Source of the DNA: Phycisphaerae bacterium
GTDB taxonomy: Bacteria > Planctomycetota > Phycisphaerae > Sedimentisphaerales > Anaerobacaceae
DNA: 33,840 nt
Assembly: GCA_003553245.1 (NCBI GenBank)
Contig: PWDX01000017.1
Span: forward strand, 1-33,840
Reading direction: 5' to 3'
This document shows, piece by piece, positions 1 to 33,840 of the stretch. Numbering within the stretch: the first letter of the stretch is position 1; each line of letters opens with the position of its first letter. A program made the translations under genes and the position numbers. The notes under the pieces were generated by a model. It searched no databases, had not been told where the DNA came from, and saw only the letters and a program-made list of their open reading frames with translations.

Positions 1-163
1 AGATTTTTATCGCCACATATGTCTCTGCGCTGCTGAGTCGAAATCGCCGCTTCAAAAAAGACCACTGGCCAGGGTCTTGGATCGGGCATATTATTTCACC
101 GGCAGTTCGCTTCATTGGGGCCTGCCGACGATATGAAAAAACCATCGTAAAATCAGCCTGCAT
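1..163 (-). CDS. Possible N-terminus of an unrecognised protein leaving the window (weak)
   Basis: The minus strand has an ATG at 163-161 preceded by a good Shine-Dalgarno sequence (CAGGAG at 175-170, six bases away). The frame stays open for 54 codons to the edge, starting MQADFTMVFSYRR. No domain is recognised. It overlaps the plus-strand open frame at 3-332 and at most one of the two is likely to be real. The ribosome binding site favours this one; the length of open frame favours the other. Confidence 0.25.
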   Translation of the reverse strand, partial: MQADFTMVFSYRRQAPMKRTAGEIICPIQDPGQWSFLKRRFRLSSAETYVAIKI

Positions 164-332
164 CGATTGCTCCTGTGACCGCATCACGGCACCAAAAAGA
201 ATATCATTTGACGCTGGTTATTTTACCATGGGATTCGGGCAAAAATCATATCACCGTAATATCACCAAGAAGGCCAAAAAAGCCAAAAAATCAAAAAAAA
301 TAAAAAAGCAGAAATCTTTGTTTTTAAGCTAA
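3..332 (+). CDS. Possible C-terminal end of an unrecognised Lys-rich protein (weak)
   Basis: Frame 3 is open from the left edge for 109 codons and stops at TAA 330-332. No family is recognised. The last third is very lysine-rich (KKAKKAKKSKKIKKQK), and the middle has a small Cys group (ACIDCSCD). The A-rich tail resembles low-complexity noncoding DNA found elsewhere in the window, and a competing minus-strand start exists at 163. It lies on the inner side of the tRNA-Arg remnant at 380-424, so it could be cargo of an integrated element. An open run of this length can arise by chance. Confidence 0.25.
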   Translation: MFIATYVSALLSRNRRFKKDHWPGSWIGHIISPAVRFIGACRRYEKTIVKSACIDCSCDRITAPKRISFDAGYFTMGFGQKSYHRNITKKAKKAKKSKKIKKQKSLFLS

Positions 333-379
333 AAATGCGGATTTAGTGCTTGACAGGGGGTAAAAAAATGCGGACATCA

Positions 380-424
380 GGACTTCGAATCCGAAGGTTG
401 GAGGTTCGAGTCCTCCCGGGCGTA
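380..424 (+). other. tRNA-Arg(UCG) 3' fragment, attachment-site scar
   Basis: These 45 bases fit the 3' part of a tRNA: last three bases of the 5' anticodon strand (GGA), loop CTTCGAA with anticodon TCG at 384-386, 3' anticodon strand TCCGA, variable AGGTT, a perfect T arm (GGAGG-TTCGAGT-CCTCC), 3' acceptor strand CGGGCGT and discriminator A. The matching 5' acceptor strand, D arm and outer anticodon-stem bases are absent, so no cloverleaf can form. A copy beginning inside the anticodon stem and ending at the tRNA 3' end is the usual product of tyrosine-recombinase integration into a tRNA gene. In that model the intact tRNA-Arg lies to the left of the window. Confidence 0.8.
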
Positions 425-436
425 TTCTTAAATCTT

Positions 437-471
437 TGGCCAGCAAGAGTTTATGCTTGCTGGCCATTTTT
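437..471 (+). terminator. Rho-independent terminator downstream of the tRNA remnant
   Basis: A perfect 11-bp stem (TGGCCAGCAAG, 437-447, with CTTGCTGGCCA, 456-466) closes an 8-base loop and is followed by TTTTT. It sits 12 bases after the tRNA 3' end, as expected for the terminator of the original tRNA gene. Confidence 0.85.
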
Positions 472-480
472 ATTCCTGCT

Positions 481-684
481 TCAAAAAGGCCGGTTTAACA
501 GCATTGCAACAGAATCTGGCTTTGGCCACGCATCAAAAACGGCAATGGCGCGGTCAACTATGTTGTTGCTTACAGCCAGATAAAATTTTCTGGTGGTTTG
601 AAATTCTGAATGGCCGGTAAACTCACTCAAGAACCATCTGCCGGAAGCTGAACTTAGAGGTAAGTTTTGCGCGTTTTGAACAGG
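481..684 (-). pseudogene. Decayed C-terminus of a tyrosine recombinase/integrase
   Basis: Reading the minus strand from 684 gives VQNAQNLP, a short degenerate stretch, then SEFTGHSEFQTTRKFYLAV followed by SNNIVDRAIAVFDAW and a TGA stop at 483-481. GHSxxxTTxxxYLAV is the end of the catalytic domain of tyrosine recombinases; His of GHS and the Tyr of KFY match the catalytic His and the nucleophile. AQNLP upstream also fits the family, but the spacer between them is too long and off-pattern, and a TAA at 687-685 closes the frame. The N-terminal domain and the Arg of the active site are not found, so this is a remnant. It lies 57 bases from the tRNA-Arg fragment, which supports an old tRNA-targeted integration event. 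Confidence 0.7.
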
Positions 685-693
685 TTATCCACC

Positions 694-1077
694 GTAATGA
701 AGTTTCTGTCTGCATGCTTATACAACCTGTTAAGCCTCAAAAACGGCGATTAAGTAAAAACCTTACTGTCTTTTAGTATTTCCCTGAAGCTAACTTTTCT
801 GCCATAAGTCCCTTTTTTACAGGCATTTACATAATCCCCTGTGGGCGAGGTATGCATTTTTTTGCCTTTTGAGCAGCTAAATCAAAGCATTTCATACTAA
901 AACGATGTTATTTACAAGGTCCCGCCGCGCTGAAGACCAAAGTTATTAACAAGTTATCCACAATCGCATGGCCGTGATGAAAACCCATTGACGACAAGGG
1001 TTTACTGTTGAAATAATCCTTTACATCAGGCTGAATTTGACATAGAAAATAGGCTGGATTTTTTGAAAGGGTAAATT
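694..1077. other. Intergenic region with DnaA-box-like 9-mers
   Basis: No convincing gene is seen. A 35-codon minus-strand ORF (857-750, ATG with AAAAGG seven bases upstream) is possible but unsupported. The stretch holds a perfect DnaA box (TTATCCACA, 954-962) and a one-mismatch copy (TTATTTACA, 908-916). Another one-mismatch copy lies just outside, within the recombinase remnant (TTATCCACC, 685-693). The ribosome binding site of the next gene (AAAGGG) is at 1066-1071. Confidence 0.4.
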
Positions 1078-2022
1078 ATGGCAGAAAAACTGATACAAGT
1101 AGGTGAATCAATACACGCGTCCATACCGGCGCCCGGAAAAGCGATGCGGCAGCTAATCGACCTGGGACAGGGAGCTTATGAGAACTCCTCAGAGCCGCTG
1201 GACTACATAATATCGCTTATCGAGTCCCAGGCCGAGGACGGCGCCGACTATATCGCTGTAAATGTTGACAGTTTCGGCGAGTCGGATCCAGGGCTGGCCG
1301 GCAAACTTATGAAAGAGTATGTTCGACTGGTGCGCAAATTCGGCAAAGGTGTGCCCGCCTGCATCGATAGCAGTGACGATGAAGTCCTCATCGCCGGGCT
1401 AAAAGAATGGTACGGTACAGAACAGCAAGTCAAACAGCCTCTGCTGAACTCCATAAAAACCTATAACGCCGACCGGCTGCTGCCGCTGAAAAAAGATTAC
1501 GACTACGCTTTCATCGGTCTGCTTGTAAGTGAGGAAAAATCCGCTGAGCCGCCGAGTGTCCGGCAGCTTGTAAATATCGCCGAGCGGATATTCGAAAAAG
1601 CTGTTGACGGATATGGCTTCAAACCCGATGAAATCTTTTTTGACTCGACAGTCTTTCCGCTGGCAATAGATATGCCGATGGAGCCGGACACCCCGGGCTA
1701 TACATATCGAGCTTTCCAAACGATAAAAACCATAAAAAGCCACCCGCGATTAAAACAGTGCCACTGCTCACTGGGCATAAGCAACTGCGCACGCGATCTG
1801 CCGGCCAGGCGAATCGGAATATGCCGGGCGTATGTCGCTAAGGCGATGGAGTACGGGCTGGACGCGGCCATAGTGAATGTAAACCACAAATACGGCCAGA
1901 AAGAGCCTGATACTAAACTGCTGGAACTGATAGACGCATACGCGCAAATGGACGGCTCTGCCGAGAAAATGACCCGCGCTATGGCGTTGATGGGCCAATT
2001 CTGTCAGCAAAGCAAAAAATGA
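1078..2022 (+). CDS. Pterin-binding (methyltetrahydrofolate:corrinoid methyltransferase-like) protein
   Basis: The 314-residue protein matches the pterin-binding TIM-barrel family that includes dihydropteroate synthase, the MetH folate domain and the acetogen methyltransferase AcsE. The strand motifs are in order: VGESIHAS (8-15), DYIAVNVDS (57-65), ACIDSSD (94-100), PLLNSIK (121-127) and IFFDSTVFPL (186-195). The family binds a reduced folate and moves its methyl group to a corrinoid protein. No corrinoid protein, CO dehydrogenase or other Wood-Ljungdahl gene is visible nearby, so the acceptor is unknown. ATG start with AAAGGG upstream. It stands alone after the accessory scar. The family call is firm, the AcsE reaction is inferred. 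Confidence 0.75.
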   Translation: MAEKLIQVGESIHASIPAPGKAMRQLIDLGQGAYENSSEPLDYIISLIESQAEDGADYIAVNVDSFGESDPGLAGKLMKEYVRLVRKFGKGVPACIDSSDDEVLIAGLKEWYGTEQQVKQPLLNSIKTYNADRLLPLKKDYDYAFIGLLVSEEKSAEPPSVRQLVNIAERIFEKAVDGYGFKPDEIFFDSTVFPLAIDMPMEPDTPGYTYRAFQTIKTIKSHPRLKQCHCSLGISNCARDLPARRIGICRAYVAKAMEYGLDAAIVNVNHKYGQKEPDTKLLELIDAYAQMDGSAEKMTRAMALMGQFCQQSKK

Positions 2023-2122
2023 TGAATTTCTCCCTCTTTTATCCTTGTCGCCGCCACGGGTTTGTGATAAATAAAAAACCAGCGAGCAACCATTTTTCCT
2101 TAATTCATGAAAGGTAAGGCAG

Positions 2123-2563
2123 ATGGACGCCGAACAAAAAGAAAACCAGCCCCAGCAGGATCAACCTCAAAACGAAAGCGCACAGCAACAGCCGGAACAG
2201 TCGCAGGCAGCCTCTAAGCAAGAACAGGCCCAGCCGGAGCAAGCCCTGACCTCTGAAGCGAAGAATATGGCGATGCTCTGCCATATACTCGGTCTGGTCG
2301 GGATTCTCGGGCCGCTTATCGCCTGGATAATCGTAAAGGACAAGCACCCCTTTGTTGACAGCGAAGGTAAAGAAGCGATCAACTTCCAGATTTCAATGCT
2401 GATATACTGGTTCATTGCCGGTCTGCTGACAGTAGTGGCAATAGGTGTGATACTTATGCCGGTGTTGCTGTTGCTGAACTTAATCTTCGTGATACTGGCG
2501 GCCGTATCGGCAAGCGGGGGCAAGCCCTACCGCTACCCGATTGCCATTCGTTTTATAAAGTGA
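2123..2563 (+). CDS. DUF4870 domain membrane protein
   Basis: A 146-residue protein with a Gln/Glu-rich soluble N-terminus (1-45) followed by the DUF4870 pattern: a hydrophobic helix at about 51-71, the signature HPFVDSEGKEAINFQ (75-89), and a long hydrophobic region (91-127) that probably forms two helices. The short C-terminus ends PYRYPIAIRFIK. DUF4870 proteins are small Tic20-like membrane proteins without an assigned biochemical role. ATG start with an AAGG-type site upstream. Located between the methyltransferase-like gene and smpB. Confidence 0.85.
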   Translation: MDAEQKENQPQQDQPQNESAQQQPEQSQAASKQEQAQPEQALTSEAKNMAMLCHILGLVGILGPLIAWIIVKDKHPFVDSEGKEAINFQISMLIYWFIAGLLTVVAIGVILMPVLLLLNLIFVILAAVSASGGKPYRYPIAIRFIK

Positions 2564-2613
2564 GTTTCTGTAATCTTGCAAAATCCGTCGGTCGCGGCTA
2601 TGATGTCCGCTAA

Positions 2614-3099
2614 ATGGCGGCAAAGAAAGACAAACAGGACAAAAGCTCTCAAAAGGCCGTAAACAAAAAGGCCTACTTTAATTTCGAGCTTATCGAAAAA
2701 TACGAAGCGGGTATCGTGCTTACCGGCAGCGAGGTAAAATCGCTGCGCAACGGCAATGCCGACCTGCACGGCTCATACGCCCGCATCGAGCAGGACCATT
2801 GTGCTCTTCTGGCCGCGACAATCGCCCCATACGATAAAGCATCACCGACCCGCCAGCACGATCCGACCAGAAAACGGAAGTTGCTGCTGCACAAGGCTGA
2901 GTTGCGGAAGCTCCGCTCTAAGCTCGAACAGAGGGGTTTTACGCTCGTACCTTTACGGATATACTTCAACAATCGAGGCCTGGCAAAAGTCGAAATCGCA
3001 CTTGCCAGAGGAAAGAAGCAATACGACAAACGAGATACAATAGCTAAAAAACAGCAGAAACGCGACATCGACAGGCAGTTAAAAAAATACAAACGATAA
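2614..3099 (+). CDS. smpB: SsrA-binding protein SmpB
   Basis: SmpB binds tmRNA and the ribosome and is needed for trans-translation, which frees ribosomes stalled on broken messages. The 161-residue protein shows the family core: NKKAYFNFELIEKYEAGIVL, TGSEVKSLRNGNADL, SYARI, the HDPTRKRKLLLHK stretch, the KLEQRGFTLVPLRIYFNN segment and GLAKVEIALARGKKQYDKR. It ends in the usual basic tail (KKQQKRDIDRQLKKYKR) that occupies the empty mRNA channel. No Shine-Dalgarno is obvious before the ATG. First of a same-strand series running through DUF1844, trpC, tauE-like and mauE-like genes. No tmRNA gene was recognised in the window. Confidence 0.95.
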   Translation: MAAKKDKQDKSSQKAVNKKAYFNFELIEKYEAGIVLTGSEVKSLRNGNADLHGSYARIEQDHCALLAATIAPYDKASPTRQHDPTRKRKLLLHKAELRKLRSKLEQRGFTLVPLRIYFNNRGLAKVEIALARGKKQYDKRDTIAKKQQKRDIDRQLKKYKR

Positions 3100-3122
3100 C
3101 CGCGACCGAAAGGAGTCTCAAA

Positions 3123-3509
3123 ATGGCCGAAAACGAAAAATCCGAAAAAAAACTGATTATCGATGAGGACTGGAAAAAACAGGCCCAGCAGGAAAAGCAA
3201 AAGCTCGCAAACGAAGCGCAAAAAGACCAGAAACAGGCTCAACCTGAAGAACAAGGAAAACAACCTCTGCCGCCGGCTAATTTCCATTCTCTGGCCAGCA
3301 TGCTTGCAACACAGGCGTTTTATGCGATGGGCCTGCTTCAGCTCGAAGGTCAGGAGCCAGTAAAAGACCTTAATATGGCAAAATATAACATCGATCTGCT
3401 TGAAGTGCTGCAGGAAAAAACCAAGGGCAATCTCTCCGACGAAGAGTCCAAGGCTCTGGAAGACACTCTTTCCCAGCTTAAAATGGCATATGTTAAAATA
3501 GCCGGATAA
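3123..3509 (+). CDS. DUF1844 family protein
   Basis: A 128-residue soluble protein. The first half is a charged Lys/Glu/Gln-rich region (1-55) likely to be disordered or coiled coil. The second half is the DUF1844 domain: FHSLASMLATQAFYAMGLL, then DLNMAKYNIDLLEVLQEKTKGNL and an amphipathic helix to the end. The family is common in Planctomycetes and other Gram-negatives and its function is unknown. A strong ribosome binding site (AAAGGAG) precedes the ATG. It sits 23 bases after smpB and 12 bases before trpC, so co-transcription is likely. Confidence 0.85.
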   Translation: MAENEKSEKKLIIDEDWKKQAQQEKQKLANEAQKDQKQAQPEEQGKQPLPPANFHSLASMLATQAFYAMGLLQLEGQEPVKDLNMAKYNIDLLEVLQEKTKGNLSDEESKALEDTLSQLKMAYVKIAG

Positions 3510-3521
3510 TGGGTTCTTACA

Positions 3522-4328
3522 GTGCAGACAATACTGCAAACTATAATAGAGAACAAACAACGGGAACTACAGCATCTAAAGCCCAAAACGAGCATAGAGC
3601 AGTTCCGCGAGAAAATCGCGCAGATGCCTCGCTGCCGAAACTTCTACCAGGCCGTAACAAAAAAGAACCCTCGCGCGATTAATGTCATCGCCGAAATCAA
3701 AAAGGCCTCGCCCTCGGCTGGTATTATCCGCGCGGACTTCGATCCGGTCGAAATCGCCAAAATCTATCAGGACTGCGGCGCCGACGCCATAAGCGTTTTA
3801 ACCGACGAAAAATACTTCCACGGCCGACTCGAATATATCCAACAGGTCAAACAGGCGGTAAATTTACCCATACTTCGCAAAGACTTCATTATCGACCCGT
3901 GGCAGATTTACGAAGCCCGCGCCGCCGGAGCCGACGCGATTTTGCTAATTGCCGAAGCCCTAAAGCCCGGCGAGCTTATGGATATGATTATAACAGCTTC
4001 AGAGCTTACGCTGACAGTGTTACTGGAAGTCCACGAGGCCGACTCGCTGCTGGCGGTGCGCAGTCTGATCGATTTTCCCAAGAGCGGCTCAACGATACTC
4101 GGCATTAACAACCGCAATTTGAAAACTATGGAGGTTGACCTTAAAACCACCGCAAGGTTGATTGAACTTCTCGAGGAAAAAAAGCCGGTCGTTACAGAAA
4201 GCGGAATACGAAACCATCGCGATGTAAACAAAATGAAGAGATTCGGCGTATCTGCTATACTGATAGGCCAGAGTCTATGTCAACAACAGGACATCAAAGA
4301 AAAATTTACAGAACTTTTCGAGATATGA
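3522..4328 (+). CDS. trpC: Indole-3-glycerol phosphate synthase
   Basis: TrpC closes the indole ring of tryptophan, converting CdRP to indole-3-glycerol phosphate. The 268-residue single-domain protein has the family motifs: VIAEIKKASPSAG (55-67, with the active-site Glu and Lys), a Lys in LRKDFIIDPWQI (118-129), EARAAGADAILLI, LLEVH, GINNRNL and ESGI near the end. It is not fused to TrpF. The start is GTG at 3522 with a poor ribosome binding site; it places the N-terminal helix (TILQTIIENKQREL) at normal length. No other trp genes are in the window. The stop overlaps the next gene's start as ATGA. Confidence 0.95.
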   Translation: MQTILQTIIENKQRELQHLKPKTSIEQFREKIAQMPRCRNFYQAVTKKNPRAINVIAEIKKASPSAGIIRADFDPVEIAKIYQDCGADAISVLTDEKYFHGRLEYIQQVKQAVNLPILRKDFIIDPWQIYEARAAGADAILLIAEALKPGELMDMIITASELTLTVLLEVHEADSLLAVRSLIDFPKSGSTILGINNRNLKTMEVDLKTTARLIELLEEKKPVVTESGIRNHRDVNKMKRFGVSAILIGQSLCQQQDIKEKFTELFEI

Positions 4329-4693
4329 AAATGCAGACCATAATTTTATGCATTTTGATTGGCCTGATGGCCGGGATCCTCAGCGGATTGATAGGAATCG
4401 GCGGGGCGACGATTATAATACCGGCTCTGGTCTTTATTTTCGGATTTTCGCAGCATATAGCCCAGGGAACGACCCTTGGGCTGATGGTGCCGCCGATAGG
4501 ACTGCTGGCCGCATATACATATTACAAAGAAGGCTTTGTTGACATAAAAATAGCCGCGCTGATATGCCTGGGGTTTTTCATAGGGGGGCTTATCGGGGCG
4601 AATATCGCGATAGGAATACCCGAAGAACACCTGAAAAAATTGTTTGGCGGATTTTTGCTGTTGGTAGCCCTTAGAATGATTTTCTCAAAATAA
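4325..4693 (+). CDS. Half-size TauE/SafE (TSUP) family membrane protein
   Basis: The start is set at ATG 4325, which overlaps the trpC stop (ATGA) and gives 122 residues; an upstream in-frame start at 4277 would intrude into trpC. The protein has four predicted membrane helices and the TSUP repeat signature GILSGLIGIGGATIIIPAL, then GTTLGLMVPPIG. Full-length TauE/SafE sulfite or organosulfonate exporters have two such repeats and about 250 residues. One-repeat members are known and presumably dimerise. The substrate cannot be read from sequence. The next gene is a membrane thioredoxin-like protein, so a link to sulfur or redox handling is possible but inferred. Confidence 0.8.
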   Translation: MKMQTIILCILIGLMAGILSGLIGIGGATIIIPALVFIFGFSQHIAQGTTLGLMVPPIGLLAAYTYYKEGFVDIKIAALICLGFFIGGLIGANIAIGIPEEHLKKLFGGFLLLVALRMIFSK

Positions 4694-4706
4694 CAAAGTA
4701 AAAGCA

Positions 4707-5702
4707 ATGAATACAACCGACAACAGAAAATTCAACGCAATGGATATTATCCTGAAAATTCTGGCAGTTATCCTGCTGGTCTCTGCGGTGCTAAAAGGCT
4801 GGGAGCTGCTGACGCTGCCGATGGCAGAAATTGACATTTGGAGTAATCGCCCGTTTCAGATTTTCGTTGTTCAATTCGAAATCGCGCTGGGAATCTGGCT
4901 TATTTCGGGAATGTTTAAAAAAGCCGCCTGGGTTGCCGCACTGGGCTGTTTTACCGTATTTAGCGTTATGACTGTTTACCTGGGGCTTACAGGCGCCGCT
5001 TCCTGCGGATGCTTCGGGCCGGTAAAGGTCAACCCCTGGATAACGCTTTTTGTAATTGATGTGCCCGCTGTTATATTTTTGCTGATTTTCAGGCCTAAGC
5101 TCGATATATTCCGAGACGGCATGAACATTAAATCCCTGATAAATTACTTCCTGTTCCCGCTGCCCTCGCTGAAGAAATTCCTGGCATACGCCATACCGGG
5201 CGTTGTCATAATCGCCGCCTCGACCGGTGTCCTTATACTGAATGAGCCGCCGGAAGAGACCGATGACTACATCGTGCTGCGTCCGCAAAACTGGCCGGGG
5301 CAAGAGCTGCCGATACTTGATAATATCGACCTTGGCGGCGAGCTTCAAACCGGCAACTGGTTCGCGCTTCTCTATGACCACACCTGCACTGAATGTCCTC
5401 CGGCGATTGAACGAGTCGAGCAAATGGCCATAGAGCTTCAGGGAAACGAGGAATTTCTGCGATTTGCCTTTATAGAAATACCTCATGAAAAACAATACGG
5501 CCCGGCCGATTATGTTCCGCAGGCTGCACAGGACCTGTCGCTGATGGCTCAGCTTGACAATGTGCGAGACTGGATAGTCCTGACCCCGACAGCGGTTCTT
5601 ATGTCAGAAGGACAGGTAAAAGACACCTGGCCCGGCGAGTCCCCAACTGTTGATGAACTGCTCGAAGATATTTACGGTGGAAACATTCCCGGATTTCCAT
5701 AA
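4707..5702 (+). CDS. MauE/DoxX-like membrane protein with C-terminal thioredoxin-like domain
   Basis: The 331-residue protein begins with a four-helix MauE/DoxX-type membrane domain (about 12-130) carrying CGCFG at 100-104, a motif typical of the MauE group. A further membrane helix at about 158-178 leads to a soluble domain outside the cytoplasm. That domain holds CTEC at 227-230 after NWFALLYDHT, placed like the CxxC of thioredoxins. MauE-type proteins are thought to act in disulfide chemistry outside the cytoplasm; here the electron-passing membrane part and a thiol domain appear fused. It ends 17 bases before the convergent nadB stop with no visible terminator between them. Confidence 0.75.
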   Translation: MNTTDNRKFNAMDIILKILAVILLVSAVLKGWELLTLPMAEIDIWSNRPFQIFVVQFEIALGIWLISGMFKKAAWVAALGCFTVFSVMTVYLGLTGAASCGCFGPVKVNPWITLFVIDVPAVIFLLIFRPKLDIFRDGMNIKSLINYFLFPLPSLKKFLAYAIPGVVIIAASTGVLILNEPPEETDDYIVLRPQNWPGQELPILDNIDLGGELQTGNWFALLYDHTCTECPPAIERVEQMAIELQGNEEFLRFAFIEIPHEKQYGPADYVPQAAQDLSLMAQLDNVRDWIVLTPTAVLMSEGQVKDTWPGESPTVDELLEDIYGGNIPGFP

Positions 5703-5719
5703 TAGAAACCCGATATAAT

Positions 5720-7330
5720 CTAGTCTCTGCTGATTTCTATGTGTTTTTGGAATTGGCTGGATTTTTCGGGATAATCCTGACGAAAATGTACGCCGCGTGA
5801 TTCTTTCCTCTGCTGTGCCGCTGTTGCCATCAGCATAGCCAGCGTAAGCATATTCTGGCACTGCCAGCCGTCGGGCCTGGCAAAAATCTTATCCATCACA
5901 TAACGCTGCCAGAAACGGATTATCTCCTGTGCCTCGGCCAGCGGTTTTTCCCTGCGAGTAATGCCCACATTCCGCCACATAAGTGCTCGCAGCGAGTTCT
6001 TGACATCCGAAATATCCAGACGAGTCCGGTCGGATGACGGTATGTTGTATTCTATAGGCGGAATTTTTGTCCGTGTAGCCGCGGCTGATTCGGCGTTTTG
6101 GGCCGCTGACTGACCGGCGATTTTGCCGAAAACAAGTCCCTCCAGCAGAGAATTGCTCCCCAGTCGATTAGCCCCGTGAAGTCCCGTAGAAGCTACCTCT
6201 CCGCAGGCGTAAAAATTCCTGATATTTGTACCCGCAGAGGAGTCGGTCTTTACGCCGCCTATCATATAGTGAGCCGACGGACGCACCGGGATAAGCTCTG
6301 TAGAAGTATCAATATCGAAAGACTCGCATATTTCACTGATTCGTGGAAAACGCTTTGTCAGAAACTGCTTATCAAAATGTCTCACATCCAGATAAACATG
6401 CGTTGAGCCTGTCTTGAGCATCTGCGAAAGTATAGCCCTGCTGACAACATCACGAGGCGCAAGCTCGGCCTTTTCGTGGTATTCTTTCATAAATTCCTCC
6501 GCCTCGGAATCGACCAGTTTCGCTCCTTCGCCGCGAACTGCTTCTGTAATCAGCGCCCTGCTTGCACCGGCGATATAAAGTGTCGTTGGGTGGAACTGCA
6601 TAAACTCCATATCACGCAGCATTGCACCTGCTCTATAGGCCATAGGCAGCCCATCGCCGGTGGCAATTTCGGAGTTTGTAGTCTCACGATACAGCCTGCC
6701 GGCTCCGCCCGTGGCCAGTATCGTTGACCCTGCCCAGATAATCTGTCTGCCCTTTGATCCCTGTCCAATAACGCCCAGGCATTGATTATGATCATCGGTT
6801 ATTAGGTCAATGGCGTAAAATCTCTCAATTATGCGGATGTTCGGATTACTCTTAGCGTATTTTATCATCGTCTCGGCAATAACCCTACCGGTCTCATCAC
6901 CGTGTGCGTGCGCAACGCGAGAATGGCTGTGTCCGCCTTCAATGGTTACAGCTATGTCTTCACCGGAAAGGTCAAACTGAACTCCCCAGTCAAGCAATTG
7001 TCGAACCAGCTCAGGACCCTTGCGGACGACAAGCTCCACAACTTCCGGCTCGCATAAACCGCATCCTGTATTCAGCGTATCTTCGATATGTGACTGGAAA
7101 CTGTCCTGGCTTTTCAGCACCGAAGCGATACCCCCCTGTGCGTCCCAGGTGTTGGATTTCTCAATGTTGTCCTTGCACACCACTATTACCTTGCGGGTTT
7201 GCGCCGCTTCAATTGCCGCACGCAATCCCGCGATACCGGTGCCGATTACAAGACAATCTGTAAAAAGCTGATTTGTCGATATCGAGTCGATATTAACCAG
7301 ATACCGTCTGAACTCTCCCTGGGTGGTCAT
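5720..7330 (-). CDS. nadB: L-aspartate oxidase
   Basis: NadB oxidises L-aspartate to iminoaspartate, the first step of de novo NAD synthesis, using FAD. Motifs: the N-terminal dinucleotide fold VIGTGIAGLRAAIEAA, NTWDAQGGIASVL, GGHSHSRVAHAHGDETGR, ATGGAGRLYRETTN, MEFMQFHPTTLY, GEGAKLVDSE, the basic RDVVSRAI, and HGANRLGSNSLLEGLVFG. About 536 residues, normal for the family. The start is put at ATG 7330 (GGAG 12 bases upstream). A TTG at 7351 that overlaps the upstream lipoprotein stop (TTGA) would add seven residues. nadA and nadC are not seen. Confidence 0.95.
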   Translation of the reverse strand: MTTQGEFRRYLVNIDSISTNQLFTDCLVIGTGIAGLRAAIEAAQTRKVIVVCKDNIEKSNTWDAQGGIASVLKSQDSFQSHIEDTLNTGCGLCEPEVVELVVRKGPELVRQLLDWGVQFDLSGEDIAVTIEGGHSHSRVAHAHGDETGRVIAETMIKYAKSNPNIRIIERFYAIDLITDDHNQCLGVIGQGSKGRQIIWAGSTILATGGAGRLYRETTNSEIATGDGLPMAYRAGAMLRDMEFMQFHPTTLYIAGASRALITEAVRGEGAKLVDSEAEEFMKEYHEKAELAPRDVVSRAILSQMLKTGSTHVYLDVRHFDKQFLTKRFPRISEICESFDIDTSTELIPVRPSAHYMIGGVKTDSSAGTNIRNFYACGEVASTGLHGANRLGSNSLLEGLVFGKIAGQSAAQNAESAAATRTKIPPIEYNIPSSDRTRLDISDVKNSLRALMWRNVGITRREKPLAEAQEIIRFWQRYVMDKIFARPDGWQCQNMLTLAMLMATAAQQRKESRGVHFRQDYPEKSSQFQKHIEISRD

Positions 7331-7347
7331 TATCGTTTCATGCTCCG

Positions 7348-7998
7348 TCAATTGTCATTGTTGTTGCCGTTGTCCGGCGGCTGGTCGGTTTGTTCTTCCT
7401 CGGGATCGGGAACTTCCACTCGCTTTAAGACCAGTTCATTCGGGAAAAGGTTTTCCGTGTCGGCCTGAGCCAGGGCGAACTGCTGTAATTGCTCCGTCTG
7501 GGCGGTGAGAATCACTCTGCCGTTACGCTTTTGATAGTCTATAGCGTCGGGGTTTTCCTCGAGGAATTCGGCAAACTTTTCATTATCCGTCATCCGGATT
7601 GTAAGCTTTTCATCCATAGAATCGACAATAGCGAAACTATTACCCGGAATGATAAACGCGGTGTTATAAGGCCAACGCAGATTATTCGGATCGTCCCCCG
7701 CCGCCGGTTCAGCTACAACAAAATTTATAAATCGCTTACCCTCCAGCTCCAGCATATTAGCGTTGAACAGCCCCTCATAGTCGTCATCATCCGTAAAAAC
7801 CAGTCGGTAAGAGTTCGGATCATCAGGATGCACCGAAAAATCCAGCGTAAGAGTTTCCTGCTCGTTTATCCATTTTCCCACCAATTCTTCCTCAAAAACG
7901 ACATCCTGATCCGTGTGAAGCGGATTCAGCGAAAGAATGGGCAGGCAGCCTGCTATAACTACTAAAACAAGAATCGGAAGATATTTAATTGTTTTCAT
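7348..7998 (-). CDS. Hypothetical lipoprotein
   Basis: A 216-residue predicted lipoprotein: basic start, hydrophobic signal and lipobox VIAGC with Cys18. The mature part opens with VGKWINEQETLTLDF and YRLVFTD, which looks like a small beta-rich domain of the kind used to test whether a value meets a threshold, but no family is certain. The C-terminus is a low-complexity acidic and Asn-rich tail (PDPEEEQTDQPPDNGNNNDN). ATG start with AAGGGCAACG upstream. Its stop touches the nadB start region, so the two may be co-transcribed although no functional link is apparent. Confidence 0.75.
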   Translation of the reverse strand: MKTIKYLPILVLVVIAGCLPILSLNPLHTDQDVVFEEELVGKWINEQETLTLDFSVHPDDPNSYRLVFTDDDDYEGLFNANMLELEGKRFINFVVAEPAAGDDPNNLRWPYNTAFIIPGNSFAIVDSMDEKLTIRMTDNEKFAEFLEENPDAIDYQKRNGRVILTAQTEQLQQFALAQADTENLFPNELVLKRVEVPDPEEEQTDQPPDNGNNNDN

Positions 7999-8185
7999 TT
8001 TCGTTGCCCTTTCTTAACTTTACCTGCCGCTAAAGCCTCAATCGCGCCGCAAAAACCCACAAAAAATAACTCAACTCCGGCGCGATACCTATAACTTAAC
8101 TATACCCAATTATCCAAAAGCTCAGCCGCGGTGTCAACGCTCGATTGCGTTATTGCACCAAAATCCCTCCTCCAGCCGGAAGATA

Positions 8186-8222
8186 AATAAAAAAAGCAGG
8201 GCGTTAAAAAACACCCTGCTTT
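8186..8222 (-). terminator. Terminator downstream of the PpiC-type isomerase gene
   Basis: On the minus strand AAAGCAGGG (8222-8214) and CCCTGCTTT (8201-8193) form a 9-bp stem followed by a T-rich run (8192-8184). It ends the lipoprotein/isomerase cluster 25 bases after the last stop. Confidence 0.85.
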
Positions 8223-8246
8223 GACAATTTCAATGCAAAATCACAC

Positions 8247-9323
8247 TTAATGAGGCATCTGCATGCCGGGCATTTCCTGCTCAGGCTGCGGCTGTGGTTC
8301 CTTGCCTTCAGGATACTCGATTTCAGCCTGTTCACGAAGCTCACCGATATAAACTTCGGCGATTTCTGCCTGCTGCTGCTGGCTGAGCATTTGCTCTATT
8401 TGAGGCTTTGCCTCTTCAAACGGCTCAACAGAGGCTTCCTGACGGCCTTCGACCTTGATAATATGGTAGCCGAACTGTGTCTCAACGACATCGCTTACCT
8501 GGCCCGGCTCAAGGGCAAACGCTACCTGTTCAAATTCCGGAACCATCTGGCCCTGACTGAAATAACCCAGATCTCCACCCTGCTGGCCCGAAGGACAGGC
8601 AGAATGTTCTTGGGCAAGCGCCTCAAAATCGGCGTCCTGCTCGACAATCTGTGCCCGAATCTGCTCTGCCTGCTGTGCGGCCTCGGGCTGCTCGTTGTCT
8701 ATCAGGATGTGCTTTGCCTGAATCTGGTCAGGAGTGGCGAATTGCTCTTCGTTTTGCTCATAATACTGCCTTGCTTCGTCTTCGCTTACCTCTATCTGGT
8801 CTTCGAATTGCCTTTCAAGAAGTATCTGCGGACCAAGCTGGCCTTTGATTTCTTCTACGACATCATCAAAATCCTGACCCGATGCGGCGATAATCTCACG
8901 GATATCGTCCAGTCCCATCGGAGGCTGCTGCTGACTGCCTATCATCTCCAGATGATCCAAAGCGTCCTGGCGGTCGGCCTGAATGCCTTCTTCCTCTGCC
9001 TTTTCCTGTAGCAGTTGCTGAGCGACTAGCTGATCAACAATCTGTGCCCGAATCTGCTGTTTGTACTGATCGAGAAATTCCTCGGGCAGTTCCTGCTCCT
9101 GAGCCTGCAATTGCTGCAATTGCGGCTGAAGCATCTCCTGCACCTGCATTTCAGGAATATCAACGCCATTTACGGTAACCGCGACTTCATCAGGATCAAC
9201 ATCCGGAGTCTGAGGTTGCGGCGGCGGATCAGGCATTGGCTGTCCCTGTTGACCTATTGCCAGACCGGACAGAACGATTGCAGCTGTTAGTAAAATTACC
9301 AAATACTTTTTCCTACCATTCAT
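8247..9323 (-). CDS. Exported peptidyl-prolyl isomerase, PpiC/SurA/PrsA type
   Basis: The 358-residue protein has an N-terminal signal (1-24, without a lipobox), a Pro/Gln-rich linker, a SurA-like helical N-domain (about 45-195, with VNGVDIPEMQVQEML and long Gln-rich helices), and a parvulin rotamase domain (about 198-295: QAKHILI 202-208, GGDLGYF 249-255, VPEFEQVAFAL, FGYHIIKV 284-291). The tail is Gln/Pro/Met-rich. Such proteins help fold outer-envelope proteins in the periplasm. It is the last gene of a minus-strand run that otherwise encodes lipoproteins, so these may be its clients or partners (inference). Confidence 0.9.
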   Translation of the reverse strand: MNGRKKYLVILLTAAIVLSGLAIGQQGQPMPDPPPQPQTPDVDPDEVAVTVNGVDIPEMQVQEMLQPQLQQLQAQEQELPEEFLDQYKQQIRAQIVDQLVAQQLLQEKAEEEGIQADRQDALDHLEMIGSQQQPPMGLDDIREIIAASGQDFDDVVEEIKGQLGPQILLERQFEDQIEVSEDEARQYYEQNEEQFATPDQIQAKHILIDNEQPEAAQQAEQIRAQIVEQDADFEALAQEHSACPSGQQGGDLGYFSQGQMVPEFEQVAFALEPGQVSDVVETQFGYHIIKVEGRQEASVEPFEEAKPQIEQMLSQQQQAEIAEVYIGELREQAEIEYPEGKEPQPQPEQEMPGMQMPH

Positions 9324-9438
9324 ACTAAACCTTTCCTTTCAATAAATAAAATTCCAAAAACAACTTACTTAAAACTACTTGCTTGCTAAGGTGCCTTACG
9401 ACAATACCTGTGAGAGGTTTGCCCAATTTTAGATTATT

Positions 9439-10029
9439 TTAATGAACTGCCGGGCCTTGTGCGGGACCTTCGGACGGCAGATTTTCCTGTATAACAGCCG
9501 CGGCCTCGTTGTAAGTATCCACAAGGTTATTTATGGACGAGGCAAGTTCGCTGACAGCGTTCTCGAGCTGCGCACCATCGGCCTGCTGAAGCTGGCTCAG
9601 GTGGTCGCGAGCGACTTGCAGTCCTGCGGACAGTTCCTCGTAGTAAGGCTCGAATTCACTTTCGACTTGCAGTTGGGACGCAATCTGCTGCAAATCGCGC
9701 ATGGCATTTTCCAATTCGGCAATCTGCTGCTGTCCCTGGGTGACATACTGCTGCCTTTGGGCATCATCTGTGGTGGCCGCCCCAAACTGATCGTCCGGCT
9801 GCTGCTGGTGCTGTTCCTGCTGCGGCTGAATCTGCTGGTCCTGAGGCTGAACCGGCTGCTGTTGTTGCTCCATTGGCTGTTGCTGCTGCTGCATTGGTTC
9901 CTGCTGGGGCTGTTGCTGCCACTGCGGTTCTTGCTCCCAGGGATCCCGCTGCTCCTGACAACCGGCCAACAGCAAAAAAGCACCACCGGCCAAAAATGGT
10001 AAAATTATTTTGAGTTTCTTGAGTTTCAT
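9439..10029 (-). CDS. Gln-rich lipoprotein with a helical C-terminal domain
   Basis: The start at ATG 10029 is fixed by a strong GGAGG five bases upstream; the longer frame from 10041 is less likely. The 196-residue protein has a lipobox LLAGC (Cys24), a low-complexity Gln/Pro region (about 27-90) built from CAG/CAA-type codons, and a helical domain (about 95-185). The helical part aligns without gaps to the next lipoprotein upstream (10270-10800): about 17 identities in 56 positions by eye, sharing GQxQIxxLE, an EF pair and an LQxAxxxL stretch. Function unknown. A 115-base gap separates it from the isomerase gene. Confidence 0.75.
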   Translation of the reverse strand: MKLKKLKIILPFLAGGAFLLLAGCQEQRDPWEQEPQWQQQPQQEPMQQQQQPMEQQQQPVQPQDQQIQPQQEQHQQQPDDQFGAATTDDAQRQQYVTQGQQQIAELENAMRDLQQIASQLQVESEFEPYYEELSAGLQVARDHLSQLQQADGAQLENAVSELASSINNLVDTYNEAAAVIQENLPSEGPAQGPAVH

Positions 10030-10176
10030 AAAAACCTCCAATTACCTGTATAACTGACTCGAGTAACTCATTCACTTAACTTCTTGAATTCCATGTAAAG
10101 CTCTGCAAAAACAAATCGTAGAACCTCTGCCGACACAGCTCAGAGCCTGCAACTTTGTCGTTTGCAAATACGGATG

Positions 10177-10214
10177 TTCAAAGTGGCCATTCGAGCCGAA
10201 TAGGCCACTTTGAA
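10177..10214. repeat. Long near-perfect hairpin between two paralogous lipoprotein genes
   Basis: A 12-bp perfect outer stem (TTCAAAGTGGCC with GGCCACTTTGAA) continues, after one unpaired A, into a 5-bp inner stem (ATTCG/CGAAT) around an AGC loop. No clear T-run follows on either strand, so it is either a weak terminator or an mRNA processing or stabilising structure. Confidence 0.6.
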
Positions 10215-10269
10215 TTGTTCCGTGTTTTTCAAATTTGGAGTAAATTGTAAAATACGCTCAATAGGCCGG

Positions 10270-10800
10270 TTACAAGTCCAACTCTTCAAGATCAGGCTGC
10301 ATGTGCGACCTGACTTCTTCGGAGGCCTGCTGATACAGTTCGATAAGTCTGTCCATCGTTTCGTGGAACTGCTCATGTTTCTCCGGCCAGGTTTCGCGGC
10401 TGGCCTGTTCGACCTGCTCGAGCAACATTTTTGCCTCTTGCAGCTTTTGCGTTATTGCGTCCCGATGAGCGGCAAATTCAGCCTGTATGTCACGATTTTC
10501 TGCTACCTCTGTAAGGCTTTCCAGAGACTGTTCGAGGTCATCAATCTGCATTTGTCCCAGCGAAATAAAAGATTCCTTTTCCTGCTGGAAGTCAAATTCG
10601 TCGATAGGATCGTCATCGGCATCCTCATCGTAATCATAAGACTGCTCGTCTGTCTCAGCATCAAAGTCATCCGACTGGTCAAAATACGGCTCTTCGTCCG
10701 TGAGAATATCATCCTCAAACGCCGTATCATCTTCACAGCCGACCAACAGTAAAGCCGCCATAAGAAAAACAGGCAATACACTCCATTTGAATTTTTTCAT
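10270..10800 (-). CDS. Acidic lipoprotein, paralogue of the 9439-10029 lipoprotein
   Basis: A 176-residue predicted lipoprotein with lipobox LLVGC (Cys22). Residues 23-70 are extremely acidic (Asp/Glu with Tyr and Phe), and residues 72-170 are helical with heptad-like spacing. The helical domain matches the neighbouring Gln-rich lipoprotein (see that entry), while the linkers differ: acidic here, Gln/Pro-rich there. No known family is recognised. It lies 17 bases after the 69-residue lipoprotein gene and 240 bases before its paralogue, that gap holding a strong hairpin. Confidence 0.75.
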   Translation of the reverse strand: MKKFKWSVLPVFLMAALLLVGCEDDTAFEDDILTDEEPYFDQSDDFDAETDEQSYDYDEDADDDPIDEFDFQQEKESFISLGQMQIDDLEQSLESLTEVAENRDIQAEFAAHRDAITQKLQEAKMLLEQVEQASRETWPEKHEQFHETMDRLIELYQQASEEVRSHMQPDLEELDL

Positions 10801-10817
10801 TTGCGATGTATCCTCAG

Positions 10818-11027
10818 TTAAAAGTCGAAATCATCGTCCGGAAAGTCTCCATTATCCGGCGCCTCGTCGATATCATCGTCGGGCATTTCAAAGGGATCCG
10901 GCTCAACAGGCTCCTCTGTCGGCGGTTGCTCAAACTGGGGATCTTCCTCTGGACAACCGGCGACAAACAGAATGCCGACTATGAACAGTGGTAAAATCAT
11001 CGCAATTAGCCATTTGTGAGTTTTCAT
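10818..11027 (-). CDS. Small acidic lipoprotein, tandem copy 2
   Basis: The start ATG 11027 has AAGGAG eight bases upstream. The 69-residue product has a signal starting MKTHKWLIAMILPLF and lipobox FVAGC (Cys25), then a short Pro/Glu/Asp-rich chain ending PDDDFDF. It is a close copy of the 68-residue product encoded just upstream at 11053-11259: the signal, PTEEP, DPFEMPDDD and the C-terminal DDDFDF are kept, and the DNA including the ribosome binding site is similar. With about 44 acidic residues-rich mature positions there is no room for a classical enzyme domain. Function unknown. Confidence 0.7.
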   Translation of the reverse strand: MKTHKWLIAMILPLFIVGILFVAGCPEEDPQFEQPPTEEPVEPDPFEMPDDDIDEAPDNGDFPDDDFDF

Positions 11028-11052
11028 ATTTGTTCTCCTTAAGAAAAAATGG

Positions 11053-11259
11053 TTAAAAGTCGAAATCATCATCCGGAATGCCTTCATCATCCGGCGCCTC
11101 ATCGAAATCATCATCGGGCATTTCAAAAGGATCCTGCTCCATAGGCTCCTCTGTAGGCGGTGCATCAAACTGGGGATCTTCCTCACAACCGGCGACAAAC
11201 ACAAAACCGGCTATGAACAGTGGTAAAATCATCGCAATTAACCATTTGTTACTCTTCAT
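11053..11259 (-). CDS. Small acidic lipoprotein, tandem copy 1
   Basis: The start ATG 11259 has AAGGAG upstream; a longer frame from 11316 lacks support. The 68-residue protein has the signal MKSNKWLIAMILPLF, lipobox FVAGC (Cys25), and a mature part almost free of hydrophobic residues apart from Phe and Met, ending DDDFDF. It is the first gene of the minus-strand lipoprotein run, and a possible promoter lies upstream (11341-11313). About three quarters of its residues match the second copy by eye, so the duplication is probably fairly recent or both are under selection. Confidence 0.7.
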   Translation of the reverse strand: MKSNKWLIAMILPLFIAGFVFVAGCEEDPQFDAPPTEEPMEQDPFEMPDDDFDEAPDDEGIPDDDFDF

Positions 11260-11312
11260 AATCGTTCTCCTTAAAAAACAACATTTCGATTTCCTAAAAA
11301 CCGTTACATTAA

Positions 11313-11341
11313 ACACTAATGAATTATTCCCCGCCTGGCAA
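11313..11341 (-). promoter_or_regulatory. Candidate promoter for the lipoprotein cluster
   Basis: On the minus strand TTGCCA (11341-11336) and TAGTGT (11318-11313) are 17 bases apart, 54 bases before the first lipoprotein start. The match to the sigma-70 consensus is moderate. Confidence 0.35.
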
Positions 11342-11606
11342 GAGATAATTAACGAATGTGTAATATGCGCAAAATACTGTTAAGACAGTTTTCGGCATAT
11401 GGGGAGTGGATCAAAGCAGACATAACGCAGGCGGAGGAAACTTTCGCGTATTAGCCGTTAAGTTCGGATAAACCGCCAATATCGGCTAATACTCGTTCGT
11501 TTTATTCAATTTCTCCAAGAGCGTTGGGCGACTTTTATAGCTGCCCGTAGTGCCGATGTACGGCCAAGCTCCGGCAAGGTTCATTAATTGCCGATTTTTA
11601 TGCAAT
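11342..11606. other. Intergenic region with an inverted repeat
   Basis: No gene is seen. GTATTAGCCG (11448-11457) and CGGCTAATAC (11483-11492) form a perfect 10-bp inverted repeat around a 25-base spacer, without a T-run. It lies between the stop of the NifX-like gene and the lipoprotein promoter region and may be a processing or regulatory structure. Confidence 0.4.
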
Positions 11607-11981
11607 TTATGACGCCGGCGCCTTTTCTAGCTGTTGAAATTTTTCAACAGCCTCTCGAACCGAACCGTTCATCCCGGGAACGACTCGTATTTTGTATTTA
11701 TCCAGTCTTTCGCAGGAGCTGCTTTCCTGACCGCCGACCAGGATAGTCCCGGCCTCATTGTCGGCAAGCAACTGCTTCAACAGTTTTATCGCCGCCTGAC
11801 GATTAGGACTTAACAAAGGATTTTGAATCGCCTCAAATTCGAGGCTGTCGCAGTCAACGGTCAAAAGGTAGGGGCATTCATCAAGCCGCTGGCCCACACA
11901 GGCATCAAGACTGCGCCCGCTCGAGGCGACTGTAACTTTCAGAGAACTCGTTCCTTCGGGTTTTTTGTCCGGCTTTTCCAT
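11607..11981 (-). CDS. NifX/NifB-type dinitrogenase iron-molybdenum cofactor domain protein
   Basis: The 124-residue protein matches the small FeMo-co-binding fold: KVTVASSG at the start, a CVGQRLDECPYLLTVDCDS segment where the family usually has a His/Cys-containing loop, QNP, GTILVGGQ, CERLDKYKIRVVPG and a final helix VREAVEKFQQL. The family includes NifX, NafY and many non-nitrogen-fixing members that may carry metal clusters. No nif genes are visible, so it is an orphan. Four cysteines could bind metal. No clear Shine-Dalgarno precedes the ATG at 11981. Family assignment is good, role unknown. Confidence 0.75.
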   Translation of the reverse strand: MEKPDKKPEGTSSLKVTVASSGRSLDACVGQRLDECPYLLTVDCDSLEFEAIQNPLLSPNRQAAIKLLKQLLADNEAGTILVGGQESSSCERLDKYKIRVVPGMNGSVREAVEKFQQLEKAPAS

Positions 11982-12305
11982 AATAATAGGAGCATTAACT
12001 CTATTAGTCTCGGCCTTATCTGTTCCATACCGACCCCTGCCGCGGGACTGTTCAGTTTTTTTCCGGAAAACTACAAAAAAGCCAAAAAACTATCGGCACG
12101 CTTACAGATATCACCCCGAAGCCTGTCCTTTTAGCCATTGCGAAACCCATCCTATTTGTCGTCCCGGAATCCGTCCCTTTTGTCATGCCGGACTCCGATC
12201 CGGCATCTACAAACACAAAAAACTCAACCAGCCAAAACCCCTAATGTCACGGAATGTGTTTCCCTGTATAGAAAAGCCATCGTTCAATTATTTTAACTAT
12301 CGGCT
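11982..12305. other. Intergenic region with a dispersed-repeat-like palindrome
   Basis: No gene is recognised. ATGCCGGA (12185-12192) and TCCGGCAT (12199-12206) form an 8-bp stem around CTCCGA. A partial relative (TTTGTCGTCCCGGAATCCG, 12155-12173) lies just before, suggesting remains of a repeated intergenic element. On the left is the divergent leader of the NifX-like gene. Confidence 0.4.
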
Positions 12306-12334
12306 TTGACTAATTGCGCCGGGGGATTTAACAT
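12306..12334 (+). promoter_or_regulatory. Candidate sigma-70 promoter of ftsY
   Basis: TTGACT (12306-12311) and TAACAT (12329-12334) with a 17-base spacer, 73 bases before the ftsY start. A small CCGCC-TTCG-GGCGG hairpin (12347-12360) would lie in the leader. Confidence 0.55.
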
Positions 12335-12406
12335 ATCAGCCATAAGCCGCCTTCGGGCGGTGTGGAAATTCTGATAACTCTAAATCAATGCAGCACAGGA
12401 GCAGTA

Positions 12407-13357
12407 ATGGGTATATTCTCGAAAACAAAGGATTTTTTCGCAAGCAGACTCGGCAAGACACGCAAAAAGATAACCGGTTCGCTGGCTTTTCTGGTCGGCG
12501 GGCGCAAAATTGACGACGACATAATCGACCAGATAGAGGAAATCCTCATCAGCGACGACATCGGCATCGCGACGACTCGGAAGATAGTCGAGGACCTGCG
12601 AACGGCCTACCGAAATAAACAAATCACCGAAACCGAACAGATAATCCCGTTTCTAAAAGAGGATATGAAGCGATACTGGCCGCAGCAGGACAGACAGCTA
12701 AAACGCGCCCAGCAGGGCCCGACCGTGATACTCGTAGCCGGTGTAAACGGAACCGGCAAGACCACCAGCATCGCCAAACTTGCCTACACCCTCAAGCAAA
12801 ACGACAACAGCGTTATCGTGGCCGCCTGTGACACTTTCCGCGCCGCGGCTGTGGAGCAGCTTACAATCTGGGCAGAGCGAATCGATGTCCAGATTGTCAA
12901 ACACCAGATGGGCGCAGACCCGGCGGCGGTGGCTTTTGACGCCTGCCAGGCCGCTTTGGCGCGAAACGCGGATTATCTGATACTCGATACCGCCGGCAGA
13001 CTACACACGCAGAAAGACCTGATGAAACAGCTTACAAAAATACGGGATGTCGCTGCCAAGAAAATCCCCGGCGCTCCGCACGAGGTCATACTCGTACTCG
13101 ACGCGACCACCGGCCAGAACGCCATCGCACAGGCCCAGCTTTTCACCGAGGCGATAAATGTAACCGGCATATTCCTCGCCAAGCTCGACGGCACAGCACG
13201 CGGCGGTATAGTAATCGCCGTCAAAGACCAGCTCGATATTCCAGTCAAATTCGTAGGCCTGGGCGAAAAACCAGAAGCAATCGCCGAGTTCGACCCCGAT
13301 AAATTCGTCGAAGCGCTTTTCAGCACCGAAGAAACCGCCGCCGAGACCGAAACATAG
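12407..13357 (+). CDS. ftsY: Signal recognition particle receptor FtsY
   Basis: FtsY is the membrane-side GTPase that receives SRP-ribosome complexes during co-translational targeting. Start ATG 12407 has AGGAG five bases upstream; a longer frame from 12362 would add 15 unsupported residues. The 316-residue protein has the N domain (about 1-100) and the GTPase G domain: P-loop GVNGTGKTT (112-120), DTFRAAAVEQL (142-152), DTAGR (194-198), and AKLDGTARGG. The long acidic A domain of enterobacterial FtsY is missing; MGIFSKTKDFF at the N-terminus may form the lipid-binding helix. A terminator follows. Confidence 0.95.
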   Translation: MGIFSKTKDFFASRLGKTRKKITGSLAFLVGGRKIDDDIIDQIEEILISDDIGIATTRKIVEDLRTAYRNKQITETEQIIPFLKEDMKRYWPQQDRQLKRAQQGPTVILVAGVNGTGKTTSIAKLAYTLKQNDNSVIVAACDTFRAAAVEQLTIWAERIDVQIVKHQMGADPAAVAFDACQAALARNADYLILDTAGRLHTQKDLMKQLTKIRDVAAKKIPGAPHEVILVLDATTGQNAIAQAQLFTEAINVTGIFLAKLDGTARGGIVIAVKDQLDIPVKFVGLGEKPEAIAEFDPDKFVEALFSTEETAAETET

Positions 13358-13363
13358 GCACAA

Positions 13364-13396
13364 AAAAAGCCCACGACACGAAGCCGCGGGCTTTTT
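13364..13396. terminator. Bidirectional terminator between ftsY and the Cys-rich gene
   Basis: AAAAAGCCC (13364-13372) and GGGCTTTTT (13388-13396) form a 9-bp stem with A/T runs on both sides, placed between two converging stops. Confidence 0.85.
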
Positions 13397-13421
13397 ATAA
13401 TCAAATAACGCTCAAAAACCG

Positions 13422-13739
13422 CTATTTGCAGCTTTTGCCGCAGGTTTTGGCCTTGCAGCAGTCACATTCACAGCCGTCGCAGGTGCATTTTTCATCGCCA
13501 CTGCAACATTTTACACAGGTGCAGTCATCGCAACTGCAACATTGCGCTTGCTCGACTGAACAGCCCTGACTCACACCGACAGCCTTATCGCAAGGGTTGG
13601 ACGGTGCTTGTTCCGGCGCCGGGCAACATCGGGACAATGCTGTACCGTCTGTCGCCGTTGCCGGGCTGTAAACGGAAAATGCTGTGGTGATAAGAATAAA
13701 CGCTGCTACTACTGTCAGAATCATAATTGTTGATCTCAT
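13422..13739 (-). CDS. Exported cysteine-rich, metallothionein-like protein
   Basis: A 105-residue protein with an N-terminal signal (1-30, hydrophobic MILTVVAAFILITTAF) and 19 cysteines in the mature part. Sixteen of them fall within residues 60-104 in CC, CxC and CxxC groupings (CCSCDDCTCVKCC, CTCDGCECDCC), as in metallothioneins, but no known metallothionein family signature could be confirmed. Likely role: metal binding or a disulfide-rich shield outside the cytoplasm (inference). The ATG has AAGGAG upstream. It is downstream of and co-directional with another Cys-rich exported protein (13809-14141), 69 bases away. Confidence 0.75.
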   Translation of the reverse strand: MRSTIMILTVVAAFILITTAFSVYSPATATDGTALSRCCPAPEQAPSNPCDKAVGVSQGCSVEQAQCCSCDDCTCVKCCSGDEKCTCDGCECDCCKAKTCGKSCK

Positions 13740-13808
13740 TGGAAATCTCCTTGATTTTTAAGGTTGTAATTTTCAGAATTTCAAAAAAATGCGCAGGAAA
13801 GTTCCGGA

Positions 13809-14141
13809 TCAACACAAGAAAACGCATATAAAAGCGTTTAAATCCTCGGCGAGTACTTGATATCTTGAAAAAGCGAGTTTAACGGCGATGGGTTTAACAA
13901 ATTCTAAGCTATTGTTCGCAGCGATTGGCAGGTTTACTTGAGGCACAAGCTGTCGGATTTCGACAGTTGCCTGAACAGGCTTTTCCGTGTTGCAGAAACA
14001 ATGGTCTCCGTCCGGCCTTTCGCCGCAGCAGGAACGCTCCATCTCTCGATAACAGCAGGGACTGGCAGCTTCGGTGCAAGCCTCAACAACAGGTGAAATA
14101 CTGCCAAATAATACTAATATCGCCGCGGACACCCTGAACAT
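13809..14141 (-). CDS. Exported cysteine-containing small protein
   Basis: A 110-residue protein with a signal peptide (about 1-21), then a Cys cluster (Cys22, 29, 30, 38, 39, 48, 50; pattern CTEAASPCC, CCG, CFC), and two more cysteines at the very end (106, 110). The remainder has no recognised domain. It is followed by the metallothionein-like gene on the same strand. A sequence resembling an operator lies just upstream (14182-14199). Metal or redox function is an inference from the cysteines. The start has AAAGG eight bases upstream. Confidence 0.65.
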   Translation of the reverse strand: MFRVSAAILVLFGSISPVVEACTEAASPCCYREMERSCCGERPDGDHCFCNTEKPVQATVEIRQLVPQVNLPIAANNSLEFVKPIAVKLAFSRYQVLAEDLNAFICVFLC

Positions 14142-14181
14142 AAGTCAAACCTTTTAATCTCCTTGCCAACCACCAAACATA

Positions 14182-14199
14182 GCAAACCTGTAGGTTTGC
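14182..14199. promoter_or_regulatory. Inverted repeat upstream of the Cys-rich genes, possible operator
   Basis: GCAAACC-TGTA-GGTTTGC is a perfect 7-bp inverted repeat with a 4-base spacer, 41-58 bases before the first Cys-rich start. Position and symmetry suit a dimeric repressor or activator site. The regulator is not in the window. Confidence 0.4.
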
Positions 14200-14253
14200 A
14201 ATTAAATTAATACCCAAAAAACTTTTGGAAGTTCAAAAAAAACCAAAAAGCGC

Positions 14254-14289
14254 ATAAAAAAAGCCCGCGACAATATCGCCGCGGGCTTT
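14254..14289 (-). terminator. Terminator of the phosphofructokinase gene
   Basis: On the minus strand AAAGCCCGCG (14289-14280) pairs with CGCGGGCTTT (14269-14260), followed by a further T-run. It lies 26 bases after the stop. Confidence 0.88.
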
Positions 14290-14314
14290 GAATTGTTGAA
14301 AAAATCCCGAAAAT

Positions 14315-15526
14315 TTATACTTTTGCGTTATTCGCCAGGTAAACCGTTTTGGGAAGCTCGCCGATAAGCGGGGCGGCGTATTCAACAAACGCCGGCGTAA
14401 TATCGTTGCCCTCGGCGTTGATAAATTCATCAGGCATCGATTTTGTCTTTTCGGCGACATTTGCAAGCTCCGTGCGGAAAAGCTCGACACCGTAATTGGC
14501 GCCGTTGCCGGTGCGTTTCATCGCGACCGAACCGCTTTCGTATTCCATCGCGTATTCCACAGCCCTCCGACCGCAGGCCCGCGCCTCTGCCGCGTCGGTC
14601 GGAGACTGAAAACCGGCGAAACTTCTTTGCAGATAGCCGAAGGTGTCCGCGCGTACGCGCTTGGCAAAGCCGGCCTGTTTGACCTTACCTGCCAGATAGT
14701 CCGCCAGATCGCCGCTGCCGGAAAGCTGGATATTGCCGTGAGCGTCCTTTTCGCTGTCTTCTTTGATTCGGGCAGCCCAGGTTACGCCGTTTTCATCGCA
14801 GATGCCCTCACTGACCGCTACTGCGCAGCGACCAAATTTCTCATAAACTTTTTCAATATCCGAACAGAATTTCTCCATCGAAAAACCTCGCTCGGGAACA
14901 TAAATCAAATGCGGCCCGTCATCTTCTCGAACTCTTCCAAGCCCTGCCGCAGCCGTCAAAAAACCGGCGTGCCTGCCCATAATCACATCGATCTTGATGC
15001 CTGGCAGAGCCCGATTGTCAAGGTCATCGCCCATACAAGCAGAAGCGACAAACCTGCCCGCCGTTCCATAGCCCGGACAGTGATCGGTAACCAAAAGGTC
15101 GTTGTCAACCGTCTTGGGAATATGGAAAGCCCGCAGGTCATAGCCGACCTTATCGGCCAGAGAATTGATGATATGGGCCGTGTTGGCCGAATCGTTGCCG
15201 CCGATGTAGAAGAAATAATGAACATTACGCTTTTCGAACACCTCGAAAATCTTTTTGCAATACTCCTCGTCCGGCTTATCCCTGCTCGAACCAAGCGCCG
15301 ACGAGGGCGATGCTGCCAGTAAATCCAAAGTCTTGGCGTCCAGCCCCTTAAGGTCAACAAACTCATCCTTAACCATACCCTGCACAGCGTGAACCGCGCC
15401 GTATAGATTTTCAATTTCCGAATGTTTTACCGCCTCTTCAATCACCCCTGCCAGCGAAGCGTTAATTACGGCCGTAGGACCGCCGGACTGACCGACTACC
15501 GCGTTTGCTTTTGGTGCATTTGCCAT
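14315..15526 (-). CDS. PPi-type 6-phosphofructokinase
   Basis: The enzyme phosphorylates fructose 6-phosphate to the 1,6-bisphosphate. Start ATG 15526 (MANAPKANAVVGQSGGPTAV) is preferred over a TTG at 15556. In the 403-residue protein, PKTVDND (137-143, Lys instead of the Gly of PGTIDND) is the mark of diphosphate-using or mixed members, and GGND (109-112) replaces the GGDG of ATP enzymes. MGRHAGF and the sugar-phosphate binding segment GYLQRSFAG also fit. Whether PPi or ATP is the donor needs an assay. A sigma-70-like promoter precedes it and a terminator follows, so it is likely monocistronic. Confidence 0.88.
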   Translation of the reverse strand: MANAPKANAVVGQSGGPTAVINASLAGVIEEAVKHSEIENLYGAVHAVQGMVKDEFVDLKGLDAKTLDLLAASPSSALGSSRDKPDEEYCKKIFEVFEKRNVHYFFYIGGNDSANTAHIINSLADKVGYDLRAFHIPKTVDNDLLVTDHCPGYGTAGRFVASACMGDDLDNRALPGIKIDVIMGRHAGFLTAAAGLGRVREDDGPHLIYVPERGFSMEKFCSDIEKVYEKFGRCAVAVSEGICDENGVTWAARIKEDSEKDAHGNIQLSGSGDLADYLAGKVKQAGFAKRVRADTFGYLQRSFAGFQSPTDAAEARACGRRAVEYAMEYESGSVAMKRTGNGANYGVELFRTELANVAEKTKSMPDEFINAEGNDITPAFVEYAAPLIGELPKTVYLANNAKV

Positions 15527-15589
15527 TTTTGATGCTTCTCCATAAAAAACTACCAAATTTCATTTCACAATAATATATCGAGAGCGAGT

Positions 15590-15617
15590 ATTATACACGC
15601 TTAGAACCGACAGACAA
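15590..15617 (-). promoter_or_regulatory. Candidate promoter of the phosphofructokinase gene
   Basis: On the minus strand TTGTCT (15617-15612), 16 bases, then a consensus TATAAT (15595-15590). The expected transcript start is about 57 bases before the ATG. Confidence 0.6.
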
Positions 15618-15724
15618 CTCAAAAACTCCTTGGCGTTGACATAAAGAACTCGCCGTAAACATATTGGCATTTTCCCGTCACAGCTTGCATCGGCAGCTCT
15701 CGTGATTCGCCGAACAATCGGCAA

Positions 15725-15753
15725 TTGACCTTTGTGCTAAAGAAAACTACAAT
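15725..15753 (+). promoter_or_regulatory. Candidate promoter of the HEPN/MNT pair
   Basis: TTGACC (15725-15730), 17 bases, TACAAT (15748-15753). The transcript would start near 15760, only a few bases before the ATG at 15764, which suggests a nearly leaderless message. No clear Shine-Dalgarno is present, which agrees. Confidence 0.6.
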
Positions 15754-15763
15754 GTAGCTTGAG

Positions 15764-16144
15764 ATGACCAATATTTCCAGACAAACAGAGTTTTGGCTTA
15801 AAAGCGCCGATGAAGATTTTGATGCGGGCAGGCATCTTGTTGAAGCTGCCAAGTATCGCCATGGATTGTTTTTTATTCATCTGGCATTGGAAAAAATGCT
15901 GAAGGCACATTTTTGCAAAAATAACAAAGCACTGCCGCCAAAAATCCACAATCTCAGCAGGTTGTATGAAGTGGCGGGACTTGATGAAAACGAAGAAAAA
16001 CAAAACATTCTGGCAGCGCTTAACCGTTTTTGTCTGGAAGGCAGATACCCTGAAGATTGGCCGGCTATGCCGGATGACAAAGAAGCTAAACGATATCTTG
16101 AAATGGCTCAACAGGCGGCAAAATGGCTCAAGCAGCAATTATAG
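15764..16144 (+). CDS. HEPN domain protein (putative toxin of a HEPN/MNT pair)
   Basis: The 126-residue, all-helical protein fits the HEPN family: helix 1 WLKSADEDFDAGRHLVE, helix 2 RHGLFFIHLALEKMLKAHF (32-50), the IHNLSRL stretch (61-67), and a last helix after RYPED (94-98) with AKRYLEMAQQAAKWL. Many HEPN partners of MNT proteins are RNases with a C-terminal RX4-6H motif. Here the only R-x6-H (R32 to H39) is in helix 2, so a classical active site is not evident. It overlaps the MNT gene by 22 bases. Toxin role is inferred from the pairing. Confidence 0.85.
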   Translation: MTNISRQTEFWLKSADEDFDAGRHLVEAAKYRHGLFFIHLALEKMLKAHFCKNNKALPPKIHNLSRLYEVAGLDENEEKQNILAALNRFCLEGRYPEDWPAMPDDKEAKRYLEMAQQAAKWLKQQL

Positions 16145-16449
16145 AATCTGTTCGAAAATATTTGAATCATCTCAGACAGAACGGCTTTAATGTTAGTTTT
16201 GGTGTTGTCTTTGGCTCGCAGACCGCCGGAACCGCTTCCGAATTAAGCGATATAGACCTGGTAGTGGTTTCTCCGGACTTCGACAAAAAAGTTGAATGCT
16301 GCACCTTGGACAAACTCTGGCAACTTGCTGGTCGCACCGACAGCAGGATTGAGCCGATCCCTTGTGGTCTGGAGCGGTGGCAGAAAGATGATTATTCACC
16401 GGTAATTGAGATAGCGCGAAAACAAGGCTCAGTGGTGAAATTAAATTAG
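16123..16449 (+). CDS. Minimal nucleotidyltransferase (MNT) domain protein, putative antitoxin
   Basis: The 108-residue protein carries the complete nucleotidyltransferase signature GS-x10-DxD (GS at 31-32, D43 and D45, in VVFGSQTAGT and LSDIDLVVVS). In type VII toxin-antitoxin pairs such proteins add AMP to the HEPN partner and switch it off. The C-terminal part (ERWQKDDYSPVIEIARKQGSVV) is typical of stand-alone MNTs. Translation is probably coupled to the HEPN gene by the 22-base overlap. It might alternatively be part of a non-toxic regulatory pair. Confidence 0.85.
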   Translation: MAQAAIIESVRKYLNHLRQNGFNVSFGVVFGSQTAGTASELSDIDLVVVSPDFDKKVECCTLDKLWQLAGRTDSRIEPIPCGLERWQKDDYSPVIEIARKQGSVVKLN

Positions 16450-16532
16450 AACCTTATTAGCCTTGCAGCGTATAATTTATGGAAAAATTTGAGAAATCTA
16501 TAATTTTTTTAAACTTTTTCAAGTTCTTCTCG

Positions 16533-16638
16533 TATAATTGACGAAAGGACAGTAAGATAAAAAGAACTTTAACAAGCTTTTTCATTCTCTCTCCTCCTCC
16601 GACAGCCTGGCCAATCACCGGTCAGGCTGTATTTTTTT
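16533..16638 (+). ncRNA. Candidate small RNA with CU-rich linker
   Basis: A consensus TATAAT (16533-16538, -35 box weak) could start a transcript near 16545 ending at the terminator at 16602-16638. The roughly 90-base RNA would have a small AAAAAG/CTTTTT stem, then a CU-rich single-stranded stretch (CTCTCTCCTCCTCC, 16587-16600) complementary to Shine-Dalgarno sequences, and the terminator hairpin. It could also simply be the 3' UTR of the HEPN/MNT message. Confidence 0.35.
16602..16638 (+). terminator. Strong terminator upstream of asd
   Basis: ACAGCCTGGCC (16602-16612) pairs with GGTCAGGCTGT (16620-16630) in an 11-bp stem with one G-U pair, followed by A and seven T. Confidence 0.88.
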
Positions 16639-16644
16639 AGCCCC

Positions 16645-16672
16645 TTGAAAGTTAAGCACAGGTTGTTATACT
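16645..16672 (+). promoter_or_regulatory. Candidate promoter of asd
   Basis: TTGAAA (16645-16650), 16 bases, TATACT (16667-16672), directly after the upstream terminator and about 80 bases before the asd start. Confidence 0.5.
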
Positions 16673-16757
16673 ATTAGCTTTTGTGAACATAAACAGCCCG
16701 CATGAGGTTTTGAAGCTGGGCATACAGAGAAATCGAAATTTAGACAGGAGCAATATA

Positions 16758-17759
16758 ATGGGATGTAATCTGGCTATAGCCGGTGTAACCGGCGCCGTAG
16801 GACAGGAAATGTTATCGATACTCCAGCAGCGTAATTTTGCGTTCGATTCGCTGAAGATGCTGGCCAGCAGTCGTTCCGCCGGCAAAAAAATATCGTTCCA
16901 AGGCAAAGAATATACAGTAGAAGAGCTAACCGAGAACAGCTTTGACGGCATAGATATCGCGATTTTCAGTGCCGGAGGCGGCAGAAGCAAACAATTCTCG
17001 CCCGCCGCGGTAAAAGCAGGCGCAGTGGTAGTAGATAACTCATCAGCCTTTAGAATGGATACCGATACACCATTGGTAGTGCCGGAAATCAACGCACAGG
17101 CTATAAACAGTCACAAGGGCATCATTGCCAACCCGAACTGTTCGACCATTATCGCCCTTGTTCCGGTCTGGCCGCTGCACAAGGCAAATCCCGTAAAGCG
17201 AATGATAATAAGCACTTACCAGTCAGCAAGCGGGGCCGGAATGGCCGCTATGCTCGAACTTCAACAACAAAGCCGAGATATCCTTGATGGCAAAGAGCCT
17301 GTCTGTCAGGCTTTCCCATACCAGATCGCGTTTAATTTATTCTGCCACAACTCTCCGACCGAGGATAACGGCTACAACGAAGAAGAGATGAAAATGGTCA
17401 ACGAGACCCGCAAGATTTTCGATGTACCCGCAATGGCCATCACCTGCACCTGCATACGAGTGCCGGTAATGCGAGCGCATTGCGAGAGCATAAATCTCGA
17501 ATTCGAAAAACCGATAACTCCTGATGAGGTTCGTGAAATATTAAGCTCGGCCCCGGGCGTTTCGATTCTTGATGACAGGCAGAAAAACCGCCACCCGATG
17601 CCGCTGGACGCATCCGAGAAAGACGACATCTATGTCGGACATATCCGTCAGGATGAGTCAATCCCCGACAACAAGGGTATAAATCTGTGGGTCGCCGGCG
17701 ATCAGCTTAGAAAAGGAGCGGCGCTGAACGCTGTTCAAATTGCCGAAAAACTGCTATAA
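16758..17759 (+). CDS. asd: Aspartate-semialdehyde dehydrogenase
   Basis: Asd reduces aspartyl phosphate to the semialdehyde, feeding lysine/diaminopimelate, methionine and threonine synthesis. Start ATG 16758 has AGGAG seven bases upstream; an upstream GTG at 16683 lies beside the promoter and is rejected. The 333-residue protein has the NADP fold GVTGAVGQEM (9-18), SAGGGRS, VDNSSAFRM, the catalytic Cys128 in NPNCSTI, and RVPVMRAHCESINLEF with the substrate-binding Arg and His. It opens a same-strand series with truA, a glycosyltransferase and yjbQ, with truA 9 bases away. Confidence 0.95.
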   Translation: MGCNLAIAGVTGAVGQEMLSILQQRNFAFDSLKMLASSRSAGKKISFQGKEYTVEELTENSFDGIDIAIFSAGGGRSKQFSPAAVKAGAVVVDNSSAFRMDTDTPLVVPEINAQAINSHKGIIANPNCSTIIALVPVWPLHKANPVKRMIISTYQSASGAGMAAMLELQQQSRDILDGKEPVCQAFPYQIAFNLFCHNSPTEDNGYNEEEMKMVNETRKIFDVPAMAITCTCIRVPVMRAHCESINLEFEKPITPDEVREILSSAPGVSILDDRQKNRHPMPLDASEKDDIYVGHIRQDESIPDNKGINLWVAGDQLRKGAALNAVQIAEKLL

Positions 17760-17768
17760 AAGCGGTAA

Positions 17769-18512
17769 ATGGCGCCGAAAAAGATCAGACTGCATATCGC
17801 TTACGACGGCAGCGGCTTTCACGGCTGGCAAACCCAGCCCGGCCTGCGAACCGTTCAGGGAACGATTGTTGACTTCTGTAGAAGTTTTTTTAACGATTCC
17901 AGCGCGCGTATCCACGGTGCAAGCAGAACCGATGCCGGCGTAAGCGCGCTTGGCCAGGTTGCCCTGCTCATCGTGCGAACGCCTATACCGATAGATAACA
18001 TCGCCAGGGTATTGAATGAACACCTGCCCTGGGACATCGCCATAGTCAGTGCCCATGCGCCGCCGCGAGAATTCGACATAATCGGCGGCGTCAGGAAAAA
18101 ACTATACCGATACAGCATCTACACCGGACCGGTCAGGCCGGTACTGCATATCCGCCACTGCTGGCATCTGCCGGTCAATCTGAATATCGACGAGATGAAT
18201 CGTGCCGCAGGTCATCTTGTGGGAAAGATGAACTTCATATCATTCGCATCCGCCGCCGACAAGCGAAAGTCAACCGTTCGCACCGTTTTTCGCTGCGATG
18301 TCACACGCGAAGATGAATGGGTGCATGTCGATATTGAAGGTGACGGCTTTTTGCTTCACATGGTGCGCAACATTACCGGAACGCTTACCGATATAGGCAT
18401 GGGCAAGATGTCACCGGACGATATGCCCGAAATAATAAAAGCAGAAGATCGCACAGCCGCCGGGACAAAAGCTCCCGCCGCCGGCTTGTGCCTGATGTGG
18501 ATAAAACATTGA
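17769..18512 (+). CDS. truA: tRNA pseudouridine(38-40) synthase
   Basis: TruA makes pseudouridine at positions 38-40 of the tRNA anticodon arm. The 247-residue protein begins IRLHIAYDGSGFHGWQTQP, has the catalytic Asp55 in ASRTDAGVSA (51-60), the middle RKKLYRYSIY, FISFAS, and the late motif GFLLHMVRNITGTL. Normal length. It begins 9 bases after asd, so co-transcription is likely. Its TGA overlaps a TTG that probably starts the next gene. Confidence 0.95.
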   Translation: MAPKKIRLHIAYDGSGFHGWQTQPGLRTVQGTIVDFCRSFFNDSSARIHGASRTDAGVSALGQVALLIVRTPIPIDNIARVLNEHLPWDIAIVSAHAPPREFDIIGGVRKKLYRYSIYTGPVRPVLHIRHCWHLPVNLNIDEMNRAAGHLVGKMNFISFASAADKRKSTVRTVFRCDVTREDEWVHVDIEGDGFLLHMVRNITGTLTDIGMGKMSPDDMPEIIKAEDRTAAGTKAPAAGLCLMWIKH

Positions 18513-19687
18513 AAATAGTACACATAATAACAAGGCTAATACTCGGCGGAGCGCAGGAAAACACTCTCATTACCTGCCGACTCCTTGCCCAAAGAGGCCA
18601 CGAGGTAACTCTGATAACCGGACCTGCCATCGGCCCGGAAGGTCAGTTGTTCACGCAAGCAAAAAAAGACCCGTATAAGATTATAGTATCGGCAAACCTC
18701 GTCCGGCAGATAAACCCGATAAAAGACCTGCTTGCCTACTGGCACATAAAAGGTCTGCTCCACGGCCTGGAGCCGGACATCATCCATACCCACTCGGCAA
18801 AAGCGGGCATACTCGGTCGTTACGCCGGGTGGTCGCTCAAAGGCAAATACGACCAAAACCACATCCCCGCAGTCATTCACACCGTCCACGGACTGGCGTT
18901 TCATCCCTACCAAAGTCGGTTAAAAAACAAACTATACATAGCCGCCGAAAAAGCCGCCGCCAAACGCACCGATCAGTTCATCAGCGTAGCCGACGCGATG
19001 AGTCAACAGGCTATAAACGCCGGAATCGGAAAACCCGAACAATTCACCACCGCGTATTCAGCAATCGACGAGGATATGTTCCTCAGCCCAGCACCACCGG
19101 AAAAACTCGCCGAATTTCGCCGACGACATAACATCCCCGCCGACGCCGTGGTAATGGTAACGATCGCCAGGCTATTTGAGCTGAAAGGCCACGATTACAT
19201 AATAGAATCGGCAAGGAAACTTGCGCAAAAATTCCCAAATGCCTACTGGCTTTTTGTGGGCAACGGCAACCTTGCCGATTATTACAAAAAAACTGTAGCC
19301 GGCCTTGGTCTGGCAGAGCGTTTCAGATTTACAGGCCTGCTGCCGCCCGAAGATGTCCCCCTGGCGATACAGGCCTCAGACATACTTGTCCACTGCTCGC
19401 TGCGGGAAGGACTGGCAAGAGCATTGCCTCAGGCATTGCTCTGCGCGAAACCGGCAGTGTCATTCGACCTTGACGGTGCAAAAGAAGTAGTAAACGAAAA
19501 CACCGGCAGACTAATTAAACCCAAAGACATACAGGCTTTAACCGACGCTTGCGCCGAACTTATACAAAACCGACAACTGCGCCAACGACTCGGCCAACAG
19601 GGACAAAACTTCGTAAAAGAAATGTTTGCACCGGATAAAATGGTTGATACCATCGAAGCAGTGTATGAAAAAGCAATGAATTGTTAA
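18509..19687 (+). CDS. Glycosyltransferase family 4 protein
   Basis: A GT-B fold glycosyltransferase of about 392 residues. The N-terminal acceptor domain begins [18 protein letters not shown], with [12 protein letters not shown] and HTVHGLAFH. The C-terminal GT4 donor domain has [63 protein letters not shown] and [13 protein letters not shown], where the E-x7-E motif of GT4 falls within [11 protein letters not shown]. It likely builds a cell-surface glycan or glycolipid; donor and acceptor are unknown. The start is uncertain: TTG 18509 overlaps the truA stop and gives the usual family N-terminus, while GTG 18488 adds seven residues. Confidence 0.88.
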
Positions 19688-19709
19688 TTTGGTAATACAA
19701 AGGACGAAA

Positions 19710-20126
19710 ATGAAGACACTTACAAAAGAAATCTGGATGAATACGCCCACTCGCCGGGCGATTGTTTCAATTCATAATGAGGTTGAGCGTCTGGTTGACG
19801 AAAGCGGCGTCAAGGAGGGTTTTGTACTAGTTAACGCGATGCACATTACCGCATCGGTGTTCATTAACGACAATGAATCGGGCCTGCATCACGACTACGA
19901 AGTATGGCTCGAAAAACTCGCGCCGGAAAAACCCCACAGCCAGTACCGGCACAATGGCTATGAAGATAACGCCGATGCGCATCTCAAACGCCAGGTAATG
20001 GGCAGAGAGGTAGTCGTTGCTATCACAGACGGCAAGCTGCACCTTGGCCCATGGGAACATATCTTCTATTACGAGTTAGACGGCAAGCGAAAAAAACGCC
20101 TGCTCGTAAAAATAATCGGCGAATAA
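19710..20126 (+). CDS. yjbQ: YjbQ family protein (secondary thiamine-phosphate synthase type)
   Basis: The 138-residue protein fits the YjbQ/UPF0047 family: [33 protein letters not shown], then [40 protein letters not shown] in shortened form of the usual GPWQ.I.. motif (here [11 protein letters not shown]), and [11 protein letters not shown] at the end. Members have weak thiamine-phosphate synthase activity; the true role is unsettled. ATG 19710 has AAAGGA six bases upstream. It ends the asd series and converges on the YihY gene with only six bases between stops and no hairpin. Confidence 0.88.
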
Positions 20127-20132
20127 AAAAGG

Positions 20133-21479
20133 CTAACTATCCAGTTGCTCTTCTTTGGGCTTTGTTGGCTCCTTTATTGACAAAATATCACGGACGGTAT
20201 GGTTTTTCAGCACTTGCCTTTCGCTATCGCTGATTTGCCTGAGAGTATCGCTTTTTTCCATAACATGTTGACCAAAACCGGCTGAGTCGAGAACTTCGGC
20301 GATATCCGAAAGTAGAATGTCACTTGGGTCGCGAGCCGGCAGATATCCGTGGCGAGGCTCGCTGGCCTCTGCCAGTATTCCGGCATCAACCAGCCCTGCG
20401 GCGATTTTCTCGCCGAACTCTGCCGGTATGTCCAACTTGGTGCAGATACTCTCAAGGCCGGCAGGGCCTTTTTGCTGCTCGAACCACTCCGCTATTTCCC
20501 GAACGATACCTATTACAGTCATGTCGTTGGCCAGAAAATAATCGCGTTTCTTTTTGGCGGCCTTGACATCGGCTTCGGTGAGGCTTTTGAGGTGTTGAAC
20601 CGTGAAAGTAAGCTGCAAGCCAAACAACACAATCAGCCAGGTTACATATATCCAGAAAATACCCAAAGGAAACAGTCCCACCGCTCCATATATCTCATGA
20701 TACGGTAAAAACTCTGTGACATAGATCCCAAAAAGCCATCTCGTAATCATCCAGGCCAGAGCCGCTATCGCCGCTCCCCACAGAGCCGCTGATAATTGAA
20801 CCGAAGTATTGGGCAGTACAAAATAAAGCAAAAAAAGCACCGCCACCGTGAAAACATAAGTAACCACCTGTGAGCCAATATTGAGCAATAAAGTATCTTC
20901 AATATAGTTTACTGCCAGATATTGAGTAGTTACATAAAGGCCTATGCCTATTATCACCGGCCCGAGCGTCAACACCGCCCAGTAATTAACCATCCGGTGA
21001 ATGAGATTTCGAGAATGTGTAACATGATAAATCTTATTAAATGCCCGCTCTATTGTAAAAAGCAGAACAAGCGCTGCTACAATTACAACCGCAAGAGAAA
21101 GCACCGTAAGCGCACCGGTGTCTATACCTTCGACAACTCTGTCGATAATCTGGTCAAGATGGTCGGTCAGCAGCAGTGTTTCCTCGGTGTCGGGGACAGT
21201 ATATTCCACAGCTGTAAGATTCATTTGAGTGTATATAAAATCACGCGCACGATCGCCCATATCCTCGTAACCGGGCAGAAACTGAAAAACCAGCAGAACT
21301 ATTACAGCAAAGGGAATTAGTCCGAATATCGTGCTATACGCCAATGAGGCCGCTACTTCAGAAGCCCGATTCTTTTCAAGCAACCTAACGCAATACGCCC
21401 AGACATTACCCTGATTGACCAGAAAGCGCCTGCCTCTGCCGACTCGCCCTCCAACACGGCTGAACATTCCTTCACTCAT
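20133..21479 (-). CDS. YihY/virulence factor BrkB family membrane protein
   Basis: The 448-residue protein has the YihY core (about 25-310): the amphipathic lead LLEKNRASEVAASLAYSTIFGLIPFAVI, six predicted membrane helices, FNKIYHV, and the late signature YGAVGLFPLGIFWIYVTWLIVLFG. Residues about 330-420 (VIGIVREIAEWFEQQKGPAGLESICTKL to GILAEA) look like a winged helix, a known but optional extension of the family, followed by a charged tail. Despite old names (ribonuclease BN) no enzymatic role is established. The ATG has AAAGG upstream. It lies 47 bases downstream of the AsmA-like gene on the same strand. Confidence 0.88.
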   Translation of the reverse strand: MSEGMFSRVGGRVGRGRRFLVNQGNVWAYCVRLLEKNRASEVAASLAYSTIFGLIPFAVIVLLVFQFLPGYEDMGDRARDFIYTQMNLTAVEYTVPDTEETLLLTDHLDQIIDRVVEGIDTGALTVLSLAVVIVAALVLLFTIERAFNKIYHVTHSRNLIHRMVNYWAVLTLGPVIIGIGLYVTTQYLAVNYIEDTLLLNIGSQVVTYVFTVAVLFLLYFVLPNTSVQLSAALWGAAIAALAWMITRWLFGIYVTEFLPYHEIYGAVGLFPLGIFWIYVTWLIVLFGLQLTFTVQHLKSLTEADVKAAKKKRDYFLANDMTVIGIVREIAEWFEQQKGPAGLESICTKLDIPAEFGEKIAAGLVDAGILAEASEPRHGYLPARDPSDILLSDIAEVLDSAGFGQHVMEKSDTLRQISDSERQVLKNHTVRDILSIKEPTKPKEEQLDS

Positions 21480-21526
21480 ATTACCGGCCTTTCGTAAAAC
21501 CTGTTTCGTTCTGATTTGGCTATAAG

Positions 21527-24500
21527 CTAAAACAATCGCTCCAGCCCGCGCCTTAGTGTATCTTCGATGACACCTCTGCCAATTGCTCCGGCTACATCTA
21601 TATCTGGGTCGTCGATAGTACCCTTGAGCGGAATCGTGATGCGCGTGCCTTCATACGGCTGATCCACACGCGCAGTTTGCCCTCGGGTCGTATAAGGCAA
21701 TACAACATCCATATCGAGCGTGCCGGCAAGGACATCTACGCTGCCGCGAAAGTTCACCGGATTTCGGCCTACATCTATCTGCATATCATCGTATCTTACC
21801 CGACCGTTTTCAAGCATAAATCGAGTCGGGTGCAGTTGCATAACCCTTTGCCCCGGGTCGCCTATCGCCGTAAATATTAACTGCAAAAGCCCCGAAGCAC
21901 CCAGCCGCATCTGTTCTACAGAGAAAGTCCCATCCAGCACGGCTTGGTCAAAATATTCCATATCTAAAGGAAAAACCAAATCATCACATTGAAAATTAGC
22001 CCGCCCGTCTGCTCGCACGGTTCTGGCGAAAATCGGGTTCACATATTGCAGCAATTCGCTCGTGACCCGTTCATTTATAGCGATATTTTCAGCTACACGC
22101 ATCGGTTCAGTAAGCCTAACAATTGCCGGACTTTCACGAAAATCCGCAACGCATCCAAGTCGAAGCGTTCCCTCATTGACTGTAGTCTCAAAAGGCTCAA
22201 TTCTCATTACGCCCTCGGAAAAATCAATGGGTATATCCGTAGGACCTGCCTCAAGTCCCATATAAACCGCGCTGTCAAAACCAACCCTCCCTGTCGTTGA
22301 AAAATTCGATAGCAAAGCTCCCTCTACATCTACAGGATAAATACTCGAAAACGAATAAGAATCCTCCCGCCGACCAGCGACAGTAAGCCCCTCCGGCCAG
22401 TAAGGCCCGGCTAAACCAGCGACCATATCCCAGTCATAGCTTAAATCGGTCTGACCTTCCATACTAATGGTGTCATCCTCGACCTCGCTGAAAATCCTGC
22501 CGCGCGTGCTAATCTGCTGACCTGCTATATCCCAGCTTACATCGTAATCGCCGGTTTCCGGCTTAAAAAGTCCCTCAAACTTAATATCGACGCGCTGCTC
22601 GACAACAGGCCTGCCCTCGGCGGCAGCGACTCGCATATCTTCTACAAAACTATCATCCGTGACAATCCTGACATCACCATTGGCCGAACTTACCGCCAGA
22701 CGCGAATCAATAACACCGTCAATATCCATATCATCAGGCCATAACTCGAATAACTCAACCCACTGCTTTGCCTGTCCGATATCGACCCGCGTATCGACAG
22801 ATAAATCCAAATCTCCCGTATCCATATCAAAAGGAACCTTCGCATTGTCCACATTTATTTGCCCGAACTGACCCTCTAACAAAAAGCTGTCCAGCCTGGC
22901 GAGCTGTTGTTCGGTATCAATAGAAATCTGATGCCTGCCGGTTATATCCGGCTCCTCGGCGCTTCGCTGGCCTATACGAACCGCCAAATCCTGCACCTGC
23001 AAATCGCCGTCCAGCGTTATTATCTGTCCAATTCCAGCCTTGCCGGCAGCGGAAAATTTTCCGGCAAGATCAAGCTCGTCGGCCCATATAAACTGGCCAA
23101 ACTGTTCCTGCATCGCGGCTAAATCAACATCTGCGCTGTAATCAAGCGAATCGAATGGGCCGCTTGCGAAAACATCCGCAAAAGCAGACCGCACGCTTAT
23201 CTCGTCATAAGATATAACATCCTCAACAGCCGAAATCCGCCCTCTGGCCTCAATAGGTTCAGCCAGAACAACCTCACGCTCATTGACAACGCCTCGCAAA
23301 TCAGAAATCTCTGTTCGCCCCTCGAGCCTTCCAACTCCTGCCTCATAAACTTTTTCCGCACCGCCGGATATGCGACCGGCTGTAATTTTAACTTCCTCAC
23401 CAAGTCCGAGAGTGTTCGGCAATTGTGAAGCAAGGACCGCCGCGTCAGCTTCAAAATCAGCACTCAAAGTTGCCTGCTCACTACCGATAAACTCCTCCAG
23501 TGATTCAAGTGTCATCGGAACCGTCCCCGCGGCGTTCGCACTGAACCAGTCGCCTCGCAATTCAAGCCGCTCAACATCAATTAAGTCCTCGGTTCGTCCA
23601 AGCCCGATGTCAATGCTCAGCTGCTCGGTGCTGAATACATCGCCTTTTAAAATCGGACCGCCAAACCGAATACCACTGCCGGTAAAATTGCCGTTGACAT
23701 TTTCAACTTTACCCTGCGAAATACTGCTTTCGATCTGACCGTCAACAACGCCGCCCATTTCGGCATCGATGCCCGCCATTGCCAGAAACGGCTTCATCGT
23801 TTCCATATCCACACCATTGACATCAACGGTAAACTCACCCGATGCTCTGGATAAGTCCCAGCGACGGCCTTTGCCGCCTGGCGTAATCGTTGCCTTACTG
23901 TTGACAGTTGAAGTCTGTCGGTCTGAACCGCTGATATTTGCCGCCAGCGAAAAGTTGCTCTCACTGCCGGCAGGGCGAATGTGAACTTCAGAGTCTATAT
24001 TGCCTGCTCTGCTTACAAGCTTTTCATTCTGTTGAAAACTTACATCGCCGTCTTTGACAAAAAGGTCTATACGACGAATAGGCATATTAAAAATGCCGTC
24101 ATTGCCTTTGGCGTTAACATCCGGCGGCACAACCACCGGCACCGGCGGCGGAGCCTCCACCACTTTCAAAAGCACGGTTGGCTTGAGAATAACCGTTCTG
24201 CCAAACGACAAGTTTCCCGCCAGAAGTGATGAATAATAAACATCCGCCTTAACCTCTTCGACATTTACCAGAATATCGTTGTCATCACTTTCAAAAGTGA
24301 AGTCACGGACATAAACTCCCTTTCGCCAACCGACTGAAAAGTCAGTGAAATCCGCCTTGCCCGGTACGCGTTCATTTATCTGCGAAAGAACTATCTGCTG
24401 GCCGGGCTTGCTGCTGATTAAGCTCGGCAAGAGCAGAAGCCCCGAGATAAGTAAGACAACCACTGCCAAAAGCACATAGAGAAGCGTTCGATGTGTTCTT

Positions 24501-24535
24501 TTGGGGGCATTGCTCGGTGATTTGTCATTATCCAT
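21527..24535 (-). CDS. AsmA-like envelope protein
   Basis: A 1002-residue protein with a short cytoplasmic N-terminus, one membrane helix (about 16-40) and a very long beta-rich periplasmic chain. The layout and the AsmA-family-like C-terminus (LRLGASGLLQLIFTAIGDPG, ENGRVRYDDMQIDVGRNPVNFRGSVD, TIPLKGTIDDPDIDVAGAI) point to the AsmA/TamB-like bridge proteins thought to move phospholipids between membranes. No duplicated partner is nearby. The start ATG 24535 has AGGGG upstream; an extension from 24595 is not supported. It follows frr by 132 bases. Confidence 0.75.
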   Translation of the reverse strand: MDNDKSPSNAPKRTHRTLLYVLLAVVVLLISGLLLLPSLISSKPGQQIVLSQINERVPGKADFTDFSVGWRKGVYVRDFTFESDDNDILVNVEEVKADVYYSSLLAGNLSFGRTVILKPTVLLKVVEAPPPVPVVVPPDVNAKGNDGIFNMPIRRIDLFVKDGDVSFQQNEKLVSRAGNIDSEVHIRPAGSESNFSLAANISGSDRQTSTVNSKATITPGGKGRRWDLSRASGEFTVDVNGVDMETMKPFLAMAGIDAEMGGVVDGQIESSISQGKVENVNGNFTGSGIRFGGPILKGDVFSTEQLSIDIGLGRTEDLIDVERLELRGDWFSANAAGTVPMTLESLEEFIGSEQATLSADFEADAAVLASQLPNTLGLGEEVKITAGRISGGAEKVYEAGVGRLEGRTEISDLRGVVNEREVVLAEPIEARGRISAVEDVISYDEISVRSAFADVFASGPFDSLDYSADVDLAAMQEQFGQFIWADELDLAGKFSAAGKAGIGQIITLDGDLQVQDLAVRIGQRSAEEPDITGRHQISIDTEQQLARLDSFLLEGQFGQINVDNAKVPFDMDTGDLDLSVDTRVDIGQAKQWVELFELWPDDMDIDGVIDSRLAVSSANGDVRIVTDDSFVEDMRVAAAEGRPVVEQRVDIKFEGLFKPETGDYDVSWDIAGQQISTRGRIFSEVEDDTISMEGQTDLSYDWDMVAGLAGPYWPEGLTVAGRREDSYSFSSIYPVDVEGALLSNFSTTGRVGFDSAVYMGLEAGPTDIPIDFSEGVMRIEPFETTVNEGTLRLGCVADFRESPAIVRLTEPMRVAENIAINERVTSELLQYVNPIFARTVRADGRANFQCDDLVFPLDMEYFDQAVLDGTFSVEQMRLGASGLLQLIFTAIGDPGQRVMQLHPTRFMLENGRVRYDDMQIDVGRNPVNFRGSVDVLAGTLDMDVVLPYTTRGQTARVDQPYEGTRITIPLKGTIDDPDIDVAGAIGRGVIEDTLRRGLERLF

Positions 24536-24667
24536 TGTTTTTCCCCTTCCAATAATAGTTATAACTATATTATTATGCGCAGCTCCATTACGCATCCCAT
24601 CCGCTTCGGTGCGGACACAACACTATTATAGAACAGTTTAAGGGGAAACAACAAACAATTTAACGAA

Positions 24668-25228
24668 CTAACTCGTCATTATTTCTTCCGATTTAGCCTC
24701 GATCATTTTATCGGCGTCGCCGCTGAATTGCTTCGTAATATCGTCTATCTGCTTTTTGCCGAGGTTCAGGTCATCTTCGGTGATAACGCTGTCTTTTTCC
24801 TCTTTTTCCAAATGCTTGATGGCGTCTCTTCGGACATTGCGAACGCTGACCTTTGTCTGCTCGCCAAGCTGTTTGGCCTGCTGGGAGAGCTGTTTGCGTC
24901 TCTCTTCGCTCAAAGGCGGCACATTAAGACGAATCATCTTGCCCTCGACAATCGGAGCGATGCTCAAATCGCTGGCTTTTATCGCCTTTTCAATATCATG
25001 TAGAGAGCTGGGGTCAAAAGGCTTGATCAAAATCGTATCACCCTGCGGAGTCGCGAGCGTCGCAAGCTGATTCAAAGGCGTAGGGCTGCCGTAATAATCA
25101 ACTCGGATGTGCTCGACAAGTCCCGTAGATGCTCTGCCCGTACGCAACCCGCGAAGCTCCTCTTTCAAAATATCGATTGCCTTGGACATCTTGCTTTTGG
25201 ATTCTTTTACTATTTCCTTTAGCGGCAT
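24668..25228 (-). CDS. frr: Ribosome recycling factor
   Basis: RRF splits post-termination ribosomes together with EF-G. The 186-residue protein is typical: helical domain I with LRTGRAS (27-33), the beta domain with VDYYGSPTPLNQLATL and ILIKPFDPSSLHDIEKAI, NVPPLSEERRKQL, and KVSVRNVRRDAIKHL with the conserved basic residues. The ATG has GGAGG five bases upstream. Fourth gene of the rpsB-tsf-pyrH-frr series, 13 bases after pyrH. Confidence 0.97.
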   Translation of the reverse strand: MPLKEIVKESKSKMSKAIDILKEELRGLRTGRASTGLVEHIRVDYYGSPTPLNQLATLATPQGDTILIKPFDPSSLHDIEKAIKASDLSIAPIVEGKMIRLNVPPLSEERRKQLSQQAKQLGEQTKVSVRNVRRDAIKHLEKEEKDSVITEDDLNLGKKQIDDITKQFSGDADKMIEAKSEEIMTS

Positions 25229-25241
25229 ACGAACCTCCGTT

Positions 25242-25958
25242 CTAACTTACAACCGTTCCGACCTCCTCACCGAGGGCGGCCTTAATAATATTATCATCCT
25301 TAAAGATATTCACAACAATTATAGGGATATTGTTCTCTCTGCAAAGACTAAAAGCAGTCTGATCCATCACGCGAAGATTTTTACTCATAACTTCGTCATA
25401 GCTTAGCTTGCTGAAAAGTCTGGCGTTGGCGTCTTTTTCAGGGTCCCTGTCATAAACTCCATCAACCTTTGTCGCTTTTATCAGCAAATCGGCATCCAAC
25501 TCCGAAGCGCGAAGCGCAGCGCAGGTATCAGTCGTAAAAAACGGATTACCCGTTCCGCCTGCAAGTATGATAATTCGGCCTCTATCGAGATGACGCAAGG
25601 CACGCCTGCGAATGAACTTTTCGCACATAGCGGATACCTCGATAGCGCTTAAAACCCGTGTGGGTCTGCCCGTTTTCTCAAGTGTCTCCTGTAATGCGCA
25701 GGCGTTAATTATCGTTGCCAGCATGCCCATATAATCGGCTGTGTTCCGTGGAATATGACTTGCCTTGCTAAAATGCTCTCCGCGCAGATAATTGCCTCCG
25801 CCAACGACAACGGCCACCTGGGCCCCGAGCTCATAAAGCTCGGCAATTCTATCAGCCAGTCTGTGCAGCTCATCGCCGTCAATACCGAAACCGCCTCGTT
25901 TGCAAAGACTCTGCCCCGATATCTTCAGCAACACCCTTTTGTATTTACTCTTTGTCAT
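25242..25958 (-). CDS. pyrH: Uridylate kinase
   Basis: UMP kinase of the bacterial amino-acid-kinase type. Motifs: KRVLLKISGQSL, VVVGGGNYLRG, DYMGMLATIINACALQ, RHLDRGRIIILAGGTGNPFFTTDTCAALRASEL, KATKVDGVYDRDP and MDQTAFSLCRENNIPIIV. About 238 residues. ATG 25958 is used here; a TTG two codons earlier (25964) lies at a better distance from the AAAGG site and could be the true start. It follows tsf after a hairpin that looks like a terminator (25986-26019), so its expression may be partly uncoupled. Confidence 0.96.
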   Translation of the reverse strand: MTKSKYKRVLLKISGQSLCKRGGFGIDGDELHRLADRIAELYELGAQVAVVVGGGNYLRGEHFSKASHIPRNTADYMGMLATIINACALQETLEKTGRPTRVLSAIEVSAMCEKFIRRRALRHLDRGRIIILAGGTGNPFFTTDTCAALRASELDADLLIKATKVDGVYDRDPEKDANARLFSKLSYDEVMSKNLRVMDQTAFSLCRENNIPIIVVNIFKDDNIIKAALGEEVGTVVS

Positions 25959-25985
25959 TTTCAATATGGCCTTTCAGAACATACA

Positions 25986-26019
25986 AAAAAGGCCGAGCAA
26001 AAAACTTTGCCCGGCCTGA
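25986..26019 (-). terminator. Terminator-like hairpin between tsf and pyrH
   Basis: On the minus strand AGGCCG (26019-26014) pairs with CGGCCT (25997-25992), with inner GCAAA/TTTGC pairing, followed by TTTTTT. It probably allows partial read-through, giving higher tsf than pyrH message. Confidence 0.75.
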
Positions 26020-26027
26020 AAAACCGT

Positions 26028-26894
26028 TTAACCAATATCGAATCGCACAAACCGGCGAATTTTAGCATCACCTCCGGCGGCCTTGCCGGCCTGGGCGACC
26101 ATTTCACCGACTGTTTTGCTGTCGTCTTTAACGAAAGGCTGAGAAATCAGGCAATTATCCTCAAAGAACTTTCTCATTTTACCTTCCAGTATTTTTTCAA
26201 CAACCTGCGGGGGCTTGCCTTTAAACTGTTCGGATGCAATTTCCTTTTCCTTCTCAAGGATAGAAGGGTCTATCGTACTTTCATCCAGCCCCATAGGATT
26301 AGTGGCAGTAACATGCATAGCCGTATCCATTGCCGCTTGTCTTACCTGCTCCGAGCCGGCGGTGGCATCGCTGTCGGCGTCAATCTGCACCATTGTTCCT
26401 GCCTTATGATTGAAGTGGATATAGATTTCAATTACTCCCGGGCCGTCAAGACGATATTTCTGATACTCGCCTACTGCTGTCTTTTCCCCTGTCTTGCTGA
26501 CCAGATCCGAGAACAATTGGCTGAATTTAACTCCGTCCAGCTCTGTTTCCATCACATTATCGGCGCCTTCGTCAGCTTCACAGGCAAGGGCATAGTCGCC
26601 CAGCTTCTGGGCAACTGCAACAAAGTCCTCGCTTTTGGCAACAAAGTCAGTCTCACATTGCAGGGTCGCCAGAATGCCTGTCTTGCCGTCGTCACTGAGA
26701 TTGCCTACCACCACACCTTCACTTGTTTCACGGTCGGCTCTTTTGGCCAGAGTGGCGGCGCCTTTCTTGCGAAGCATATCCATCGCTGCTTCGGGGTCTC
26801 CGTCGCACTCCTGAAGGGCTTTCTTGCAGTCCATCATACCCTGACCGCTCATTTTACGAAGTTTCATTACCGTTGCCGCAGATATTTCCGCCAT
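26028..26894 (-). CDS. tsf: Translation elongation factor Ts
   Basis: EF-Ts exchanges GDP for GTP on EF-Tu. The 288-residue protein has the N-terminal UBA-like domain (MKLRKMSGQGMMDCKKALQE), the TDFVAKSEDF contact segment in LQCETDFVAKS, HFNHKAGTMVQI in the core and VEKILEGKMRKFFEDNCLISQPFVKDDSKTVGEMV at the C-terminus. Length is that of full-sized members. AAGGAG lies seven bases before the ATG. It is preceded by rpsB with a 127-base gap containing a hairpin. Confidence 0.97.
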   Translation of the reverse strand: MAEISAATVMKLRKMSGQGMMDCKKALQECDGDPEAAMDMLRKKGAATLAKRADRETSEGVVVGNLSDDGKTGILATLQCETDFVAKSEDFVAVAQKLGDYALACEADEGADNVMETELDGVKFSQLFSDLVSKTGEKTAVGEYQKYRLDGPGVIEIYIHFNHKAGTMVQIDADSDATAGSEQVRQAAMDTAMHVTATNPMGLDESTIDPSILEKEKEIASEQFKGKPPQVVEKILEGKMRKFFEDNCLISQPFVKDDSKTVGEMVAQAGKAAGGDAKIRRFVRFDIG

Positions 26895-26924
26895 TGTAAA
26901 ACTCCTTATTGTTGCAGTTAAATT

Positions 26925-26966
26925 ACTGCCCCTGCAAGCGACTTATAAAATCCCGACAGGGGCAGT
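26925..26966. repeat. Hairpin in the rpsB-tsf spacer
   Basis: ACTGCCCCTG (26925-26934) and CAGGGGCAGT (26957-26966) form a perfect 10-bp stem with a 22-base loop and no T-run. It lies in the tsf leader and may slow decay, be cleaved, or regulate EF-Ts production. Confidence 0.55.
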
Positions 26967-27021
26967 TTATCTTCTCATTAATTGTTTATAAACTCTTATG
27001 GCCAATTAAAGCCGCTAAATT

Positions 27022-27867
27022 TCACTGATTCTGGGGTTGATTTTCAGGTTGTTCAGCCTCGGCAGGGGCTTCCTGCTCTTCATAAGAACTGTCCTGGCTT
27101 TTAGAGTCTTCCTCAGCACGGGCAAGAACCCGGCTCGAACGGGCACGCTTGGCCTGCTTTTCATCTTCCTCAGTGCTGACCCCGGCCATCGTCTTGCCAA
27201 TAGAAACCGCATCCGCAAGCTCGTCGAGTATCAACTCGATAGAGCGTATAGAGTCGTCATTGGCAGGTATAGCCACATCGACCATATCCGGGTCGCCATT
27301 GGTGTCGATTATGCCGACCGTCGGAACATTCATCTTGCGAGCTTCCAGCAGGGCGATTCGCTCTTTTCGCGTGTCAACAACCACAACCGCGCCCGGTATT
27401 CTGTTAAGTTCACGAATTCCGCCAAGGTTCATCTGGATTTTTTCCTTTTCCCGGCGAAGACGGGTAGCCTGCTTTTTGCTTTCGGTGTCCATCAGACCCT
27501 GAGACTCAATATTATCAAGCTCTTCCAGGCGTTGAAGGCGAGACCGAATCGTGCGAAAATTCGTCAAAGTGCCGCCAAGCCATCTTTCGGCCACATAATG
27601 CATACCGCATTTTTCAGCGGCACGATTAACGGCCTCTTGTGCCTGTCTTTTGGTTCCTACAAACAAAATATCTTTGCCGGCAGCAGATACACCGGCCAAT
27701 AATTTCTTTGCTACTAATACACCCTCGAGCGTCTTGCGGACATCGATTATATGAATCTTGCCACGCTTGCTGTGGATGTAGGGCGCCATCTTCGGATTCC
27801 ATCTGCTGGCCCCATGTCCGAAGTGAACGCCGGCGTTAATAAGTTCTCGTGCCAGTTCTTTGCTCAC
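27022..27867 (-). CDS. rpsB: Small subunit ribosomal protein uS2
   Basis: The 281-residue protein has the S2 signature ELINAGVHFGHGASRWNPKMAPYI near the start, then FVGTKRQAQEAV, WLGGTLTNFRTI, NRIPGAVVVVDTRKERIALLEA, VPTVGIIDTNGDPDMVDVAIPANDDSIRSIELI. The core ends near residue 225. The last 55 residues are an acidic Glu/Gln-rich tail (about ...EEQEAPAEAEQPENQPQNQ), longer than in E. coli. The start is GTG with GGAGG six bases upstream. It opens the translation series and a near-consensus promoter lies upstream. Confidence 0.97.
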   Translation of the reverse strand: MSKELARELINAGVHFGHGASRWNPKMAPYIHSKRGKIHIIDVRKTLEGVLVAKKLLAGVSAAGKDILFVGTKRQAQEAVNRAAEKCGMHYVAERWLGGTLTNFRTIRSRLQRLEELDNIESQGLMDTESKKQATRLRREKEKIQMNLGGIRELNRIPGAVVVVDTRKERIALLEARKMNVPTVGIIDTNGDPDMVDVAIPANDDSIRSIELILDELADAVSIGKTMAGVSTEEDEKQAKRARSSRVLARAEEDSKSQDSSYEEQEAPAEAEQPENQPQNQ

Positions 27868-27929
27868 AAATTGCCTCCAACTGCGTTTTAGCTGTTGCGT
27901 TTATTCGATAAACTCACAATTAAACCAAA

Positions 27930-27958
27930 ACTGTACCGCTTTTGCAACCCCCTGTCAA
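27930..27958 (-). promoter_or_regulatory. Strong sigma-70 promoter of rpsB
   Basis: On the minus strand a perfect TTGACA (27958-27953), 17 bases starting GGGGG, then TACAGT (27935-27930). The expected leader is about 55 bases. Confidence 0.75.
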
Positions 27959-28122
27959 TATTTTTATTGCACAAAAAACCCGATAAATGCCTTCAAAATC
28001 ATAATCAAGTTACTTTTATCGCCAGATTTTGGGTTTTGGTTCATTTTGAGCTTGCCAAAAGGCATAAATGGGCGGTTTTGTAAAAATAAGGTTTGTTGTT
28101 TGTCGGAAGTGATTAACGGCCA
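27959..28122. other. Intergenic stretch upstream of the rpsB promoter
   Basis: AT-rich sequence between the rpsB promoter and the PilZ terminator. No gene or structured RNA is recognised. Confidence 0.4.
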
Positions 28123-28161
28123 TAAAAAAATGCAGAGCCGGTATATGTCCCAACTCTGCAT
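28123..28161 (-). terminator. Terminator of the PilZ gene
   Basis: On the minus strand ATGCAGAG (28161-28154) pairs with CTCTGCAT (28137-28130) around a 16-base loop, followed by seven T. It separates this gene from the rpsB series. Confidence 0.8.
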
Positions 28162-28212
28162 AAGCCTTACGCTATGTTTTTCACGCCCAGCCGCGGTACC
28201 AGGCAGTGTCTG

Positions 28213-28605
28213 CTATATTACCCCGGCCAGAATACCTCTTGATTCCTCAACAGGGTTGTTTTCCTGCTCTCCGGGCTTGAAAGGCAGTGGTGAGGCGAAC
28301 TGAACAGCTATCCGACGAAGATAGGTATTGAACTGCTCAACCCTGCAAACCGTGCCCTGCCTCGTAAAATTAGCCATTTCGAAAGATTCACCAAGCCCAA
28401 ACCGTGGAATGCTGAAACGAGCCGTTAACGGCTGACCTTCAGCCGGACTGACTCCCTCCGCCGGACAGGTAAAAGCGGCTCCATTGCTGGAAACATCCAC
28501 CATCTGACCCTGGCAAAGGTCGTTCGCGAAATCCTCCGCGAACCATACAGGCCAGTTATACCTGAGCCTCTGTTCTTTTCTGCGATCTTGTATTCTGTCA
28601 ATCAT
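28213..28605 (-). CDS. PilZ domain protein
   Basis: A single-domain PilZ protein of 130 residues. PilZ domains bind cyclic di-GMP with an RxxxR motif and a D/N-x-S-x-x-G motif. Both are present: the Arg-rich start RRKEQRLRY (8-16) and DVSSNGAAF (about 37-45). The rest fits the six-strand barrel and ends in a flexible tail. It likely reports c-di-GMP levels to a partner; no diguanylate cyclase or partner is nearby. AGGAG lies eight bases before the ATG. Confidence 0.85.
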   Translation of the reverse strand: MIDRIQDRRKEQRLRYNWPVWFAEDFANDLCQGQMVDVSSNGAAFTCPAEGVSPAEGQPLTARFSIPRFGLGESFEMANFTRQGTVCRVEQFNTYLRRIAVQFASPLPFKPGEQENNPVEESRGILAGVI

Positions 28606-28865
28606 AATGGTTTCTCCTATTTGCGGCTTATTTCAAAATCCGTATCGGCCTTATCGCGATTGCCCTTAAGCCCTAAATCACCCATTTTTACAGATAGGAT
28701 GCTCGTCAGGATAGAAACCTATCTTTTCAGGCCAAAACACTCGATCCTTATAACCCGCAAAACCGAAATATTTTCAGTATTTGCTCAAAAATAACCGAAA
28801 CGCCCGATAACTATGCAAAAGCCGCTGCGCACTTTCCGTTTATCTCTGCCGCTAACACACCGCAG
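28606..28865. other. Divergent intergenic region between the PilZ gene and pcm
   Basis: No gene is recognised. AGATAGG (28694-28700) and CCTATCT (28719-28725 region) form a short inverted repeat. Promoters for both neighbours are expected here. Confidence 0.35.
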
Positions 28866-28894
28866 TTGCCAAACCACAGCCGAAAGTGTAAAGT
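28866..28894 (+). promoter_or_regulatory. Candidate promoter of pcm-recG
   Basis: TTGCCA (28866-28871), 17 bases, TAAAGT (28889-28894), 35 bases before the pcm start. Confidence 0.45.
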
Positions 28895-28929
28895 GAGTAA
28901 AATTTTTAGATATCCTGACAGGTAGTTTT

Positions 28930-29586
28930 ATGAAAAGCAGCAGGCACAATTTTGACCAGCAGCGTCAGAAAATGGTTCAGCGTGATATTGCCGCGAGGGG
29001 AATTCGCGACCGGCGCGTTTTAGACGCTTTCAGGAAGATTCCTCGAGAAAATTTTATATCCGAACAATACCAGGCCGGCGCCTATGATGACAACCCAATA
29101 CCAATCGGAATGGGCCAGACAATATCCCAACCATACATTGTTGCCCTGATGACCGAGAAATTAGCCGTTAGGCAAACCGACGAAGTCCTCGAAATCGGAA
29201 CCGGCTGCGGCTATCAGACCGCGATACTGGCAAAGCTGGCCAAAAAAGTATATACAGTCGAGCGGCACAACCAATTGTCCGAACGCGCCCAAGCCGCCCT
29301 CGCAGCCATAGGAATTAAAAATGTCGAATATGCCGTCGCAGACGGAACACTCGGCTGGCCCGGCGGCGGGCAGTTCAACAGAATCATAGTTACCGCAGCG
29401 ATGCTCGAAATACCCCAGCCGCTGACCGACCAACTGAAAAATGACGGCCTTATCGTCGGCCCGGTAGGCGGTAGAGATTATCAAAACCTGATACTCGGAC
29501 GAAAGCAGGGCGACAGACTCATTACTTCGGACATTTGCGCGGTAAGATTCGTACCATTAATCGGTGAAAACGGCCATGGACAGTAA
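28930..29586 (+). CDS. pcm: Protein-L-isoaspartate O-methyltransferase
   Basis: The enzyme methylates isoaspartyl residues in aged proteins so that they can revert. The 218-residue protein has the N-terminal helices with RVLDAFRKIPRENFI, IPIGMGQTISQPYIVALMTE (active-site QTISQP), the SAM motif VLEIGTGCGYQTAILA, and YAVADGTLGWP, FNRIIVTAA, then the C-terminal VGPVGG. The ATG has AGGTAG upstream. Its last 11 bases overlap the probable recG start, so the two are likely translated together. Confidence 0.95.
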   Translation: MKSSRHNFDQQRQKMVQRDIAARGIRDRRVLDAFRKIPRENFISEQYQAGAYDDNPIPIGMGQTISQPYIVALMTEKLAVRQTDEVLEIGTGCGYQTAILAKLAKKVYTVERHNQLSERAQAALAAIGIKNVEYAVADGTLGWPGGGQFNRIIVTAAMLEIPQPLTDQLKNDGLIVGPVGGRDYQNLILGRKQGDRLITSDICAVRFVPLIGENGHGQ

Positions 29587-31672
29587 AACCGCCAAACCGC
29601 AGAATATCGAGCTTTCGATGCCCGTTCAGTACCTAAAAGGCGTAGGCCCGGCCAAGGCGAAGCTTTTTGCCGAACTCGAAGTCCACACCGTCGAAGACCT
29701 GCTGGAATACTACCCGCGCGACTGGATTTTCGCACCTAAAACTACCAAAATCGACCAAATAAAACCCGGCGTGGAGGTTACCGTGCAGGGACTGGTCGAA
29801 TCAACCGACTGTATCGAGTACCGCCGCCCAGCAATGTTCGAGGTGTACCTTTCAGACGACACCGATGTTGTCCGCGTAATATGGTTCGGCGGCCAATACC
29901 TGAAAAATCAGATTGAGCCGGGACAAATGCTCATCGCATCCGGGAAAGTTACCGTCTATAAACACCAGAGACAACTGACCAACCCGAAATTCAAAATCAT
30001 CGAACAGCCCGAAGCCGGCCCGGAAGAAGCCAAAGAGTATTTCAGCGGCGGAGTGTATCCTGCCAGAAAAAACCTCTCCAGCGGCCAGATAAAAAAAATA
30101 ATCCGTCCCGTCGTCGAACAGACCCAATCGCTCGTTGACGATTTTTTCCCGCCGGATTACCTCAAAAAGCGAAACCTTATCCCCCGAGGCAGTGCATTTC
30201 AATGGATACACCAACCAAAAAACGAAGATCAGCTCCGCCTGGCAAAACGCCGCCTAAAATATGACGAACTGTCACTGATGCAGCTCGGCCTTGCCGCAAG
30301 AAGATACAGTGTTCGCAGTCGCGGCGCGCCGCCGATGAGTCGTGACGAAAAAATCGATACGCGAATAAGAAAACGCTTTCCCTTTCTGCTCACAGAAGAC
30401 CAAAGCAGTGTCATTGACGAAATAACCGCCGATATGAGCGGCGATGTCCCTATGAATCGCCTTCTGCAGGGCGATGTCGGCTCGGGCAAGACAGTCGTGG
30501 CGCTCTACGCCGCACTGCTTGCAGTGGCGCACAAATATCAGGTCGCGATTATGGCCCCGACCGAAGTCCTCGCCGAGCAGCACTTTATCAGCATAGAACG
30601 CTATCTGCGAAAAAGCAAAGTCAGCCGAACACTCATCACCGGCGGGCTGACAGGTCTTAAAAGAAAAGCACTCCTTACCGAAATAAAACAAGGTAGAATT
30701 GACATAGTCGTCGGCACTGTCGCGCTTTTACAAAAGGATATAGAATTTAACCGGCTGGGTCTGGTGATTATCGACGAACAGCATAAATTTGGCGTAGAAC
30801 AGCGCGGCAGACTTCGCAAAGACACCCAGCCGCATGTACTGGTAATGACCGCCACGCCAATCCCGCGAACCCTTGCTATGACCGCCTTTGGCGACCTTGA
30901 TGTCTCAATAATACGACACAGCCCGCCCGGCAGGGGGACAGTCGTTACCCGATGGGTTGATAAAAAAGACAGAACCAAAGCATACGAATTCATCCGCCAG
31001 CGACTAAAAGCGAAAAAACAGGCCTTCTTCGTCTATCCGCGAGTAATCGCCGATGACAATGGACAAGTCCGCGCCGCCACTGACGAATGTAAGCTGCTCT
31101 CAAAAGAAATCTACCCGGAATTCAATGTCGCTCTGCTGCACGGCAAGATGACCTCGGAACAGAAGAAAACCGTTATGGACGATTTCCGCCGCGGCAAAAC
31201 AGACCTGCTTGTCTCGACGGTTGTAATCGAAGTCGGCGTGGATGTCCCAAACGCCACAATAATGGTCATCGAGGGCGCCGACCGCTTCGGCCTGGCACAG
31301 CTTCACCAACTCCGCGGCAGAATAGGCCGAGGCCAGTCAAAATCATACTGCCTGCTGTTCTGCGACAACCAAAGCGAAGTCGCCGCAAACAGACTACAGG
31401 TAATGGAACGCACAAATGACGGCTTTGAAATAGCCGAATACGACCTGCGGCTGCGAGGGCCCGGTGAAATGTTCAGCACGCGACAGCACGGACTGCCCGA
31501 TTTAAAAATCGCCAACATTATCGACGATTTCGAACTGCTCAATATGGCAAGAAAAGACGCCTTCCAGATAATAAACGCAGATCCGGCTCTGCGACAAACA
31601 CAACACCAAAACCTGAGAAGGGCGTTAATCAAAAAATTCGGAAAAAACATCGGACTGGTCGATATAGGATAA
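29576..31672 (+). CDS. recG: ATP-dependent DNA helicase RecG
   Basis: RecG reverses stalled replication forks and moves branched DNA. The roughly 698-residue protein has the wedge OB-fold at the N-terminus (LKGVGPAKAKLFAELEVHTVEDLLEYYPRDW), helicase motif I GDVGSGKT (about 299-306), the DEQH box (about 399-402), TATPIPRTLAMT, the HGKM and STVVIEVGVDVPNA motifs of domain 2, and QLRGRIGRG. The C-terminal domain ends normally. ATG 29576 overlaps pcm; a GTG at 29564 is an alternative that adds four residues. Confidence 0.96.
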   Translation: MDSKTAKPQNIELSMPVQYLKGVGPAKAKLFAELEVHTVEDLLEYYPRDWIFAPKTTKIDQIKPGVEVTVQGLVESTDCIEYRRPAMFEVYLSDDTDVVRVIWFGGQYLKNQIEPGQMLIASGKVTVYKHQRQLTNPKFKIIEQPEAGPEEAKEYFSGGVYPARKNLSSGQIKKIIRPVVEQTQSLVDDFFPPDYLKKRNLIPRGSAFQWIHQPKNEDQLRLAKRRLKYDELSLMQLGLAARRYSVRSRGAPPMSRDEKIDTRIRKRFPFLLTEDQSSVIDEITADMSGDVPMNRLLQGDVGSGKTVVALYAALLAVAHKYQVAIMAPTEVLAEQHFISIERYLRKSKVSRTLITGGLTGLKRKALLTEIKQGRIDIVVGTVALLQKDIEFNRLGLVIIDEQHKFGVEQRGRLRKDTQPHVLVMTATPIPRTLAMTAFGDLDVSIIRHSPPGRGTVVTRWVDKKDRTKAYEFIRQRLKAKKQAFFVYPRVIADDNGQVRAATDECKLLSKEIYPEFNVALLHGKMTSEQKKTVMDDFRRGKTDLLVSTVVIEVGVDVPNATIMVIEGADRFGLAQLHQLRGRIGRGQSKSYCLLFCDNQSEVAANRLQVMERTNDGFEIAEYDLRLRGPGEMFSTRQHGLPDLKIANIIDDFELLNMARKDAFQIINADPALRQTQHQNLRRALIKKFGKNIGLVDIG

Positions 31673-31718
31673 ACATCCTAAAATGGCCGGTAGGCATTTG
31701 CATAAAGGGGTCACATAA

Positions 31719-33077
31719 ATGACTCAGTCAAACAAAAATAAACGAAATAAAACGAAAAAATTCCTAGCAGGATTTAATGTTTTTTTATCATCCTTTGCGC
31801 CTGTTCAATTGGTCGCTCTTGGCTATTTTACCTATATGGTGTGTGGCTGGATATTGCTGTCGATGCCGTTCTCACAGCAAGAATCTGTCAGCGGACTGGA
31901 CACTCTCTTTATAAGCGTCTCGGCGGTATCAACAACAGGGCTTGTAACAGTCGATATGGATTCTTTTACATTTTTCGGCCAACTGGTGATACTACTGCTG
32001 ATACAGCTTGGCGGAGTGGGGTATATGACGCTCGGTTCTTTTATAATACTAAGCCGGGGAAAAGACTTATCGGACCTGCGCCAAGGGGTTTCGGATTATG
32101 TTTTCAGTCTGCCGAGCAATTTCAGAATGGACAAATTCATCCGAAGCGTAATCATATTTACCGTCTGTGTAGAAGGCGCAGGATTCCTGGCACTGTATTA
32201 CCTTTTTCGACAGGCCCAGGTCGAATCCACAATATGGAATGCAGCTTTCCACAGCGTCTCGGCTTTCTGTACCGCCGGATTCAGCCTTTTCAGCACCAGC
32301 TTAGAACGCTTCACCGGCAATTTCTGGATAAACGCAGTTGTCGGAATTTTGAGTTTTACAGGTTCAGTCGGATTTATCGTACTGGTAGATGTCTGGCGAA
32401 GATTTGCAGGAAAAATTAACCATATTACATTTACAAGCAAAATTATCCTCAGGATTAGTGCTATACTTCTGGTTTTCGGAGCCCTAATGCTTCTGGTTAT
32501 AGAGCCGGAATTTGCTGATATGGACAATTCGGAAAGAATCCTGGCATCATTGTTCCAGTCAATGACGGCGATGACAACCGTAGGTTTTAATACTCACCCG
32601 ACAGGCGCATTGGCACAATCCAGTCTGTTAATACTTACTTTTTTAATGATAATAGGTGCTTCACCTTCCGGTACCGGCGGGGGTATTAAATCGACAAGCT
32701 TCACTGCTATATGGGGAATGATTCGCAGCAGCCTAAAAGGTGAGGCTGATGTGCAATATCTTGGCAGAAAAATACCTGAAAGCAGAATAAGAACAGCTAT
32801 GGCCAGCACAGGCCTTTATATGTTCTTTTTGATAGCTGGCATTTTCGCACTGACTCTTACAGAACAAGCTGCCTTTGAAGATTTGTTTTTTGAGTCGGCA
32901 TCGGCAATAGGAACGGTAGGATTAAGTACGGGAGTCACCTCGGCACTTAGCTCTGTCGGTAAGATTATTGTTTGCGTTTTAATGTATGCCGGCAGAGTTG
33001 GACCACTGACATTCGCAATAGCATTTTCACTCAAAAGAGCCGTTTCAGATGAAGAAGAGGAAGATGTGGCTGTATAA
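31719..33077 (+). CDS. TrkH/KtrB family potassium uptake channel subunit
   Basis: The membrane subunit of a Trk/Ktr K+ transporter, 452 residues with about eight to ten membrane helices. Four pore-loop filters with the key Gly are visible in order: STTGL, CTAGF, TTVGF and GTVGL. PSGTGGGIKSTSF, a family hallmark, follows the third pore. Size and absence of an N-terminal extension favour KtrB over TrkH. These proteins need a cytoplasmic RCK subunit (KtrA/TrkA); none is seen before the window ends. The gene lies 46 bases after recG with no Shine-Dalgarno recognised except GGGGT. Confidence 0.9.
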   Translation: MTQSNKNKRNKTKKFLAGFNVFLSSFAPVQLVALGYFTYMVCGWILLSMPFSQQESVSGLDTLFISVSAVSTTGLVTVDMDSFTFFGQLVILLLIQLGGVGYMTLGSFIILSRGKDLSDLRQGVSDYVFSLPSNFRMDKFIRSVIIFTVCVEGAGFLALYYLFRQAQVESTIWNAAFHSVSAFCTAGFSLFSTSLERFTGNFWINAVVGILSFTGSVGFIVLVDVWRRFAGKINHITFTSKIILRISAILLVFGALMLLVIEPEFADMDNSERILASLFQSMTAMTTVGFNTHPTGALAQSSLLILTFLMIIGASPSGTGGGIKSTSFTAIWGMIRSSLKGEADVQYLGRKIPESRIRTAMASTGLYMFFLIAGIFALTLTEQAAFEDLFFESASAIGTVGLSTGVTSALSSVGKIIVCVLMYAGRVGPLTFAIAFSLKRAVSDEEEEDVAV

Positions 33078-33118
33078 TTTTCTGGATTTTGACTTCTAAA
33101 ACGATTAAATAGACCCCT

Positions 33119-33823
33119 ATGCAGGCTGATTACAAAAACAAAAAACTCGAACGCCGCATCACCGTAGTCAACATACTGAACGGCCTGATTGCCGTAGCCG
33201 TCGTTGTCGCGATGTTCGGATATATGAAGCCGGCGCTGCCTTTGTGGATACTGACCCTCGGCCAGGTACTTACAATAGCAGTATTTTTGACCACAAAAAC
33301 GATACGCCTTCTAAACGCCGTCAGCAAAAAAGAGTATCTCACCCTGACCTGGTACGACATACCAATGCTGATTTTATTCCTGACAGGCCTGCTCGGCGCC
33401 GGAATATGGTTCGCCCACGACCAACCCGACCTGGGGCGACGCGTGATTATGGCCGCTTATATCTGCCTTCAGATCGTTATCAAAGGCGGCAGAACAATGG
33501 TAAACTGGGCCGCAACCGGTGGAAACCCGACAAAAGGACTCATCGGAAGCTTTGTAATACTTATACTAACCGGTGCGTTTCTGCTTACGCTGCCGCGAGC
33601 GACTGTCGCCGGCCAAATCAGCTTTATTGACGCATTGTTCACCGCGACCAGCGCAACCTGCGTAACGGGCCTGATTGTCCTCGAAACGGGAGAAGACTTC
33701 ACACGAATGGGCCAAACCGTAATACTTGCCCTTATCCAGCTTGGCGGACTCGGCATAATTATGTTCGGCGGAGTAATCGCCCTGCTGCTGGGACAGGCCT
33801 TCAGCGTCCACCCGCGCGCTTAG
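33119..33823 (+). CDS. TrkH-like protein, frame ends after the first pore unit (truncated or interrupted)
   Basis: 234 codons from ATG 33119 to a TAG at 33821-33823. The N-terminus has several membrane helices that do not belong to the minimal KtrB core (about 17-130), as in long Planctomycete TrkH proteins. Residues 172-225 match the first pore unit: FIDALFTATSATCVTGLIVLETG followed by QTVILALIQLGGLGIIMFGG, parallel to the first unit of the preceding gene. The remaining three pore units are missing. Either a frameshift or stop mutation lies close to the window edge, or the sequence has an error there, or the protein is a true fragment. Only 17 bases follow, so this cannot be decided. Confidence 0.6.
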   Translation: MQADYKNKKLERRITVVNILNGLIAVAVVVAMFGYMKPALPLWILTLGQVLTIAVFLTTKTIRLLNAVSKKEYLTLTWYDIPMLILFLTGLLGAGIWFAHDQPDLGRRVIMAAYICLQIVIKGGRTMVNWAATGGNPTKGLIGSFVILILTGAFLLTLPRATVAGQISFIDALFTATSATCVTGLIVLETGEDFTRMGQTVILALIQLGGLGIIMFGGVIALLLGQAFSVHPRA

Positions 33824-33840
33824 AACATCCTGCATTGCCA

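Follow-up and report, generated by a model that had tools for sequence, protein, structure and literature searches.

A kept pair of cysteine-rich genes in a Phycisphaerae bacterium: a predicted exported metallothionein-like protein and its putative leader

The known bacterial metallothioneins are described, at least in one account, as cytosolic (PMC8790569), and PmtA is reported to be located on the cell surface (PMC11237414). In Rhodobacter capsulatus CutF and Bordetella CruR, leader proteins with cysteine motifs and export signals, translation of the leader serves to sense copper and to gate the gene that follows (PMC9973294, PMC9426467). The filters published for CutF-like genes ask for a product of <150 aa with a signal peptide and a PP motif in the last 15 residues, and for a same-strand gene within 1000 nt (PMC9973294). 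Given the existence of CutF and CruR, a leader of the kind that we propose here for a planctomycete gene has a precedent. From our point of view, the two genes described below, A and B, may form a two-gene unit in which B is an exported metal buffer and A a leader that gates B, a reading to which we assign a probability of about 45%.

The pair lies in a stretch of 33,840 nucleotides (the window; contig PWDX01000017.1 of assembly GCA_003553245.1) from a sediment-dwelling Phycisphaerae bacterium with a genome of 2.39 Mb that is 92% complete. Gene A (P0002, 13809..14141) and gene B (P0001, 13422..13739) are two ORFs read directly from the DNA, both on the minus strand, with a pfp-type phosphofructokinase gene (14315..15529, minus strand) as the conserved upstream flank and ftsY (12407..13357, plus strand) as the conserved, convergent downstream flank. 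A terminator-like hairpin after pfp (14260..14289, minus strand), consisting of a 13-bp stem and a T run, splits pfp from the A-B unit, a weak terminator-like hairpin is found at the end of B (13413..13437, minus strand), and the view of A and B as an operon-like pair is supported. The nearest relatives of the window's Pfp protein come from Sedimentisphaerales/Phycisphaerae MAGs of the Planctomycetota (69-75% identity), and pfp and ftsY point towards each other in every one of the 13 relatives for which the locus yielded both genes. The gap between them, 13358-14314 in the window, ranges from 17 bp to 5.3 kb across related MAGs (L039-L065) and holds differing genes; A-B occupies a variable insertion site, and its neighbours therefore tell little about its function. 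The original prediction had named orthologous pairs beside metal efflux genes as a check. An orthologous pair does exist in L044, whereas the expected neighbours do not: neither a metal efflux gene nor any other metal gene adjoins the pair at any of the three loci concerned (the window, L044 and L151).

Elsewhere in the window, a HEPN gene (PF05168) and a nucleotidyltransferase gene (PF01909) overlap at 15764-16449 (plus strand), an arrangement as in HEPN-MNT toxin-antitoxin pairs. Furthermore, a tandem of two near-alike small acidic lipoprotein-like ORFs (WLIAMILPLFI...EEDPQF...PDDDFDF; 10818-11316, minus strand) adjoins a third acidic ORF at 10270-10800; the two of these three that were compared with Pfam have no match there.

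Gene B encodes a protein of 105 aa with 19 cysteines (positions 38, 39, 50, 60, 67, 68, 70, 73, 75, 78, 79, 85, 87, 90, 92, 94, 95, 100 and 104). The original prediction that 16 of these fall within 45 residues was borne out, as was the position of both ORFs, the stretch being residues 60-104 with its CC, CxC and CxxC groups. Cysteine makes up 18.1% of B, by far the largest share among the 156 ORFs of 60 aa or longer in the window; the runner-up reaches 11.5%, and the ORFs next in rank look like spurious frames. A Shine-Dalgarno sequence (AAGGAG, 13747..13752, minus strand) precedes the ATG by 7 nt. We infer export of B from its signal-like N-terminus, which has an AxA-type site around A28-A30; the signal peptides of A and B were called visually and with the help of a hydrophobicity rule, and by the same rule a signal-like N-terminus is common to B and its counterparts B' in L044 and B'' in L151. 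Searches of B against Pfam and NCBIfam gave no match at E<=1, PF02069-type metallothioneins included, and those against PDB sequences gave none above noise. The AlphaFold2 models of the two proteins (pLDDT 36 and 49) showed no fold and were too poor for a fold search, and the low-confidence model of B lacks a long helix beyond the signal peptide. Judged from its sequence, B resembles a metallothionein in its working, yet it stands outside the known bacterial metallothionein families, and an exported metal-thiolate role is, in our own judgement, likely.

The pair is kept in L044 (genome G032), a Sedimentisphaerales MAG of the same family and another genus, where A'-B' was the sole ortholog pair found by scanning named pfp loci for Cys-rich ORFs. 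Order and orientation are as in the window, namely pfp, A', B' and convergent ftsY, with extra genes inserted. B' is 42% identical to B and retains the core CCxCx2-3CxCx2CCxGx3CxCx2CxCDCC; the two proteins have 15 cysteines in common, eight of them encoded by different codons, and codons differ at 18 of 33 identical residues overall. Retention of these cysteines despite eight changed codons implies that selection acts on the protein, and the codon changes at conserved residues rule out that B is a chance or antisense ORF. A' has diverged from A (only 30% identity; different codons at 19 of 33 identical residues), and the two end in corresponding tails, LNVLLCVFLC in A' and LNAFICVFLC in A, where the tail runs to the stop codon (consensus LNxx(I/L)CVFLC, codons differing). 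As the E values of pairwise BLAST are weak (0.005 for A vs A' and 8e-4 for B vs B'), the orthology rests jointly on synteny, order, tail and cysteine spacing. Since the cysteine spacing is kept and the pair recurs, the objection raised at the outset, namely that the spacing might lack conservation in orthologues, falls away.

A third pair was found in L151, a genome of another family within the class, at 3192-3917. This locus was reached by a Cys-codon pattern search that matched B'' alone, an exported (signal-like) protein with CCC, CDC and CDCC runs. Directly upstream lies A'', a signal-like protein of 132 aa with CC...CC...CNLCVCC and a Pro-rich end (RPDPHPPKSA), at a distance of about 81 nt from B''. 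A'' has PP inside its last 15 residues and passes all of the CutF-like filters (PMC9973294). As A'' played no part in the search, the pairing in L151 represents independent evidence. Homology of A'' and B'' to A and B is not demonstrable by sequence comparison, and the shared architecture may be convergent. B'' has no convincing relatives among 150 genomes of the family of L151, and neither A'' nor B'' has matches in plasmids. The L151 pair adjoins prpB/citrate synthase-like genes.

Overall, the A-B unit is rare and very patchy as far as sequence searches tell. Pairs of neighbouring small ORFs combining a signal-like N-terminus with six or more mature cysteines were found only in the window, L044 and L151 within 1.2 Mb of loci, a set in which some sequences occur more than once. 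A profile search located B in 2 of 397 related genomes and brought up no further B. Single-sequence searches gave no relative at E<=1e-3, either for the two proteins in plasmids and 98-397 related genomes, or for B in GTDB contigs and A in viral contigs; matches at E<=10 were taken as noise, many of them having internal stops. As the true ortholog in G032 escaped phmmer (its E value there was 1.35), absence elsewhere is uncertain. Of 89 family genomes, 3 have the tail motif LNxx(I/L)CVFLC, one of them without a Cys-rich ORF; the tail-pattern match in G113 was rejected for want of a Cys-rich ORF. Matches to a profile of A (A1) in G047, G089 and G227 were regarded as weak, given internal stops or a long frame. 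The Cys-codon pattern search was swamped by antisense poly-Gln (TGC repeats). A lipoprotein-like ORF in the window (9439-10041, minus strand) is itself rich in Gln, and the antisense of such QQQQ runs yields spurious Cys-rich frames in pattern searches.

Gene A encodes a protein of 110 aa with nine cysteines (22, 29, 30, 38, 39, 48, 50, 106 and 110), seven of which form a CC/CxC cluster in residues 22-50 and two of which lie at the extreme C-terminus. Its N-terminus is hydrophobic and signal-like, with a cleavage site after A21 (by eye and hydrophobicity rule), in agreement with the earlier proposal that the upstream partner has a cysteine cluster behind a signal. A had no match at E<=1 in Pfam and NCBIfam, DUF2946 included; A' and A'' had none to DUF2946 at E<=5, and A and A' none to CopL models. 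With respect to the CutF-like filters, A passes on size (<150 aa), N-terminal signal and a same-strand downstream gene within 1000 nt, and, at 69 nt, the A-B gap is of the usual size for CutF-like genes (<100 nt); A', at 158 aa, is slightly above the 150-aa limit. PP in the last 15 residues is confined to A'', the PP/RAPP stalling motif being absent from A and A', and in place of the CXXC and C-terminal RAPP of CruR-type leaders A has CC and CxC groups and no RAPP. In our own judgement it is nevertheless plausible, by analogy, that A works like a CutF-type leader, though one with a different C-terminal motif.

One could alternatively imagine that A and B are both exported metal buffers or chaperones of one kind and that A has no regulatory role, given that each is Cys-rich, has a signal-like N-terminus and is encoded as part of a pair. 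We consider this unlikely, as A has fewer cysteines and a conserved hydrophobic C-terminal tail up to the stop codon, and as in each of the three pairs the Cys-rich upstream member, A in the window, comes first, which is the layout of leader-type sensors. A and B are probably not equal metal buffers, and the closer likeness of A is to CutF, CopL and CruR, which sense metal as nascent chains.

If A is a leader, it would be made first, and its cysteine cluster would sense the metal during translation and export of A. A candidate switch is a predicted RNA stem (13728..13814, minus strand), in which the stop-codon region of A (UGUUGAUC) pairs with codons 2-4 of B (GAUCAACA); it includes the stop codon of A and covers the Shine-Dalgarno sequence of B. 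A ribosome held at or near the A stop codon would open this stem, so that B would be translated. The stem has an MFE of -29.7 kcal/mol (z -2.88), with 3 of 200 shuffles equally good, and its z-score ranks third among the 31 window gene starts, two others being as low or lower. The A'-B' gap of L044 has no such stem (z +0.9), and L151 has a very stable one beginning at the A'' stop (z -5.4). Altogether, there is modest evidence that the A stop region pairs over the ribosome site of B. B itself would be exported through Sec and act as an extracytoplasmic metallothionein in the periplasm, where its clustered thiolates would bind the same soft metal that A senses, most likely Cu(I), with Zn, Cd or Ag as possibilities.

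The genome contains two Cu-type P-ATPase loci elsewhere, and one P-type ATPase combines CPC with an N-terminal GMHCASC metal-binding motif; such a CPC-type enzyme would deliver Cu(I) to the periplasm. The redox setting bears on a further explanation, namely that B (and A) are disulfide-rich secreted proteins with a structural, adhesive or antimicrobial role and not metal proteins at all. Exported cysteines usually pair oxidatively, and a catalase gene in the genome suggests some oxygen exposure. Against this, runs such as CxC, CC and CxCDCC are characteristic of metal-thiolate clusters, and a search for DsbA detected no match in the window genome at 92% completeness, as compared with matches in 8 of 14 control genomes; the lack of a detected DsbA fits free thiols in the periplasm. 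We therefore regard the disulfide explanation as quite improbable. The window also encodes a MauE-domain protein (PF07291; 4707-5702, plus strand) with a CTEC motif in its C-terminal region, possibly a thiol-redox protein. Lastly, it is highly doubtful that A and B are merely co-transcribed and co-translated and that a metal-responsive repressor, and not A, switches the unit at an inverted repeat 41 bp upstream of A (GCAAACCT-gt-AGGTTTGC, 14182..14199, with two 8-bp arms and hence a possible operator), as the genome contains a single exact copy of this palindrome, the near matches of which are not clearly above control.

Returning to A as a leader of B, the consequences would be twofold. A naturally exported metallothionein would, if true, imply that thiolates buffer metals in the periplasm, for which they would have to be kept reduced. 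Gating of B by A would further bring the Planctomycetota into the range of leader-type metal sensing; the regulated product would then be a metallothionein, and the leader would have a non-proline tail at its C-terminus. One could speculate further that the unit is a self-contained periplasmic metal-buffer module outside the known DUF2946/CutF families, in which a nascent-chain metal sensor with a new C-terminal arrest tail, LNxx(I/L)CVFLC, turns on the translation of an exported metallothionein dedicated to it, yet we hold this full reading to be rather unlikely.

Compared with the exported copper-storage proteins of the Csp1 type, B is likewise predicted to be exported, Cys-rich and a proposed metal store. 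Csp proteins are four-helix bundles with cysteines along the helices, whereas B has dense CC/CxC groups and, in its low-confidence model, no long post-signal helix. With SmtA, BmtA and PmtA (PF02069) and mycobacterial MymT, B shares its small size, very high cysteine content and CC/CxC/CxxC thiolate groups; the PF02069-type proteins are described as cytoplasmic, in contrast to B with its signal-like N-terminus, and B matches none of their models. As regards CutF, CruR and CopL, A and A' differ from the DUF2946 and CutF-like clusters in ending with LNxx(I/L)CVFLC instead of PP/RAPP and in having no HMM match, and the metallothionein-like downstream gene of A is unlike those of the CutF survey, the main text of which does not mention metallothioneins (PMC9973294). 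Like those leaders, A is short, predicted to be exported, equipped with a cysteine motif and a special C-terminus, and the first gene of its unit, and the A-B arrangement likewise combines a short gap, an exported downstream product and a possible stem over the downstream ribosome site.
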